A stretch of 64,000 nucleotides of DNA from Dictyoglomus thermophilum H-6-12 (lineage in GTDB: Bacteria; Dictyoglomota; Dictyoglomia; Dictyoglomales; Dictyoglomaceae), in assembly GCF_000020965.1 (NCBI RefSeq), contig NC_011297.1, positions 1,646,525-1,710,524 of the forward strand, in the 5' to 3' direction. The position numbers were made by a program, and so were the translations under genes. The notes below the pieces were generated by a model. That model made no database searches. It was not told the DNA's origin and saw only the letters and a list, made by a program, of their open reading frames with translations. Shown in pieces: positions 1-64,000 of this stretch; position 1 is the first letter of the stretch, and the number at the start of each line of letters is the position of its first letter.

Positions 1-63
1 GAAGTAAATTTTAAAATATAATATTTAAGTAAAAGTAAAATCTAAACTAACAGAGGTGAAAAA

Positions 64-171
64 ATGGGAAAACAGTGGAGAGTAATTCTTAAGAGAAGAA
101 GAAGAAAGGCAAGAGAGAAAAGAAAGAAAGAAAGACTTAAGATGCTTCTTAAAGAACTAAAAAAGGCCTAA
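64..171 (+). CDS. very small, highly basic protein (35 aa), possible ribosome-associated protein
   Basis: This 35-residue frame starts with MGKQWRVILKRRRRKAR and is about half Lys/Arg. An in-frame ATG follows a clear ribosome site (GAGGTG at 54-59), and the frame ends in TAA 50 bases before the next gene. Its size and charge resemble small ribosomal or RNA-binding proteins such as the AURKAIP1/COX24-type (bS22-like) peptides, but that is a weak resemblance from memory. It has no hydrophobic segment. Translation is supported by the ribosome site and the intact frame; function is unknown. Confidence 0.6.
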   Translation: MGKQWRVILKRRRRKAREKRKKERLKMLLKELKKA

Positions 172-220
172 TTTCTTAATCAGTAGTTTTTTAATTTAGG
201 AAGGACCCCATAGAATCATT

Positions 221-1354
221 ATGAATATTACTGAAAAAATAGAAATATTGACAGAGGCGGCCAAATTTGATCTATGTGGGTCCTTCTTGTGTTCCAAAGA
301 AGCTATCCAAAGAAAATCCACAATAAATGGCTGGATATACCCAACAACCCTTCCCGATGGAAGAACAGTAAGACTTCTTAAAATACTCCTCTCAAATGAC
401 TGCATCCATAACTGTTATTACTGTGCCAATAGAAGAGATAGGGCATTTCCAAGAATAAGCTTCACAGCTGACGAGATGGTAAGACTCTTTTTAGAGCTTA
501 GAAGGAGAAACCTTGTTGATGGACTCTTCCTGAGCTCTGCTGTGACCAAATCTCCCAAACACACTATGGAACAAATGCTAAAAGTTGCAGAAATACTAAG
601 AGAAAAACACAACTTCAAAGGATATATACATCTGAAAATCTTGCCCGAATCCTCCTTAGATTACATAGAAACAGCTATAAGATATGCTGATAGAGTATCT
701 ATAAACCTTGAGGCACCAAGGGAAAACTATCTTAAAGAAATTGCTCCTGAGAAAGATTTATTAGCGCTTATAAACAAACTGGAGATAATAAAAAGATTAT
801 CCGAAAAGAACATAGTTCCTAAATCTGGCATAACCACACAATTTGTGGTAGGAGCCTCTAAAGAAAAGGATGTAGAAATTCTTTCCTTAACTTATAAACT
901 TTACCAGGAATATAAACTTTCAAGAGCTTATTTCAGCGCTTTCCAACCCATACCTCAAACTCCCCTTGAAGACCTACGTCCTACTTCTACTTGGCGAGAA
1001 GTAAGACTATATGAAGCAGATTTTCTAATCAGGAGATATAACTTTTCGATTAACGAACTTATTTTTGATGAAAACGGAAATCTTCCTTTAAACGAGGATC
1101 CTAAAACTCTTTGGGCAAAGACCCATCCTCAATTTTTCCCTATAGAAATAAACAAAGCAACCTATGAACAACTTTTAAGAATACCAGGCATTGGTCCTAT
1201 AAGTGCAAAGAAGATTATAAAAGCAAGAAAAGAACAAAAAATAAGAGATATTAAGGACTTGAAAAAGTTAGGAATCCAGGTTGAAAGATGTAAAAATTAT
1301 ATTTTAATAAATGGAAAGAGCCCTTCCTCAGAGAAGCAACTATCTCTTCTCTAA
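221..1354 (+). CDS. radical SAM protein with C-terminal helix-hairpin-helix (putative DNA modification/repair type)
   Basis: A 377-residue protein. Near residue 65 it has the 4Fe-4S radical SAM motif CIHNCYYC (CxxxCxxC), followed by a TIM-barrel-like body. The C-terminal part (from about residue 310) has a helix-hairpin-helix DNA-binding motif, RIPGIGPISAKKIIKARK. This domain order matches the family I know as TIGR03916, a putative DNA modification/repair radical SAM protein, usually encoded beside a uracil-DNA-glycosylase-like partner; no such partner is adjacent here. The ribosome site is AGGAAGG at 198-204. The stop codon lies inside the terminator shared with the convergent beta-glucosidase gene. 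The family call is firm; the reaction is not known. Confidence 0.88.
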   Translation: MNITEKIEILTEAAKFDLCGSFLCSKEAIQRKSTINGWIYPTTLPDGRTVRLLKILLSNDCIHNCYYCANRRDRAFPRISFTADEMVRLFLELRRRNLVDGLFLSSAVTKSPKHTMEQMLKVAEILREKHNFKGYIHLKILPESSLDYIETAIRYADRVSINLEAPRENYLKEIAPEKDLLALINKLEIIKRLSEKNIVPKSGITTQFVVGASKEKDVEILSLTYKLYQEYKLSRAYFSAFQPIPQTPLEDLRPTSTWREVRLYEADFLIRRYNFSINELIFDENGNLPLNEDPKTLWAKTHPQFFPIEINKATYEQLLRIPGIGPISAKKIIKARKEQKIRDIKDLKKLGIQVERCKNYILINGKSPSSEKQLSLL

Positions 1355-1364
1355 GAAAGGGCTC
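1318..1364. terminator. bidirectional hairpin terminator between radical SAM and beta-glucosidase genes
   Basis: GAGCCCTT near 1318-1325 pairs with AAGGGCTC ending about 1364, with CAGAGAAG/CTTCTCT pairing inside. The stem contains the stop codon of the plus-strand gene and ends just before the stop of the minus-strand gene, as expected for a terminator shared by convergent genes. The flanking T-runs are short. Confidence 0.6.
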
Positions 1365-1369
1365 CTCAA

Positions 1370-2734
<1,365 letters not shown>

Positions 2735-2800
2735 CTAATTTTTTAACTTTTGTTATCTTACTAAACTAAATAGACTTTGAGAAGGGGGAATATTATACCC

Positions 2801-2829
2801 TTGATTTTTCAAAAACTTTTTTATATAAT
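2801..2829 (+). promoter_or_regulatory. promoter of tRNA-Asn
   Basis: TTGATT at 2801-2806, a 17-base spacer and TATAAT at 2824-2829 predict a start near 2836, just upstream of the tRNA at 2853. Confidence 0.65.
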
Positions 2830-2852
2830 TTTGTACAACAGTAATTAATCGC

Positions 2853-2927
2853 TCCTCGGTAGCTCAACGGTAGAGCGGCCGGCTGTTAACCGGCGGGTTG
2901 CAGGTTCGAATCCTGCCCGAGGAGCCA
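2853..2927 (+). tRNA. tRNA-Asn (anticodon GTT)
   Basis: The cloverleaf folds completely: acceptor TCCTCGG/CCGAGGA, D stem GCTC/GAGC, anticodon stem GCCGG/CCGGC with loop CTGTTAA (anticodon GTT at 2885-2887), T stem GCAGG/CCTGC with loop TTCGAAT, discriminator G and an encoded CCA at 2925-2927. A T-rich run follows. It is a single tRNA gene, not part of a cluster. Confidence 0.97.
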
Positions 2928-3071
2928 AGTTTTTTATAATTTTCCTCTTTCTTATTGAAACCCTCTTAAAACAATTTCTACAATTACAACTCATATTCAC
3001 GCATTCCTTAGGCATTTTTATACCCAAAAGACATCAAAGCAAATTTTTGTTACTATTTTCATTGATTTTTA

Positions 3072-3100
3072 TTGACTTAAAATGCATTCTAATGTAACAT
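3072..3100 (+). promoter_or_regulatory. promoter of the GH130 gene
   Basis: TTGACT at 3072-3077, a 17-base spacer and TAACAT at 3095-3100. The predicted start near 3107 lies downstream of the in-frame ATG at 3082, which supports translation from ATG 3130 instead. Confidence 0.5.
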
Positions 3101-3129
3101 TAAAAGAAAAAAAGGAGGATTTTTTTAAT

Positions 3130-4125
3130 ATGGGGAAGTACGAAATTATTGGTGAAAAAATTCCTAACCTCCCATGGGAAGACAGGCCAAAAGGAAGCAG
3201 TGATATAGTATGGAGATACTCCAAAAACCCAATTATCAAAAGAAACCAAATAAAAAGAGCCAATAGTATTTTCAACAGTGCAGTTGTAACTTTCAATGGA
3301 AAATTTGCGGGCGTTTTCAGAGTTGATGACAAAGCAAGATCCATGAATCTTCACGCAGGATTTAGCGATGACGGCATAAATTGGGTTATAGAAGAAGAAC
3401 CCATAAACTTTATTCAACAGACCCGTGATCCCTTAATCAGTGAATACAAGTATGATCCAAGAGTTACCTTTATTGAAGATCGTTATTACATAACTTGGTG
3501 CAATGGATATCATGGTCCAACCATTGGAGTAGGTTATACTTTTGATTTTAAAGAGTTTTATCAATTAGAAAATGCCTTCCTACCCTATAACAGAAATGGA
3601 GTACTTTTCCCAAGAAAGATCAATGGTAAATATGCTATGTTAAGCAGACCATCCGACAGAGGTCATACCCCTTTTGGAGATATCTTTTATAGTGAAAGCC
3701 CTGATATGATTCATTGGGGATGCCACAGATTTGTTATGTCTGCAGGACTTACAGGCTGGCAATCTCTTAAAATTGGTGCAGGACCAACTCCTATAGAAAC
3801 CAGTGAGGGTTGGCTCTTGATCTACCATGGAGTACTTCTCTCCTGTAATGGATATGTCTATAGCTTTAGTGCAGCTCTCCTTGACTTAGAAAAGCCTTGG
3901 AAAGTTAAATATAGAGCAAGATCCTATCTCCTCTCTCCCCAAGAATACTATGAGTGTGTAGGAGATGTTCCAAATGTAGCCTTTCCATGTGCAGCATTAT
4001 GTGATGCAGAAACAGGAAGACTCGCTATTTATTATGGCGGTGCCGATACTGTAGTTGCTCTTGCCTTTGCTTATGTAGATGAGATAATTGATTTCCTTAA
4101 AGAAGATGGCGTAAAATATGAATAA
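3130..4125 (+). CDS. glycoside hydrolase family 130 enzyme, likely beta-mannoside phosphorylase
   Basis: A 331-residue five-bladed beta-propeller protein of GH130. Members are mostly inverting phosphorylases acting on beta-1,4-mannosyl-glucose or mannooligosaccharides and releasing mannose 1-phosphate. Visible family motifs include YDPRVTF, whose Asp is the expected catalytic acid, and [20 protein letters not shown] chose ATG 3130 because AGGAGG at 3113-3118 sits directly upstream; the in-frame ATG at 3082 would precede the predicted transcription start. There is no signal peptide, so it is cytoplasmic. The nearby beta-mannosidase supports a mannan-oligosaccharide role. Whether it is a phosphorylase or hydrolase, and its exact substrate, cannot be read from sequence alone. 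Confidence 0.88.
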
Positions 4126-4137
4126 AAATTAAAAATA

Positions 4138-4160
4138 GCGGGGGAGAAAATCTCCCCCGC
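4138..4160 (-). terminator. strong hairpin, terminator-like on the minus strand
   Basis: GCGGGGGAGA at 4138-4147 and TCTCCCCCGC at 4151-4160 form a perfect 10-bp stem with loop AAA. On the minus strand it is followed by a T-rich tail (complement of 4125-4137), so it should end transcripts coming leftward from the beta-mannosidase gene. There is no T-run on the plus strand, where the hairpin lies ten bases before the archaemetzincin ATG. Confidence 0.6.
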
Positions 4161-4170
4161 AAGATAAAAA

Positions 4171-4704
4171 ATGGAAAAATATATTTATGTCGTTCCCATC
4201 GGAGATATATTAGAAGATCTAATAAATTTTCTGAGGGAAAAACTAGAGGAAATTTTTAGGCTAAAAGTAAAAGAATATACAAAGGTTCCCATACCTAAGG
4301 AAGCCTATAACCCTAAGAGAAACCAATACTATTCTTATTACTTTATTAATTTGCTATTCTCCTTAAAATTAAATGACGCCATTAAGATTCTTGGAATTAC
4401 AAACGTAGACTTATATACAGATAACTTGAACTTTATCTTTGGCGAGGCAATTCTTAACGGAAAAGAATGCGTAATAAGTATTGCTCGGTTAGACAATAAA
4501 TTTTATGGTTTACCTCCCGACCATACTCTCCTCAAAATAAGAGCCTTAAAAGAAGCCGTGCATGAACTAGGACACACTTTTGGGCTCAAACATTGCAAAA
4601 ACCCATCCTGTGTCATGTATTTTTCAAATAGTCTTGCTGACACAGATAAAAAAGACTATAATTTTTGTCCCGAATGCCAATTAAGACTTTATAACCTTTT
4701 TTAA
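4171..4704 (+). CDS. amzA: archaemetzincin-family zinc metalloprotease
   Basis: A 177-residue protein with the archaemetzincin zinc site HELGHTFGLKHC starting at His131, then CVM in the Met-turn region (SCVMYFSNS) and a second metal site with C..C near the C-terminus (FCPECQ). Length and motif order match the family, found mainly in archaea and scattered bacteria and predicted to be an aminopeptidase-like protease. No signal peptide is seen. No Shine-Dalgarno sequence lies in the usual place; a strong hairpin ends ten bases before the ATG. The 3' end overlaps the convergent beta-mannosidase by 24 bases. The physiological substrate is unknown. Confidence 0.9.
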   Translation: MEKYIYVVPIGDILEDLINFLREKLEEIFRLKVKEYTKVPIPKEAYNPKRNQYYSYYFINLLFSLKLNDAIKILGITNVDLYTDNLNFIFGEAILNGKECVISIARLDNKFYGLPPDHTLLKIRALKEAVHELGHTFGLKHCKNPSCVMYFSNSLADTDKKDYNFCPECQLRLYNLF

Positions 4705-7122
4705 GTTATAGCCTTCTAACTTTAGCTTAGATTCTACCTCTTTTAGAGTATACGGTGCTTTAAACCTTATACTATACTTTGTTTTAGGATAAATATTCAC
4801 AAAATTATCTTCCCACTCTGCATTTTCAAGTTTTAAAGATACCCATAATGCCAGAAAATCACTTTCAATATTTAGCAGATAAGAATTCTCTTCGATCTCC
4901 TTTACACTGTACACCACTACTGCATTAGGAAGTTCTAAGTGTCTAAACGGAGCAAAGAAGTACTCATTTTGATCAATAAGCTCATCCTTCTCATTATAGA
5001 GTTGAACGTAGAAAAATTCTTTGAATTTATCAACATCTTCCAAGTTAAATTCTCCTAAAATAACAGAAGAATTTGCAGGTATCTCAATATCCACTTCTTT
5101 TTTTCCTCTTCTCTTTCCTCGAAAAGTGCTTATGGCATACTCTATCTTACCGTAAAATTTTTCAAGGGTATCGTTGACTCCAAAAACTAAAAGTTTCCCA
5201 TTTCGAGGCTCAATGTTAACTTTAATATCCCTAAAAGCCCTCTTCACAAAATAATAAGAAGGCTTTAGTTTTTTGTAGTAATCTATAATACTCCAACTTA
5301 CTACAGGCCAACAATCATTCCATTGCCAAATCAAACTTCCAGAAGTATGAAACTTATTATTTCTCCAGTGCTCTATTCCTGTTTTTAAAGCAAGCCCTTG
5401 GATAATTTGAGAAAGATAAATATATTCATTCATATCTTCGGTTATTTTGAAATGTCCTGCAATATATCTTATTATCCTCTCAGTGCCCTCTCGAGCCTTA
5501 TTATGAAACTCCATCTCCCTACTTTGTGGATAATACTCTTTTTCAGAAGTTATAAACTTCCTGATAGTCTCAGCCACAGGAGGAGCTTGCATACCAAATT
5601 CACTTATGAATCTACCATTATCCTTTAAATAACCATTAAAATCGATCCAACCATGCCAAACTTCCCAATTATGTCTATCCCCTACTTCCTGAGAGTTAGG
5701 ATCCTTACCTCCGTAAGGACTACTAGGCCAATAAGGTCTTGTCAAATCAAGCCTAGCACAAACATCGGGAAGAACTCTACTGTATATCTCTTCTCCCCAA
5801 AACTTTTCTCTCTCTCCCCACCACTTAGCGTAATATCCCCAATGGTTCTCATTATTTCCACACCAAAGAACTATAGAAGGATGATTTCTTAATCTTTTAA
5901 TAACAAACTCTGCCTCTTTCTGTACATCATTCAAAAAATTCTCATCATCAGGATACTCGGCACAAGCAAACATAAAATCTTGCCAAACCATTATTCCAAG
6001 TTCATCACATAATTCATAAAAGATATCATTCTCATATATTCCTCCACCCCAAACCCTTAGCATATTTACTCCAGCTTCTTTTGCACGTATAAGCAAAAGT
6101 CTATAATCTTCTTCTTTTATCCGAGGTAGGAAGCTATCTGCAGGAATCCAGTTAGCCCCTTTTGCAAATACAGGTATATTGTTTATTTTAAACACAAAAC
6201 TTTCACCTTTATTATCCTCTTGAGTAAAAAGTTCTACCTTTCTTATTCCAAATCGCTCTTCAACCTTATCAAGAACTTCTCCCTTCTCGTCTAAAAGTAC
6301 TAATTGTAGTGTATATAAATTCTGCTCTCCGTATCCTCGAGGAAACCAAAGCTTCGGGTTCTTAATAGTAAGTGGAATCTTTAAAAAGACCCTTCCCTCA
6401 GGAAGAGTAAATCTTAATCTTTGTTCAAGCACAGGCTTTTTGTGAGAAATTCTAAAAGCCACATCTACAGGAATTGATTCCTGAAGCTCAATATCTAATT
6501 CAATATTTATTTGTGCATTTTCCCCAAGACTCCTGACAGGAACCCACACATCGAGAAGTCTCGCCTTATTCCACCCTTTTAGTTTCACCGACTTCCATAT
6601 GCCAGAAGTAGCAAGCCTAGGACCCCAATCCCAACCAAAAGAATATTGAGCTTTTCTACCAAAAACTCTTGGTGAATAATCTCCCCCATGAAGCTTATAA
6701 GGATAATTTTTAGCTCTTTCTTCAAGAACTTTACTTGGTGAAAAAAGCCTTACTTCTAATTCATTTTCTCCCTCTACCAATAGATCTTTAACATTAAATT
6801 CCCAAGCTATAAACATATTATCGGTTTCGCCAATCTTCTTACCATTAAGATATATTTCTGAAAAAGTATCTATACCTTCAAATTCTAAGTAAATAGAAGA
6901 GTATTTTAAGAATTCTTTGCCAACTTGAAATTTCTTTCTATATATCCAATCTTCTTTCTCTACCCACTGTACCTCTAATTCGTTTTCTCCCACAAAAGGA
7001 TCAGGAATAAGACCATTCTCCATCAAATCTAAATGTACACATCCAGGAACCTTCGCTTTACGCCACTTTTTATCTTTAACTGCTTTAAACTCCCACTCTC
7101 CATCAAGCTTCAATATTTCCAT
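4681..7122 (-). CDS. beta-mannosidase, glycoside hydrolase family 2
   Basis: An 813-residue GH2 enzyme in the usual order: jelly-roll sugar-binding domain (about 1-180), immunoglobulin-like domain (about 190-295), TIM barrel (about 300-630) and C-terminal beta domains. The acid/base lies in WCGNNEN (Glu425) and the nucleophile in FISEFG (Glu508). The N-terminal WEFKAVKDKKWRKAKVPGCVHLDL pattern (residues 10-33) is beta-mannosidase-like rather than beta-galactosidase-like. There is no signal peptide. It removes terminal beta-mannose and would feed mannan breakdown with the nearby GH130 enzyme. The ribosome site GGGAGG precedes the ATG and can pair with an upstream complementary stretch (see the regulatory entry). 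Confidence 0.95.
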   Translation of the reverse strand: MEILKLDGEWEFKAVKDKKWRKAKVPGCVHLDLMENGLIPDPFVGENELEVQWVEKEDWIYRKKFQVGKEFLKYSSIYLEFEGIDTFSEIYLNGKKIGETDNMFIAWEFNVKDLLVEGENELEVRLFSPSKVLEERAKNYPYKLHGGDYSPRVFGRKAQYSFGWDWGPRLATSGIWKSVKLKGWNKARLLDVWVPVRSLGENAQINIELDIELQESIPVDVAFRISHKKPVLEQRLRFTLPEGRVFLKIPLTIKNPKLWFPRGYGEQNLYTLQLVLLDEKGEVLDKVEERFGIRKVELFTQEDNKGESFVFKINNIPVFAKGANWIPADSFLPRIKEEDYRLLLIRAKEAGVNMLRVWGGGIYENDIFYELCDELGIMVWQDFMFACAEYPDDENFLNDVQKEAEFVIKRLRNHPSIVLWCGNNENHWGYYAKWWGEREKFWGEEIYSRVLPDVCARLDLTRPYWPSSPYGGKDPNSQEVGDRHNWEVWHGWIDFNGYLKDNGRFISEFGMQAPPVAETIRKFITSEKEYYPQSREMEFHNKAREGTERIIRYIAGHFKITEDMNEYIYLSQIIQGLALKTGIEHWRNNKFHTSGSLIWQWNDCWPVVSWSIIDYYKKLKPSYYFVKRAFRDIKVNIEPRNGKLLVFGVNDTLEKFYGKIEYAISTFRGKRRGKKEVDIEIPANSSVILGEFNLEDVDKFKEFFYVQLYNEKDELIDQNEYFFAPFRHLELPNAVVVYSVKEIEENSYLLNIESDFLALWVSLKLENAEWEDNFVNIYPKTKYSIRFKAPYTLKEVESKLKLEGYNLKKVIKS

Positions 7123-7125
7123 AGA

Positions 7126-7213
7126 TGAGAATCCTCCCTCAAGAGAATTTATTAAGTATAGCTTAACTATATTTTAAATGTAAAGCTTAAAAGTAACCAA
7201 AGGAGGATTCTCA
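7126..7213 (-). promoter_or_regulatory. 12-bp inverted repeat that can hide the beta-mannosidase ribosome site
   Basis: In the minus-strand message TGAGAATCCTCC (7213-7202) is perfectly complementary to GGAGGATTCTCA (7137-7126), and the latter contains the Shine-Dalgarno of the beta-mannosidase ATG at 7122. Only transcripts reading through from the upstream DUF4097 gene carry both arms. The promoter between the arms makes a message with a free ribosome site. Confidence 0.5.
7155..7184 (-). promoter_or_regulatory. promoter of the beta-mannosidase gene with small palindrome
   Basis: On the minus strand TTTACA (7184-7179), an 18-base spacer and TATACT (7160-7155) predict a start near 7148. A palindrome, TTAAG-TATAG-CTTAA at 7152-7166, covers the -10 and could be an operator. 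Confidence 0.5.
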
Positions 7214-7221
7214 AAAGAACC

Positions 7222-8001
7222 TTATCTAACACTTACATCTCCCATATTACATCTCAACTCTATGTAAGACTTTTCACCTGAGCCATAAATATAAGTGTTA
7301 CCTCTTACATTATCTGCTTTTCTTTCAACCGACAAACTTCCCAAGGAAACATCAACCACAACTTTTCCATCAAAGTTTTCAGGAAGAAATACCGTAATAT
7401 CCCCCATATTACAATTTAACTTTGCAAAGGAAGGATCATCTAAAAATTTTATACTTAGATCTCCCATATTAACATTTCCTTGAATTTTCTCCACATCAAC
7501 ATCCAAACTTGCATCTCCCATTTTTACATATACCTCAAACTCATCACAAATTACTTTTCCTTTTAAATCTCCTGCCAAAAGATTAACTCTTAAAGCCTTT
7601 AACTTAGGTATAGTTAGATTAAAATCTCCTGCATTAATTCTTATCACATTGTCCTCAATAGAAAAATCACCTTCGCCATCTATAAATATCTTGGACTCTT
7701 CCGAAATATTTATACTCACATCTCCTGCAGATACCTCAATATAAAGAGGCCTCTCTAAATCCCAGTCTAATACTTCATCTGCTTTAACTTTGCCTTTAAG
7801 CCCACTTGAAACCAAGTTAGGTACCACAGAAAGAGCAGAAGTAATAGCTTCAGCCACAATACCCCCAATATCTAAAAATCCTATTCCTTTCCTTCTTGAC
7901 TCTCTCTTTTCTTCAATAGTCTCAATTAATTTTTCCGCATCTTCAGCTGTAATCTTACCCTCCTCAAGAAGTTTTAATATCTTCTTAATTTCCTCTTCCA
8001 T
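7222..8001 (-). CDS. DUF4097-like beta-solenoid protein with SHOCT-like N-terminus
   Basis: A 259-residue protein. The N-terminal helix pair (KILKLLEEGKITAEDAEKL) resembles the short domain found at the start of YvlB/LiaX-type proteins. From about residue 80 a repetitive beta region begins, in which GD-plus-hydrophobic units recur (NMGDLSIK, NMGDITVF, NMGDVSVR), typical of DUF4097/DUF4098 repeats. There is no signal peptide or membrane segment. Relatives often sit in envelope-stress operons, but nothing nearby ties this one to stress. It has its own promoter (TTGATA-N17-TATAAT) and lies upstream of the beta-mannosidase. Molecular function is unknown. Confidence 0.75.
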   Translation of the reverse strand: MEEEIKKILKLLEEGKITAEDAEKLIETIEEKRESRRKGIGFLDIGGIVAEAITSALSVVPNLVSSGLKGKVKADEVLDWDLERPLYIEVSAGDVSINISEESKIFIDGEGDFSIEDNVIRINAGDFNLTIPKLKALRVNLLAGDLKGKVICDEFEVYVKMGDASLDVDVEKIQGNVNMGDLSIKFLDDPSFAKLNCNMGDITVFLPENFDGKVVVDVSLGSLSVERKADNVRGNTYIYGSGEKSYIELRCNMGDVSVR

Positions 8002-8037
8002 AAAAGATTCCTCCCCTCAATTTTAATAAAAACAATT

Positions 8038-8074
8038 TTGATAAAATTATAACATTAATTTTAAATTTTATCAA
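8038..8074 (-). promoter_or_regulatory. promoter of the DUF4097-like gene inside an 11-bp inverted repeat
   Basis: On the minus strand TTGATA (8074-8069), a 17-base spacer and TATAAT (8051-8046) give a strong promoter starting near 8039. The arms TTGATAAAATT (8038-8048) and AATTTTATCAA (8064-8074) are perfect inverted repeats spanning -35 to +1, as a repressor site might. Confidence 0.55.
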
Positions 8075-8138
8075 TTTTAATTTTATTTCTTTATGAATAG
8101 AGCCTTAATTTTACTAAAAGAAAAATTTTTCTGAAGTA

Positions 8139-8156
8139 AATTAACACACGTTAATT
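8139..8156. promoter_or_regulatory. 18-base inverted repeat upstream of the glucan phosphorylase promoter
   Basis: AATTAAC-ACAC-GTTAATT is a perfect 7-bp inverted repeat about 50 bases upstream of the predicted -35 box. It could bind a dimeric regulator, but in AT-rich DNA it could also be chance. The rest of the gap 8002-8268 holds only the two divergent promoters. Confidence 0.3.
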
Positions 8157-8202
8157 AAATTAAAACTATGTAATTTTCTTGCTTAATGCTAATTTTACCT
8201 GT

Positions 8203-8231
8203 TTGAAAACTTTAAATTTTTGTTATATCAT
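8203..8231 (+). promoter_or_regulatory. promoter of the glucan phosphorylase gene
   Basis: TTGAAA at 8203-8208, a 17-base spacer and TATCAT at 8226-8231 predict a start near 8238, about 30 bases before the TTG start codon. Confidence 0.5.
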
Positions 8232-8268
8232 TCTAAAAAACGCTCAATAACGAGGGAGGTAGAAAAAT

Positions 8269-9981
8269 TTGAGAAAAGACTACTTAGAAATATTAAAAAA
8301 GGAAGAAGTTATAGCCTACTTTTCTATGGAAATTGCCCTAATTAGCGATATTCCAACCTACAGTGGTGGACTTGGAGTCCTTGCAGGAGACACTGTAAGA
8401 ACAGCAGCAGATCTAAATATACCATTCATAGCAGTAACTCAACTCAGTAGAATGGGTTATTTCAAACAAGAAATAGATAAAGAAGGCAATCAGATTGAAT
8501 ATCCAGTAAACTGGGAGCCTGAAAAATTCCTTACCCGACTCCCTTTCAAAACCAGTGTTGAAATAGAAGGTAGAAACGTATTTATCCAACCTTGGGTCTA
8601 CTACTGGACATCTCTCCATGGTCACACAGTACCTGTTATTTTTCTAGACACTAACCTACCTGAAAACTCTGAAGAGGATAGGAATATAACCGATATTCTT
8701 TATGGTGGGGATTTGGCTCATAGATTAAAACAAGAAATTGTTCTAGGCATTGGTGGAGCAAAGGTAATAAAACAACTAAACTTAAGGGTAAGAAAATATC
8801 ATTTAAATGAAGGTCATTCTTCTTTACTAACTCTTGAATTATTAAAAGATGAGCTATCCTCAGGAAAAACTTTGGAAGAAGCCACAGAAAATGTAAGAGA
8901 AAAATGTGTATTTACAACCCATACTCCTGTAGAAGCAGGACACGATAAATTTCCTTATGAAATGGTAGCCAAAATACTTGGAAACTACATCTCTATAGAT
9001 CTGATCAAAAAGTTCGGAGGGAACGATGTTCTTAACATGACTCTGCTTGCTTTAAACTTATCTGGCTATGTCAACGGAGTAGCAAAAAGGCACCAAGAGA
9101 TTTCCCTTCAAATGTTTCCCGGACACAGGATTCATGCAATTACTAATGGTGTTCACTCCTTTACCTGGACTTCTCCAAGCTTCAGAAAACTCTTTGATAA
9201 GTATATACCCGGATGGGCTACAGAGCCAGAACTTCTCTCAAGAGCCCAGTTTATACCCCTGGAAGAAATATGGAATGCCCATATGGAAGCTAAAAGAGAT
9301 CTGATAAAGTTTATTTATGAAACCACTGGAATTCAATTCGATGAAAATACACTTACTATTGGATTTGCAAGAAGAGCTACAGCCTATAAAAGGCCACATT
9401 TACTATTTTCAGATCTAAACAGATTAAAGAAAGTAAAAAGAAAGGGACCAATCCAAATTGTCTATGCTGGAAAAGCCCATCCTAAGGACATAGAAGGGAA
9501 AAAACTTATAAAGGAAATTTACGAGTACATAAAAGCTCTTGAGAACGACATAAAAATTGTCTATTTACAAGATTATAATCTGGACATGGCAAAAAAAATT
9601 ATAGCAGGAGTAGACGTATGGTTAAATACTCCCCAAAGACCTTTAGAGGCCTCAGGTACCAGTGGTATGAAAGCAGCCCATAATGGGGTAATTAACTTTA
9701 GTGTCCTCGACGGATGGTGGATCGAAGGGCATGTAGAAGGATATACAGGCTGGTCCATAGGTCCATCTCCTTTTGAAGAAAAGAGCATTGAAAACCATAT
9801 TCAGGAAGAGATCGATGACCTATACAACAAATTAGAGTATATAATTATTCCAACCTACTATCATCATAGGGATGAATGGATAAGAATCATGAGAAATTCC
9901 ATATCTAACATTGCTTCCTATTTCAACACCCACAGAATGATGAAAAGATATATTACAGAGGCATATTTCAAAAGAAGCTAA
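8269..9981 (+). CDS. glgP: alpha-glucan phosphorylase, short form (GT35)
   Basis: A 570-residue enzyme that releases glucose 1-phosphate from alpha-1,4-glucans using pyridoxal phosphate. The PLP lysine is Lys468 in SGTSGMKAAHNG, followed by NFSVLDGWW; the early motif YFSMEIAL is also typical. The length fits the short thermophile/archaeal-type phosphorylases (TIGR02094), not the roughly 800-residue E. coli form. I use TTG 8269 because GGGAGGT lies eight bases upstream and no nearby ATG has a better site. No signal peptide, so it acts on intracellular glycogen or imported maltodextrins. It has its own promoter and a terminator immediately after the stop. Confidence 0.94.
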   Translation: MRKDYLEILKKEEVIAYFSMEIALISDIPTYSGGLGVLAGDTVRTAADLNIPFIAVTQLSRMGYFKQEIDKEGNQIEYPVNWEPEKFLTRLPFKTSVEIEGRNVFIQPWVYYWTSLHGHTVPVIFLDTNLPENSEEDRNITDILYGGDLAHRLKQEIVLGIGGAKVIKQLNLRVRKYHLNEGHSSLLTLELLKDELSSGKTLEEATENVREKCVFTTHTPVEAGHDKFPYEMVAKILGNYISIDLIKKFGGNDVLNMTLLALNLSGYVNGVAKRHQEISLQMFPGHRIHAITNGVHSFTWTSPSFRKLFDKYIPGWATEPELLSRAQFIPLEEIWNAHMEAKRDLIKFIYETTGIQFDENTLTIGFARRATAYKRPHLLFSDLNRLKKVKRKGPIQIVYAGKAHPKDIEGKKLIKEIYEYIKALENDIKIVYLQDYNLDMAKKIIAGVDVWLNTPQRPLEASGTSGMKAAHNGVINFSVLDGWWIEGHVEGYTGWSIGPSPFEEKSIENHIQEEIDDLYNKLEYIIIPTYYHHRDEWIRIMRNSISNIASYFNTHRMMKRYITEAYFKRS

Positions 9982-10008
9982 GAAGGGAGGATTTAACATC
10001 CTCCCTTC
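9982..10008. terminator. bidirectional terminator after glgP
   Basis: GAAGGGAGGAT (9982-9992) pairs with ATCCTCCCTTC (9998-10008): 11 bp with a five-base loop. It lies directly between the stops of the convergent glucan phosphorylase and ROK genes. Confidence 0.75.
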
Positions 10009-10018
10009 ATTGTAATTC

Positions 10019-11209
10019 TTACACCGTAGAGAGTACTGGACCTTCAAATATATCCCAAAATGCCCATATACCTGCTCCAACAAGCTCTGCAGGATAATCT
10101 AAGAAGGACGTAAGTTCAATCCTAACCTTTCCCGCATCAGAGGTTATACTTTTTTCCTCCACAATTTTTTTGATCTCCTGCCTTATAAACTCCCATACCT
10201 CTTTAGTATCTTTTTTAATAAGCGGTCCTCCAAGGATTATAACGTCTGGATTTAAACCGTTAATAATGTTTATTAATCCAATTGCTAACTCGTTTATATA
10301 TTTTTTAAGAACTTTCTCATCAGAAACTTCTACAGTCTCTTTCTCTGAATCAAAGCCTGCTTTTAGCGCAATCTCGCTTCCTAAAGAAGCATATCTTTCC
10401 CAACATCCTAAATTTCCACACTTACACTTAAGGCCATCTTTCATAACTGTCATATGACCAAATTCACCAGCAGTATTATATCTTCCCCTATAAAGTTTTC
10501 CATCAAGAATCAATCCCGTTCCTATTCCTTCTCCAACGTATACATAAACTATGTTTAGATCATTATATTCTATTTTAGTCCCAAGCATTCCTTCCGCTAC
10601 TACAGCCATATTTGCCTCATTATCCATCTTAACAGGAATTTCAACAGAAAAGACTTTCTTTATCCTATCCGCAATCATATCTCCTAAAGGAAGATTCTTC
10701 CAATTCAAATTGGGAGCCACCACTACATTTTTAAACGTATTGTCTACTATTCCTGGTATTCCAATACCTACTGCGTGAGTTTTATTAAGACCCTCAGGAA
10801 AAAGCATCTTAGTATACTCTTCCAATTTATCGAGAAAGTCTTGAGGATTCTTAGGGGTAAGGAAGCTTTTTATCTCTTTTATATTCATAGCAAAATCAAT
10901 CTTAGATAAATAAGTATGTGTAACTCCTACTTTTATAGCAAGAGCGTTTTTATACTCAGGATTTAAGCCGAGAACTATAGCTTTTCTACCAATTTTTTTC
11001 TCACTTGAGGGTTCTATCTCTATAATCATACCTTCATCTATAAGAGTATTTACAAGCCTTGTTACAGTGCTCTTGCTTAAATTAAATCTCTTGGCAATTT
11101 CTGTACGAGAAATATTTCTACAGCGAAGAAAGGCATTTAATATTATAGTTTTGTTTACTTCTCTTTGTTGACTCGCTCTTCCTCCTCTACCTGTTCTAAT
11201 AAAAACCAT
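10019..11209 (-). CDS. ROK-family transcriptional regulator
   Basis: A 396-residue XylR/NagC-type protein. The N-terminal winged helix-turn-helix (TEIAKRFNLSKSTVTRL, about residues 37-53) is followed by a ROK sugar-kinase-like domain with the zinc motif CKCGNLGCWE. Such proteins usually repress sugar-use genes and release DNA on binding a sugar. There is a ribosome site, GGGAGG, upstream of the ATG. The neighbourhood suggests it could control glucan or mannan genes here, but no shared operator could be matched with confidence. It has a promoter whose -35 overlaps that of the divergent gene. Confidence 0.9.
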   Translation of the reverse strand: MVFIRTGRGGRASQQREVNKTIILNAFLRCRNISRTEIAKRFNLSKSTVTRLVNTLIDEGMIIEIEPSSEKKIGRKAIVLGLNPEYKNALAIKVGVTHTYLSKIDFAMNIKEIKSFLTPKNPQDFLDKLEEYTKMLFPEGLNKTHAVGIGIPGIVDNTFKNVVVAPNLNWKNLPLGDMIADRIKKVFSVEIPVKMDNEANMAVVAEGMLGTKIEYNDLNIVYVYVGEGIGTGLILDGKLYRGRYNTAGEFGHMTVMKDGLKCKCGNLGCWERYASLGSEIALKAGFDSEKETVEVSDEKVLKKYINELAIGLINIINGLNPDVIILGGPLIKKDTKEVWEFIRQEIKKIVEEKSITSDAGKVRIELTSFLDYPAELVGAGIWAFWDIFEGPVLSTV

Positions 11210-11260
11210 ATTGCTAATTCATCCTCCCATTAGTTTCTATTTGAAAATAAATTATATTTT

Positions 11261-11310
11261 ATTAAACAACTTTTAATTTTTTTTGTCAATATATAGAATT
11301 ATATTATAAA
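11261..11310. promoter_or_regulatory. back-to-back promoters with overlapping -35 boxes
   Basis: Minus strand: TTGACA (11289-11284), 17-base spacer, TTTAAT (11266-11261) for the ROK gene. Plus strand: TTGTCA (11283-11288), 16-base spacer, TATAAA (11305-11310) for the gene at 11338. The two -35 boxes occupy the same bases, so both promoters are unlikely to be bound at once. Confidence 0.5.
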
Positions 11311-11337
11311 CAAAACTGATTTTTGGGGAGGATAAAA

Positions 11338-11637
11338 ATGTTTAAATGGATAAAAAAGTTACTTTCTACATCTTCTTCAGAACCAACATCAAACTCCTTT
11401 ATAGTCACAGTAAAATGTAAAAGATGCGGAGAAATAATTGACGTAAGAGTAAGGCCCAAAGAAGAGGCAAATCCTGAATTTGGAAACATGGACCAGATTA
11501 TAAAGTATGATCTATACAAAGACGTATTAGGTGTAAAATGTCCTAACCTTATTAGAATTCACATTGAGTTTTCACCTTCTTGGAGTATAATTTCAAAAGA
11601 GATTGAAAATGGTGAATTTGTTGAAGTTAAGAAATAA
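11338..11637 (+). CDS. small conserved protein with zinc-ribbon-like cysteines
   Basis: A 99-residue protein with CKRCGEIIDVRVRP near residue 25 and a further CPNL near residue 70; the expected fourth metal ligand is not obvious. I recall similar unnamed proteins in other thermophiles but cannot give a function. ATG 11338 is used because GGGGAGG lies just upstream; the earlier TTG at 11325 region would encode the ribosome site itself. The next gene, an aldo/keto reductase, starts 21 bases after the stop and shares the direction, so the two probably form an operon with RqcH. Confidence 0.7.
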   Translation: MFKWIKKLLSTSSSEPTSNSFIVTVKCKRCGEIIDVRVRPKEEANPEFGNMDQIIKYDLYKDVLGVKCPNLIRIHIEFSPSWSIISKEIENGEFVEVKK

Positions 11638-11658
11638 AAATATAAGGAGGTATGAAAA

Positions 11659-12609
11659 ATGGAATACAGAAAACTTGGAAAAGCTGGAGTTAAATTAAGC
11701 GTTTTGGGTCTTGGAGCCTGGCTCACCTTTGGAGAAAAAGTTAACTATGATGTAACAAAGGAATGTATTGCTACTGCTATAGAAAATGGTGTAAATTTCA
11801 TAGACCTTGCAGACGTATATGCAAGAGGAGAAGCAGAAAGAGTAGTAGGAAAGGTTATAAAAGACCTTGGCATCAGGAGACAAGACCTAGTAATATCTAG
11901 TAAGGTTTACTGGCCTATGAGCGACAACATAAACGATAGAGGGCTTTCAAGGAAACATATAATGGAGTCCATTGATGGATCTCTTAAAAGATTAGGAGTA
12001 GACTATCTTGATATCTATTTTTGCCATCGTTATGATCCGGAAACTCCTATAGACGAAGTAGTAAGGGCCATGGATGATTTAGTACATCAAGGGAAAATTC
12101 TTTATTGGGGGACTAGTGTATGGAGTGCAGCTCAGATTGAAAGTGCTGTTGGAACAGCAATAAAATATAACGCCTATCCGCCTCAAGTAGAACAGCCTAG
12201 GTACAATATGTTAGATAGACACATTGAACCAGAAATAATTCCTACCTGTGCAAAACATGGAATTGGTATTACTGTATTTTCTCCCCTTGCCCAAGGAATA
12301 TTAACCGGAAAATACAACAGCGGAATTCCTGCAGGAAGTAGAGCCTCTTGGAGTGATTGGCTTAAAAATGAACTTACCGAAGAGAATATAGAAAAGGTTA
12401 GAAAACTTACTAACCTTGCCAAAGATCTTGGGATAACCATGTCTCAACTTGCCTTAGCGTGGATCCTAAGAAGACCAGAAATAACCTCCGCAATTGTAGG
12501 AGCTTCAAAACCCGAACAACTTAAAGAAACTCTTAAGGCTGGTGATATCAAGCTTACCGAAGATGTACTTGAGGAAATTGAAAAAATACTTGCCAACGCA
12601 CCTAAATAA
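11659..12609 (+). CDS. aldo/keto reductase
   Basis: A 316-residue TIM-barrel NADPH-dependent oxidoreductase. The catalytic tetrad is recognisable: Asp in FIDLAD and Tyr in VYARGEAE, Lys in SSKVYW and His in IYFCHRYD. The cofactor-end pattern SAIVGASKPEQL near residue 275 is typical. It is closest in appearance to the potassium-channel beta-subunit/YghZ-like group, which reduces aldehydes and ketones; the natural substrate cannot be told. AGGAGG precedes the ATG. RqcH follows after three bases, so the genes are cotranscribed, though a functional link is not evident. Confidence 0.9.
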   Translation: MEYRKLGKAGVKLSVLGLGAWLTFGEKVNYDVTKECIATAIENGVNFIDLADVYARGEAERVVGKVIKDLGIRRQDLVISSKVYWPMSDNINDRGLSRKHIMESIDGSLKRLGVDYLDIYFCHRYDPETPIDEVVRAMDDLVHQGKILYWGTSVWSAAQIESAVGTAIKYNAYPPQVEQPRYNMLDRHIEPEIIPTCAKHGIGITVFSPLAQGILTGKYNSGIPAGSRASWSDWLKNELTEENIEKVRKLTNLAKDLGITMSQLALAWILRRPEITSAIVGASKPEQLKETLKAGDIKLTEDVLEEIEKILANAPK

Positions 12610-12612
12610 GGC

Positions 12613-14319
12613 ATGAAGTTAAAACTAAGCTTTGATTTACTAACTTTAGAGCTCTTCTATGAAGAGACAAAAGATATAGTTTTAAATTCTATCATAGAAA
12701 AAATATATCAGATAGGAAATACTGATATATTTTTAGAATTATTTTCCGTCGATCAAGGAAGGTATAAGTTAGTTTTATCAGTACATCCACAGCTTTATAG
12801 AATCCAAATTACTAAAAAGGAATTTCCTTATCCTGCGCGTCCCCCTTCTTTCCTCATGCTTCTTAGAAAACATTTAGAAGGGGGACGTATAATTCAGTAT
12901 TCTTTAGTACCCCAGGAAAGAATAGTAGAGCTTAAAATAAAGAGATTTCCCGAAGAAGATAAAAAACTTATATTGGAACTAATGGGGAAATACAGCAACC
13001 TAATACTTCTAAATGAGGCTAACATTATAATTGACTCTATAAAGCATGTAACCAGCGAAGTAAGTAGATTTAGAGAAATTTTACCTGGAGTTCCCTACAT
13101 ATATCCTCCTAAAACTCAGAAGATCTCACTCCCTGATATCGATGAAAACAAATTAGATGAGATCTTAAGTAAAGAGGTCTCCCTCAAAGACTTACTTTTA
13201 AAAGAGTTAACTTATATGAACCCTCAATTAGTTAATGACATTCTTTTAGAAAACGATAAAGAAAAAATCAAAAAAAGGATCTTAGAAATAAAAGAGAAAA
13301 TCATAAAAAAAGATCTAACGCCCATAGTATATATCCACGAGGGAGAACCTGTTGCCTTTAGTTTATTTCCTTTAAAAGAATATGAAAATTTTGAAAGAAA
13401 AGAATTTGACAAAGTATATAAAGCTGTAGACTATGTATACTCTTACGCCTTTGACAAAACGTTATTTGAACAACAGCAAAGGAGACTTTTAGAGATAGTA
13501 AAGGAAAACATCGAAAAAGTAACAGAAAAAATAAGAGAATTTGAAGAGCAGATAAAGGAGGGGGAAGAAGCAGAAAAACTAAGAATAAAAGGAGAAATAC
13601 TCCTACTTAACAAGGATCAAATAAAAAAAGGAACTGAAAAGATAATACTTCCCAATCCTTATAATCCTGAAGAGATGGTAGAAATAGAACTTGATCTTAG
13701 TCTTTCAGCCTTTGAAAACGCTCAAAAATACTTTAAAAAATATAAAAAACTAAAAAGAGGAATAAATATTTTGAAAGAGCAAAAACAAAAGTTAGAAGAA
13801 GAATTATACTATTTAAATTCTCTTGAATTTTCTATAGAAAATTCCAAAAGTTTTCCGGAGTTGAGAGAGATAGAAGAAGAATTAGAAAAAGGAGGATATA
13901 TAAAAGAGAGAAAAGAGATAATATACAAAAGAGAAAAAAAACCAGAACTACTGAAATTTATAAGTTCCGATGGATTTGAAATCTATGTAGGAAAAAACAA
14001 CAGACAAAACGAAATAATAACTTTTCAAATAGCAAAGCCAGAGGATTTATGGCTTCATGCCAGAGGAATACCGGGAGCCCATGTAATAATAAAAACTAAT
14101 AATCAGGAGGTTCCTGAAAGCACTCTTTACGAAGCCTGCTCTCTTGCAGCCTACTTCAGTAAGGGCAAATACTCAAGCTATGTTCCAGTAGATTATACAA
14201 AAAGAAAATACGTAACAAAACCAAAAGAATCAAAACCAGGATTTGTAGTATATAAGAATGAAAAAACCATGTTTGCTAAACCAGAAGATGCGCTAACTCT
14301 TCTCTCTCAAAAAACTTAA
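12613..14319 (+). CDS. rqcH: RqcH/NFACT family ribosome quality-control protein
   Basis: A 568-residue NEMF/Rqc2/FbpA homologue. Domains in order: NFACT-N (1-200, with PPSFLMLLRKHLEGG near residue 78), a charged coiled coil (about 280-440) and NFACT-R at the C-terminus (DLWLHARGIPGAHVIIKT near 480). In bacteria it binds stalled 50S-peptidyl-tRNA complexes and recruits tRNA-Ala to add C-terminal alanine tails. The Asp-Arg pair that family studies describe as needed for tRNA binding appears here as Glu102-Arg103, a conservative change. No good ribosome site precedes the ATG, which lies three bases after the aldo/keto reductase stop, so translation is probably coupled. The 3' end overlaps rluD by 27 bases. 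Confidence 0.93.
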   Translation: MKLKLSFDLLTLELFYEETKDIVLNSIIEKIYQIGNTDIFLELFSVDQGRYKLVLSVHPQLYRIQITKKEFPYPARPPSFLMLLRKHLEGGRIIQYSLVPQERIVELKIKRFPEEDKKLILELMGKYSNLILLNEANIIIDSIKHVTSEVSRFREILPGVPYIYPPKTQKISLPDIDENKLDEILSKEVSLKDLLLKELTYMNPQLVNDILLENDKEKIKKRILEIKEKIIKKDLTPIVYIHEGEPVAFSLFPLKEYENFERKEFDKVYKAVDYVYSYAFDKTLFEQQQRRLLEIVKENIEKVTEKIREFEEQIKEGEEAEKLRIKGEILLLNKDQIKKGTEKIILPNPYNPEEMVEIELDLSLSAFENAQKYFKKYKKLKRGINILKEQKQKLEEELYYLNSLEFSIENSKSFPELREIEEELEKGGYIKERKEIIYKREKKPELLKFISSDGFEIYVGKNNRQNEIITFQIAKPEDLWLHARGIPGAHVIIKTNNQEVPESTLYEACSLAAYFSKGKYSSYVPVDYTKRKYVTKPKESKPGFVVYKNEKTMFAKPEDALTLLSQKT

Positions 14320-15204
14320 TACCCTTTTAAACTCCTCAGGAAGATCAATTTCAAACTCCATAGGTACATTTTTTGTTGGGTGTATAAAAGAGATTTTTTT
14401 AGCATGTAAAAGTTGACCTCTTACTCCAAATCTTTTGTCTATCCTACCATAGACTTCATCACCCAATATGGGGAATCCCAAATGAGATATATGAACTCTT
14501 ATTTGATGAGTTCTACCTGTTTCAAGATCTGCAGAAATCAAGGTATAACCTTTAAATCTCTCTAAAACCTTAAAATTTGTTATTGCTAACTTTCCATAAG
14601 GCACAATGGCCATCCTCTTTCGATCTATTGGATGCCTTCCCAAAGGTGCCTCTACTCTTTTTTCCTCCCAAGGAATTTCACCTTCGCATATAGCCCAATA
14701 AGTCCTTTTTAAAATCCTATTTTTTAGCTGTTCCGAGAGTCTCTGATGAGAAACATCATTTTTAGCAATTATCAAAAGCCCTGTAGTATCTTTGTCAAGT
14801 CTGTGCACAATCCCTGGCCTTATTTCTCCACCTATTCCTGAAAGATCTTTTATCCTGTAAAGAAGAGCATTAACAAGGGTATCATTGTAATGCCCATGAG
14901 CTGGATGGACTACCATACCCTTTGGTTTATTAATTATCACTATATCATCATCTTCATATACTATCTCTATAGGAATATCCTGAGGCTTAATCTCAGTCTC
15001 CTCAGGAGGAGGAACAATAACTTCAATCTTGTCCCCTACTTTCACTTTATAACTGCTCTTTACCTCCTTTTCGTTAACCTTGATTAGACCCTTATCTATA
15101 AGATCTTGAATTTGGGAACGGGATAAAGAAATTTTTTGTGAAAGATATTTATCAATCCTTTCTCCACCATCTTCAACCAAAATTTCATACCTTTCTTTCT
15201 CCAT
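14293..15204 (-). CDS. rluD: RluA/RluD-family pseudouridine synthase
   Basis: A 303-residue enzyme with an N-terminal S4 RNA-binding domain (SRSQIQDLIDKGLIKVN) and a pseudouridine synthase domain with the catalytic HRLDKDTTGLL motif near residue 140. It converts uridine to pseudouridine, probably in 23S rRNA helix 69 if it is a true RluD; other RluA-family targets are possible. Its start lies eight bases downstream of the Crp/Fnr stop with only a weak ribosome site, suggesting coupling. The 3' end overlaps convergent rqcH. Confidence 0.92.
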   Translation of the reverse strand: MEKERYEILVEDGGERIDKYLSQKISLSRSQIQDLIDKGLIKVNEKEVKSSYKVKVGDKIEVIVPPPEETEIKPQDIPIEIVYEDDDIVIINKPKGMVVHPAHGHYNDTLVNALLYRIKDLSGIGGEIRPGIVHRLDKDTTGLLIIAKNDVSHQRLSEQLKNRILKRTYWAICEGEIPWEEKRVEAPLGRHPIDRKRMAIVPYGKLAITNFKVLERFKGYTLISADLETGRTHQIRVHISHLGFPILGDEVYGRIDKRFGVRGQLLHAKKISFIHPTKNVPMEFEIDLPEEFKRVLSFLREKS

Positions 15205-15212
15205 AAAAGAGG

Positions 15213-15890
15213 CTATACCCTTCTTTCTAACTCCTTTATATCCTTGATTATTATATGATTTCTCTCAATAGAGAGAATACCTTCCTCTTCAAAACTCTTT
15301 AATATTCTTATAGTAGTTTCTCGAGAAACTCCAATTAAGTTACCCAATTCCTGCCTTGTAAACTCAAGATCAATTAAAACTCCCTCATCTACTTTTTTTC
15401 CTCTATCTCTAGCAATATCAATTAGCAATCTTGCTATTCTACCCGAAGCATCTAAAAACATAAGGGTTTCTATTTGTCTATTTGCTTTTCTGAGCCTTAA
15501 AGATAAGGTTTTTAAAATTTTTAAAGCAAGTTCTGGATGCTTATATAGAAGACTCAAAAATTCATTCCTTTCGATAATAATTACATTTGTCTCTTCCAAA
15601 GCTACCACAGTGGCAGATCTGGGCTCACCATCAAGAAGAGACATCTCTCCAAAAAACTCAGTAGGATATAAGATGGCAAGAATTCCTTCTTTTCCCTCCT
15701 CAGTTTCAATAATCACTTTGACTCTACCAGAACATATAAGAAAAAAGAAATTCCCTGGATCCTCTTTCTGAAATATAATTGAATCCTTAGGATAACTTTT
15801 TTCCTTACATATAAGCAAAAGCTTTTCTAATTCATCATCAGAAAAATCTTCAAAAAGGGGAACATTTTTTAAAAACTTTTTCACTTCCAT
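15213..15890 (-). CDS. Crp/Fnr-family transcriptional regulator
   Basis: A 225-residue protein with an N-terminal cyclic-nucleotide-binding-type beta barrel (FGEMSLLDGEPRSATVVALE, about 80-100) and a C-terminal winged helix. The recognition helix GVSRETTIRILK keeps the Arg-Glu...Arg spacing that reads GTGA half-sites in E. coli CRP. I see no cysteine cluster for an Fnr-type iron-sulfur centre. The start is placed at the ATG at 15890 because AAGGAGAG lies seven bases upstream of it; the earlier ATG at 15911 has no ribosome site. A matching GTGA-N6-TCAC site lies at 21918 before the PEGA-repeat gene. The effector is unknown. Confidence 0.9.
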   Translation of the reverse strand: MEVKKFLKNVPLFEDFSDDELEKLLLICKEKSYPKDSIIFQKEDPGNFFFLICSGRVKVIIETEEGKEGILAILYPTEFFGEMSLLDGEPRSATVVALEETNVIIIERNEFLSLLYKHPELALKILKTLSLRLRKANRQIETLMFLDASGRIARLLIDIARDRGKKVDEGVLIDLEFTRQELGNLIGVSRETTIRILKSFEEEGILSIERNHIIIKDIKELERRV

Positions 15891-15967
15891 TTTTTCTCTC
15901 CTTTTTGTCATGGATTCTAAGCAAGATTATAACCTGATCTTGAAAAATTCAGCAACGAAAATTTTAA

Positions 15968-15996
15968 TTGTAATAAGATATCCTATCTGATAAAAT
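15968..15996 (+). promoter_or_regulatory. promoter of dnaA
   Basis: TTGTAA at 15968-15973, a 17-base spacer and TAAAAT at 15991-15996 predict a start near 16003. No cluster of DnaA boxes is seen in this gap. Confidence 0.55.
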
Positions 15997-16038
15997 TATT
16001 TTTGTCTTAAATCAAAAACTTTTTTGGAGATTTGTACA

Positions 16039-17364
16039 ATGGAAGACATAAAAAGCATTTGGGAAGAAGCTCTTTCTTATCTTTCGCTAGAAATTAGTAG
16101 GCCTGGTTTTGAAACATGGATAAAAACCCTCAAACCCCTCACCCTTGAGGGGGGTAAAATAGTACTTCAAACACCAAATAAATTTTCAAAAGATTGGTTG
16201 GAAGAATATTATCTTCCCCTTATTGAAGAAGTAATAAGAAAGGTAACTCAAAAAGATTTTAAGGTAGAAATACTTGCTGAAGAAAAAGAAGATAATATCC
16301 CTGAGGAAAAAAAAGTTGAGTACCTTTCTACCTCTTATAATAACCTAAACCCTAAATACACTTTCGATACCTTCGTAGTAGGAGATAGCAATAGGTTTGC
16401 TCATGCAGCTGCCTTAGCTGTAAGCCAAAATCCCGGTAAGGCCTATAATCCTCTTCTCATATATGGAGGCGTTGGTTTAGGCAAAACTCACCTTATCCAT
16501 GCCATTGGACACTCTATACAAGAAAAATATCCAAAAGCAAGAGTTGTTTATGCTTCCATGGAAAAGTTTACCGTAGAGCTTATTGATGCTATAAAAGAAG
16601 ACGGAATGACTAAGTTTAGAAACAGATATAGAAATATAGATGTGCTTTTGATAGATGATATTCAATTTTTAGCAGGAAAAGAGAGAACACAAGAAGAATT
16701 CTTCTATACCTTCAATGCCCTTTATGAGGCTGGAAAACAGATAGTTCTTACTAGCGATAGAGTTCCAAAAGAGATTCCTACCTTAGAGGATAGGTTAAGA
16801 TCACGTTTTGAATGGGGTTTAATTGCCGACATTCAACCCCCTGATTTGGAAACTAGGATAGCTATATTGAAGAAAAAAGCCGAAGCAGAGAAAGCTAAAG
16901 TGCCCGATGAAGTTATTGAGTTTATAGCCTCACAAATTCAATCAAACATTCGTGAATTAGAAGGAGCTTTAATAAGAACCATAGCCTTTGCCTCTTTAAA
17001 TAATATGCCCATAAATCTTGAACTTGCCAAAACAGTGCTTAAAGATATCATTCAGCCACAAATAAAGAATATAACTATGCAAAACATACTTCAAGCTGTT
17101 TCTGAGTACTTTAATATCAGCATTGAGCAATTAAAAGGAAAGGGAAGATCTCAAGAGATAGCTATCCCAAGACAAATAGCAATGTATCTTGCAAGAACCT
17201 TAACTGATCTTTCCCTCCCTAAAATTGGAGAAGAATTAGGAGGAAGAGATCATACTACGGTGCTTCATGCCTATGAAAAGATCCAAGAACTATACCAGAC
17301 AGACCTTTCTATTAAAAAGGCTATTCAAGATATCCAAAACCGCCTAAGAAATTCCAATCCATAA
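16039..17364 (+). CDS. dnaA: chromosomal replication initiator protein DnaA
   Basis: A 441-residue DnaA with all four domains: domain I (WEEALSYLSLEISRPGFETW near residue 7), a short linker, an AAA+ domain with Walker A GGVGLGKTH and Walker B LLIDDIQFL, and the C-terminal DNA-binding signature GGRDHTTVLHA. ATG 16039 is chosen; the upstream TTG at 16024 would place the weak ribosome site GGAG inside the coding sequence. dnaN and rpmH are not adjacent and no DnaA-box cluster flanks the gene, so nothing here marks the origin. The convergent hflC gene ends seven bases after the stop. Confidence 0.97.
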   Translation: MEDIKSIWEEALSYLSLEISRPGFETWIKTLKPLTLEGGKIVLQTPNKFSKDWLEEYYLPLIEEVIRKVTQKDFKVEILAEEKEDNIPEEKKVEYLSTSYNNLNPKYTFDTFVVGDSNRFAHAAALAVSQNPGKAYNPLLIYGGVGLGKTHLIHAIGHSIQEKYPKARVVYASMEKFTVELIDAIKEDGMTKFRNRYRNIDVLLIDDIQFLAGKERTQEEFFYTFNALYEAGKQIVLTSDRVPKEIPTLEDRLRSRFEWGLIADIQPPDLETRIAILKKKAEAEKAKVPDEVIEFIASQIQSNIRELEGALIRTIAFASLNNMPINLELAKTVLKDIIQPQIKNITMQNILQAVSEYFNISIEQLKGKGRSQEIAIPRQIAMYLARTLTDLSLPKIGEELGGRDHTTVLHAYEKIQELYQTDLSIKKAIQDIQNRLRNSNP

Positions 17365-17371
17365 ATAAAAC

Positions 17372-18217
17372 TTATTTTTTCCTTAAATATCGGAAAAGCT
17401 CAGAATCAGGAGTAATTATCAGAACATTTCCAGGAAGAGTACTCTTGTAAAGGTCTAAAGTTTTTAAGAATTGATAAAACTCAGGATCTGACGATAACGC
17501 AGTTTGAAGTATTCTACTCGCTTCTGCTTCTCCTCTTCCCTTCATTTCTTGAGCTCTTCTATAGGCCTCTGAAAGAATAATCACTTTTTTCTTTTCTGCC
17601 TCTGATTTTATTCTCTGAGCTTCTCTTTGTCCCTCTGCCCTATATAGTGCAGCCTGTCTTTGCCTTTCCGCAATCATAGAATCATAAATCTTTTTCAAAT
17701 TCTCTGCAGGAACACTTACTCTTTTCATCCTAACAGTACTTATCTCAATACCAAGCTCTCTAGCCTTTTCTCTTGATGAGGTTGTAATCTCTTCAAAAAC
17801 TTCTTCCCTCTTCTTAGAAACTATATCATCAAAATCATATTGTCCCACTACCCTTCTCATTTCACTATAAATAATATCATCAAGTCTTGCCTGAGCTCCT
17901 ATCTCATTTCTTACGGTCTTAAGAAACAGTATTGGATCATTAATTCTAAAGAGTGCAAAAGAGTCAAGAATCATAGACTTCTTATCCTTAGTGACCACTA
18001 TGGTGGGTTCTGAATCATACTCTAATATTCTTTTTTCAAAAAATATTACTTCCTCTACAAAAGGCTTTTTAAAATAAAGGCCAGGATCTTTCACAACTCT
18101 AACTGGCTTTCCAAATTCAAGAATTACAGCTTGTTTTGTAACATCAACTACGAAGACAGAAAAAAGGAGCACAAAAACAATTATAAAAATAACTATTCCT
18201 AAAGATATATACTTCAT
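17372..18217 (-). CDS. hflC: membrane protease modulator HflC (SPFH/band 7)
   Basis: A 281-residue protein with one N-terminal transmembrane helix (about residues 3-25, ISLGIVIFIIVFVLLFSVF), an SPFH/band-7 domain and a helical C-terminal region rich in charged residues (EGQREAQRIKSEAEKK). HflC and HflK form large membrane assemblies that in E. coli surround and modulate the FtsH protease. The start overlaps the hflK stop by four bases (ATGA). FtsH is not in this window. There is no obvious terminator between hflC and convergent dnaA. Confidence 0.93.
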   Translation of the reverse strand: MKYISLGIVIFIIVFVLLFSVFVVDVTKQAVILEFGKPVRVVKDPGLYFKKPFVEEVIFFEKRILEYDSEPTIVVTKDKKSMILDSFALFRINDPILFLKTVRNEIGAQARLDDIIYSEMRRVVGQYDFDDIVSKKREEVFEEITTSSREKARELGIEISTVRMKRVSVPAENLKKIYDSMIAERQRQAALYRAEGQREAQRIKSEAEKKKVIILSEAYRRAQEMKGRGEAEASRILQTALSSDPEFYQFLKTLDLYKSTLPGNVLIITPDSELFRYLRKK

Positions 18218-19203
18218 TTTTTATCCCCCTCAGAAAAAGTTGTGGTGTTTGTAAAAAGTTCTGATGGAAGATTATATATTTTCATAGAACCTTTAGGATC
18301 ATCAATTATTATAATCTTTGTCTTTGGAAGTATCATTTCCATAGCTTCTAAATAAAGCTTTGTCTTTATAAGAGAGGGAGAACTTTTATACTTTTCCAGC
18401 AAAACTTTAAACCTCTGAGCATCACCTTTTGCCCTCTCTATTTGTTCATTCATATAAGCTTCTGCTTCAGCAATGATCTTAGCCGCTTGACCTTCTGCTT
18501 CTGGAACAATCTGGTTATAATACGCTTGAGCCTCAAGAATAAGTTTATCCTTTTCTGATTTTGCATTTATAACATCTTGGAAGGCTGGCTGAACAGCTTC
18601 TGGAGGAATCACATCCTGAAGCTGTACGTTTACTATTTTTATACCAAAATTGTTATTATTTAACAAATTCTGCAAAAGTGTTTTTACATTATTTTGAATC
18701 TCTTCCTTAGAAACTGTCAAGATCTCATCAAATTCATAACCACCTACAACCTGTCTCATAGAGGCTTGAGCAAGATCACGAAGAAGCCTATCCTCTCCTT
18801 TAACATTACTCAAATAAAATATAGGATTAGCTATCTGGTACTGAACCACAAAATCTAAATCCACAATTTTTCCATCCTTTGTTAGAAGAAGAGATTCTTC
18901 CTCCACATCTTGGTATCTTGGAGGTGGACCTAAAGTTATAGTACGAAAACCAATTTCAAGCCTCCTTATAGCTGAAACATCTACTTTAACAACCTGGTCT
19001 ACAAAAGGAATCTTCCAATGAATCCCAGGATCGTAAGTACCCACAATCTTTCCAAATCTCTTTACTACCCCTATCTCCGCAGGTCCTACAAAATAAAAGC
19101 TTGAAAATAAAACAACTATTAGAAAGATCACAGCAATTATAGAAAGAATTGTCTTTACAGATAAATTATTTTTTGGAAATTGAAAATCAGGAAAATTCTG
19201 CAT
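18214..19203 (-). CDS. hflK: membrane protease modulator HflK (SPFH/band 7)
   Basis: A 329-residue partner of HflC with a short cytoplasmic N-terminus, a transmembrane helix at about residues 20-42 (ILSIIAVIFLIVVLFSSFYF), the band-7 domain and a coiled C-terminal segment. ATG 19203 is used because GAGGTGA lies just upstream; an in-frame GTG nine bases earlier overlaps that ribosome site. The gene sits between a zinc-ribbon membrane protein and hflC in the same direction, with gaps of 12 bases and a 4-base overlap, so the three form one operon. Confidence 0.93.
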   Translation of the reverse strand: MQNFPDFQFPKNNLSVKTILSIIAVIFLIVVLFSSFYFVGPAEIGVVKRFGKIVGTYDPGIHWKIPFVDQVVKVDVSAIRRLEIGFRTITLGPPPRYQDVEEESLLLTKDGKIVDLDFVVQYQIANPIFYLSNVKGEDRLLRDLAQASMRQVVGGYEFDEILTVSKEEIQNNVKTLLQNLLNNNNFGIKIVNVQLQDVIPPEAVQPAFQDVINAKSEKDKLILEAQAYYNQIVPEAEGQAAKIIAEAEAYMNEQIERAKGDAQRFKVLLEKYKSSPSLIKTKLYLEAMEMILPKTKIIIIDDPKGSMKIYNLPSELFTNTTTFSEGDKK

Positions 19204-19215
19204 AAGATTCACCTC

Positions 19216-19752
19216 TTACTTTTTAATAAAATAAGACAAGATTCTTAAAATTAAAAGTACTATAGATACAAACTGAGACATTTTATATTCAAACTCCAAA
19301 TCATTCTGTTCCTTTAAATCTTCCTCTCCCTTTTTCAAAAGAATTTCAATCTTTTTTTCAAGATCCTTAGGAAGTTCGCCTCTATTTTCCTCCTTAAATT
19401 TTTGTATTCTAGTCTTTTGATACTCCTTATATCTCTTCAATGAATCGAAAGGAAGCCACATTCCAAAACACTGATCACAATAATAAATAATCACATCCTT
19501 AGGTATAATAGGATCCTTTAATAGTCTCAGTAGATTTTTATCATTAGGACAATAAGAGGGCTGACAAGAGGAATTTACACCCTTTTCAATTGAGAATTTT
19601 TCAACCTCGTCAGGATTGAGAGAATAAAGTTCATATTTATCAAACCATATCCCACCGCAGTTTTCACACTGATCTACTTCTATATATCTCCCATAGTGGG
19701 CAAGAACTTTTTTAGGAATTAACAAATTGCCACAACAAGGACAAACCTTCAT
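19216..19752 (-). CDS. tail-anchored double zinc-ribbon protein in the hflKC operon
   Basis: A 178-residue protein with two TFIIB-type zinc-ribbon modules: CPCCGNLL...CENCGGIWFD near residues 4-37 and CPNDKNLL...CDQCFGMWLPF near residues 69-101. A charged helical region follows, and a C-terminal hydrophobic segment (FVSIVLLILRILSYFI) probably anchors it in the membrane. ATG 19752 is preferred over an in-frame TTG at 19761, but neither has a convincing ribosome site; a strong hairpin lies immediately upstream. Function is unknown. Its place before hflK-hflC suggests a link with those membrane assemblies or their protease. Confidence 0.75.
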   Translation of the reverse strand: MKVCPCCGNLLIPKKVLAHYGRYIEVDQCENCGGIWFDKYELYSLNPDEVEKFSIEKGVNSSCQPSYCPNDKNLLRLLKDPIIPKDVIIYYCDQCFGMWLPFDSLKRYKEYQKTRIQKFKEENRGELPKDLEKKIEILLKKGEEDLKEQNDLEFEYKMSQFVSIVLLILRILSYFIKK

Positions 19753-19762
19753 CTTCGTCAAA

Positions 19763-19791
19763 GGGGAGGGAGAGTTGTTCTCTCCCTCCCC
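19763..19791 (-). terminator. hairpin after the PEGA-repeat gene
   Basis: GGGGAGGGAGAG (19763-19774) pairs with CTCTCCCTCCCC (19780-19791): 12 bp, five-base loop. It lies between the PEGA gene stop and the zinc-ribbon start. The tail is not T-rich on the minus strand, so readthrough is plausible. Confidence 0.55.
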
Positions 19792-19797
19792 ATTTTC

Positions 19798-21852
19798 TTA
19801 CCTTCCTTCCACAACTATTTCCTTTACTCTAACATTATTCTGAGCTTCAGACAAGACCCTTATAGTGATAACATTCTCTTTATTTGGATCAAAGAAATCT
19901 CCTATATTCCATTTTGCAATAACGTAATCTTTATCTTCAAAACTGATAGGCAGTGTAATATTTTTACCATTTACAAGAATTACAAGACTAGGATATATTT
20001 CAGACTTTTTCTTTTCATCTCTTTCAAAGAATAGGTTTATTTTTAGGATTACATCTTTGAAATTAAAAGGAGAAGGAACCTTAACTTCAAAAACTCCAGA
20101 AGATCTTATTACAAGAGCATATTCTTTACCTTCTTTATCCATAAAAACATTTTCAGCCCTTACTACTATTAAATTCCCATCATAACCACCTTTTGTAAAG
20201 TTAAGGTAATAAGTCTTTGTCACTACTATAGGCACAAGAGTAAACATATAACTTGCTTTATCCCTTGGTTTCACCACAATTTCAGTAGTAAGATCGTTAT
20301 AGCCTTCCAAAGAGAGAGTCAATGTATACCTTCCTTCCCTTAAATACAAAGTAATTGGCGTTGTACCTTGATATTTACCATCAATATAAACCCTTGCACC
20401 TCTTGGTTGAGAATCTATATTAATCTCAGAAGATATAGGCTTGAGAGTAACATTTAGTTGTTTTACATCACCAGATTCAAGGTAAACTGTTTCATAATAA
20501 TCTTCATAACCCGAAAGAGTAACCCTTACATTGTAAGACCCTGCGGAAAGATCACTTACGGACAATGGAGTTTTTCCTTTATATACTCCATTTATGTAAA
20601 CATCTGCACCTGAAGGTGTTGAGAAAACATTTAAAGTAGCTAAAAGAGGTACCAACGTGAAATTGTAAGTTGAAATTTGTCCTGAATAAACATCAACAAA
20701 ACCCACATAATCTTTATAACCCTTTAGTCTTAATTGAATTTGATATCTTCCTGGATTAATATTATTAATTACAAGAGGAGTCTTTCCTCTATAGACTCCA
20801 TTCAAATAAACTTCAGCACCTTGTGGAATTGAGTTTATACTTAAAGAACCATAAAGAGGTATTAAAGAGTAAGAAAGGTATGTAGTTTTATTGGGCTCTA
20901 CCCTTATTGTTTCTACCCTCTCTTGATAACCTGGATATACAATCCTTAATTGATAAGTTTTTGCAGGAATGTTATACAAAATCAAAGGAGTCAATCCCTT
21001 ATAACTTCCATCAAGATATACAGAAGCTCCTCTTGGATCTGTCTCTATCCTCAAATTTCCGTAGGCAGGTTGTAGAGTAAAATTATACTCTCTATCTCTT
21101 CCTTCTTGCACTACTATATTGGTAGAATAATCTAAGTATCCTTCCTTCTTTAAGGTAATCCTATAATTTCCAGGAAGAAGCATTAAAGTAATTGGAGTGG
21201 TACCCTGATAATCATTATCTAAATAAACACTTGCACCAGGGGGATTGGAAGAAATTTTAATACTCGATCTGACTTGAGCCTCCTGTACATAGAAAAAGGT
21301 CACACTCTGTGCCCATGTTTTACCTTCTTCTCTCTTCAAAGTTTTTTGTATATTATCAAGAGCTACTTCTACTTTTTTCTCTATGACACTTCCAGGAGCC
21401 AAGTTTTCAAATCTTTTGCCAGGAAATATCTCAATTGGCTTCTTAGTTATTATTCCCACTATGTACTCTTTGCCAAAAGGCGGAGTTACCTTAAATTTGT
21501 AGGTGGGCTTATCAGGAAAAGTATAAACTTTATCCTTTTTAATAAAGTTATCTTTAGAATAAGAATTAGGGAATATCAATTTAAATTGACCATCAGGAGT
21601 AATATCAAATATATATAAGTAAACATCATCATTTGCTCTTGCATAAATTATCAAGTCTTCTCCAACCTTATACACACTTCCTTGGGGTTTATTTAACCAA
21701 AGATCCAATTTTAAAATAGGCTCAGGATTAGGAACTATAATAATTTTCTCCCAATCTTTCTCAGGTTGAATCTGTATCTTCTCCTGAGCAAAATTAACAC
21801 TCAACATCATTAAAATAAAAATGAGAAGAATTAAAGAAAAAAGTCTCTTCAT
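19798..21852 (-). CDS. secreted PEGA-repeat protein with DUF4384-like N-terminus
   Basis: A 684-residue exported protein. The signal peptide spans about residues 1-22 (hydrophobic core LFSLILLIFILMMLSV, ending NFAQ). Next comes a DUF4384-like domain (DVYLYIFDITPDGQFKLIFP), then five PEGA repeats at about 200-510, each with a GA-x-VY(L/I)(D/N)G-x-Y-x-G-x-TP core (for example GAEVYLNGVYRGKTP). A C-terminal beta-sandwich-like region of about 150 residues follows. PEGA domains are beta-rich surface modules, so this is probably a cell-surface or periplasmic structural protein; the ligand is unknown. A promoter with a Crp-like site precedes it. Confidence 0.88.
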   Translation of the reverse strand: MKRLFSLILLIFILMMLSVNFAQEKIQIQPEKDWEKIIIVPNPEPILKLDLWLNKPQGSVYKVGEDLIIYARANDDVYLYIFDITPDGQFKLIFPNSYSKDNFIKKDKVYTFPDKPTYKFKVTPPFGKEYIVGIITKKPIEIFPGKRFENLAPGSVIEKKVEVALDNIQKTLKREEGKTWAQSVTFFYVQEAQVRSSIKISSNPPGASVYLDNDYQGTTPITLMLLPGNYRITLKKEGYLDYSTNIVVQEGRDREYNFTLQPAYGNLRIETDPRGASVYLDGSYKGLTPLILYNIPAKTYQLRIVYPGYQERVETIRVEPNKTTYLSYSLIPLYGSLSINSIPQGAEVYLNGVYRGKTPLVINNINPGRYQIQLRLKGYKDYVGFVDVYSGQISTYNFTLVPLLATLNVFSTPSGADVYINGVYKGKTPLSVSDLSAGSYNVRVTLSGYEDYYETVYLESGDVKQLNVTLKPISSEINIDSQPRGARVYIDGKYQGTTPITLYLREGRYTLTLSLEGYNDLTTEIVVKPRDKASYMFTLVPIVVTKTYYLNFTKGGYDGNLIVVRAENVFMDKEGKEYALVIRSSGVFEVKVPSPFNFKDVILKINLFFERDEKKKSEIYPSLVILVNGKNITLPISFEDKDYVIAKWNIGDFFDPNKENVITIRVLSEAQNNVRVKEIVVEGR

Positions 21853-21889
21853 ATTCCCTATCCCTCCCTTAATGTATTTCTGCTAACAG

Positions 21890-21931
21890 ATTATACCAGT
21901 AAAAATAAGAGGAAAAAGTGATCTAAGTCAC
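21890..21931 (-). promoter_or_regulatory. predicted Crp-type class II promoter of the PEGA gene
   Basis: TATAAT on the minus strand at 21895-21890 predicts a start near 21883. The -35 is weak, but GTGA-TCTAAG-TCAC at 21918-21931 (consensus TGTGA-N6-TCACA with one mismatch) is centred at 21924.5, exactly -41.5. That is the class II activator position. Confidence 0.55.
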
Positions 21932-21944
21932 AAAAATTAAAAAA

Positions 21945-23618
21945 CTAAAAATTATTTATCCCTGCCTGTTTTTTCTTCTTTTTTTCCTCATACATTAGCT
22001 TATCTGCTATCTCTAAAAGCTCTTCTATACTATAATTAGAGTCAGGAGTATGGAAAACTGTGCCAATACTCAAAGACAACTTAAAATTCCTATCCTTTCT
22101 CTCATTTGAAGCTTCTACCTTAGCTCTTAATCTATTTAAAACTTCATTTTTATCCTCTTCTTTTTCGACAACTCCAAGAACTACAAATTCGTCACCTCCG
22201 ATCCTTGCAATCAAATCATTTTCTCTAAAAGTCTTTTTCAATATATCTGCAGTTTCTTTTAGAGCCAGATCTCCCACATTATGTCCTAAATTATCATTTA
22301 TCCATTTCATATTATCAAGGTCAATAAAAATAAGAATTAAATTCTTTCTCAATCTCTTAGCAAGACTCATGGTATGTTCAGCAAGGGTAATAAAGCCCCT
22401 TCTATTATAAAGTCCAGTAAGAGAATCAGTGTTAGAGATTTTCTTAAGTTCTTCCTCCAATTGCTTTCTATAGGTAATATCTAATATGGTTCCAAGAATA
22501 GCAGGCTTTCCCTTGTACAATGTGTTTACTGCACAAAGCTCAAAATATACTTCCTTACCATCTATCTTTCTTATGCCCTTAAACTCATCAATGATATAGT
22601 CTAATTTTCTCTCCTTAAGAACACGAATCCTATGCAAGAATTTTCCTTTATCCTCTTCTGAGATAATCTTTAAGAAATCCATAATACTATCTAATTGAAA
22701 AGGATAACCAAGAATCTCTACAAGCTGAGGATTTACATACACCATCTTATCCTCTTGAGAAATGAAAACTCCTATAAGGGATTGCTCAGCCAGCAGTCTA
22801 TAGCGATCTTCTAATTCTTTGTAATTTTCCCACAAAATATTCTCAAAAATTATCCCAGATAGATAGCTTGAAAAACCCTCAAGATAGGAGATAAGTTTAT
22901 CATCAAGAGGATCTCTTTCCTTAAACTCTAAGAGAAGTACTCCAAATAAAGAATTACTCTTTTTTAAAGGAATAGCAATGGCGGAAAGAGTTTTAAGAGT
23001 AACACTTCTTACATTGGTTTTTCGCATGTCTGGGTAATACAAAATCTTCTCTTTGTTTATAACGTGATAAAAAGGATACCTATCGTCTTCTTTCCTTAAC
23101 TCCACCTCTATAGGTTCAGAACAATGTCTAATATTCAGATTACCATTGTCAATAAGAGCGACACAGCCAAATTTTGCCTTAAAAGTCTTCAAAATAGACT
23201 TGAATATCTCCTTTTCTAACTCCTTAGTATCCTTCTTATTGAAACTCTTTATTAGACTAAAAATATTTTGGAAAATAATATCTTCTGTCTTATTAAGAAT
23301 TTCCGTTACTGTTCCTATAACCCTGCCTTCTGAACTTACAGGTGTAATTTTTATCTCCTCAAAATCCTCATCAAGAACAATCTTCTCACCTTTTAAAGCT
23401 TTTGAGTAGTAAATAGCCTTCTCATTTAATTGGGGTAGAATCTCAAATAACAACCTATTGGTAACCTTTTGATTTCTAAGATTAAAGAAACTCTCAAAGC
23501 TTTTATTATAAAAAATCAACCTAAGTTTATCGTCCGTAAAAAATACAGGATAATCTAATTCGTTAGAAATCCAAGATAAAAATAAATCCTTCGACTTTAC
23601 CCACTGAAAGAAATCCAT
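21945..23618 (-). CDS. PAS/GAF diguanylate cyclase
   Basis: A 557-residue signalling enzyme that makes cyclic di-GMP from two GTP. Order: a PAS-like N-terminus (about 15-110), a GAF-like domain (about 120-265), a second PAS domain (about 270-390, QSLIGVFISQEDKMVYVNP) and a GGDEF domain (about 395-550). The active site is intact (RIGGDEFVVLG), and the product-inhibition I-site RxxD is present five residues before it (RENDLIARIGGDEF). No membrane segment is seen, so it is a cytoplasmic sensor with an unidentified signal. No EAL domain occurs here. Confidence 0.93.
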   Translation of the reverse strand: MDFFQWVKSKDLFLSWISNELDYPVFFTDDKLRLIFYNKSFESFFNLRNQKVTNRLLFEILPQLNEKAIYYSKALKGEKIVLDEDFEEIKITPVSSEGRVIGTVTEILNKTEDIIFQNIFSLIKSFNKKDTKELEKEIFKSILKTFKAKFGCVALIDNGNLNIRHCSEPIEVELRKEDDRYPFYHVINKEKILYYPDMRKTNVRSVTLKTLSAIAIPLKKSNSLFGVLLLEFKERDPLDDKLISYLEGFSSYLSGIIFENILWENYKELEDRYRLLAEQSLIGVFISQEDKMVYVNPQLVEILGYPFQLDSIMDFLKIISEEDKGKFLHRIRVLKERKLDYIIDEFKGIRKIDGKEVYFELCAVNTLYKGKPAILGTILDITYRKQLEEELKKISNTDSLTGLYNRRGFITLAEHTMSLAKRLRKNLILIFIDLDNMKWINDNLGHNVGDLALKETADILKKTFRENDLIARIGGDEFVVLGVVEKEEDKNEVLNRLRAKVEASNERKDRNFKLSLSIGTVFHTPDSNYSIEELLEIADKLMYEEKKKKKQAGINNF

Positions 23619-23776
23619 TCCTTCCTTTCCCCCTGATATCTATACTAAAACATTAAGTTTAATTTACCATAAATATAAAACAAATTTCAAGCACTTTTTA
23701 ATCTATTTTTAATATGTTTCCATGATAAAATTTACTTATAATGAATTGAAGCTTCTAAAAAGAAAGGAGGATTCTG

Positions 23777-25036
23777 ATGAAAAAAATTCTATATGTAGTT
23801 CTTGATGGTTTAGGTGGAACTCCTGACCCTAAACTCAATGGAAAAACAGAATTAGAAGTAGCCAACACTCCTAATATGGATCGTTTAGCTAAAAAGGCAA
23901 AACTTGGTCTTATGTATCCTATAGGTCCCAATATTGCTCCAGAATCTGACGCAGCAGTACTAAGTATTCTTGGCTACGATGTAGATAAATACTACACTGG
24001 TAGAGGCCCCTTAGAAGCTCATGGAGCAGATATTGAAGTAAGGGATGGAGATCTTGCATGGAGAGCAAACTTTGCAACTGTAGATGAGGAAACCTTAAAA
24101 ATCCTTGATCGTAGAGCAGGAAGAAACTTATCTACTGAAGAAGCAAAGGCCTTAGCAGAAGAAGTTAATCAAAAAGTAAAACTTGATGATGCAGAATTTA
24201 TATTCAAGGCCACTGTAGGACACAGAGGAGTCCTGGTCATTAGAAGCAAAAAAGGTAAACTTTCTGCCAATGTGGAAAATATAGATCCTGGATATAAGAG
24301 ACATGGACCTTATAGTATAGCCATACCAAATCCACCCTCAGAGGTACAAAAATGCGTACCTCTTGATGATTCTGAAGAAGCAAAAGAGGCTGCAAGACTT
24401 ACTAATGAATTTGTAATGAAAGCCTTTGAAGTGCTTAAAAATTCTGAAATTAATAAGAAAAGAAAGGCAGAAGGTAAAAAACCTGCAAATATTATCCTAT
24501 TAAGAGATGCTGGTGATTCTCTACCCAAAGTTCCAACTTTACAAGAACTATATGGTCTTAACTTTGGAAGCATTGTAGAAATGCCTGTAGAAAGAGGTAT
24601 AGCTCTTCTTACTGGAATGAAGGAAGTACCTATTGAAGACTCAACCGATTATAAACTTTGGGCAGAAAAAGTCCTATATGCTTTAGAACATTATGATGGA
24701 GTATATGCCCACTTAAAAGGGCCTGATGTGCCTGGACATGATGGCAATTATGAGAAAAAAATTAAAAGTATAGAAGATATTGACTCAATCTTCTTTGAAA
24801 CTCTCCTTCCAAAACTTGACTTTTCAAAAGTAGTAATGGCTGTTACTGCAGATCATGCTACTCCTTGTATGCTTAAATCTCACTCTGAGGATCCTGTTCC
24901 ATTAATGATAATAACCGATGGAATCACTCCTGATGGTCTGGATTACTTTGGGGAGAGTGCATGCAGTAAAGGTAGTATAGGAAAAATCAAAGGAACAGAG
25001 CTTATGCCTCTCCTTGTAAAGATAGCAAAAGGCTAA
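23777..25036 (+). CDS. apgM: 2,3-bisphosphoglycerate-independent phosphoglycerate mutase, archaeal type
   Basis: A 419-residue enzyme of the alkaline-phosphatase superfamily that interconverts 3- and 2-phosphoglycerate in glycolysis and gluconeogenesis. Metal and nucleophile motifs are visible: VVLDGLGG near residue 7, the serine nucleophile region PESDAAVLSILGYD near 55, and GPDVPGHDG and TADHATPC in the C-terminal half. Length and motifs fit ApgM rather than GpmI. The ATG follows AAAGGAGG. It is monocistronic, with a terminator 20 bases after the stop. Confidence 0.95.
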   Translation: MKKILYVVLDGLGGTPDPKLNGKTELEVANTPNMDRLAKKAKLGLMYPIGPNIAPESDAAVLSILGYDVDKYYTGRGPLEAHGADIEVRDGDLAWRANFATVDEETLKILDRRAGRNLSTEEAKALAEEVNQKVKLDDAEFIFKATVGHRGVLVIRSKKGKLSANVENIDPGYKRHGPYSIAIPNPPSEVQKCVPLDDSEEAKEAARLTNEFVMKAFEVLKNSEINKKRKAEGKKPANIILLRDAGDSLPKVPTLQELYGLNFGSIVEMPVERGIALLTGMKEVPIEDSTDYKLWAEKVLYALEHYDGVYAHLKGPDVPGHDGNYEKKIKSIEDIDSIFFETLLPKLDFSKVVMAVTADHATPCMLKSHSEDPVPLMIITDGITPDGLDYFGESACSKGSIGKIKGTELMPLLVKIAKG

Positions 25037-25058
25037 ATAAAAGTAAATAGAATAAAAA

Positions 25059-25093
25059 AGAGGGTTGGTTTTTGTACTCTATACCAACCCTCT
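25059..25093 (+). terminator. terminator of apgM
   Basis: AGAGGGTTGGT (25059-25069) pairs with ACCAACCCTCT (25083-25093): 11 bp, 13-base loop, followed by TATTCTT. Confidence 0.75.
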
Positions 25094-25102
25094 TATTCTT
25101 CC

Positions 25103-25132
25103 TTGACAAAAGAGAGTTTAAAGTGTTATCAT
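25103..25132 (+). promoter_or_regulatory. promoter of the nifS-nifU operon
   Basis: A perfect TTGACA at 25103-25108, an 18-base spacer and TATCAT at 25127-25132 predict a start near 25139, 50 bases before the nifS ATG. No obvious IscR-like site was recognised. Confidence 0.6.
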
Positions 25133-25188
25133 AAACAAAAATTCGACTAAAAGAGTAGGAATTTAAAAAATAAATTGAGGTGATATAT

Positions 25189-26382
25189 ATGAAAGAAAAG
25201 ATTATTTATTTTGACCATGCAGCAACAACTCCTATAAAAAAAGAAGTTCTTGAAGAGATGATTCCATATTTAACGGAACAATATGGTAATCCTTCAACAA
25301 TTTATAAACTGGGAAGAGAGGCAAAAAAAGCTATAGAACTCGCAAGAGAAAGAGTGGCAAAAGCTTTAAATGCGGACATTGAAGAGATTTACTTTACCTC
25401 TGGAGGCACAGAATCAGACAATTGGGCGCTAAAGGGAACTGCTCTTGCCAATAGAGATAAAGGCAGGCACATCATAACAACTACTATTGAGCACCATGCA
25501 GTTTTAAATCCTCTTAAGTATCTTGAGAAGATAGGATTTGAAGTAACTTATGTACCTGTAGAACCAAATGGCATTGTTGACCCTAACAAGATAAAGGAAG
25601 CTATAAGAGAAGATACTATTTTAATTTCTGTTATGCTTGCAAATAACGAAATCGGGACAATTCAACCTATAAAGGAGATAGCTAAAATAGCAAAAGAAAG
25701 AGAAATAATTATCCATACAGATGCTGTTCAAGCAGTCGGACAAATTCCTATTAATGTAAAAGATTTAGGTATCGATCTTCTATCCCTTTCTGCGCACAAG
25801 TTCTACGGCCCCAAGGGCGTAGGTGCACTTTATATTAGAAAGGGTACAAGAATTCATCCCTTCTTACAAGGAGGAGCTCAAGAGAGAAACAAGAGAGCTG
25901 GAACAGAGAATGTAGCAGGAATTGTTGGCCTTGGCAAAGCCATAGAAATTGCAAATAAAAATCTTAATGAGTATGCTTCAAAACTTCAAAAATTGAGAGA
26001 CAAACTTATAGATGGAGTCTTAAGTAAAATTGATTATGTTCGACTCAATGGAGATAGATATCAAAGATTACCTAACAATGCTAATTTTTCATTTGAATTT
26101 GTTGAGGGAGAAAGTTTACTTTTACTACTTGATACAAAAGGGATTGCAGCCTCAAGCGGATCCGCATGTACATCAGGATCGTTAGAGCCTTCTCACGTTC
26201 TATTAGCCATTGGGCTTGAGCCTGAGGTGGCTCATGGATCCTTAAGAATCACCTTAGGGGAGGATAATACTGAAGAAGATATAGACTATCTATTAGAAGT
26301 TTTACCTGAAATTGTCTCAAAATTGAGGGAAATGAGTCCACTTTATGAAAGCGTAAAAAAGGAGGGTAATAAAGATGTATAG
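25189..26382 (+). CDS. nifS: cysteine desulfurase NifS/IscS
   Basis: A 397-residue PLP enzyme that takes sulfur from cysteine for iron-sulfur cluster assembly. The PLP lysine lies in SLSAHKFYGPKG and the persulfide-carrying cysteine in SGSACTSGSLEPSHVL. ATG 25189 is used, with GAGGTGAT just upstream; an in-frame GTG at 25180 overlaps that site. It overlaps the scaffold gene nifU/iscU by eight bases, so the two are translationally linked. The group I (NifS/IscS) type is indicated by the long active-site loop. Confidence 0.95.
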   Translation: MKEKIIYFDHAATTPIKKEVLEEMIPYLTEQYGNPSTIYKLGREAKKAIELARERVAKALNADIEEIYFTSGGTESDNWALKGTALANRDKGRHIITTTIEHHAVLNPLKYLEKIGFEVTYVPVEPNGIVDPNKIKEAIREDTILISVMLANNEIGTIQPIKEIAKIAKEREIIIHTDAVQAVGQIPINVKDLGIDLLSLSAHKFYGPKGVGALYIRKGTRIHPFLQGGAQERNKRAGTENVAGIVGLGKAIEIANKNLNEYASKLQKLRDKLIDGVLSKIDYVRLNGDRYQRLPNNANFSFEFVEGESLLLLLDTKGIAASSGSACTSGSLEPSHVLLAIGLEPEVAHGSLRITLGEDNTEEDIDYLLEVLPEIVSKLREMSPLYESVKKEGNKDV

Positions 26383-26749
26383 TGAAAAAGTATTAGAGCA
26401 TTTTATGAATCCACGAAATGTTGGTGAGATTGAAAATGCAGATGGGGTAGCCCAGGTTGGTAACCCTAAGTGTGGAGATGTAATGAAGATGTATCTTAAA
26501 ATAGAAAATGGAGTAATAGTTGATGTAAAATTTAAAACATTAGGGTGTGGCGCAGCCATTGCTACAAGTTCGATAGCAACAGAAATGATAAAGGGTAAAA
26601 CCATAGAAGAGGCTTTAAAAATTACAAATAAAGCTGTTACAGAGGCTTTAGATGGCCTTCCCCCTAATAAGCTACATTGTTCAGTATTAGCTGAAGAAGC
26701 AATTAAAGCAGCTATTGAAGATTACCTTAACAAACAAAAAAATAAATAA
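26375..26749 (+). CDS. iscU: iron-sulfur cluster scaffold protein IscU/NifU-like
   Basis: A 124-residue scaffold on which 2Fe-2S clusters form. The three cluster cysteines are present in GNPKCGD, LGCGAAIA and LHCSVLAEEAI, and the conserved MNPRNVGEIENADG follows the N-terminus. It has only the U-type scaffold domain, without the extra NifU C-terminal domains. GGAGGG precedes the ATG within the end of nifS. No further isc or suf genes follow; degenerate exporter sequence begins soon after the stop. Confidence 0.95.
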   Translation: MYSEKVLEHFMNPRNVGEIENADGVAQVGNPKCGDVMKMYLKIENGVIVDVKFKTLGCGAAIATSSIATEMIKGKTIEEALKITNKAVTEALDGLPPNKLHCSVLAEEAIKAAIEDYLNKQKNK

Positions 26750-26789
26750 GGATGTCTTGCTAATAGTTTGCTTTTCTCATAAAGGTTCC

Positions 26790-27480
26790 CTTCATTTTTG
26801 AGATTTTTCTGCCAGGCTAAAGATGGTTATACCTAAAATTAAACTCAAAAAAGTAGTAAAAATACTATAATCAAAAGTCCTCCCGAAGAAATTTCACTTG
26901 AAAAGAGAGATTTTAAGCCCATTGATCTTCTTCCACCCTCTATAAGGTAGAGAAAAGATAAAAGCAAGAAATTTTAAAAAATCAGGAAAAAGATAAGGAT
27001 AAAAAGATACACCTGAAATAAGTTGAAGGGCAGAAACTGTCCCCTCAATCAAGTAGTTAGCTCCTTCTCCCATAAATAGAAAAAAATGCCAAGAAGAGTC
27101 CAAAACCAATTCCAGCAAGAAGAAATAAAAAGATATACAGAAGAAAATAATACTAAAAATCTCTGAAAATCCTACTTCGAAGGATCTAGCCATTATCTTA
27201 AACAAAAAAATTCCCTAGAGCAACATATATAGGAATTAACATCTCATAAAAATTCCTATCATCAAAGATTCTCCAAACTATTCCAGAACTTGTGCCCCTC
27301 AAAATATAAAAGAGAAGATTCCCAGCAAGTATAAAATAAAAATAACCTATAGCCTCGTTATCCTTTACGAAATAAACTACTAAAAACAAAATTCCCAATA
27401 TAAAAAGAGGCCTAACAAAACTATAAAGCAAAAACCAGTACCACTCAGTCTAATTAGTCCATATCTTCCATCCCAAAACC
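26790..27480 (-). pseudogene. remnant of a second ABC-2 permease gene
   Basis: Permease-like membrane segments survive in at least two minus-strand frames (for example LFILGILFLVVYFVKDNEAI around 27400-27360 and MARSFEVGFSEIFSIIFF around 27190-27140), separated by frameshifts and stops. The pieces read in the order expected of one ABC-2 permease: first helices, the VMARSFEVG-like loop, then later helices. The limits are approximate. No continuous frame could produce it. Confidence 0.7.
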
Positions 27481-28311
27481 CCAAGAGCTCAAAACCTTCT
27501 TACTACTGCCATCTTATAATTAATCTTCCCTATTTCCTTGCTATAGTCTCTAACCTCTTAACAAGATAGAAGGAAGCAATTATATAAACTACAGATAATA
27601 AAATAAGTATACTTACCTCTAACTATAAGGTTAAAAAAGCAAAAAGCTTATTCTCTAAAATCAAAGTTTGTCTCAAAGCATCAAGCCCCAAAGTAGTGAG
27701 AAGTAAAGAAGACAAAAAGGGCTACAATAAATGGAAAAACCCTTACGGGAAAAAACCAGAGAAAAGATAGATAGGTTCTTGAAGAAGACTTGCAAGATGC
27801 CAAGCCTCTCTCTGAAAGTAGAAAAACACTTGAGAGCATCATGCCAAGACCATAAAGGGCTACCAATGTTATTAAGAAGACAAAGAGAGATCCAAATATT
27901 ATTGAAATTTATTGGTATTTTAAAACTAATACACCAATAATAATAGAGACAGCCCTCACTGATGTAGCCACCATACCTCCAAGAGCCATACCTACAAGAA
28001 TACTGCTTATAGAACAAGGTGCGATGAAAAATATGGGGAAGATTTCCTGTCATCCTCTCCCAACAAAGTTGAGAGGCCATAGCCCACAAAATATTAAGCC
28101 AATAGGCAATCATTGCTCCACCAAGAATAACAAAACCATACGCAAACTCAGGTACATTAAGGGATTTATAAATAAATATGAAAGTACTCACTCCAAGGAG
28201 AGGAAGAATAACACCAAAAGGAATCCAAAAAAGATCCCTCTTAATACCTATTATTCTGACTTGAGCTCTTGCAAGCATTGCCCTCCAATTTAAGATTAAA
28301 TTAATCCTCAT
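27481..28311 (-). pseudogene. remnant of a first ABC-2 permease gene
   Basis: An intact-looking N-terminal part starts at about 28311 (RINLILNWRAMLARAQVRI, then helices FWIPFGVILPLLGVSTFIFI and ILGGAMIAYWLNILWAM). It shifts frame near 28030. The rest continues in another frame with a stop inside the membrane region (ISIIFGSLFVFLITLVALYG near 27910-27850; SFLWFFPVRVFPFIVALFVF near 27780) and then breaks up. Length and order fit one ABC-2 permease of about 260 residues. Its start overlaps the stop of the ATPase remnant, preserving the ancestral operon layout. Confidence 0.75.
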
Positions 28312-29205
28312 CCTCTATTCCCCTCCCCTACGATCTTTGTAAAAGCATCTTCTAAAGAGGGCTCTTTCCTTCTCAAAAATAGAATCTTTTTTCCCCTTTC
28401 AGTGATATAATTGAGAACTTTACTTATTAAATTTTCCTCTATTAAAGAGAACTTCAAATAAACTTTTCCATCTAAAACCCTTTTTTCTAAGAGTTTAACA
28501 CCATCTATATTATGAAAATCTAATTCAGAAGTATAGGAAACTTCAATCTCATAAACTATTTCATCCTGAACCTTAGACTTTAATACCATGGGAGTATCCA
28601 GGGCAAGAATTCTCCCTTTATCAATAATTGCAATATATTTGCAAAGTTCTTCTGCCTATGAAAGATAATGAGTAGTAAGTATTACGGTTCGATTACCATC
28701 CTTTATCCATTCTTTCATATAATTTCTTATAAGTCTTGCAGATCCTACATCTAGACCTACTATGGGCTCCTCGAGGAAAAGTACTTTGGGATCATTTATT
28801 AATCCTCCTATTAGTTGTAATCTTTGCTTCTCACCTGTAGAAAGAGTATTAAGAAGACTTTCGGCCCTGCCAGAAAGACTAAACTCCTTTATATAAAACT
28901 CAATCTTTTTTCTTGCCTCTTTAAGACTAATGCCATAAAGCTGAGAGAAAAAGAAGAGATTTTCACGAGCAGTAAAGTATTCCATAGCCTGGATTTTCCC
29001 CTAAAACAAGTTTATTTTAGGTCTTATCTTATTAAATTCCTTCTCTACATCAAGCCAAGAACAAAAGCTTTACCTCTAGTAGACAGTAAAAGGATGGTTA
29101 GAATTCTTATTAGGGTAGTTTTACCTGCTCCATTTTTCCCCAAATACCAAATATTTGCCCTTTTGTGATTTGTAAATTAACATCTTTCAAGGCTTCCACA
29201 AGTTT
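28308..29205 (-). pseudogene. broken ABC transporter ATPase gene (ABC-2 exporter)
   Basis: All landmarks of an ATPase are readable on the minus strand but not in one frame: Walker A GKNGAGKTTLIRIL near 29130, signature LSTGEKQRL near 28830, a Walker B-like LFLEEPIVGLD near 28770 and the H-loop TTHYLS near 28665. Damage includes a frameshift near 29055, a stop at 29001-29003 and a TAG at 28656-28658 that separates the H-loop from an otherwise in-frame C-terminal domain ending at 28308. The usual LDEP Asp is Glu. No start with a ribosome site remains. Confidence 0.85.
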
Positions 29206-29313
29206 TTTCCTTTTTTGTCGAAAATTTTCTTAGATATTATACCCCATAAATTTGTAATTTAGAGCTTAAAAAGTTATAATAGTAATAAATTAAAGTGAAA
29301 GGGGTGATTTAAC

Positions 29314-29730
29314 ATGGCCTCAAAAGAACTTTTGGATCTATTAAATGATGCTATTGCGAGAGAGATGCAGGTTTCCATTCAATATATGTGGCAACATGTT
29401 CAATGGAAAGGAACTGAACACTTTGCAGTAAAAGATGAGCTTAAGCAAATTGCAATTCAGGAAATGAAACATGCAGAAATCATTGCTGAAAGACTATTCT
29501 ATCTTGGTGGTATTCCTACCACAAAACCATCCCCTATATTCGTAGGAGAAAACCTAAAAGAGATGTTAGAACAAGATGTAAAAGACGAACAAAATGCAAT
29601 TGAGCTTTATAAGAAGATTATACAAAAAGCAAGAGAAGAAGGAGATATTACTACCGCAAAGATCTTTGAAGACATATTAAAGGATGAGGAAGAACATCAC
29701 GATACCTTTACAAGTTTGTTAGAAAAGTAA
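29314..29730 (+). CDS. ferritin-like diiron protein (bacterioferritin/rubrerythrin fold)
   Basis: A 138-residue four-helix-bundle protein. Diiron ligands are visible in all four helices: Glu in NDAIAREMQVS, ExxH in IQEMKHAEII, Glu in DVKDEQNAIELY and ExxH-like EEEHHDTF near the C-terminus. There is no rubredoxin domain, so it is not a classical rubrerythrin; bacterioferritin-like iron storage or peroxide detoxification are both possible. GGGGTGA precedes the ATG. It has its own terminator and follows the decayed exporter region on the opposite strand. Confidence 0.87.
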   Translation: MASKELLDLLNDAIAREMQVSIQYMWQHVQWKGTEHFAVKDELKQIAIQEMKHAEIIAERLFYLGGIPTTKPSPIFVGENLKEMLEQDVKDEQNAIELYKKIIQKAREEGDITTAKIFEDILKDEEEHHDTFTSLLEK

Positions 29731-29737
29731 ATCTCAA

Positions 29738-30493
29738 TTAGAGGGAAAGCCCTATCTTAGGCTTTCCCTCTTTTAAAATCTTATCTTTTACCCTTTCATG
29801 GGCGAGAATTTCTTCATAATCCTTTAAAGGAGCTAAGCTAATTTCTTTTTTATACTTTCTTTCAAGGGCCTTATTAATAATGTAGTCTGCAAGATGAGGA
29901 TTTTTAGAAAGAAGAGGTCCATGTAAATAGGTACCAATAACATTTTTATAAATTAAACCCTCTTTATTATCCTTACCATTATTTCCAAATCCTCTTATAA
30001 CCTTTCCCAGAGGGGTATAGTCATGGTAAGTTCTTCCTCCATGATTTTCAAATCCCACAATAGTTTTCAATCCAATAGGTAAGTTAGTCTCTACCAAGAT
30101 ATTACCTATCAATCTTCCCTTTTCTGCCTTTGTATAAAAGTCTAATATAGACAGTCCCTCAATCTTATTACCATAAGCATCAATATAGTATTTACCTAAA
30201 AGCTGATATCCTCCACAAACAGCAAGCACAAAAACTCCAGCCTCAACTAGCTCTTTTAAAAGATTCTTGAACTTAGAAAGATGAGAATAAAGCAGTTCTT
30301 GTTCCCTATCAGATCCACCCCCAAGGAATATTATATCTGCATCCTCTAAACTTCTCTCCTCTTCTCTTGTAAAGTTTACAACTTCTACCCTTATACCTCT
30401 CCATCTTGATCTTCTCTCAAGAACAATGATATTTCCCCTATCCCCATATAAATTCAGAAGGTCAGGATACATATGATATATCTTAAGCTCCAT
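29738..30493 (-). CDS. gatD: lipid II isoglutaminyl synthase, glutaminase subunit GatD-like
   Basis: A 251-residue class I glutamine amidotransferase of the CobB/CobQ type. The nucleophile elbow is VLAVCGGYQLLG and the catalytic His is expected in GTYLHGPLL. In Gram-positive bacteria GatD feeds ammonia to MurT, which amidates the D-Glu of lipid II. The adjacent murT gene, overlapping by 11 bases, supports this role over cobalamin synthesis. No signal peptide. It is the last gene of the recF-reverse gyrase-murT-gatD run. Confidence 0.9.
   Translation of the reverse strand: MELKIYHMYPDLLNLYGDRGNIIVLERRSRWRGIRVEVVNFTREEERSLEDADIIFLGGGSDREQELLYSHLSKFKNLLKELVEAGVFVLAVCGGYQLLGKYYIDAYGNKIEGLSILDFYTKAEKGRLIGNILVETNLPIGLKTIVGFENHGGRTYHDYTPLGKVIRGFGNNGKDNKEGLIYKNVIGTYLHGPLLSKNPHLADYIINKALERKYKKEISLAPLKDYEEILAHERVKDKILKEGKPKIGLSL
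29740..29771. terminator. bidirectional terminator between the ferritin-like gene and gatD
   Basis: AGAGGGAAAGCC (29740-29751) pairs with GGCTTTCCCTCT (29760-29771): 12 bp, eight-base loop, TTT following. The stem encodes the last residues of GatD on the other strand. Confidence 0.8.
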
Positions 30494-31817
30494 TTTTAAC
30501 CTTCCTCATTAAAATTTTTCTACTTCTAAAAAGGGCAGTATAAGTAGGAAGAATATAGGTTTTATAAGGAAAAGAAATAGAATAATCAATGGCTTTCTTT
30601 AAATCTCTTTCAAGATGGACTTTTTCTAATGGTACTTCTGCATATTTCAATCTTACAAGAAGATCCTCTCCTCTTGTTCCAGAAACTACAATCTTTTGTA
30701 TTTCACCCAAATCTTTTATCTTCTCAAAATCCACATCCCAAATCCATGACACATCCCTTCCATCAGCTATATTATCATTTAATATGAGAAGAAGAACCTT
30801 ATTTTCTTTATCATCTTTAATAGTGTCCAAAACCTGATTATATCCAGCAGGATTCTTAACAAGCACTAATATTCTTTCAAATCCTTTATAAATGAATTTC
30901 TCAAGCCTACCTAATCTAAATTCAAATTCTGAAATAAATTTAGAAATCTCTAAAGGATCAAAATTAAGAACTCTCAGAAGAGAATAGGCAGAAAGGACAT
31001 TATAAAGATTGTATACTCCAGGATATTTAAAGGTAAGATTATATTTTTCACCTTTCTCAAAGATCTCTGTATTCCATTCCTTGTTAAAGATTGCGGAGGA
31101 AATATAAAAATCATAATCAGGATTTTTAAAACCACATTTACAACTATATTTTCCTAACTGGGAATAATTAAAAAAATCATAGTTTAACTTTCTACCACAA
31201 ATAGGGCAATATATACTCTCTTTTATTTCTTCTACTCCTTCTCTTATTTTTGTGCCAATTCCAAAGAAGAATTTTTTATTAGGGAGTTTTGAAAATCTTG
31301 CCACAAAAGGATCATCAGCATTTAAAACAAGTATAGTATTTTCTTTTAAGCAATTTAGTATCTTATTTACAGTAATATCAATCTCTCCATAACGATCAAG
31401 CTGATCTCTAAAAAAATTGGTAATTACCACATAATGAGGAGACAAATCTTCATAAACATAGGGAAAAATTCCTTCGTCCACCTCAAAAGTTGCAAAATCA
31501 AAAATTCCAGAATTCTTAACATAGGAAGTTGCAATTCCGCTTTTTAAATTTGCTCCTTCCAAATTTCCTATTACCCTATATCCTTTTCTTTTGATCACAT
31601 AATTTATTAGATTGTTAGTGGTAGTTTTACCGTTTGTGCCTGTAACTAAAATTCTCGTTTTTATTTTTGAAGAAATTTCCTTCAAAAAGTCAGGGTATAT
31701 ATTTAAGGCAACTTTACCAGGGAAGGTTGTAGCATCAAGATTTAGAATTTTCATCAAATAATATACTAATTTCCCTGCGTATAAAGCAGTATAAAACCTA
31801 AACCTTCTTAAGTTCAT
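30483..31817 (-). CDS. murT: lipid II isoglutaminyl synthase, Mur ligase subunit MurT-like
   Basis: A 444-residue Mur-ligase-family protein. The ATP-binding loop is ILVTGTNGKTTTNNL near residue 57. The zinc-ribbon insert typical of MurT is present, with CPICGRKL followed about 20 residues later by SCKCG. The C-terminal DUF1727 region (RILVLVKNPAGYNQVLD) is also seen. With GatD it would amidate the alpha-carboxyl of D-glutamate in lipid II at the inner face of the membrane. It overlaps reverse gyrase by 20 bases upstream and gatD by 11 downstream, so all are translated from one message. Confidence 0.92.
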   Translation of the reverse strand: MNLRRFRFYTALYAGKLVYYLMKILNLDATTFPGKVALNIYPDFLKEISSKIKTRILVTGTNGKTTTNNLINYVIKRKGYRVIGNLEGANLKSGIATSYVKNSGIFDFATFEVDEGIFPYVYEDLSPHYVVITNFFRDQLDRYGEIDITVNKILNCLKENTILVLNADDPFVARFSKLPNKKFFFGIGTKIREGVEEIKESIYCPICGRKLNYDFFNYSQLGKYSCKCGFKNPDYDFYISSAIFNKEWNTEIFEKGEKYNLTFKYPGVYNLYNVLSAYSLLRVLNFDPLEISKFISEFEFRLGRLEKFIYKGFERILVLVKNPAGYNQVLDTIKDDKENKVLLLILNDNIADGRDVSWIWDVDFEKIKDLGEIQKIVVSGTRGEDLLVRLKYAEVPLEKVHLERDLKKAIDYSISFPYKTYILPTYTALFRSRKILMRKVKNGA

Positions 31818-34800
31818 TTCTCAAACTTCTAAGTATCGCCTGATAATCCTTTTCTCCAGTTTCAACTTTATCCATTAGCTCTTCAAGTTCTCTAGTAAAA
31901 TCCTCTCTCACAAAACGAAATCTTTCTTGATCAGAATTAAGATATTGATAAACCTTTTCTCCTAAAGGAGTAGGTATAAGATATCCATTCTTCTCTATAA
32001 CATATCCTCTCTCAAGGAGTCTACTCACAATAGTAGCATAAGTAGATGGTCTTCCAAGACCACGTTTCTTCATCTCTTCCACAAGAGAACCTTGAGTAAA
32101 CAAAGGTACTTTAGGAATACTGTAAAAGAATTTATTATTAATCACATCTATTTCCCCATCAGGAAGCCTTGTAAGTTTTACAGGAAAGATCTTATCGAAA
32201 CCATCTTGAAGAATCTCTTCGTATAATTCCAATCTTTGTTCCTTATCAAGAGCTTTAACAACCACTTCATAACCTTTCAAAACTACATTTCTCATTTGAG
32301 AGGCAATAAATCTCTTAAAGATAAGGTCATAAATCTTCAAATGATCAGGAGTAAAACCTTCCAACTCTCCTGAATATATCATAGCCTTTATGTCTTCCAC
32401 ATCTAAGACCCTTGTAGGTCTAATACACTCGTGAGCTCCACCTTCACCCCATGTTCTTCCTCTGAAATACTCCTCTCCAAATTGTTCACTTATATACTCC
32501 CTTGCTAAATTTATTCCTGTATCTGAGACCCTTGTAGAATCAGTACGATGATAGGTAATAAATCCTCTCTCAAAAAGTTCCTGTAAAACTTCCATTGTCC
32601 TTGAGACCGAAAGTTTAAATCTATCAGAAGCATCCTTCAATATAGCATCGGTAGTGTAAGGAGGAAGAGGACCTTTCTCTTCAATCTTCTCAGCATCCTT
32701 AATTATTTGAATATATTTAAGATTGTTATAAAAATCTTGCGCCTCGTCCTTATTCTCAAAATCAAATCTCAAATCGAGACCATCTTTTCTTATTACTACA
32801 ATATATATCCTTTTCTTATTCTCTTTTGCTCTTTCAATAACCCATCCTAAAACAGGGGTTTGAACTCTTCCAGCAGAAAGATAATTTTTAGAGAATATTC
32901 TTTGAATAAGCTGTGATAATTCAAAACCTACCCACCTATCAGATATCCTTCTTACTACCTGAGCTTTAACAAGATTTTCGTCCACATCTCTTGATTCCTT
33001 CAAAGAGTTAAGTATTGCCTTTTTTGTAACCTCATGAAACTCCATTCTCCTTATCTCTTTAGTAAATGGAGCACATAAATTTTTAAGATCCCAAGAGATC
33101 TTCTCTCCTTCAGTATCAGGATCAGTTGCCACAAGTATCATATCAAATTCCTTACTAGCATCCCTTATACCCGATATGATCCTTTCTTTCTCTTCTATAG
33201 GTTCATACACGGGTACAAATTTTCCATTTTCAATAACACCAAAATAACCTATCTCTTTATTCAAATCCAAGATATGTCCAAAGGATGCAGTTATAACTAA
33301 ATATTTATCCTCTGTAATTACCTCAAAAAGTTCTTGACCATTTACATTCCTTGAAATAGGTCTTCCAAAGAAATTTGCAATAGTCCAAGCCTTATGAGGA
33401 GACTCTACAATAACAAGAACAGGTTTAAGGAAATCATCTCTTCTTCCTTCTTTTCTCCTTATTCTCTCCCTATCCTCATCAATCTGTCTAAAGATATCAT
33501 CAATATCTACAGTACTTGCCTCTTTGAAAACAATATCAGTACTAAACCACCATCTACTTTTTCTTACCAAGTTATTAAAGACCTTTCTATCATCCACAAG
33601 AATATAGCTCAAACCCTTTGAGATTCCACCCACGTAAAGTCTTGATGTCCTACCCGACGCCTGTAGATATCCTGTGATATCAGAGACTACAAGAATCCAC
33701 TTTCCATTCTCCTCTCTAATAGCAATATCATCGGCACTTTTAATCTTCTCATAGATCTCTGGCGAGAGAATGAAAGCTTTTATAGTGTTTCTTAATTCGT
33801 CTACTTTGTCCTTGGGAGGATTCAACACGGCAGAGTATTTTTTTAGATTTTTCATCCACCTATCAACGTTAGCTATATGTTTTTCCAAATTCTTATCCCT
33901 TGCAATAAGAGGCCTTATAGAGGCAAGAGCTACAAGAAGATGCCTTACATTTCCCTCAATATCAAGATTTACAACAATCTTAGGAACACCATAAAAAATG
34001 GCATATCTAATAACCTCTGGTAAATCTAATCCCCGTGCAAGAGGATTTCTATAAGAAGATATACCTATAAGAACGGAGATTTCACCCTTTTGATATTTTT
34101 CAAGGACCTCAGGGGTTAAATTATCATAACTTTCCGCAGTGATTCCCTCACTTATAAGTAAATTTTTAATATCATCTACATACTCTTTTCCAAAATCCGA
34201 TGATAGAAAAACAAGCCCTCCCTTTCCAAACCTTTTAACTCTCTCCACAAGAGTTTTGTTAAGATCATTGGTTTCCTCATAAACATCTTCCACATTTCTC
34301 AAATAAAATATAGGTCTGCCTACATCAAAAGAAAGAAGTTCTTTAAATAATCTTATCCTTTCTGATTTAGGATTACTGGTGGCAGAAGAGACCACCATAA
34401 CTCCTCTTGCCTTTTTAGCTATTTCCCTTACCTTCTCCTGTACTTCTTTAATATTTTCTTGATCTCCACCATTCCTCCTCATTCGTATATAGCTCATAGT
34501 AAAGTTTATATCTTCCTCGCTAAAACCTAAAAGATAAAGCGCCTTGTCAATATTCTTAGCAGTCTTCAAAAATGAATCCACATCATCTACAAAAATAAAA
34601 GCAAAATCTCTCGGAATAGCATCCACATTCTTATAAAGGAACATGGAGGAGGTGATCAATATCTTAAAATCCCCCTCTTGTAATCTTTCCCTCTTCTCTT
34701 CTTTTTCCTTCTTATTCTCATCAAGACCAAATACCAGAAGATCCTTCTCTCTTATCTTACCTTTTAATTTTTCATAACTTTGAAGAATAAGAAGTCTTGT

Positions 34801-35172
34801 AGGAAGTATAATATAAGACTTCTTACCTTTTTCAGCAAAATATAAAGATGTGGCAAGTCCCCACGATGTTTTACCTATACCAGTAGGAGCCAAAAGAGCA
34901 AAGGATCTTCCAAGGAGAAGCTTTTTAGCCCAAAATTTTTGAAGTTCCCAAGGTTCAAATCCAACAAAATTTCGAAAGATTTTTTCCCACTCACTATATC
35001 TTTTCCTTAGAGTGCATAAATCATAATCTTGTTCTTTAATATGATTACATAAGGCTTCTTGCGGAACCTTCTCAGGAAGACATTTCTCACAGAGAAGTCC
35101 CGCAAGAAGCCTTTCTGCAGTTATATCTCCACCACAGTTAGGACAAAGGCCCTTAAATATCGCTTCTATCAA
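31798..35172 (-). CDS. rgy: reverse gyrase
   Basis: A 1124-residue fusion that introduces positive supercoils, the hallmark of hyper- and extreme thermophiles. An N-terminal zinc finger (CPNCGGDI...LCEKC) leads into a helicase-like half with Walker A APTGIGKTS and the unusual Walker B FVDDVDSF. A topoisomerase IA half begins near residue 605 (LVIVESPHKAWTIANFFG), with the catalytic tyrosine Tyr874 in GFITYHRTDS. The second zinc finger known from some reverse gyrases is not evident. The frame is intact. It starts one base after the recF-like stop and overlaps murT, so it is inside an operon. Confidence 0.97.
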   Translation of the reverse strand: MIEAIFKGLCPNCGGDITAERLLAGLLCEKCLPEKVPQEALCNHIKEQDYDLCTLRKRYSEWEKIFRNFVGFEPWELQKFWAKKLLLGRSFALLAPTGIGKTSWGLATSLYFAEKGKKSYIILPTRLLILQSYEKLKGKIREKDLLVFGLDENKKEKEEKRERLQEGDFKILITSSMFLYKNVDAIPRDFAFIFVDDVDSFLKTAKNIDKALYLLGFSEEDINFTMSYIRMRRNGGDQENIKEVQEKVREIAKKARGVMVVSSATSNPKSERIRLFKELLSFDVGRPIFYLRNVEDVYEETNDLNKTLVERVKRFGKGGLVFLSSDFGKEYVDDIKNLLISEGITAESYDNLTPEVLEKYQKGEISVLIGISSYRNPLARGLDLPEVIRYAIFYGVPKIVVNLDIEGNVRHLLVALASIRPLIARDKNLEKHIANVDRWMKNLKKYSAVLNPPKDKVDELRNTIKAFILSPEIYEKIKSADDIAIREENGKWILVVSDITGYLQASGRTSRLYVGGISKGLSYILVDDRKVFNNLVRKSRWWFSTDIVFKEASTVDIDDIFRQIDEDRERIRRKEGRRDDFLKPVLVIVESPHKAWTIANFFGRPISRNVNGQELFEVITEDKYLVITASFGHILDLNKEIGYFGVIENGKFVPVYEPIEEKERIISGIRDASKEFDMILVATDPDTEGEKISWDLKNLCAPFTKEIRRMEFHEVTKKAILNSLKESRDVDENLVKAQVVRRISDRWVGFELSQLIQRIFSKNYLSAGRVQTPVLGWVIERAKENKKRIYIVVIRKDGLDLRFDFENKDEAQDFYNNLKYIQIIKDAEKIEEKGPLPPYTTDAILKDASDRFKLSVSRTMEVLQELFERGFITYHRTDSTRVSDTGINLAREYISEQFGEEYFRGRTWGEGGAHECIRPTRVLDVEDIKAMIYSGELEGFTPDHLKIYDLIFKRFIASQMRNVVLKGYEVVVKALDKEQRLELYEEILQDGFDKIFPVKLTRLPDGEIDVINNKFFYSIPKVPLFTQGSLVEEMKKRGLGRPSTYATIVSRLLERGYVIEKNGYLIPTPLGEKVYQYLNSDQERFRFVREDFTRELEELMDKVETGEKDYQAILRSLRNELKKV

Positions 35173-35173
35173 G

Positions 35174-36196
35174 CTATCCCTCCACCGTCAAGCCTATATT
35201 GTAAGCACCAAGGAGTGGCGACAAACTTGCAATTATAACTTGACCAGACAAATTAGAGATAAATTTCTCCAGTAAGTGTGGATCCAATACATTTATAGGA
35301 TCATCAAAGAGGAATACAGGCTCATATAATTTTGTCTCCTCAATAAGTTTTCTAAAGGCAAGTACTAAAGAAAGATATAATAATCTCTTTTGTCCCTCAG
35401 AAGCAAAATACTTAGCAGGATTGCCTTTATAGTAGAATATATAGTCATCATGTACATGAGGACCAACGGTAGTTGATCCTCTTGCTATGTCCTCCTCAAT
35501 ATAATCTGCTATATTTTTACCTTTAAATTCAGAGACATATTCTACTTTGAACATAGGATCAAGATACTTTGATAATTCTTTTATCATAGCTTCCCTCTTC
35601 TCCACTATTTTTTCTGCCAATGGTTGCATTTCTTTTGCTAAGTATATCACATAATCCCTATCTATGTTTTCAGATTTTAAAATTTCATTTCTCTCGTCAA
35701 GAAGCTTCTCATAATTTCTCAATATCTCATAATACTCAAGATCTAAGAGAGAGAAAATATCATCAAAGAAATCTCTTCTCTGAGTTGCATAACCGTCTAT
35801 CATTGCATAGTCCTTAAAACTAAAAGGTATTGCTATGAATATCTCTTGAATATCTCTAAATCTTTTTACTTTAAAACCATTAAGATATGCAGTTTTTTCC
35901 TTCTTTAATTCATCATAATAATAGTTAATAGTAATTTCATGGTGCTCCTTTCCAGTTAAAACTTTACCCGTTATTTCAAAAAACTTTTCACCAATTTTAA
36001 TAAGTTGATAATCTCTGGCACTTCTGAAAGATCTTGGGTTTGATAAGTAGGCAATTGCCTCTAAGATAGAGGTTTTACCAGATCCATTAGGCCCATAGAT
36101 TACATTAATACCATCTTTAAAGCTTGTACTAAAATCGGAGAAATTCCTAAAATTTTTCAAAGAAATACTCTCAATTAACATTCTCTTCTTGTCCAT
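35174..36196 (-). CDS. recF: RecF-like SMC-family ATPase
   Basis: A 340-residue ABC-type ATPase with Walker A VIYGPNGSGKTS near residue 33, the RecF-type segment MIDGYATQRRDFFDDIFSLL near 135, a signature region SEGQKRLLYLSL and Walker B VFLFDDPINVLD. Known RecF loads RecA at gaps with RecO and RecR. It is somewhat short and the usual GPHRDD is GPHVHDD, so it is a divergent RecF or RecF-like protein. GAGGGGGTGA precedes the ATG. It is not beside dnaA/dnaN, its usual neighbours, but heads an operon with reverse gyrase. Confidence 0.82.
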   Translation of the reverse strand: MDKKRMLIESISLKNFRNFSDFSTSFKDGINVIYGPNGSGKTSILEAIAYLSNPRSFRSARDYQLIKIGEKFFEITGKVLTGKEHHEITINYYYDELKKEKTAYLNGFKVKRFRDIQEIFIAIPFSFKDYAMIDGYATQRRDFFDDIFSLLDLEYYEILRNYEKLLDERNEILKSENIDRDYVIYLAKEMQPLAEKIVEKREAMIKELSKYLDPMFKVEYVSEFKGKNIADYIEEDIARGSTTVGPHVHDDYIFYYKGNPAKYFASEGQKRLLYLSLVLAFRKLIEETKLYEPVFLFDDPINVLDPHLLEKFISNLSGQVIIASLSPLLGAYNIGLTVEG

Positions 36197-36320
36197 TCTT
36201 TCACCCCCTCTCAGTAGAAAATCTTAAGATATATTAATTTTTTCTATATATATTTTAGAAAAATAAATAAAAAAGTCAATATCAAAACTTGACCTATAAG
36301 CTATAGTAATGTGGTCAACC

Positions 36321-36385
36321 TTGACATTTTAAATATAAATTATAAACTTATATATGGTTTAGCACTCTCACTATTAGACTGCTAA
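36321..36385 (+). promoter_or_regulatory. CIRCE (HrcA) operator and promoter region of grpE-dnaK-dnaJ
   Basis: TTAGCACTC at 36359-36367, nine bases, then GACTGCTAA at 36377-36385 matches CIRCE with one mismatch (GAGTGCTAA). TTGACA at 36321-36326 is a likely -35, though the best -10 (TATAAA or TTATAT, 36341-36353) is not at ideal spacing. GTCAA-CC-TTGAC at 36314-36325 overlaps the -35. hrcA itself is not in the window. Confidence 0.85.
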
Positions 36386-36412
36386 AACACAATTAAAGAG
36401 GTGAAATAAAAG

Positions 36413-36943
36413 ATGGAAGAAAAAGATCTAATAGAAGAAAATGAACAAGAAAAAGAAAAGCCCGAAGAGTATGTACCCAATGAATGGGAGATAAAATATG
36501 CAAGACTCCAGGCAGAATTTGAAAATTTTCGTCAAAGACTAAGAAAAGAAAAGGAAGAATGGCAAGAGATTGCTAACGCAAAACTCTTAAAGGAAATTGT
36601 GGAGATAATGGATAACTTTAAACTTGCTTTAGAGTCTATAAAACATACACGAAAAAAAGATGCCATAATAGAAGGTGTAGAGATGATATATAAACAATTT
36701 GAAAACCTTCTTGAAAAAGAGGGTGTAATAAAAATTGAAACAGTAGGAAAAATTTTTGATCCTAATATACATGAGGCTGTAGGAGTAGAAGAAGTCTCTA
36801 ATGGAGAAGATAATATTATCCTCAAGGAAATTTCTCCTGGATATCTATTTAAAAATAAATTATTAAGACCTGCAAGGGTTATAGTCTCAAAAAAGATACA
36901 AAACAAGGAGGTAGATAACCATGGCGAAAATAGTAGGAATTGA
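36413..36943 (+). CDS. grpE: nucleotide exchange factor GrpE
   Basis: A 176-residue GrpE: an acidic N-terminus, a long helix ([20 protein letters not shown] from residue 30) and the C-terminal beta domain with [10 protein letters not shown]. It releases ADP from DnaK. The ATG follows GAGGTGA. The 3' end overlaps dnaK by 23 bases, and the dnaK ribosome site AAGGAGG lies within grpE. First gene of the CIRCE-controlled heat-shock operon; unlike in many Firmicutes, hrcA does not precede it. Confidence 0.97.
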
Positions 36944-38741
36944 TTTAGGAACTACAAACTCTTTAATAGCTTATCTTGAGGGTGGAAGACCTACCATAAT
37001 ACCAAACGCCGAGGGAAGCAGATTAACACCATCGGTAGTTGCCTTTACAAAAGATGGGCAACTCCTTGTAGGAGAACCTGCCAAAAGACAGGCAATAGTT
37101 AATGCAGAAAGAACTATTAAATCCATAAAAAGACACATGGGAACAAACTACAAGGTAAAAATTGATGATAAAGAGTACACACCTCAAGAAATATCTGCAA
37201 TGATTCTGAGAAAACTCAAAAAGGATGCAGAGGCATACTTAGGGGAACCTATAGAGAAGGCAGTAATAACTGTACCAGCATACTTCTCCGATGCCCAGAG
37301 ACAAGCCACAAAAGATGCAGGAGCTATTGCAGGGCTTGAAGTAGTAAGAATAATAAATGAGCCTACTGCAGCTGCCCTTGCTTATGGTCTTGATAAAGAA
37401 GGACATCAAAAGATCCTTGTCTTTGACTTAGGAGGAGGAACCTTTGATGTCTCTATCCTTGAAATTGGAGAGGGCGTATTTGAAGTAATAGCTACTGCAG
37501 GTAACAACAGACTTGGTGGCGATGACTTTGATGAAAGAATTGTCAATTGGCTCGTAGAGATGTTCATGGAAGAGCATGGAATCAATCTCAAAGAAGATAG
37601 AACTGCTCTACAAAGACTCTTTGAAGCAGCTGAAAAGGCAAAGATAGAACTCTCATCTAAACTCCAAACAGAAATAAATCTCCCCTTTATTGCAATGAAA
37701 GGAAACACTCCTTTACATATCTCTGTAACTTTAACCAGAGCAAAATTTGAAGAGTTAACCTATGATTTGGTAGAAAAGACTAAAGAGCCTACCGAAAGGG
37801 CATTAAAGGATGCAGGTCTTTCTCCATCTCAAATTGACAAGATAATTCTTGTAGGTGGAGCTACAAGAATGCCATGTATACAAGAATGGATTAAGAAACA
37901 TTTTGGGAAAGAACCACAAAGAAATGTCAATCCCGATGAGGCAGTAGCTCTTGGTGCAGCTATTCAAGCAGGAGTAATCGGAGGAGAGATTAGAGATATA
38001 GTATTGGTAGACGTAACTCCTCTTTCCCTTGGAATTGAAACCCTTGGTGGCGTATTCACAAAGATTATTGAGAGAAATACCCCTATTCCTGTATCTAAGA
38101 GCCAGATATTCACTACTGCAGCAGACTACCAGACCAGCGTAGAGATTCATGTATTACAAGGAGAAAGAGCTCTTGCCAAGGATAATATCAGCCTTGGAAG
38201 ATTTATCTTAGATGGAATTCCACCAGCTCCTCGTGGTGTTCCTCAAATAGAGGTAACCTTTGATATAGATGTAAATGGAATTGTACATGTTTCAGCAAGA
38301 GATAAGGCTACTGGCAGAGAGCAAAGAATAACTATATCCAATGCTATTAGACTCTCAGAAGAAGAGATTAAGAGAATGACCGAAGAAGCAAAAAGGTTTG
38401 AAGAAGAAGATAGAAAAAGAAGAGAAGAGATTGAAACCAAAAACCAAGCAGAACATCTAATATATACAGCAAGAAAAACTCTTAAAGATTATGGAGACAA
38501 AGTAAGTAAAGATCTGGTACAAAGAGTTGAAGATAAAATAAAGAACTTAGAAGAGCTGATAAAACCTGAAAGAATAAATGTAGAACAAGTTAAGAAAGGT
38601 ATGGAAGAACTTACTCAAGCTCTGGGAGAGATAGGACAATTTATGTATCAATCAGCAAGTGCTGCGGGTAATCCAGGACAAGGACAAACCAATGAAAATC
38701 CTGGAGGTAAAACCATAGACGGAGACTACAAGGTGAATTAG
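36921..38741 (+). CDS. dnaK: molecular chaperone DnaK (Hsp70)
   Basis: A 606-residue Hsp70. Nucleotide-binding motifs are intact: [13 protein letters not shown] at the N-terminus, [13 protein letters not shown] near 174 and [10 protein letters not shown] near 313. The substrate-binding domain follows the linker [17 protein letters not shown] and ends in a helical lid with a flexible Gly/Asn-rich tail. It folds and protects proteins in cycles of ATP hydrolysis with DnaJ and GrpE, both adjacent. AAGGAGG precedes the ATG. Confidence 0.98.
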
Positions 38742-38742
38742 T

Positions 38743-39915
38743 ATGCCAACCAAAAAAGATTATTATGAAATCCTGGGTGTGCCGAGAAACGCCACCCAGG
38801 ATGAAATAAAACAAGCATATAGAAGATTGGTAAGACAGTATCATCCTGACTTAAACAAGGATCCTTCTGCCCACGAAAAGTTTAAAGAAATAAATGAAGC
38901 TTACGAAGTACTCTCTGATCCTCAAAAAAGAGCCCAATATGACCAATTTGGACATGTAGGAGATTTCTCAGGATATGGAGACTTTCAAGGAGGATGGCAA
39001 CCCGGAGGCTTTGACTTTGGAGATTTAGGAAGAAATTTTGAGGACATTTTTGAAAACTTTTTTGGAGACAGCATCTTTGGAGATCTTTTCGGCAGAAGAA
39101 GAGAAAGGGAAAAAGCCCCAAGAAAAGGAGCAGATCTAAGATACGACATAAATATCACCTTAGAAGAAGCAGCCTTTGGAAGCGAGAAAGAAATATATGT
39201 AACAAGGCTTGAAACATGCCCTACTTGCAAAGGAAAAGGGACAGAGCCTGGAACAAATCCTGTAAAATGTGATATGTGTAATGGAACAGGACAAATAAGA
39301 AATATGAGACAAACTCCCTTTGGCCAATTTGTTCAGATAACCACATGTCCCAAATGTCATGGTACGGGACAGATAATAATCAATCCGTGCCACGAATGTC
39401 ATGGTACAGGAAAAGTAAGGAGAAAAAGAAGAGTTGAATTTAAGATACCTGCAGGGGTTGATGAGGGATACGTAATAAGACTCGCAGGTGAAGGAGAACC
39501 AGGTGAAAATGGTGGACCTAATGGGGATATCTACATACATATTCATATAATTCCCCATAAAATATTCAAAAGGGACAACGAAGACATATGGATGGAGCTT
39601 CCTATAGACTACCTTATAGCCTTATTAGGAGGGGAGGTAGAGGTACCTACCTTAGAAGGTAAGGAAAAAATATATATAAAACCTGGAACCCAAACAGGAG
39701 AAGTAATTACCCTAAAAGGGAAGGGAATACCCTACTTGAGAAATAAAAATCAAAGAGGAGACCAAAAGATTGTTGTAAAGATAACTGTACCCCAAAACCT
39801 ATCCCCAAAGGAAAAAGAGCTTCTCCTTGAGATAGCCAAACTCAGAGGAATAAATATAGAGAAGGATAAAAACATATTTGAACAGATAAAAAAAGCCTTT
39901 AAGGGTGATAATTAA
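38743..39915 (+). CDS. dnaJ: chaperone DnaJ (Hsp40)
   Basis: A 390-residue class I Hsp40. J domain with the HPD motif ([10 protein letters not shown]), a Gly/Phe-rich region to about residue 110, and four zinc-binding CxxCxGxG repeats ([32 protein letters not shown]), then the C-terminal client-binding domains. It stimulates DnaK ATPase. The ATG comes one base after the dnaK stop, with AAGGTGA upstream. The stop overlaps the end of a HEPN-toxin relic on the other strand. Confidence 0.98.
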
Positions 39916-40064
39916 TATTTCTCATAAAAGTGAATCAATCTGTTTCTATACTCTGCCATTTTAATAAGATTTTCTCTCGCAAAAGTCTCTGGAACAGCTT
40001 CAGGCACTCTCGATAAAATATGATTTCCTATATCAAAAACTGCCTCTAATGGCCTTCTCAACAT
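39912..40064 (-). pseudogene. relic of a HepT-like (HEPN, DUF86) toxin gene
   Basis: The minus-strand frame from about 40064 to the TAA at 39914-39912 reads EAVFDIGNHILSRVPEA... ...[16 protein letters not shown]. The GNHI segment and the C-terminal RNRLIHFY (Rx4H) are the hallmarks of HepT/DUF86 HEPN ribonuclease toxins of the MNT-HEPN antitoxin-toxin class. Only about 50-55 residues remain of the usual 110-140. Upstream, another frame continues with plausible residues, pointing to frameshift and deletion. No ribosome site and no nucleotidyltransferase partner are present. Confidence 0.6.
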
Positions 40065-40127
40065 CACTATCTTCTCTTTCGATTCCTAAAACAGTCTCTC
40101 TCCATAGAATATGAAGTACAAAATAAA

Positions 40128-40154
40128 AAGCCCTCCCCAAAATGGGGAGGGCTT
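40128..40154. terminator. terminator of the outer-membrane protein gene
   Basis: AAGCCCTCCCC (40128-40138) pairs with GGGGAGGGCTT (40144-40154), loop AAAAT. On the minus strand the stem is followed by TTTATTT, so it ends the transcript of the gene at 40168-41256. Confidence 0.85.
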
Positions 40155-40167
40155 ATAGTTTTTATGC

Positions 40168-41256
40168 TTAGAATCCAATCATTAACTTGCTTTCTGCGAA
40201 GAATTTGCCTCTTACATCTACACCCCAGAGATCATCTGCACCAGTTAGTACTCCTCTCTGCCATCCATTGTTACCATAGTCATCCATGTCAAAGCCATAA
40301 CCAAGAGTCAAGTCATGGGATACATTACCACCAAGGCTGACAGACCATTTTGCAAATCCACCAAAGAGAGTATCTGGACCATTAGCTACTGCAGCACCAT
40401 AGGATAAGCTTCCTACTGGGACTGGTGCAGATCCAGAAACATAAGCAAATATGGTGTAAGTGTTAGAAGTATCATACTCTGCATATGCTTTTACGTTGGG
40501 CACTACGCCATCAGCAGTAACTGATAATTTTACTGTTTGAGCTTGAAGTTTATAGTTACCATCTACTGTAACTTTTCCACCGAGAGCTTTTACTGTTGCA
40601 CCAACAAGTTGCTCAGGATTGCTTGCTGCCTCACCATAAACAGTTAAGGATACAGGAGTGGTTACTGGTGTTACAGAACCACCAACTGCCCAAGCAGTAA
40701 TTGTTCCTGTCGCAGTATTCTTTTGAATTAAACCATAGGCAGAAACAGAAACTGGTTGAGCTACGGATACTTCACCTTTTACGGCAAGAGCTGCCTCGGT
40801 CCAGAAATTGGACTTCCCCCAATTATTTTTTGGAGCATAACCTACAGTAACTTTAACGGGTGCTTGAGATAATACTACGTTAATTCCTGTATCTGGTAAA
40901 ATATCTGGTACTAATATTGTGCTAATATCTGGAAGGGTTCCCTTGCAGAAGGATATATCAAGAAGCCCTGCTACTTTGGAGAAGGTGATGGTTCCAGTTG
41001 GAGCTGCACTACCACTCAAATCATTTGGTAAATTCACTTTGAATGTAGCATTTACGCTACCAAGGTTGGAGCTTCCAGAGAGAGAGAATGTTAAATTACC
41101 AGAGCCCCAAGTTCCCCATGCAAGACCATAGCCATCAGAGAATGGTAAAAATCTTGTATGGAAACCTACTCCTATCCAACTTGATGTGCTAACATTAGCA
41201 GCAAATGCAGGAACTACTAAAAGAGCTAAAACTAACAACCAAACCAATTTCTTCAT
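40168..41256 (-). CDS. exported beta-barrel-like outer membrane protein
   Basis: A 362-residue protein with a clear signal peptide (KKLVWLLVLALLVVPAFA, cleavage about residue 19). The mature part is rich in Gly, Ser, Thr and Val, with alternating beta strands throughout and no cytoplasmic-type helix. It ends in KLMIGF, a C-terminal Phe as in many outer-membrane barrels. Base composition is more GC-rich than its neighbours, as expected of a highly expressed gene. Its strong promoter, structured leader and terminator also suggest abundance. I do not recognise the family; a porin is likely but unproven. Confidence 0.75.
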   Translation of the reverse strand: MKKLVWLLVLALLVVPAFAANVSTSSWIGVGFHTRFLPFSDGYGLAWGTWGSGNLTFSLSGSSNLGSVNATFKVNLPNDLSGSAAPTGTITFSKVAGLLDISFCKGTLPDISTILVPDILPDTGINVVLSQAPVKVTVGYAPKNNWGKSNFWTEAALAVKGEVSVAQPVSVSAYGLIQKNTATGTITAWAVGGSVTPVTTPVSLTVYGEAASNPEQLVGATVKALGGKVTVDGNYKLQAQTVKLSVTADGVVPNVKAYAEYDTSNTYTIFAYVSGSAPVPVGSLSYGAAVANGPDTLFGGFAKWSVSLGGNVSHDLTLGYGFDMDDYGNNGWQRGVLTGADDLWGVDVRGKFFAESKLMIGF

Positions 41257-41308
41257 CTTTCCTTGACCCCCTTAGGATTTTTTAATTTTTTATAAATTTT
41301 TATAACTC

Positions 41309-41394
41309 ACTGGTAAGTTCCGAAATCTTCCCTTACCAGTCTGCCTTTCTTGAGTGGCACCTAAAGGTCTCCTCTTCACCTCCTTTCTTGCCAC
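41309..41394 (-). ncRNA. structured 5' leader with two hairpins and a possible leader peptide
   Basis: In the minus-strand leader, GTGGCA...TGCCAC (41394-41389 with 41359-41354) encloses AAAGG/CCTTT, with the ribosome-site-like AAGGAGGTGA in its loop. A second hairpin ACTGGTAAG/CTTACCAGT (41340-41332 with 41317-41309) follows. A 17-codon frame from GTG 41360 to TGA 41307 has GAGGAG eight bases upstream and runs into the second hairpin. The structures match no riboswitch class I know. Confidence 0.45.
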
Positions 41395-41418
41395 CCAGAA
41401 AAGCTTTAACTGATTGTT

Positions 41419-41446
41419 ATTTTACTAAAAATCTCTTTTATGTCAA
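41419..41446 (-). promoter_or_regulatory. promoter of the outer membrane protein gene
   Basis: TTGACA (41446-41441), a 16-base spacer and TAAAAT (41424-41419) on the minus strand predict a start near 41412, giving a leader of about 155 bases that holds both hairpins. Confidence 0.65.
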
Positions 41447-41482
41447 GTAGTCAATAATTAGCTACTTTTATTAAAAATGCAG

Positions 41483-41491
41483 TGATATAAT
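41483..41491 (+). promoter_or_regulatory. extended -10 promoter of lexA
   Basis: TGATATAAT is an extended -10 (TGN-TATAAT) with TATAAT at 41486-41491. The predicted start near 41498 is only three bases before the lexA ATG, and no ribosome site is present, so the message should be leaderless. Confidence 0.55.
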
Positions 41492-41500
41492 TAAAATAAA

Positions 41501-42100
41501 ATGTCAAATAGATTATTGAGCAAAAAACAAAAAGAAGTCTTAGAATTCATAACCTCTTTTTGGAAAAAAGAGGGAAGAATTCCCACTGTAAGAGAGGTTA
41601 CCAAAGCTCTTGGCCTAAATTCTTCAGGATCTGGATACTTCCACATGAAAGCCCTTGTAGAAAAGGGATATCTATCTCAGGATAAAAATGGTAGATTTTA
41701 TTTAAAAAACCTAATAAACGAAGAGGTAATCTATCTTCCCTTAATAGGTACCATAAGAGCAGGAATACCAGTAGAGTCTCCTGAATATATAGAAGAATAC
41801 ATTCCTGTTCCTAAAAATTTTGTAAAGATTCCTGAAAAATCCTTTTTATTAAAGGTCAGAGGAGATAGTATGGAAGGAGCTCATATATTAGATGGAGATC
41901 TTATTATCGTACAAAAACAAGATACAGCCCAAAAAGGAGAAATTGTAGTAGCTCTAAAGGATGGAGAATCTACCGTAAAATTTCTTTCCGAAAACTATGG
42001 AATACCCTGTTTAAAACCTGCAAATCCCAGATATTCAGAGATATATCCTCCTTTTAAAATAATTGGAAAAGTAGTTGGAGTAATAAGGCTTTTCAAATAA
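41501..42100 (+). CDS. lexA: LexA repressor
   Basis: A 199-residue SOS repressor/self-cleaving serine peptidase. N-terminal winged helix (SKKQKEVLEFITSFWKKEGR), cleavage site Ala-Gly in LIGTIRAGIPVE, catalytic Ser in GDSMEGAHI and catalytic Lys in ESTVKFL. RecA filaments trigger its cleavage and induce DNA-repair genes. No ribosome site precedes the ATG, which sits about three bases from the predicted transcription start. I did not find a classical LexA palindrome here, so the operator of this lineage is unknown. Confidence 0.95.
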   Translation: MSNRLLSKKQKEVLEFITSFWKKEGRIPTVREVTKALGLNSSGSGYFHMKALVEKGYLSQDKNGRFYLKNLINEEVIYLPLIGTIRAGIPVESPEYIEEYIPVPKNFVKIPEKSFLLKVRGDSMEGAHILDGDLIIVQKQDTAQKGEIVVALKDGESTVKFLSENYGIPCLKPANPRYSEIYPPFKIIGKVVGVIRLFK

Positions 42101-42118
42101 TAAGTTAAATGCTATAAT
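42090..42118 (+). promoter_or_regulatory. promoter upstream of the GlpA-like operon
   Basis: TTTTCA at 42090-42095, a 17-base spacer and TATAAT at 42113-42118 overlap the lexA stop region and predict a start near 42125. The transcript then meets a terminator hairpin after about 30 bases. Confidence 0.5.
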
Positions 42119-42134
42119 TTAAACAGAAGATTTT

Positions 42135-42190
42135 GGGCGAGGAGAAAGGGAGAACCGCCCTGACTCTTTTGAGTTGGGGCGGTTTTTTAT
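42135..42190 (+). terminator. terminator with alternative pairing: possible attenuator of the GlpA-like operon
   Basis: AACCGCCC (42153-42160) pairs with GGGCGGTT (42177-42184), extended by GACTC/GAGTT, with a TTTT loop and a T-run after it: a near-ideal intrinsic terminator. Upstream GGGCG (42135-42139) can instead pair with CGCCC (42156-42160), breaking the terminator. It lies between a promoter and the operon's first ribosome site. Confidence 0.6.
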
Positions 42191-42215
42191 TTGTATGGAA
42201 AAGGAGGAGTGTCCC

Positions 42216-43670
42216 ATGTATGACGTAATAATAATAGGTGGAGGCATTGTAGGAGCACTAATTGCAAGAGAGCTTTCCTTTTACAATCTTTCCCTCCTTC
42301 TTTTAGAAAAAGAGTCCGATGTTGCCATGGGAGCAACAAAGGCAAATAGCGCTATAGTACATGCAGGCTACGATCCAATTCCTGATACTCTAAAAGCAAA
42401 AACCAATGTAGAGGGAAACAAATTATATAAAAACCTATGTGAAGAATTAGGAGTACCTTTTAAAAGAATAGGAGCCTTTGTCCTTGCCTTCAATGAAGAA
42501 GAGCTAAAAATTTTGATGGAACTTAAAGAGAGAGGAATCAAAAATGGTGTTCCAGAACTATATATACTAAAAAGAGAAGAGATCTTAAGTAGAGAACCTA
42601 ATATAAATAAAGATGTAAAATATGCCCTCTTTGCACCTACCTCAGGAATCACTAATCCTTTTCTATTAACCATCAATGCCATAGAAAATGCCATAGAAAA
42701 CGGCCTAAGTATAAAGCTAAATGAAGAAGTAATAGATATTAAAAAAGAAGAAAGCGTTTACCAAGTAATAACCGATAAAAATATATATTTAACAAAATAC
42801 ATTATAAACTGCGCTGGAATAAATTCAGACAAAATAATAAAAATGCTTGACCCCGATTATCCCTTTGAGATTACCCCAAGAAAAGGAGAATATTTAGTAT
42901 TAGACAAAAAAGCAAAAGATTTTGTAAAAAGCACGATTTTTCACGTACCTACGAAAAAAGGCAAAGGAGTACTCATAACCCCAACGGTAGAAGGTAATAT
43001 CTTAATTGGTCCTAATGCGGAAGAGATTCAAGAAAAAGAAGATAAAAGTACTACTTTGGAAGGACTTTATGAAGTTAAGGAAAAAGCCAGAAAATATTGT
43101 GAAAATATACCTTTTCACTTGGTAATAAATACCTTTGCTGGAATAAGAGCTTCAAGCACTCATAAAGACTTTTTTGTAGAAGAAATTCCTGAATTTAAAA
43201 ATATCCTTCATATAGCAGGAATAGATTCGCCAGGCATAACCTCTGCTCCTTCCCTTGCAAAAATGGCGTTAAATTGGCTTATGGAAAAGGAAAAAATTAC
43301 ACCTAAGAAGAATATAAAAAAGACCATTAATAAAATATCTTTTAAAGATCTTAGCGATGAAGAGAAGGAAAGATTAATTAAAGAAGATCCAAGATGGGGA
43401 CATATAATCTGTAGGTGTGAACATGTAAGTGAAATGGAGATTATCTCTGCCATTCATTCTAATCTTCCAGCCACCACCCTCGAGGCCATAAGAAAAAGAA
43501 CCAGGGCTGGAATGGGAAGATGTCAAGGAGCCTTCTGCGGATATCATATTATGAAGATCCTCTCAGAAGAGTTAAATTTACCCCTAACCAAGATTACCTT
43601 TAAAGGAAATAAGTCCTATATGGTGAAAATGGAAAATAAGGCGAGGTGGAAATATGTTAAAAGAAGTTGA
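42216..43670 (+). CDS. FAD-dependent oxidoreductase with 2Fe-2S tail, glycerol-3-phosphate dehydrogenase GlpA-like
   Basis: A 484-residue flavoprotein: N-terminal FAD-binding DVIIIGGGIVGALIARELS, a DAO-type body with YLVLDKKAK, and a C-terminal BFD-like 2Fe-2S domain with CRCEHVSE and RCQGAFCG. It resembles the GlpA subunit of anaerobic glycerol-3-phosphate dehydrogenase. ATG 42216 is used, with AAGGAGGAG six bases upstream; earlier in-frame TTG codons fall inside the terminator hairpin. It overlaps the next flavoprotein by 17 bases. The three-gene set with DUF1667 recurs in Thermotoga and clostridia; the substrate is probably glycerol 3-phosphate but is not proved. Confidence 0.88.
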   Translation: MYDVIIIGGGIVGALIARELSFYNLSLLLLEKESDVAMGATKANSAIVHAGYDPIPDTLKAKTNVEGNKLYKNLCEELGVPFKRIGAFVLAFNEEELKILMELKERGIKNGVPELYILKREEILSREPNINKDVKYALFAPTSGITNPFLLTINAIENAIENGLSIKLNEEVIDIKKEESVYQVITDKNIYLTKYIINCAGINSDKIIKMLDPDYPFEITPRKGEYLVLDKKAKDFVKSTIFHVPTKKGKGVLITPTVEGNILIGPNAEEIQEKEDKSTTLEGLYEVKEKARKYCENIPFHLVINTFAGIRASSTHKDFFVEEIPEFKNILHIAGIDSPGITSAPSLAKMALNWLMEKEKITPKKNIKKTINKISFKDLSDEEKERLIKEDPRWGHIICRCEHVSEMEIISAIHSNLPATTLEAIRKRTRAGMGRCQGAFCGYHIMKILSEELNLPLTKITFKGNKSYMVKMENKARWKYVKRS

Positions 43671-44901
43671 TATAGCGATCATTGGAGGGGGACCTGCAGG
43701 GCTTTCTGCAGGGATATCCTCAGGAAAAAGTGGAAAAAAGGTATTAATCCTTGAAAGGAATGATGAACTTGGTGGAGTACTTAATCAGTGTATTCACCCT
43801 GGATTTGGACTTGTATATTACAAGGAGGAACTAACAGGGCCTGAATATGCCCAAAAACTAATTCAAGAAATTAAAAACTTAGAGAATGTAGAATACTTTC
43901 TCAATACTATGGTACTCCAGATAAAAGAAGATAAAGAGGTTATAGCAGTAAATAGTGATGGACTTTGGAGGGTAAAAGCAAAGGCAATAATATTTTCTAC
44001 TGGATGCAGAGAGAGAACTCGAGGAAACTTACAAATTCCAGGAGATAGACCTTCAGGCATATATACCGCTGGAACTGCCCAAAGATTAGTTAACATAGAG
44101 GGATACCTTCCTGGAGAAAAGATTCTTATCTTAGGATCAGGAGACATAGGACTTATTATGGCAAGAAGACTTCTATGGGAAGGAGCAGAAGTTATTGGAG
44201 TTGTGGAGAAACTTCCCTATCCTGGTGGTCTTACAAGAAATTTAGTTCAATGTTTAGAAGACTATAATATACCACTCTATTTAAAGCATACTGTGGTAGA
44301 AATAAAAGGCAAAGATAGAGTTGAGGGAGTATACATAGCCCCGGTAGATGAACAGGGGAATCCCATATTAGAAGCCAAAAAATTTATTGAGTGCGACACT
44401 CTACTTCTTTCTGTAGGATTAATACCTGAGAATGAACTTTTAGAGAGTTTAAATATACCTATTGATCCTAAAACAGGTGGTCCTTTGGTAGACCAAAACC
44501 TATCTACATTAAAGGATGGCTTTTTCTCCTGTGGAAATTCTCTTCTTGTAAATGACTTAGTAGATTATGTTACTATGCAGGGGATTTTAGCAGGAGACTC
44601 TGCTGTAAGGTTTATAGAGGGCAAATTAAAAATAGAAAAGAGAGTTAAAGTAGAAATCTCAGGAAATTTGAGGATAATTGTCCCTCAATATGTATCCTAT
44701 CCTATAAATTCTGAGGAAATAACCTTTTATATGAGAGTAAAAGAACCCCAAAAAAGTGCAAAACTCATATTACAGGATGAGAAGAAGAAATTGAAAGAGT
44801 GGAGATATCCTATGGTAAAACCAGCAGAAATGATATTAGTAAAGCTAAAAACAGAGGATCTTAAAGAAATAGAATACTTAGAATTCTCCATGGAGGGGTG
44901 A
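43654..44901 (+). CDS. pyridine nucleotide-disulfide oxidoreductase-family flavoprotein
   Basis: A 415-residue FAD/NAD(P) enzyme. The first Rossmann motif DIAIIGGGPAGLSAGI is at the N-terminus, ATG-equivalent IFSTGCRERTRG near residue 112, and a second nucleotide-binding motif ILILGSGDIGLIMAR near 155. It lacks the redox-active CxxxxC disulfide. It probably passes electrons between the GlpA-like protein and NAD(P)H or another carrier. Middle gene of the operon; the DUF1667 gene follows four bases after the stop. Confidence 0.88.
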   Translation: MLKEVDIAIIGGGPAGLSAGISSGKSGKKVLILERNDELGGVLNQCIHPGFGLVYYKEELTGPEYAQKLIQEIKNLENVEYFLNTMVLQIKEDKEVIAVNSDGLWRVKAKAIIFSTGCRERTRGNLQIPGDRPSGIYTAGTAQRLVNIEGYLPGEKILILGSGDIGLIMARRLLWEGAEVIGVVEKLPYPGGLTRNLVQCLEDYNIPLYLKHTVVEIKGKDRVEGVYIAPVDEQGNPILEAKKFIECDTLLLSVGLIPENELLESLNIPIDPKTGGPLVDQNLSTLKDGFFSCGNSLLVNDLVDYVTMQGILAGDSAVRFIEGKLKIEKRVKVEISGNLRIIVPQYVSYPINSEEITFYMRVKEPQKSAKLILQDEKKKLKEWRYPMVKPAEMILVKLKTEDLKEIEYLEFSMEG

Positions 44902-44905
44902 TACT

Positions 44906-45313
44906 ATGAAAAAAGAACTTACCTGTATCGTATGTCCTTTAGGTTGTAATTTAGAGGTAGAAATTATTAATAATGAGATAAAGGTAAAGGGAAATAAATG
45001 TGATAAGGGAAGAAAATATGCAGAGGAAGAGATTAAAAATCCCAAGAGGGTTCTTACCACTACAGTAAGAGTTAAAAATGGGAAATATAATGTAATTCCT
45101 GTAAAAACCACAGGACCTATCCCCAGGGATTATATCTTTGAAGTTCTTAAAAGACTTGCAAAAATAGAAATAGAAGCCCCTGTACCGCAAGGCTTTAAGG
45201 TATTAGAAAAGATATATCAGGATGTAGATGTAATCACAACCCGACCTATGGAGAAAAGAGAAACTACCAAAAACCCTAAAGATAACCAGAATAAAGCATC
45301 AAACCCTATATAA
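44906..45313 (+). CDS. DUF1667 protein, partner of GlpA-like flavoproteins
   Basis: A 135-residue protein with cysteines near the N-terminus (TCIVCPLGCNLEVE) and GNKCDKG near residue 31, four in all, suggesting an iron-sulfur or zinc site. The later VVPVKTTGPIPRD-like segment (NVIPVKTTGPIPRD) is typical of DUF1667. Family members usually end near DVITTRP; here about 20 extra residues follow because the frame runs on through the end of the convergent MFS gene, with which it overlaps by 97 bases. Likely an electron-transfer subunit of the preceding dehydrogenase. Confidence 0.85.
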   Translation: MKKELTCIVCPLGCNLEVEIINNEIKVKGNKCDKGRKYAEEEIKNPKRVLTTTVRVKNGKYNVIPVKTTGPIPRDYIFEVLKRLAKIEIEAPVPQGFKVLEKIYQDVDVITTRPMEKRETTKNPKDNQNKASNPI

Positions 45314-46437
45314 TTTATTATAAAGCCATTAAGAATATGCATTATGGAAGATAAAAACATAGTCAATGTATTGCTCACAGCAAGGTACACTGGAAGTTCC
45401 TCCTTAGGAGAGATGGAAGTTATTAGAAAACCAGAAGTCAAAATATTAGAAACAAAGGTTAGGTTTAGCAGAGCAAAACCAGAAAGTAGAAAATATATAT
45501 TTTTAAATATCAAAGTTAAGAACAATCCTAAAATACCTAAAACCATTCCTAAGGAAAGAGTTTCTTTATATCCCAATATTCTTGTCAGCTCACCCAGGAT
45601 ATAATTACCTATAATGCTTACTGTTATAGCAACTAGGTTAAAAATGGTGACAAAATTATAACCCTTGAAACTTTTTGTAGCATACACAATAAAATAAGAA
45701 ATTGAAGTCAAAGAAAGACCAAGAAAAATAAGAGAAAAGACAAGATTCTTAAAATTTGAATCTTTTTTGAGAGAAGAGAAGGCATTTAAAAGAAATGTCT
45801 TTAAAGAGATAGAATCTTCAATGGTTTCGTCCTCAGGCTCATCGATAATATAGAAAAGTAAAGCATCAACAAGTAAAATTATCATCCCTGTAGAAAAGAT
45901 GAGAACAAAGTTATAGGGAAAAGAAAACCTGGTTAGATATAAATTTAATACATAAGTAGTTAAAATAGCTACCAAATTTCCTAAGGCACTGCCTCTTCCT
46001 ATGATTTTTCCTCTTTCCGAGTAAGGGATAATCTTATTTATAATACTAAAATAAAAAGGTCCATAAGTCCCTACGAACATATTAAAGATCCCATAAAAGA
46101 ATAAGAAAGCATATATAGTAAAAGAGTTATCAAAATTCTTGATCAAAAAGGGCAAAATTAAGGAGAAAATTAAGAAGGAAATTCTTTGCACAAAAAGAAG
46201 CTTTGCAAAAATTTTAGCCTTTAATTTTAATCTTTGGACAAATCTTGCTACCAACAAAGAAGGTAAAAAACTACCCAAGGTGACAAGAAAGTTAGCAAAA
46301 CTTATATGAAAATTTGATGCAGAAAGGGAGATAAGAAAATAAGGCACCACAGTATTTATATTCAAAAAGATCATTCCATTTATAAAAAGAGCAGGATCAA
46401 TAAAGGCTATAAATCTATTCTTGCCAGATCTTTTCAA
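45217..46437 (-). CDS. MFS-family transporter
   Basis: A 406-residue membrane protein with about 12 hydrophobic helices (for example FINGMIFLNINTVVPYFLIS at the start and ALFWLSLGFLVVSLFSIG at the end) and a loop with GRGSALGNLV between helices. I start it at TTG 46437, which follows AGGAGGT with good spacing; the longer frame to 46545 would encode that ribosome site and add residues atypical of MFS proteins. The substrate cannot be inferred. The last 97 bases overlap the convergent DUF1667 gene, and no terminator separates them. Confidence 0.82.
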   Translation of the reverse strand: MKRSGKNRFIAFIDPALFINGMIFLNINTVVPYFLISLSASNFHISFANFLVTLGSFLPSLLVARFVQRLKLKAKIFAKLLFVQRISFLIFSLILPFLIKNFDNSFTIYAFLFFYGIFNMFVGTYGPFYFSIINKIIPYSERGKIIGRGSALGNLVAILTTYVLNLYLTRFSFPYNFVLIFSTGMIILLVDALLFYIIDEPEDETIEDSISLKTFLLNAFSSLKKDSNFKNLVFSLIFLGLSLTSISYFIVYATKSFKGYNFVTIFNLVAITVSIIGNYILGELTRILGYKETLSLGMVLGILGLFLTLIFKNIYFLLSGFALLNLTFVSNILTSGFLITSISPKEELPVYLAVSNTLTMFLSSIMHILNGFIINYIGFDALFWLSLGFLVVSLFSIGRVVITSTS

Positions 46438-46538
46438 AAGTAAACCTCCTCTACTTAATTTTGAAAAGATTATATCATAACAATAAACTAAGATTGAGCC
46501 AAAGTTAATCTTACCCAAGGGATTTCGTATAAAAATTA

Positions 46539-46567
46539 TTGACAAAGAATTGGCTTTTTAATATTAT
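46539..46567 (+). promoter_or_regulatory. promoter of cysK
   Basis: Perfect TTGACA at 46539-46544, a 17-base spacer and TATTAT at 46562-46567 predict a start near 46574, 28 bases before the ATG. Confidence 0.65.
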
Positions 46568-46601
46568 TTTTACCTAAAAAGTATGAAATGGGGTGTGAAA
46601 A

Positions 46602-47537
46602 ATGAAAATCGCAAATAGTGTAATAGAGCTTATAGGAAACACTCCTCTTGTAAAACTGAACAAAATCACAAAAGATTGCTTCGCAGAAATATTGGCAAAG
46701 CTTGAATCCTTCAATCCAGGAGGAAGCGTAAAGGACAGAATTGCCCTTTCCATGATAGAGGAGGCAGAAAAATCAGGAAAATTAAATAAAGACAAGATAA
46801 TAATAGAGCCCACCTCAGGAAATACAGGTATAGGGCTTGCAATGATAGGAGCTATAAAAGGATATAAGGTAATCTTGGTAATGCCAGAGAGTATGAGTAT
46901 GGAAAGAAGAGCTCTACTTAGAGCTTTTGGTGCAGAACTAATTTTAACTCCTAAAGAGGAGGGAATGAGGGGAGCAATTAAAAAGATGGAAGAGATAATT
47001 AGTTCAGATCCAGAAAAATATTTTGTGCCTATGCAGTTTGAAAATCCTGCAAATCCCGAGATTCACAGAAAAACTACAGCAGAGGAGATATGGAGAGATA
47101 CCGAAGGAAAGGTAGACATAGTAGTATGTGGAGTAGGAACTGGAGGCACTATAACAGGGATAGGCGAAGTCTTAAAAAATAAAAATAAAGACATAAAAAT
47201 CATAGCAGTAGAACCTGAAAAGTCTCCAGTACTCTCAGGAGGTACCCCTTCACCTCATAAAATTCAAGGGATTGGAGCTGGATTTATCCCCAAAGTATTA
47301 AATATAAATATCATTGATGAGATAATTACTGTTAGCGACGAGGATGCTATTGAGACTGCCAAAAGACTTATAAAAGAAGAGGGTATACTCTGTGGCATAT
47401 CCTCAGGAGCAGCCTGTTTTGCAGCCCTTAAAGTAGCAAAAAGGGAGGAAAATAAAGGCAAAAGAATAGTAGTAATTCTACCTGATACTGGAGAAAGATA
47501 TATTTCTACAGAACTTTTTGATGAATATAGATATTAG
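46602..47537 (+). CDS. cysK: cysteine synthase (O-acetylserine sulfhydrylase)
   Basis: A 311-residue PLP enzyme making cysteine from O-acetylserine and sulfide. The PLP lysine is in [12 protein letters not shown]; the substrate loop [11 protein letters not shown] and the phosphate-binding glycines [15 protein letters not shown] are present. GGGGTG precedes the ATG. It is monocistronic, with its own strong promoter, and its stop overlaps the end of the convergent nucleoside kinase by four bases. Together with serA and the class V aminotransferase at 54-57 kb it completes serine-to-cysteine capability in this window, apart from serine acetyltransferase. Confidence 0.95.
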
Positions 47538-49201
47538 TAAGTAAAAGAGCTTCCTCCTATAAACTCCCTTAGTATAGAAGTCATAGGAACTTCCGTAGGG
47601 GACAAAGGAAGAAAATGAGAAAGAATATCAAGAATTCTTTTTGCCTCTGGATATTCTGGATAATAAGGAGGAATTGCTTTCAACATTGGTTCTGCAAAAG
47701 TTTTGAGAATTGGAAACTCATAAACTAAGGCTGAATTAAACATAACATCTGCTCTCTCTTGGGTTGGAAATATATAAAGATCCTCAGCCCTTCTTACTGA
47801 AGGCCATTGCCTTATGGAGTCTATTACTCCATATCCTCTAAAAATGCTATCCCTTACCATTCTTCTTATTAGTCTGGAATCAGTCGTAGGTACTCTATTC
47901 TGATTGTCTATATTCAAATGAGTTAAAGCACTAACAAAAATATGATATTTCATATATCCGGGCACAAGATTGGTCATATCAGGATTTAAGGCATGAATTC
48001 CTTCCATAACAACAATACTTCTATCCTCAAGCTTTACAACCCTTCCTGATTTTTCTCTTCTCTTCTTTTGGAAGTTATATTTAGGAAGCTCCACTTCTCC
48101 TCCATTCATTATAATATTCAAGTGCTCATTTAAAAGGGCAATATCTACTGCGTTAGGATTGTCAAAGTCATAATTTCCAAATTCATCCCTTGAAATATAC
48201 TCAGGAGGCAAGAAATAATCATCCATTTCAATAACAATAGGTTTTAAACCATTAACTTTAAGCTGAATCTGAAGCCTTTTACTAAAAGTAGTTTTACCTG
48301 CAGAAGAAGGACCAGCAATTAATACCAACTTTAAATCGGGAAGTTTTGAACAAATTTCATCGGCTATCTGGGCTATTTTCTTCTCGTGAAGAGCCTCTGC
48401 CACTTTTATTACCTCAGAGATCTCTCCCCTCTCAATAGCCTCATTTAAAGAAGAGACATCTACAAGGCCAAGAATCTCAAGCCAATTTTTATATTCATAA
48501 AAGGCCTGAAAAAGCTTTACTATCTCTCTAAATTCACTAATTTTCTGAATGTCTTTCTCATCGGGAAGAATTAAAATAAAGCCCGGTTGATAAAGTTTTA
48601 GATCAAAGGTCTTTAAAAAAGAAGTTGATGGAACAAGAGGCAAAAAGGAATATTCATAATGGTCATCAATATAGTAAAGAGGAATTTCTTTAAAGGGTAT
48701 ATACTTCATCAGTCTAACTTTATCTTCTTCATTCTTTTCCTTAAATATCTTTAGGGCTTCTTCCTTTGTTACCAGTTTCTTTTGAATAGGTAGGTTCTTC
48801 TCTACGAGTTCCCTCATTTTTTCCCTTATTCTATCAATATCTTCTCCTTTAGGTACATAATTTTTAAACCTACCATATAGGCTTCTATGATAGGAATGCT
48901 CTACTAAAACCTTTTGTTCTGGCATTATCAAAGAAACCGCAAAGTTAAGAAGAAAGATATAACTCCTCTCTAATATTCTTCTCCCAATATTTGATCTACT
49001 ACCAATAATATCAAGTCTTACATCATCCTCCACCATATAGTTTAAAGTCTCAATATCTCCATTCACTTTTACCGCTACAGGAATCTCGCCAGGATTTAAA
49101 AGTTTTTCTAATATTTCAGGATAAGAGTTCAAAACTTCTATAACAGGTTTTGGTTCTTCTATCTCCGTTCTTATAGCTCCCCTAAATTCAATATTTATCA
49201 T
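47534..49201 (-). CDS. nucleoside (uridine-type) kinase with ThrRS-like N-terminal region
   Basis: A 555-residue protein. The C-terminal half is a uridine kinase/phosphoribulokinase P-loop domain with Walker [19 protein letters not shown] near residue 290 and the [10 protein letters not shown] segment. The N-terminal half contains [11 protein letters not shown], like the second additional domain of threonyl-tRNA synthetase. This architecture recurs in Thermotoga and Firmicutes, where the protein is annotated as a uridine kinase or nucleoside kinase. ATG 49201 is used because GGAGG lies upstream; the longer frame to 49384 overlaps the divergent secreted protein and lacks such a site. The exact nucleoside is unknown. 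Confidence 0.87.
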
Positions 49202-49290
49202 TTCTCGAAATCCTCCAAAATATAATTGTATATGTTTTATTTTAATTCTATAATAAAGTATTCTCAATTTAAAGAAAGGGGTTGAAAAAC

Positions 49291-50133
49291 TTGAAAAAAA
49301 TCTTAACTTTCCTAATTTCCCTATTGATGATACTAACCTTTTCTTATGCCCAAAGTTCAGAATTAAAGCTAATAGGAATAGCAATTGCAGAAAATGTAGG
49401 CGAAGATGATTATGGTCTAACTTCTATTGATGGATTGTTTAGCATTATACATTTTGAAAAACTCCCTGATACTGACACTTTTCCTGTATACTCCAGATGG
49501 ATGGGCTATGGTAAACACGACATTGAAATAAGCATCTTAACTCCTGAAAAAGACAAGGTTTTAGCCTCTACCGATGATAGTTTTGATCTGGAAAGAGAAA
49601 ATGAAGTAATATACTCGGTAGGATACTTAAAAGATGTGGCCTTTGAAAATTCTGGTATATATTGGATCCAGGCAAAAGCAGATGGAAAGGTTTTAAAAGA
49701 GATACCAATCTTTATCTTACAAGGCGATGAGGATATAGATTCAGAAGGCACCGATACAAATCCTATCGCTATTTTTTCTTTACCTTGTATAGAAGTCTAC
49801 GAAAATGACAATGGTTTAACCTCTCTTGCTGGAGTATTTGAATACTACACCACCTATGAGCTTCCCTTTGAGGATACTTTTATAATTGCCAATGGATATC
49901 TCTCAGGAGAAGGAACTTTTACTCAAAAATTTGAAATACTTTCTCCAAGCGGAAAGGTTATCTATTCATCAGAGCCTCAAGAATTTGAAACCAATATAGG
50001 ATCTGTAGTAACAGTTGCAGACAAGGTGGAGAAAATAAAGTTTGAAGAAGGAGGAGATTATATAGTAAAAGTTTATCTTAATAACCAAGAAGTATTATCT
50101 CATGTGATAAAAGTAGTGGTGCAAGAAGAATAA
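49291..50133 (+). CDS. exported protein with two tandem beta-sandwich repeats
   Basis: A 280-residue exported protein starting at TTG 49291 (GGGG nine bases upstream). The signal peptide core is LTFLISLLMILTFSYA. Two repeats of about 115 residues follow, aligned by DYGLTSIDGLFSIIHFEKLP with NGLTSLAGVFEYYTTYELP and by a later SGIYWIQAKADG with GGDYIVKVYLNN. The pattern (Gly-Val-Phe start, central strand, G-x-Y-x-V-x-hydrophobic-x-G end) resembles DUF6941-type domains as I remember them. Probably a periplasmic or surface binding protein; ligand unknown. Confidence 0.7.
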   Translation: MKKILTFLISLLMILTFSYAQSSELKLIGIAIAENVGEDDYGLTSIDGLFSIIHFEKLPDTDTFPVYSRWMGYGKHDIEISILTPEKDKVLASTDDSFDLERENEVIYSVGYLKDVAFENSGIYWIQAKADGKVLKEIPIFILQGDEDIDSEGTDTNPIAIFSLPCIEVYENDNGLTSLAGVFEYYTTYELPFEDTFIIANGYLSGEGTFTQKFEILSPSGKVIYSSEPQEFETNIGSVVTVADKVEKIKFEEGGDYIVKVYLNNQEVLSHVIKVVVQEE

Positions 50134-50141
50134 CAAAAGAG

Positions 50142-50179
50142 TAGAAGAGTAAGAGGCAAAATTGCCTCTTACTCTTCTA
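50142..50179. terminator. bidirectional terminator between the exported protein and groES
   Basis: An 18-base arm at 50142-50159 (TAGAAGAGTAAGAGGCAA) is perfectly complementary to 50162-50179, and TTTTT follows on the plus strand. It ends both convergent genes; groES reads through its last codons in one arm. Confidence 0.85.
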
Positions 50180-50438
50180 TTTTTGCTAAAATATCTGCCT
50201 TACTCAAAATAAGATAATCTTCACCATCTATTTTTATTTCTGTACCAGAATACTTTGCAAAGATTATCTTATCACCCTTTTTCACCTTAATAGTCTCATC
50301 ATCTCCTACTTCTATAACTTCTGCAATCTGGGGTTTCTCCTTTGCCACATCGGGAAGAATTATACCTGAGGGTGTTTTTTCTTCTTCCTTTACAATTTTT
50401 ACAAGAACCCTATCCTCTAACGGTAAAACTCTTTTCAT
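50169..50438 (-). CDS. groES: co-chaperonin GroES
   Basis: An 89-residue co-chaperonin with LPLEDRVLVKIVKEEEKTPS, GIILPD and the mobile-loop region, then KKGDKIIFAKYSGTEIKIDG and YLILSKADILA. It caps GroEL rings. ATG 50438 is used with AGGAGGTG immediately upstream. Unusually, groEL is not downstream: a terminator follows and the opposite strand is coding. Instead groES is the second gene after a glutaredoxin-like gene (20-base gap), and no CIRCE element precedes the pair, so its control differs from dnaK here. Confidence 0.94.
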   Translation of the reverse strand: MKRVLPLEDRVLVKIVKEEEKTPSGIILPDVAKEKPQIAEVIEVGDDETIKVKKGDKIIFAKYSGTEIKIDGEDYLILSKADILAKIEE

Positions 50439-50458
50439 AGTTAACACCTCCTATAAAA

Positions 50459-50704
50459 TTATTTCAAACCTAATAATCTATCGATCTTAGCCCTATCAAA
50501 GCCCACCACAATATGGCCATTTATATCTATAACAGGAACACCCATTTGCCCTGATTTTCTTACCATCTCTTCAGCTGCTTTTCTATCCTTAGAAACATCC
50601 ACATCATAAAACCTTATACCCCTCTCCCTAAAATATCTTTTTGCAGCATTGCACCAGGGACAACTTGGTGTAGAGTATACTATTACTCTTAAATTACTAT
50701 TCAT
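50459..50704 (-). CDS. glutaredoxin-like protein (NrdH/YruB type)
   Basis: An 81-residue thioredoxin-fold protein with the redox motif CPWC in VYSTPSCPWCNAAKRYF, the cis-proline in GQMGVPVIDI and the GFDRAKID C-terminal helix. It should reduce disulfides or carry iron-sulfur clusters in the cytoplasm. AAGGAGGTGA precedes the ATG. Its promoter is covered by a 22-base perfect palindrome. It is followed by groES in the same transcript, an arrangement I do not recognise from common bacteria. Confidence 0.92.
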   Translation of the reverse strand: MNSNLRVIVYSTPSCPWCNAAKRYFRERGIRFYDVDVSKDRKAAEEMVRKSGQMGVPVIDINGHIVVGFDRAKIDRLLGLK

Positions 50705-50723
50705 GCCCTTTCACCTCCTTCTT

Positions 50724-50769
50724 AATATACCCTACAGGGTATATTACAAAAATATAGTAAAAAAGTCAA
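50724..50769 (-). promoter_or_regulatory. glutaredoxin-groES promoter with palindromic operator (CsoR/CstR-like)
   Basis: On the minus strand TTGACT (50769-50764), a 17-base spacer and TAATAT (50746-50741). A perfect palindrome, AATATACCCT-AC-AGGGTATATT at 50724-50745, overlaps the -10 and runs past +1. Its ATACCC...GGGTAT core resembles operators of the CsoR/CstR family of copper and persulfide sensors. Confidence 0.65.
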
Positions 50770-50805
50770 TTTAAAAATATTTTAAAAATTTCCAAATAAA
50801 ACTTA

Positions 50806-50814
50806 TGTTATACT
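50806..50814 (+). promoter_or_regulatory. extended -10 promoter of the aldolase gene
   Basis: TGT-TATACT at 50806-50814 is an extended -10; the -35 is poor. The predicted start near 50821 leaves a 29-base leader carrying AAGGAGG. Confidence 0.45.
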
Positions 50815-50849
50815 AAAAACAATAAATTCCTTTTAAGGAGGTTAGAAAG

Positions 50850-51779
50850 ATGCCTTTAGTAAACCCAAAAGAACTATTTCAGAAATGTTATGGTAAATAT
50901 GCTATAGGCGCATTCAACGTAAACAACATGGAAATACTCCAAGGAGTAATTGAGGCGGCTAAAGAAGAAAGATCACCTCTTATTCTTCAAATTTCAAAAG
51001 GAGCAAGAAATTATGCAAAACTTGTTTATCTCATGAAACTTATTGAGGCAGCCGTTCAAGATGCTCCCGATATTCCTATTGTAGTCCACTTAGATCATGG
51101 AGACAGTGTAGAACTTTGTAAAGAAGTTATAGATGCTGGCTTTACCTCTGTAATGATTGATGGATCTCACCTTCCCTTTGAAGAAAATGTAAGAATAACC
51201 AAGGAAGTTGTAGATTATGCTCATCCCCGTGGGGTTGCAGTGGAAGGAGAATTGGGAAGACTTGTAGGAGTAGAAGAACATGTAGTAGTATCTGAAAGAG
51301 AAGCAACCTATACTGATCCAGATAAAGCTGTGGAATTTGTAGAAAGAACAGGAGTAGACTCTCTTGCTATCGCTATTGGTACTAGCCACGGTGCATATAA
51401 GTTTAAAGGAGAGCCAAAACTTGATTTTGATAGACTAAGAGAGATAGCAAAAAGACTACCTGGTTTCCCATTAGTACTACATGGAGCCTCCTCAGTTCTT
51501 CCAGAATATGTGGAAAAGGCAAACCAATATGGAGCAAAACTTGGTGGAGCAAAAGGAGTACCAGAAGAGATGATAAGAGAGGCTACCAAGATGGGAATAT
51601 GTAAAGTAAACATTGATACTGATTTAAGATTAGCCGTAACAGCCACTATAAGAGAAATCTTTGCCCTTCATCCCGAGGAATTTGACCCAAGAAAATACCT
51701 TGGTCCAGCAAGAGAAGAGGTTAAAAAATTAGTAAAACATAAGTTAAGAAACGTTCTTGGATCTAGTGGAACCATTTAA
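50850..51779 (+). CDS. fba: class II fructose-bisphosphate aldolase
   Basis: A 309-residue zinc-dependent aldolase that splits or forms fructose 1,6-bisphosphate. Metal ligands are in VHLDHGDS near residue 80, EGELGRLVG near 133, and His residues in AIGTSHGAYK and VLHGASSVL. AAGGAGG precedes the ATG. It is monocistronic with its own promoter and terminator. Tagatose-bisphosphate aldolases look similar, but fructose bisphosphate is the likeliest substrate given the glycolytic mutase elsewhere in the window. Confidence 0.94.
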   Translation: MPLVNPKELFQKCYGKYAIGAFNVNNMEILQGVIEAAKEERSPLILQISKGARNYAKLVYLMKLIEAAVQDAPDIPIVVHLDHGDSVELCKEVIDAGFTSVMIDGSHLPFEENVRITKEVVDYAHPRGVAVEGELGRLVGVEEHVVVSEREATYTDPDKAVEFVERTGVDSLAIAIGTSHGAYKFKGEPKLDFDRLREIAKRLPGFPLVLHGASSVLPEYVEKANQYGAKLGGAKGVPEEMIREATKMGICKVNIDTDLRLAVTATIREIFALHPEEFDPRKYLGPAREEVKKLVKHKLRNVLGSSGTI

Positions 51780-51786
51780 TTCCAGC

Positions 51787-51822
51787 TTATAAAGGGGGAA
51801 GTTTAAGCTTCCCCCTTTATAA
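51787..51822. terminator. bidirectional terminator after the aldolase gene
   Basis: A 15-base arm at 51787-51801 (TTATAAAGGGGGAAG) pairs with 51808-51822. It contains the stop codon of the convergent TIM-barrel gene. Confidence 0.85.
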
Positions 51823-52597
51823 TTTCAATGCTCTTCTTCAAATCTTCTTTACTATCCTTTAATGAGTTAATCTCCAAAATTATTGTCCCATCAAAAGTTC
51901 TTAAAAAGTCCATATACTTTCCAAAACTAATATTACCCTTTCCTATAGAGAGATGTTCATCTTTTTCTCCGTGATTATCATGAATATGAATATGGGTTAT
52001 GAAAGGTTTCAACAAATTCAAACTATAATCGATACCCTTTTGATAAATATTAGCATGTCCAAAATCAAAACAAACTTTTAACTTTCCATCAAAGCCTCTA
52101 ACAAACTTATAAAAATGATCCACGCTACTAAAAACATCATTATCATCAAAATATGTATTCTCAATACATATCTCCATATGGTACTCCTCAGCCTTCTCAA
52201 GAATAATATTTAAAGACTTTTTTAATCTCCTTTGAGCAAGAAATGTTAACACAAAATGTTTTAAAGGAACACTTCCTGCATGAAGTACCGCCCTTTTAAC
52301 TCCTGCCTTACCCCCATATTCAATGGCTTTTAATATAGACTCTACACTTTTTCTCCAAATTTCATCATTAAAAGATGCCAAATTTATATCAATATAAGGA
52401 AGATGCATGGTAAGGAAAACATTGTTTTTAATTGCAAAATCTTTTATAGATTCAGGCTTTTCACAAAATCTACCGTTATAGAAAAGAATCAAATCTCCAA
52501 AAAGTTCAAGAGTATTACCCCCAAGTTTTTTAGTAATACTTATGGCTCTATTTACAGAAAAGGTCTTTAGTGATAAAAATGAAAAACCTATTTTCAT
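51803..52597 (-). CDS. sugar phosphate isomerase/epimerase-like TIM-barrel protein
   Basis: A 264-residue xylose isomerase-like/AP endonuclease 2-type TIM barrel. Metal-binding positions are visible: MHLPYIDINLA near residue 63, VLHAGS near 105, CIENTYF near 148, FDFGHANIY near 180, HIHIHDNHGEKDEHLSIGKG near 205 and the late Glu in ILEIN. It is closest to the broad COG1082 group; it could be an isomerase, epimerase or an endonuclease IV relative, and the substrate is unknown. No ribosome site precedes the ATG, which lies only a few bases from a predicted start. Confidence 0.8.
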   Translation of the reverse strand: MKIGFSFLSLKTFSVNRAISITKKLGGNTLELFGDLILFYNGRFCEKPESIKDFAIKNNVFLTMHLPYIDINLASFNDEIWRKSVESILKAIEYGGKAGVKRAVLHAGSVPLKHFVLTFLAQRRLKKSLNIILEKAEEYHMEICIENTYFDDNDVFSSVDHFYKFVRGFDGKLKVCFDFGHANIYQKGIDYSLNLLKPFITHIHIHDNHGEKDEHLSIGKGNISFGKYMDFLRTFDGTIILEINSLKDSKEDLKKSIEIIKGEA

Positions 52598-52619
52598 GTT
52601 AAAGGTATTATATTATACT
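52591..52619. promoter_or_regulatory. overlapping divergent promoters with almost no leader
   Basis: Plus strand: TTTTCA (52591-52596), 17-base spacer, TATACT (52614-52619), start near 52626, four bases before ATG 52630. Minus strand: TATAAT at 52612-52607, start near 52600, three bases before ATG 52597, with a weak -35. Neither gene has a ribosome site in the 32-base gap. Confidence 0.5.
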
Positions 52620-52629
52620 ATATTAGATT

Positions 52630-53487
52630 ATGAAGAAAATCTTTGTAGTTTTTATTGCATCAATAATATTGTTAATAAACTTAACCTTTGCTACGGAGGT
52701 TGAGCAAAACTCTTATTTTGATGCAAAATCTTCCTCCTTAGGCTTTACTTTCGTTACCCTTGATAGTGAGGGAGAAACTTACTTTTTTAATCCTGCCACA
52801 CTATCTTTAAAGAAATTCTCATATTTCGCTCTTACTTTTGATAATACTTCTAATAGTCCTAATTTAAAACTGTCTTATTTTTATCCTTCCACTACAATTT
52901 ACGCTATAACAGCAGATTTGATTATAGACAAAGATACCAAAGAGTATTCCTTAAAGAACATAAGAGGCGCCATTGCCTTTCCTCTCACTTCCTATATATA
53001 TTTGGGAACCAGTGCCGTATATTCAGAAGAGGAAAATTTAGTAAAAGGAAATATTGGGTTAATATTAAAAATTGGCGACTTCCTACGTACAGGAATTGTA
53101 GGAGAAGGTTTTACCATTGAAAAAATTTCTGATCAAGTCTATAAAATTACTTTAGCCTTAAGATATGACATAGGTTTGAATCTTTCCCTCTTCAATAACA
53201 CTACAAATATTTATTTAGATCTCGTAGATGTAGAAAATTTTAGTAACAATAAGGATTGGAGCCTTTTGAGATTTGGAATTGAACAGAAATTAGGAAACAT
53301 ATTGGTAATAAGAATAGGCTCTAGGGGAGATATTACAAACTTATCTAATTATACCTTAGGAATTGGGTTAAATTTAAACAGGCTCAGTTTAAGCTTTAGC
53401 CTTTTCTCTGAGAATACAGAAGATAGTAATAACTCTAATGAAAGCCTAAAAATAAAGTACAAATTAACAGGAACTTTAAGGTTTTAA
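52630..53487 (+). CDS. exported beta-barrel-like protein (PorV/TraF-like)
   Basis: A 285-residue protein with a signal peptide (KKIFVVFIASIILLINLTFA) and a mature region beginning near EQNSYFDAKSSSLG. The segment ETYFFNPATLSLKK resembles the NPA(T/G)L signature of PorV/PorQ and TraF-like outer-membrane proteins. Alternating strands run to a C-terminal Phe (LTGTLRF), as in outer-membrane barrels. The stop overlaps the convergent cobO stop. The message appears leaderless. Function unknown. Confidence 0.7.
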   Translation: MKKIFVVFIASIILLINLTFATEVEQNSYFDAKSSSLGFTFVTLDSEGETYFFNPATLSLKKFSYFALTFDNTSNSPNLKLSYFYPSTTIYAITADLIIDKDTKEYSLKNIRGAIAFPLTSYIYLGTSAVYSEEENLVKGNIGLILKIGDFLRTGIVGEGFTIEKISDQVYKITLALRYDIGLNLSLFNNTTNIYLDLVDVENFSNNKDWSLLRFGIEQKLGNILVIRIGSRGDITNLSNYTLGIGLNLNRLSLSFSLFSENTEDSNNSNESLKIKYKLTGTLRF

Positions 53488-54074
53488 TAATCAATTCCCC
53501 ACCTTGCTAATATTCCCCGACTATAAGGATGCTTAACTTCTTTCATCTCAGTAACAAGATCTGCTAACTCTATAATTTCCTCAGGCATATACCTACCTGT
53601 AAGTATTATTTCTACTTTTTCTGGTTTATTTTTTAAAAATTCTAAAACCTCCTCTGTGGATATTATTTTATAAAAAATAGCAAGACTTATCTCGTCAAGC
53701 ACTATCAAGTCGTAATTCCTAACTACACTCTTAACTCTTTCCCATCCTCCTCTTATCACTTTAATATCCATATCGCTTGGTCCTTCTTTTCCTATAAAAC
53801 ACTCACGACAATTATTACATTCCACCACTTTTTCCCTTATACCTGAAGAGTAGATACAATCCCTGCCAAATTGCCAAAAAGTCACATTATGAGAATTTCT
53901 GAAAAAAAGAAACTCACCTGTAAAGCTATTACCCTTTACAAATTGCACAAAAAGCACCTTAAGTCCATGACCTGCCGCCCTTATGCTTTGCCCAAGGGCG
54001 GCAGTAGTTTTACCTTTTCCTTCCCCTGTATAAACCTGCACCAAACCCTTTGAAAGCTCTTTACTTACAGACAT
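53484..54074 (-). CDS. cobO: cob(I)alamin adenosyltransferase, CobO/BtuR type
   Basis: A 196-residue P-loop enzyme that adenosylates cobalamin. Walker A VYTGEGKGKTTAALG lies at residues 14-28, followed by the family-typical GLKVLFVQFVKG and a DLIVLDEIS Walker B-like segment. Unlike CobO of E. coli it carries a CNNCRECF cysteine cluster in the middle, perhaps a metal site. The start overlaps the serA end by ten bases with no ribosome site, so translation is probably coupled. No other cobalamin genes occur here; it may serve salvage. Confidence 0.9.
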   Translation of the reverse strand: MSVSKELSKGLVQVYTGEGKGKTTAALGQSIRAAGHGLKVLFVQFVKGNSFTGEFLFFRNSHNVTFWQFGRDCIYSSGIREKVVECNNCRECFIGKEGPSDMDIKVIRGGWERVKSVVRNYDLIVLDEISLAIFYKIISTEEVLEFLKNKPEKVEIILTGRYMPEEIIELADLVTEMKEVKHPYSRGILARWGIDY

Positions 54075-55642
54075 ACATAATATACTTCTTTAATATTTTC
54101 TATCTCTCTTAACTCTTTAAGAACCTTTTCATCAACAGGATTATCAATAACAAGCACCATTACCGCATCTTTACCAATTTCTTTTCTTCCAACCTGCATT
54201 GCAGCAATATTTATGTTATTCTTACCAAGTACAGTGCCTACTTTTCCTATTATACCTGGCCTATCTATATGGAAGGCAATAAGCAAATATTGAGAAAGAG
54301 CAAGATCAAGATAATAATCTTGTATTGCTAAAACCCTCTCTTGTCCTCTACTTACAGTACCTGAAACATCTATAATTCCTTTTTCTGTCTTTAATCTCAA
54401 CCTTATTGAAGATCTATAAGTGTCCATTTCTTCAGTCCTTACCTCTACTATCTTTAGTCTCCTATCCTTTGCCATAGCCATTGCATTAATTAAATTCACA
54501 TCTTCTCCTAAAATAGGCTCCAAAAATCCTTTAACCACTGCAGAAGCAAGAGACGTCTCAATTTTTTGAGCTAAATCTCCGCATATCTTTATCTCTAATT
54601 CCTCAGGATTAGCATTAGTTATCTGAGCTAAAAGTTTACCAAGTTTTTCTCCAAGTTTAACAAAAGGTAATATATCAGGAGATATCTGTATTGGTAAGTT
54701 TACAGCATGACTTACCATCTCTCCCTTGAAGAACCTAATTATATCCTCTGCAACTATAAGAGCTACCTTCTCTTGGGCTTCTTGGGTTGAGGCTCCAAGA
54801 TGAGGAGTTAACACCACATTATCCAAAGTTAATAGAGGATTATCAGGATTTATAGGCTCGTTCTTGAAAACATCAAGAGCAGCTCCAGCAATTTTTTTCT
54901 CCTTTAGCACTTCATATAGAGCATCTTCATCTACCAATCCACCACGAGCACAGTTGATTAGATACGCCGTAGGCTTCATCATTTCTAACTCTTTTTTGCC
55001 TATAAGATTCTTTGTCTCCTGAGTTAAAGGAAGATGCAACGAGATATAATCTGCCTCTTTAATTAGAGAATGCAAATCACTGTATAATTCTACATCTAAT
55101 TCTTTTGCCTTTTCAGGAGAAATAAACGGATCATAAGCAATAACTCTCATCTTAAAGGATTTAGCTCTTTTAGCAACCTCTGAGCCGATCCTTCCAAGTC
55201 CCACAAGCCCTAATGTCTTCCCATAAAGCTCATTACCAATAAAACTCTTCCTCTCCCACTTACCTTGTTTCAATAAAGAAAAAGCTTGGGGAATTTTTCT
55301 TGAGATAGCCAGCATCAAACCAATAGTATGCTCACATGCTGCTATAGTATTACCTTCAGGAGCATTTATTACGAGTATTCCTTTTCTTGTAGCCTCTTCT
55401 ACATCTATATTATCAACACCAACACCAGCTCTTCCAATAACCTTTAGATTTTTAGCCTTTTCGATAACTTCTTTAGTCACCTTTGTCTCTGATCTTACCA
55501 CCAGAGCAGAATAATCCCCTATTATATTTAAAAGCTCTTCCTTAGGTAATCCTGGCCTATAATCTACTTCAAAAAATTCCTTTAATTTGTTTAATCCACT
55601 CTCTGCTATAGGATCCGAAACAAGAAGTTTATATCTTTCCAC
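54065..55642 (-). CDS. serA: D-3-phosphoglycerate dehydrogenase
   Basis: A 525-residue enzyme, first step of serine synthesis, NAD-dependent. It has the NAD-binding GKTLGLVGLGRIGSEVAKRA near residue 140, catalytic Arg and Glu regions, and His-Leu-Gly in LTPHLGAS. After the catalytic core come the allosteric substrate-binding domain and a C-terminal ACT domain (HIDRPGIIGKVGTVLGKNNI). GTG 55642 is used because GGAGGGGG lies just upstream; the longer frame lacks a site. The next gene upstream is the aminotransferase that probably acts in the same pathway. Confidence 0.96.
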   Translation of the reverse strand: MERYKLLVSDPIAESGLNKLKEFFEVDYRPGLPKEELLNIIGDYSALVVRSETKVTKEVIEKAKNLKVIGRAGVGVDNIDVEEATRKGILVINAPEGNTIAACEHTIGLMLAISRKIPQAFSLLKQGKWERKSFIGNELYGKTLGLVGLGRIGSEVAKRAKSFKMRVIAYDPFISPEKAKELDVELYSDLHSLIKEADYISLHLPLTQETKNLIGKKELEMMKPTAYLINCARGGLVDEDALYEVLKEKKIAGAALDVFKNEPINPDNPLLTLDNVVLTPHLGASTQEAQEKVALIVAEDIIRFFKGEMVSHAVNLPIQISPDILPFVKLGEKLGKLLAQITNANPEELEIKICGDLAQKIETSLASAVVKGFLEPILGEDVNLINAMAMAKDRRLKIVEVRTEEMDTYRSSIRLRLKTEKGIIDVSGTVSRGQERVLAIQDYYLDLALSQYLLIAFHIDRPGIIGKVGTVLGKNNINIAAMQVGRKEIGKDAVMVLVIDNPVDEKVLKELREIENIKEVYYVCL

Positions 55643-55664
55643 CTGATACCCCCTCCAATCTCTT

Positions 55665-56822
55665 CTAATTCTTATAATACTCAGCAAAAATCTCTTCTGC
55701 TACCTGTGTACCTTTACCTTTCAATCCCTTGTATCCCATATTTTCCAAAGCAATCTCAATGGCTGAAATCGCCACCAATATATCTGTTGGCTCTACATAT
55801 CCCACATGTCCAACTCGGAAAATTTTACCTTTAAGTACTCCTTGTCCTCCAGCCAATACCACTCCAAACTTAGTCCTTATATATTTTCTTAATTCGTCAG
55901 GGTTAACATTCTCAGGAGGAATAATAGGGGTCACTGTATCCGATGCCCATCTTTCATCGGCAAGGAGTTTTGTAACACCAAGAGCTTTCACTGCCTCACG
56001 TACTGCTCTACCTAAAACTTGATGTCTCTTGAAATTCTGTTCCAAACCTCTATTCAAAATATTCTCAAGAGCTTTTCTCAGAGCAAAAACCACCGATACA
56101 GCAGGAGTAAAAGGTGTGGCTCCCTCTTCTAAGAATTTTTTGGCCTGCTTTAGATCAAAATAAAAACGAGGAAGGTTGGCTTTCTCATTGTACTTCCATG
56201 CAAGCTCACTTACCGAAACCATAGCAAGCCCAGGAGGAGTTTCAAGAGCTTTTTGAGAAGCTGTAACTACCACGTCAACTTTTAAATCATCCGTGGGAAG
56301 GTCTATAGCCCCAAGAGAACTTACAGCATCAACTACAAGGAGTCTTTCAGGATTCTGCTTAACAATAGGAGCAAGTGTCTTCAAATCATTAGTTACGCCT
56401 GTAGAGGTTTCATTATGAGTCAAAAAAACACCTTTAACATCAGGATTTTCTTTTAGAGCCTTCTCAAGAATTTCTGGTTCAACCCCCTTACCAGGTTCAC
56501 AATCAATAGTTTTCACATTTAATCCGTATGCTTTACATATTTTTGCAAATCTTTCACCAAAAACTCCACAAACACCTACTAAAACTGGATCTCCTTGAGA
56601 AAAGAAGTTTACTACTGCAGCCTCCATTCCACCTGTTCCAGATGCGGTAAGAATAAGCACATCATTTTGAGTCTTAAATACCTTTTTCAGAAGTTCAGTA
56701 GAGGTTTTAAGTACATTAGCAAACTCCGACCCACGATGATTTACCATTTCCCTTGCCATTTCTAAGAGTACATCCTGAGGCACAGGAGTTGGTCCTGGGA
56801 TCAATAGATAATTTTTGGGCAT
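55665..56822 (-). CDS. class V aminotransferase, serine/alanine-glyoxylate type, probable phosphoserine route
   Basis: A 385-residue PLP aminotransferase. N-terminal LLIPGPTPVP and the PLP lysine in TASQKALETPPGLAMV are typical of alanine/serine-glyoxylate aminotransferases. The same pairing with serA is known in thermophiles such as Thermotoga, where the enzyme likely substitutes for SerC by making phosphoserine. The ATG follows GGAGGTGA. The serA start lies 22 bases after its stop. The amino acceptor cannot be proven from sequence. Confidence 0.9.
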   Translation of the reverse strand: MPKNYLLIPGPTPVPQDVLLEMAREMVNHRGSEFANVLKTSTELLKKVFKTQNDVLILTASGTGGMEAAVVNFFSQGDPVLVGVCGVFGERFAKICKAYGLNVKTIDCEPGKGVEPEILEKALKENPDVKGVFLTHNETSTGVTNDLKTLAPIVKQNPERLLVVDAVSSLGAIDLPTDDLKVDVVVTASQKALETPPGLAMVSVSELAWKYNEKANLPRFYFDLKQAKKFLEEGATPFTPAVSVVFALRKALENILNRGLEQNFKRHQVLGRAVREAVKALGVTKLLADERWASDTVTPIIPPENVNPDELRKYIRTKFGVVLAGGQGVLKGKIFRVGHVGYVEPTDILVAISAIEIALENMGYKGLKGKGTQVAEEIFAEYYKN

Positions 56823-56828
56823 AAGAAC

Positions 56829-57332
56829 TCACCTCCAATACTTTTTACTCAAATAATAATATAACTCCGCATTTTTCTTAATATGTAAAATCTCTTCTTC
56901 AGTCACACTCCTTACTATCTTCCCAGGAACCCCAATGACCACAGAGCCTTCTGGAATCTCTTTACCTTGAGGAATAAGAGTACCTGCTCCAATAATAGAG
57001 TTCTTCCCAATAACTGCATCATCAAGAATGATTGCCCCCATCCCAACAAGAGTATTATCCTCTATTTTACAACCATGAAGTACTGCGGAATGTCCAACAG
57101 TAACGTATTTACCTATATATACTGGTTTTCCTTCGTCTACATGGATAACCACATTTTCCTGAATATTAGTATATTCATCAATAAAGATGGAATCTAAATC
57201 TCCCCTTATTACTGCAAAATCCCAAATATTTACCCCCTTCTTGAGTGTAACCTTGCCTATAACAACGGCACTTCCAGAGATATAAACTTCACCCTCTATT
57301 TGGGGCAAGTTTTCCTCAAAAGGTCTTAACAT
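56829..57332 (-). CDS. gamma-carbonic-anhydrase-like hexapeptide protein
   Basis: A 167-residue left-handed beta-helix protein of the gamma-CA/YrdA group. The three zinc histidines are visible in VVIHVDEG and VTVGHSAVLHGC, and hexapeptide turns (IGKNSIIGAGTLI) run through it. ATG 57332 is used with AAGGAG upstream. Whether it is an active carbonic anhydrase or binds acyl-CoA or another ligand is open. The gene starts 19 bases after a strong hairpin with a T-run, so its transcription depends on readthrough. Confidence 0.87.
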   Translation of the reverse strand: MLRPFEENLPQIEGEVYISGSAVVIGKVTLKKGVNIWDFAVIRGDLDSIFIDEYTNIQENVVIHVDEGKPVYIGKYVTVGHSAVLHGCKIEDNTLVGMGAIILDDAVIGKNSIIGAGTLIPQGKEIPEGSVVIGVPGKIVRSVTEEEILHIKKNAELYYYLSKKYWR

Positions 57333-57350
57333 TTTTACACTCCTTAGCAA

Positions 57351-57385
57351 AAAGGGGAATTTCTTTAATAAAGAAATTCCCCTTT
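57351..57385 (-). terminator. 16-bp terminator immediately before the gamma-CA-like gene
   Basis: AAAGGGGAATTTCTTT (57351-57366) pairs with AAAGAAATTCCCCTTT (57370-57385), loop AAT; on the minus strand TTTTT follows. It can end the bactofilin transcript but also lies between a predicted promoter and the downstream ribosome site. Confidence 0.75.
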
Positions 57386-57429
57386 CACCATTGAAAGTTA
57401 ATTTTCTTTTATTCTATTAAAGGAGTAAA

Positions 57430-57438
57430 ATTATATCA
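57430..57438 (-). promoter_or_regulatory. extended -10 promoter upstream of the hairpin
   Basis: TGA-TATAAT on the minus strand (57438-57430) is an extended -10 predicting a start near 57423. The transcript would pass through the 57351-57385 terminator before reaching the gamma-CA-like gene. Confidence 0.4.
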
Positions 57439-57471
57439 AGATAGGAGAGATTAAAGTTTATTTAAAAGAGT

Positions 57472-57858
57472 TTAGGAGGACAAATCTATTTTAAAGATGT
57501 CATTTATTTTTTCTTCCTCAAGAATTTCTGTGGTTCCTAAAAGTATTCCTCCCTCTTCAACAGATATCTTTCCACCAAGTTTCAAATCACCCTTAAGTTT
57601 TCCCGTAGAAAGTATCTCTATAGACCCCTTACAAATAACATTACCTACAATTTCGCCTATTACTATTACCTTATTAGCTTTTATATTACCTTCCACATAA
57701 CCTGTTTTTCCCACCATCACTGTATCCTTAGCTTCAATATCCCCCTTAAATCTCCCATCGATTCTTAATGAGGCCTTAGAAATAATTTTTCCCTCCACTT
57801 CACTCTGAGGTCCAATAACTGTCTCCATTACTTCAGGTTTCTCTTTTCTACCCAACAT
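57472..57858 (-). CDS. bactofilin-family cytoskeletal protein
   Basis: A 128-residue bactofilin (polymer-forming cytoskeletal, DUF583). The beta-helix repeats are plain: GPQSEVEGKIISKASLRIDG, GDIEAKDTVMVGKTGYVEG, GNIKANKVIVIGEIVG. Bactofilins polymerise without nucleotides at the membrane and guide cell-wall remodelling. The gene follows an M23 peptidase by 15 bases, as in several bacteria where the two shape the cell. Identity is sure; its role in this organism's long rods is inference. Confidence 0.92.
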   Translation of the reverse strand: MLGRKEKPEVMETVIGPQSEVEGKIISKASLRIDGRFKGDIEAKDTVMVGKTGYVEGNIKANKVIVIGEIVGNVICKGSIEILSTGKLKGDLKLGGKISVEEGGILLGTTEILEEEKINDIFKIDLSS

Positions 57859-57873
57859 ATCTCCTCCTCCCTA

Positions 57874-58791
57874 TTAATATAATTTACCAACCTTTATAAG
57901 ATCTACCGACAAATATGTGGCAGGATTAACAGGATTTCCACCTCTTCTTACTTCATAGTGAAGATGAGGACCTATACTTGTTCCTGTACTGCCAACCCTA
58001 CCAATAAACTGTCCTTTTTTTACAAACTGTCCTACACTTACAGCATAAGAGGATAAATGAGCATAGTATGTAACAATACCCCTACCATGATTAATTTTTA
58101 TAACCTTTCCGTAACCACTTTCCCACCCTACATAGGAGACTATGCCATCCGCAGTGGCATAAACGGGAGCTCCCCAAAAAGTAACTATATCAATTCCTGT
58201 ATGAAAGGCTCTTCTTCTAAATATGGGGTGAAATCTCCAACCGAAACCTGAAGATATGAACCCAAAAGTAGGCCATCGAGAAGGGGTTACAGCAAGAAGA
58301 GTTTTGCGTCTGTCTATTTCTTTTTCTATTTCAAGCAATATCTTTTGTTTTTCTTCAATAAGGGTTTTTACTTCTACAATTTTTCTTTGAATATCATAGG
58401 TTTCAGTATCGGGAATCGAAGTATCTCCAAGACTCACCATCTTTACATTTTTGGGAGGAGGAATCATCCCTTTTATTCCCAAAATATTTTTAAGCTTTTT
58501 CTCTGTTTCTTCCAACTCTTTTAACTTTTGTCTTAAAACTTCAATCTCCTTCAATTGAGCCTTTTGTTTTTCCGTGACCTCTTCTAATACCTCTAAATGT
58601 TTTACTCTATTAAACTTACTACTAGCGATCCTATAAAGGGTTAAGGAAGTACTTACAATTCCTATAATTGCAAAAATTACAATTAAAATTAAACTTATAT
58701 GAACTCTACGAGATTTTGCACTTGAAGCATCGTGGGGAATAATCATTATAGTAAAAAACTTTCTCTTCCACCACTTACGCTTTTTAGCCAT
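57874..58791 (-). CDS. membrane-anchored M23 (LytM) peptidoglycan endopeptidase
   Basis: A 305-residue protein with a basic N-terminus, one transmembrane helix (VHISLILIVIFAIIGIVSTS, about residues 30-49), a coiled coil (about 65-105 and 130-160) and a C-terminal LytM domain. Zinc ligands: His and Asp in FHTGIDIV, then HLHYEV; the catalytic His is in YYAHLSSYAVS. It should cleave peptide crosslinks of the cell wall from the outer face of the inner membrane. GAGGTAG precedes the ATG. The next gene is bactofilin, forming a probable shape module. Confidence 0.93.
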   Translation of the reverse strand: MAKKRKWWKRKFFTIMIIPHDASSAKSRRVHISLILIVIFAIIGIVSTSLTLYRIASSKFNRVKHLEVLEEVTEKQKAQLKEIEVLRQKLKELEETEKKLKNILGIKGMIPPPKNVKMVSLGDTSIPDTETYDIQRKIVEVKTLIEEKQKILLEIEKEIDRRKTLLAVTPSRWPTFGFISSGFGWRFHPIFRRRAFHTGIDIVTFWGAPVYATADGIVSYVGWESGYGKVIKINHGRGIVTYYAHLSSYAVSVGQFVKKGQFIGRVGSTGTSIGPHLHYEVRRGGNPVNPATYLSVDLIKVGKLY

Positions 58792-58991
58792 ATTTATCTA
58801 CCTCAAAAAATAAAATTAATTCATTTAATTAAGAAATCATACTTTAAAATTTTGTAAAAATTATAACAAAGAAAAGCCAATGTGTCAAGAAACAAGGAAT
58901 TTACTTGCTTACAAAAACTCCAAATGTTTCTAAACAATCTAACAGGATTATACGAATTTGAGTATAATAAAGAAAAGTGAGGTGATAATTT

Positions 58992-59516
58992 ATGCCAATA
59001 TTAAAAAGTATAGCAAATGTCCTTACAATTTTTAGACTCGTGATAGGCTTCATTATAGCCTCAATTGGAAATATCCAAAAAAAATTAGGGCTAAAAAACG
59101 CCATATTATGGCTTATCCTTGCTTGGATTACTGATGTCCTTGATGGATACCTCGCAAGAACTTCAAAAATGCCAGAGGATTTTATTGGTAAACATGATAT
59201 TTACGCAGATATGACAGTATCTGCTGGTGTCCTCTATTTCCTTACAGTGTCAAACTTCATACCCTGGAAATTTACTATAGTTTTTGTAATTACTGCCATT
59301 TTTCTCATATGGTATTTTAAAGAAAAAGCAGTGGCAGATGGAATTCAAGCTGTTCCATATGCATTAATGATCTATACTTCCTTTAAATATGAGCCCACCT
59401 ATGGATATTTAATAATAGCCTATCTTCTATTTCTTATTTTGATAACCTGGCCTCGATTTCCAAAAGAAAAAGTTCCCGAATTCATTAATGGAATAAAAAA
59501 CATATTAAAAAAATGA
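58992..59516 (+). CDS. CDP-alcohol phosphatidyltransferase-family membrane protein
   Basis: A 174-residue integral membrane enzyme with about six helices. The CDP-alcohol motif begins at Asp48 (DVLDGYLAR) and ends GKHDIYAD (Gly66, Asp69, Asp73). All four aspartates are present, though Gly66 is two residues before Asp69 rather than the commonest three. Such enzymes join an alcohol to a CDP-diacylglycerol-type donor, making phosphatidylglycerol phosphate or related lipids. The substrate is uncertain. GAGGTGA precedes the ATG. It overlaps the next gene by four bases. Confidence 0.83.
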   Translation: MPILKSIANVLTIFRLVIGFIIASIGNIQKKLGLKNAILWLILAWITDVLDGYLARTSKMPEDFIGKHDIYADMTVSAGVLYFLTVSNFIPWKFTIVFVITAIFLIWYFKEKAVADGIQAVPYALMIYTSFKYEPTYGYLIIAYLLFLILITWPRFPKEKVPEFINGIKNILKK

Positions 59517-60112
59517 ATAGAAAAAGCTTGATTAATAAAGACTGGGAAGAAGCCTTTTATTGGGAAGGTTGTCCTCTTTGCTATTTAACCCAGAAGGCTT
59601 TAAGAAATTATATGGAAAATTTTTTGTATGAAAATGTTAATGATGTCTCTTTAAGAAAAGAAATAAGAGAAAAAGGTGGATTTTGTGAAAATCATCATCT
59701 GCAACTTCTAACCTTCAGAGATTTATTGGGAGTAAGTATAGTTTATGAAGATATAATAAAAAACTATATTATACCATCATTGAAAAAAGGAGAGGTTCCA
59801 AAAATAAAAAGCTGTATATTTTGTGAAAAGGAAGAAGAATATGAAAAATTATATATTCAAGGACTTTCTGAGGTATTAAAAAATCAAGAAAGTCTTAACT
59901 TATGGAAAGAAATAGCATATGATTTTTGTAATCCTCATAAGGAAAAAATCAAGATCCTTTCACCAGAAACTTATAGGAAAATAGAGCCGTATCTTTCTGA
60001 AAAGAGAAGAAAATATCCTGAGTATTTTTACAAATCCTTTCCCTGGGACAAAGATTATTCGGAGATATTTTTGAAAAAACTAAGAATATTAGAGAGTAAA
60101 AAAGGAAAATGA
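59513..60112 (+). CDS. DUF6062-like Cys/His protein, probable zinc-binding (first of a paralogous pair)
   Basis: A 199-residue cytoplasmic protein with two CxxC...CxxH units: Cys20/Cys23 with Cys58/His61, and Cys101/Cys104 with Cys139/His142. The rest is helical and charged. It resembles proteins I know as DUF6062, which have no assigned function. The start overlaps the preceding lipid-enzyme stop and its own stop overlaps the next gene, so all three are translated together. The next protein has the same architecture, pointing to an ancient duplication. Confidence 0.75.
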   Translation: MNRKSLINKDWEEAFYWEGCPLCYLTQKALRNYMENFLYENVNDVSLRKEIREKGGFCENHHLQLLTFRDLLGVSIVYEDIIKNYIIPSLKKGEVPKIKSCIFCEKEEEYEKLYIQGLSEVLKNQESLNLWKEIAYDFCNPHKEKIKILSPETYRKIEPYLSEKRRKYPEYFYKSFPWDKDYSEIFLKKLRILESKKGK

Positions 60113-60501
60113 ATATTAAAAAATGCCCCATATGCGAAAAAATAAAAGAGGAAAAAGAAAAGAAAATAAAAAATCTATCTTCAAAAACTTATATCTGCAA
60201 AAATCACCTAAAAGAAGCTATCACCATTAATTCTCAAATTATAGAAATTTTAGACTTTGAAAATAACAAAGATTGCCCTCTTTGCATCCTGGAAGAAGAG
60301 ATTACTCAAAATTTTCAGGGAGAAGTAAAGGATCTTTGCCTATATCACTTAAGAATGTTAAGGTATAGAATAAAAGAAGAAGACTATAAAGAAATAGCCA
60401 AAAAGTGGGAAGAATATAAAAACTACCTAAAAGATCCTGACGATAAGGTAGAGTTAATCTTTGATCTTCTTACGGGATGTGGGAGAATTATAAGAAAGTA
60501 A
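60109..60501 (+). CDS. DUF6062-like Cys/His protein (second of a paralogous pair)
   Basis: A 130-residue protein with two CxxC...CxxH units: Cys6/Cys9 with Cys30/His33, and Cys56/Cys59 with Cys77/His80. It looks like a compact version of the preceding protein with shorter spacers. The start overlaps the previous stop by four bases. The 3' end overlaps the convergent transglutaminase gene by 48 bases. Probably zinc-binding; a direct interaction between the two proteins is a reasonable guess only. Confidence 0.72.
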
Positions 60502-62505
60502 CTTCTTAGCATATTCCTTAAAATTATCCTTATATCTTTTTCTTTCCTCCTCACTTAGAGGAGCAAATTTCAAAGCATAATATAAACCTGCAAAATCTCT
60601 TCCCAAATCTCCAAGAGGCTCAAGCATACCATAAAGGCTAACATCCTCCTTAATAAGTCCGCTCTTTTTAAGTCTCTTCATTACTCTCTTAAATATCCTG
60701 TCCTCTTCTGTAAGCTTGAGGAAATTTACGATATTTTTAACCAATAAGAATAAAAGAACAATAAAAATAGGAATAACTATGTACTGATATTTATTCAAAA
60801 TTTTGTAAACTTCAATAAAAATTCCTTCCAAAATTATCCCTACAGAGTTAAATAACAATCCTAAAAAGTTTACTGGTTCCTTTCTTTCTCCTCTTTCTAT
60901 CTCTGCCAAAGCAGTAGGTGTAGGATCAACAGTAATCCAGCCTAAAGGGTCAAGATAAACCTCAACCCAGGCATGAGCATTTTTTACCCTTACCTCATAC
61001 ATTCCAGTCCAAGGATTTAAATCTCCAGGTCCATATCCTGTAACAAGCCTACTAGGAACCCCTATAATCCTTGCCATAACTGCAAAGGCAGTGGCAAATT
61101 GTTCACAATATCCTTTCTTTACTTCAAACAGAAAATTATCCACAGCATCCTCGTTCTCAGGAAGAGGAGGTATGTCAAGAGAGTATTCATAGTTATTATC
61201 AAGATAATTTTTAATTGCCATTAATTTCTCCCAAGGAGTTTCATAGTTTTTTGTTATCTCAAAAGCAAGATTCACTACCCTTTGGGGAATATTAGGCAAT
61301 CTCAAATAGTTTAAAAATCTATCCTTAGGTGGGACTTTTGCCTCTAATAATTCTCTCGTAGAGTAATAACTTTCCTGATAAAAACCTGTATATATAAGAC
61401 CCTTAGGAAGTTCAAAGGGAGATCTGTATCCATCTTCTCCATCTTTAAAAATAACTGGGGAAGGATAGTAAAGCCTTTCTGTATCTTTTGGAATAAAGAT
61501 TATATTACTCTGAAAATCTCTTTCAATAAAATAGGTAGCTCTTTGCAGATACTCTTCACCCCTTGCGTTTTCCTTTAAAACAAAGGGTTGGCTTACGGTA
61601 TCTAAAGTCTTTACTTCCTCTCTACTTTGATACCATCCAAAACCATTGTAAGTATCAAAAGCAATTCCTCTATGATATATACCCCACGGAGTTAGAACTC
61701 TGAAAACAAGTGAAGAGGAAAGTTCTCCTCTCTGTCTTAAGTCAAGAAAAGGAGCAAAACCATAATATTCTTCAGGATTAAATTTTAAGGGTGGTATCTT
61801 CCTTCCTTCGGGAAGCTTATAAAGATTGCTAGCCTCAGCATAAGCTGATCTCAGATCACCCTGAAAATTGGTAAGCCTAGTTATTAATTGAGACATTATA
61901 TCCTGTCTAAATCCCACTCTTATATTTTTAGGAATGAATGGAAAAACTAAAAAGCCCATAAGTAATACAAATAGGGTTATGGAAAATACATAACTAGGTA
62001 TCAGCTTGTAATCATTCACCAAAATGAGAAACATAATTACACCAAAAAGAAAGAAGATAAGAAATACAAGATATATGGCCTCTCGAGCAAATATACCCGA
62101 AATAACCATAAGAATAATACTTATGAAGAAAGAAAAACCAAGATCAAGCCTCGTAGGGAGGTCAAAACTATGAATAGTATTGAGATTGACCAAAAAAGTA
62201 GCAAGAGGAATACGGGGATCAAAAGGATTTTTAATTAATTCAACAAAAAATTGTCTTAGAAGATATATCATGCCAAAAGTCATTAAAATCTTTAAAAAGA
62301 TATTCCTTTCCTTCCTCCTGTAATAGCTAAATACAAATCCAACTATGGTTAAAAGAAACACTCCTGCAATATAAATTGAAGAAAGATTCAAAAAATACCA
62401 AACCGAAAAGAGAGAAACCAAAATAAGATAAAGGGTTATGCCTCTAAAAAGTATAGAATCCTCGACTACTTCTCTTTTTATAAGTTTAATTCTTTTCCTT
62501 TCCAT
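60454..62505 (-). CDS. TgpA-like membrane protein with transglutaminase/protease-like domain
   Basis: A 683-residue protein: about six N-terminal transmembrane helices (to about residue 200), a large extracytoplasmic region with a transglutaminase-like fold, another helix near 575 ([16 protein letters not shown]) and a cytoplasmic DUF4129-like tail. The catalytic triad is visible as Cys in [11 protein letters not shown], His in [10 protein letters not shown] and Asp in WITVDPTP. The family accompanies DUF58 and MoxR genes, as here, and may crosslink or cleave periplasmic proteins. It overlaps the convergent Cys/His protein gene by 48 bases. Confidence 0.9.
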
Positions 62506-62541
62506 AACCTTAAAGATTTTACTGCAAAAGAATTTCCATTT

Positions 62542-63630
62542 TCAACCTTGATTTGAAACAAGAAATAGGGAAAGAAACTCTTGAGGATCAAATTCTGGAT
62601 CAAAAACAAAACCTCTAATTCTTTTACCTTCTCTTTTATGATATTCCACAATAATAACTTTATTAAGCTTAGTTCTTTCATACCAAAAGTTATAATTTAA
62701 AGAAAAGATTAGGTCATAGTCATAATCTTCAATAACAAAATCTTTTCTCTCTATAAGTTGAATCTCAGCTAAATACCTTCTCAAATCATCTAAAGAGTTA
62801 GGAATAAACTCCTCATCTTTTAAGTTCTTTATAGAGATTGGAATATTCAGAGAAAAAGCAGGAATAAGAAGGGAATGAACAAATCTCAAAAGCTGATCAA
62901 ACTCATCTTCAGAAATAGAATCTTTTTTTTCCACCATATTGTCGATCAGAACTCTTAAAGATCCTTTTTTCAATTTTTCAAAATTTTTAGATAAAAGCTT
63001 TCCTTTTTTAGCAGAAGCTTTCCAAGCTACAATCTTTAAGGGATCTTGCGGTTGATAATCTCTTAGAGAATGAAATTCCTCTCCCACTACCGAGGGAAAG
63101 GAGAAAGAAGTTTTATTTCCTTCCCCATCCACAAGGTAAATTTCCTGAGGTAAAGGATAAAATAAAGGATATACATAACTTACCCCATTCACTCTATAGT
63201 TTTTACTCAGATAAAGTAGACCTAATGAGCCAGTAAATCTCAAATTTAGATTTTTTAGTGAAAATACTCCCCTCTTCTTAAAATGAAAATACAAAGCAAT
63301 CTCCTTTTTCTCTTTTCCTCTCAATCCTCCAATAGGGGTTTTATTCTGAAGATTTATAAGGATTTGTCCCTTAGGAATCTTAGAATCATTTTCAAGGTAA
63401 ATACCTATAAAATCGTATTCATTTTCCCTTACAAGAAGAGGCATTTGAACCTTTACTCTAAGATTCAAGGGCTGAAATATTATTTCAAGTAAATTTATCA
63501 AGTAAAGCCCCATAACAAAAGTTGAAAACAAAAGTATAGGCGTAGAGGAGACATTTAAGCCTATAAGATAAAGAACAATATCAAAAAAGATTAATAAATA
63601 TCCTAAGGGAGTGAAATTAATATAGCTCAC
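62542..63630 (-). CDS. DUF58 protein
   Basis: A 362-residue protein with two N-terminal transmembrane segments (YLLIFFDIVLYLIGLNV and TPILLFSTFVMGLYLINLLE, to about residue 50) followed by a von Willebrand-like DUF58 domain. The hallmark is HSLRDYQPQDPLKIVAWKAS near residue 205. DUF58 proteins work with MoxR AAA+ ATPases, probably in assembly or metal-insertion of partner complexes. It starts by overlapping the MoxR stop (ATGA) and is followed after 36 bases by the transglutaminase-like gene. Confidence 0.9.
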   Translation of the reverse strand: MSYINFTPLGYLLIFFDIVLYLIGLNVSSTPILLFSTFVMGLYLINLLEIIFQPLNLRVKVQMPLLVRENEYDFIGIYLENDSKIPKGQILINLQNKTPIGGLRGKEKKEIALYFHFKKRGVFSLKNLNLRFTGSLGLLYLSKNYRVNGVSYVYPLFYPLPQEIYLVDGEGNKTSFSFPSVVGEEFHSLRDYQPQDPLKIVAWKASAKKGKLLSKNFEKLKKGSLRVLIDNMVEKKDSISEDEFDQLLRFVHSLLIPAFSLNIPISIKNLKDEEFIPNSLDDLRRYLAEIQLIERKDFVIEDYDYDLIFSLNYNFWYERTKLNKVIIVEYHKREGKRIRGFVFDPEFDPQEFLSLFLVSNQG

Positions 63631-64000
63631 TATAATCTTACCTTTGGAATCTTCACTCTTTTTAAAACACCCCTTATTAACTCTTCTTTAAAAGCTCTTC
63701 CCATATTACTTCCTTCTTTAGGAATAACTCTATGAACCACCACAGGTATCACCATTTTTATAACATCTTCAGGGATAACGTAATCTCTCCCAGAAAGTAA
63801 AGCATAAGCCTGAGCACCTCTCATAATTGAGATGGATGCCCTCGGACCTGCTCCGAGAGAAAATAGTGAGTCATCTCGGGTCACATTAACAATATTCACA
63901 ATATACCTCAAAATATCCCTATCAATATAAATCTCTTTTACCAAATCTTGGGCTTTAATCAGATCTTCTTTCTTCCACACAGGCTCGATTCTCTCTAAAG
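63630..64000 (-). CDS. MoxR-family AAA+ ATPase (C-terminal part, runs off the window)
   Basis: Only the last part (about 123 residues) lies in the window; the frame is open to position 64000, so the start is beyond the right end. Residues such as SLGAGPRASISIMRGAQAYALLSG and YVIPEDVIKMVIPVVVHRV match the lid/sensor-2 region of MoxR ATPases. It overlaps the DUF58 gene by one base. The MoxR-DUF58-transglutaminase set is widespread and usually one operon. Confidence 0.9.
   Translation of the reverse strand, partial: LERIEPVWKKEDLIKAQDLVKEIYIDRDILRYIVNIVNVTRDDSLFSLGAGPRASISIMRGAQAYALLSGRDYVIPEDVIKMVIPVVVHRVIPKEGSNMGRAFKEELIRGVLKRVKIPKVRL

Follow-up and report, generated by a model that had tools for sequence, protein, structure and literature searches.

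The closest described counterpart of the element reported here is the STAB-SD of the Bacillus thuringiensis cry3A leader, reportedly described by Agaisse and Lereclus in 1996. Docking of the 30S subunit at this start-less Shine-Dalgarno (SD) sequence, which blocks RNase J, is presented as an established device (PMC4113751). For stabilizing Gram-positive leaders such as ermC and atpE, the common determinants are given as occlusion of the 5′ end and/or a strong SD, even one without a start codon (PMC3997798). A distant ribosome landing site with another role is described for tisB, where the 30S subunit lands at a standby site about 100 nt upstream, there is structure near the 5′ end, the ribosome-binding site is sequestered and the landing region is single-stranded (PMC7708055). 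In cellulolytic clostridia, internal terminators are described as setting the stoichiometry of solute-binding protein to translocator, and how binding proteins come to exceed transporters is called unclear (PMC9045158).

The leader analyzed here shares with the cry3A element, as that system is described, a strong, non-translating SD about 120 nt upstream that is complementary to the 16S tail, RNase J in the organism and an abundant protein product (abundance presumed here). It differs in that the SD lies in a conserved hairpin followed by a second hairpin, the organism belongs to another phylum, stabilization is what we infer, and the motif recurs class-wide ahead of genes for exported proteins. 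Unlike ermC and atpE as summarized in PMC3997798, it combines both devices and is conserved across a family. The tisB likeness extends to a landing site about 100 nt upstream and structure near the 5′ end, but here the ribosome-binding site is predicted open and the landing site is a perfect SD. The clostridial terminators address the same problem of binding proteins in excess over translocators, but with a stem-loop downstream of the binding-protein gene instead of a start-less SD upstream. The best-supported reading is that the leader is probably a Bacillus STAB-SD-type element, displayed on a hairpin and part of a class-wide signal for exported high-demand proteins. If this holds, the STAB-SD idea would cover not just single leaders such as that of cry3A but a class-wide signal in a phylum of diderm thermophiles, and a start-less SD, found by a motif and a distance rule, would offer a testable and portable answer to binding-protein excess. 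We found no earlier report of a start-less SD class before exported-protein genes in the open-access literature searched.

Promoter, leader and downstream gene

The leader lies between lexA and the gene for a 362-aa protein (Table 1). It covers about 155 nt of the minus strand, from near 41412, where we infer that transcription starts, to the ATG at 41256. The predicted −10 element ends 33 nt upstream of the SD motif.

Table 1. Coordinates of features in and around the leader
Feature	Position	Strand	Basis
lexA	41501–42100	+	Pfam LexA and S24 peptidase matches
Predicted sigma-70-type promoter, TTGACA-N16-TAAAAT	41419–41446	−	11/12 consensus positions; conserved in 7-genome alignment
Hairpin P1, outer stem and weak inner stem, bearing the start-less SD	41343–41404	−	MFE; pairing across genomes
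Start-less (decoy) SD AAGAAAGGAGGTGA, 14 nt complementary to 16S rRNA 3′ tail	41376–41389	−	16S 3′ end from antisense matches
17-codon GTG frame, judged not functional	41307–41360	−	Length not conserved; start codon changed in 5/7 genomes
Hairpin P2, 9 bp in this genome	41309–41340	−	8 counted bp paired in 7/7 genomes
Main ribosome site CCTAAGGGGGTCAA	41263–41276	−	Invariant in 7/7 genomes; predicted accessible
362-aa protein, signal-peptide-like start, predicted beta-barrel outer-membrane protein	40168–41256	−	Structure model; no Pfam match

The minimum free energy of the 167-nt leader is −45.9 kcal/mol; shuffled sequences average −29.4 kcal/mol (z −5.2), and none of the 200 is equally stable. 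The two stable hairpins that had been proposed for a leader of about this length are P1 and P2. Neither they nor the SD-like sequence can be put down to chance; the GTG frame can. At gathering score, Rfam finds one tRNA in the window (the whole 64-kb stretch of DNA analyzed) and no match near the leader. The best Rfam match of the leader region has an E-value of 0.18 and 19.2 bits against a cut-off of 219, and matches up to E 5 are at chance level. This agrees with the earlier statement that the leader matches no known riboswitch class, and a known riboswitch is rejected. Opening of the main SD is predicted to cost 0.6–3.6 kcal/mol in the 7 leaders, with a predicted mean unpaired probability of 0.48–0.81 at 37, 60 and 73 °C. 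An RNA thermometer acting on the main SD is rejected, the site being predicted about half or more open at all three temperatures.

The AlphaFold2 model of the 362-aa protein is modest (mean pLDDT 62.4, pTM 0.51) and all-beta, and it aligns with outer-membrane barrels with Z-scores of 13–16. The original prediction of an outer-membrane protein (OMP) behind the leader is supported by this barrel-like model and by the signal-peptide-like start; the protein is presumably abundant.

The start-less Shine-Dalgarno sequence

The motif AAGGAGGTGA is located at 41385–41376 inside P1. The 16S tail, read from antisense motif matches at two 16S genes (L038 and L046), is UCACCUCCUUUCUU, so the longer segment AAGAAAGGAGGUGA (41389–41376) is a 14-nt complement. 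The anti-SD of Dictyoglomota is listed as ACCUCCUUU (PMC10783764). The core AGAAAGGAGGTGA is identical in 7/7 leaders, and the preceding base is A in 5 and G in 2. An ideal SD had been described in the loop of the first hairpin. The SD is there, but it is not simply displayed by the loop, as part of it pairs in the weak inner stem. Its mean unpaired probability in this genome is 0.43 at 37 °C and 0.55 at 73 °C. The predicted duplex with the anti-SD is −22.8 kcal/mol for the decoy and −11.4 kcal/mol for the main SD, and opening the decoy costs 5.8–8.8 kcal/mol at 37 °C and 3.5–5.8 kcal/mol at 73 °C. Because of these values, the decoy is by prediction the stronger 30S landing site of the mRNA. 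It lies 119 nt from the ATG, and no start codon follows it within the spacing range for initiation in this genome.

Conservation of the leader in Dictyoglomaceae

A full-length leader is found in all 7 Dictyoglomaceae genomes searched, this one (G000) included, with E-values from 8e-86 to 8e-24. The 34 other genomes in the search yield only short matches, AT-rich or SD-like, the best of them with E 0.002. G000 itself holds no second copy of the whole leader, its next matches being fragments with E 0.006 or worse. The decoy core, the main site and most bases right after the −10 element are invariant in the 7-leader alignment. In P1, its inner stem and P2, 96.8% of pair cells are standard pairs, a value that 0 of 500 shuffles reaches, and slid-structure controls are at most 51.6% paired. 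The covariation score is 0.118 versus 0.068 for shuffled alignments. Compensatory changes occur in 5 cells, with double changes in only 2 of 23 pairs; one pair in P2 is U-A in 4 genomes and C-G in 3. The lower stem of P1 in G004, where MAFFT misaligns this genome, has a different sequence and still pairs. The covariation check suggested along with the original prediction thus comes out in favor of the fold: pairing appears to be kept through compensatory changes, which in seven related sequences is supportive, not overwhelming.

Leader identity to G000 is 75–94% across the relatives. The G003 leader has 92% identity, and residues 1–20 of its protein match those in G000 exactly, while the whole protein is 32% identical. 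In G004 the values are 75% for the leader and 38–40% for the protein. Because leader identity stays at 75–94% while that of the protein falls to 32% and 38–40%, the leader is constrained independently of the mature protein: what is kept is the leader itself, and no partner specific to the message, for example the mature protein, accounts for the constraint.

The G003 locus (L010:1667-2698), compared with 40168–41256 of the window, looks as if the mature OMP had been exchanged while the leader and signal peptide stayed in place. A divergent OMP paralogue in G001 (L060:1498-2481) is flanked by two genes resembling secreted carbohydrate enzymes; with only 28% identity to the protein of G003, it is not the obvious source of the swap.

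Proposed mechanism and alternative explanations

We consider it fairly likely that the leader represents a start-less SD stabilizer in a structured form particular to Dictyoglomaceae, acting through 30S docking, RNase J blocking and a long-lived mRNA. A 30S subunit would be recruited by the 14-nt SD in P1, close to the predicted 5′ end, and could not initiate, because no start codon lies at a usable distance. The docked subunit and the hairpins near the predicted 5′ end would then block 5′-to-3′ decay by RNase J, and the OMP mRNA would be long-lived and translated from its own accessible site. As modeled, the leader combines both determinants of stabilizing leaders, 5′-end occlusion and a strong SD. 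As in a STAB-SD, a 16S-complementary SD lies far up the 5′ UTR; judged by its sequence it does not direct translation, with no start in range and no conserved frame nearby; and the host has RNase J (TIGR00649, above cut-off in 5/5 Dictyoglomaceae searched). Points against this stabilizer include the partial pairing of the decoy in P1 and, in the class described below, the near start codons at 6 of the 32 far sites, the far sites located between operon genes and the 6 of 13 solute-binding-protein genes of G000 with weaker duplexes than −14 kcal/mol. Among the three roles first offered for the leader (mRNA stabilization, protein binding and attenuation by a leader peptide), the evidence favors the first, with stabilization as the putative outcome.

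The docked subunit could instead serve initiation. A 30S subunit that first lands on the far SD and then moves along to the main site would raise initiation and not stability, and this ribosome standby reading draws on the resemblance of a docking site about 100 nt upstream to that of tisB (PMC7708055) and on the stronger predicted duplex of 16S with the decoy than with the main site. Standby is needed, however, where the true site is sequestered. In all 7 leaders the main site is open by prediction, which disfavors a standby role, and P2 intervenes between the two sites; we regard this explanation as unlikely. In another scheme, binding at the decoy would close the true site: the loop segment GACCUUUAGG would have two alternative partners, the decoy SD within P1 and, by forming a pseudoknot, the stretch CCUAAGGGGGUC at the main SD. 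The complementarity is present in 7/7 genomes (duplex −12.0 to −16.3 kcal/mol) and survives a one-base deletion in G004, but it is not better than in dinucleotide shuffles (p 0.06–0.63) and the main-site segment is invariant, leaving no covariation to be read. Such a translational switch seems quite improbable.

The conserved hairpins and invariant loop bases would also suit a binding site for a regulatory protein, sRNA or ligand (autoregulation or riboswitch). The 16S complementarity already accounts for the conserved loop, however, the SD motif recurs in leaders of unrelated sequence, Rfam gives no match, and CsrA, the obvious GGA-in-loop binder, is not found in the 5 Dictyoglomaceae searched; the positive control was recovered in 3/14 known genomes, including E. 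coli and B. subtilis. A CsrA target is rejected on this search of 5 genomes, and binding by a regulatory protein, an sRNA or a ligand we hold to be very improbable. The attenuator has the least to offer. The 17-codon GTG frame does exist in this genome with a ribosome site of its own, as had been noted, but at the equivalent start codon, which is TTG in 5/7 genomes, the frames are 17, 8, 8, 10, 5 and 3 codons long and run on through the leader in G004. The putative GAGGAG ribosome site occurs in this genome alone of the 7, and no terminator-like site was found on the same strand between promoter and gene. With the frame conserved in neither length nor start and the terminator missing, we reject a leader-peptide attenuator and give it next to no credence.

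Far start-less sites before exported-protein genes

The original prediction dealt with a single leader. Its SD-like sequence holds up there, and it also turns up in leaders that otherwise differ in sequence, forming a class ahead of exported-protein genes that the prediction had missed. There are 23 copies of AAGGAGGTGA in G000. We classified 118 sites, all those of G000, G001, G004 and G006 (G002, G003 and G005 lie outside the count): 61 are ordinary ribosome sites, 32 are far sites, and the rest are antisense to 16S, coding (L086, L118 and L149 were set aside as such) or unassigned. Counted in the far set are four OMP leaders, as well as two sites in tandem at a single gene. Each member precedes, by 45–126 nt (213 nt in one case), a gene that has a ribosome site of its own, and only 6/32 have a near start codon in a short window after the motif. 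Signal-like or membrane N-termini, called by a hydrophobicity rule and not by SignalP, are found for 30/32 far-site genes and 14/61 ordinary ones (Fisher p 1.7e-11, inflated by orthologous, non-independent sites). Far-site conservation between orthologues is biased, because the motif itself served to select the sites; only for the OMP leader did the search not depend on the motif alone. In three control genomes (G016, G017 and G028), 3 of 15 AAGGAGGTGA sites are called far by the rule; by eye none of the 3 has a signal-like N-terminus, and at least two have a near ATG after them.

We scanned 24 of the far-site proteins: 16 belong to several families of solute-binding proteins and 2 are ammonium transporters, with one each of alkaline phosphatase, SLH-domain coiled-coil protein, fn3/CBM protein and glutamine synthetase; 2 have no match. 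The far sites show no single preferred distance from a promoter. Several sit between operon genes and not at a predicted 5′ end, so a simple 5′-cap role cannot cover all of them.

Some individual sites have features of their own. L105/L106 (G004:C2:188748-188770) is a tandem pair of perfect AAGGAGGTGA motifs, 3 nt apart, upstream of a solute-binding-protein gene. At L069 (G001:C1:509961), a far SD is followed by a short frame, truncated and signal-like, that is apparently the remnant of a gene for a secreted protein, and then by a GntR-like regulator; the site was scored as non-signal, the rule having taken the later gene at 213 nt although the nearer frame is visible. At L066 (G001) and L103 (G004) the motif adjoins CRISPR-repeat-like sequence (GTTTCAATCCCTTATAGG...GCTACAAAC), and because of this both motifs are probably in spacers. 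L129 (G006:C1:50721) is a far SD upstream of an SLH-domain coiled-coil protein that may resemble an OmpM-type outer-membrane tether.

Converse test from solute-binding-protein genes

In the converse direction, genes were chosen by family (PF01547, SBP_bac_1) and not by motif, and the best SD-like duplex at −28 to −160 was counted as a far SD at or below −14 kcal/mol. Loci dropped for want of a signal-like start were L160, L165, L206, L218, L210, L226 and L248, and some search matches received no locus. In G000, 7/13 usable SBP_bac_1 genes reach −14 and the other 6 are weaker, compared with 0/41 other window genes and 1/14 neighboring genes in the same loci, that one signal-like. In G033, which belongs to another family and is related only at the domain level, 11/11 solute-binding genes (loci L189–L217) reach the threshold and 0/10 neighbors do. 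The remaining 21 genomes give 7/64, with 4 of the 7 in the GC-rich G025, and 5/64 pass the shuffle test at 0.02. The far-SD device is not universal, because so few genes in these 21 genomes carry it.

A start-less SD, usually without a hairpin, marks many exported-protein genes, above all those of solute-binding proteins, and where it lies between the genes of a permease and a binding protein, it would shield the part of the operon mRNA that encodes the binding protein. More tentatively, and with some doubt, we propose that start-less SDs may constitute a regulatory class of their own, present in Dictyoglomota as well as in at least one further lineage. Lying 45–150 nt upstream of solute-binding and exported genes, including inside operons, they would park 30S subunits to shield the mRNA and set the excess of binding proteins over transporters, and the OMP leader would be a specialized, hairpin-displayed form. 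For intercistronic far sites, shielding of a processed downstream segment is a better fit than shielding of a primary 5′ end. The far SD of the G033 genes and of some G000 genes comes soon after the end of a long upstream frame and so can be intercistronic.
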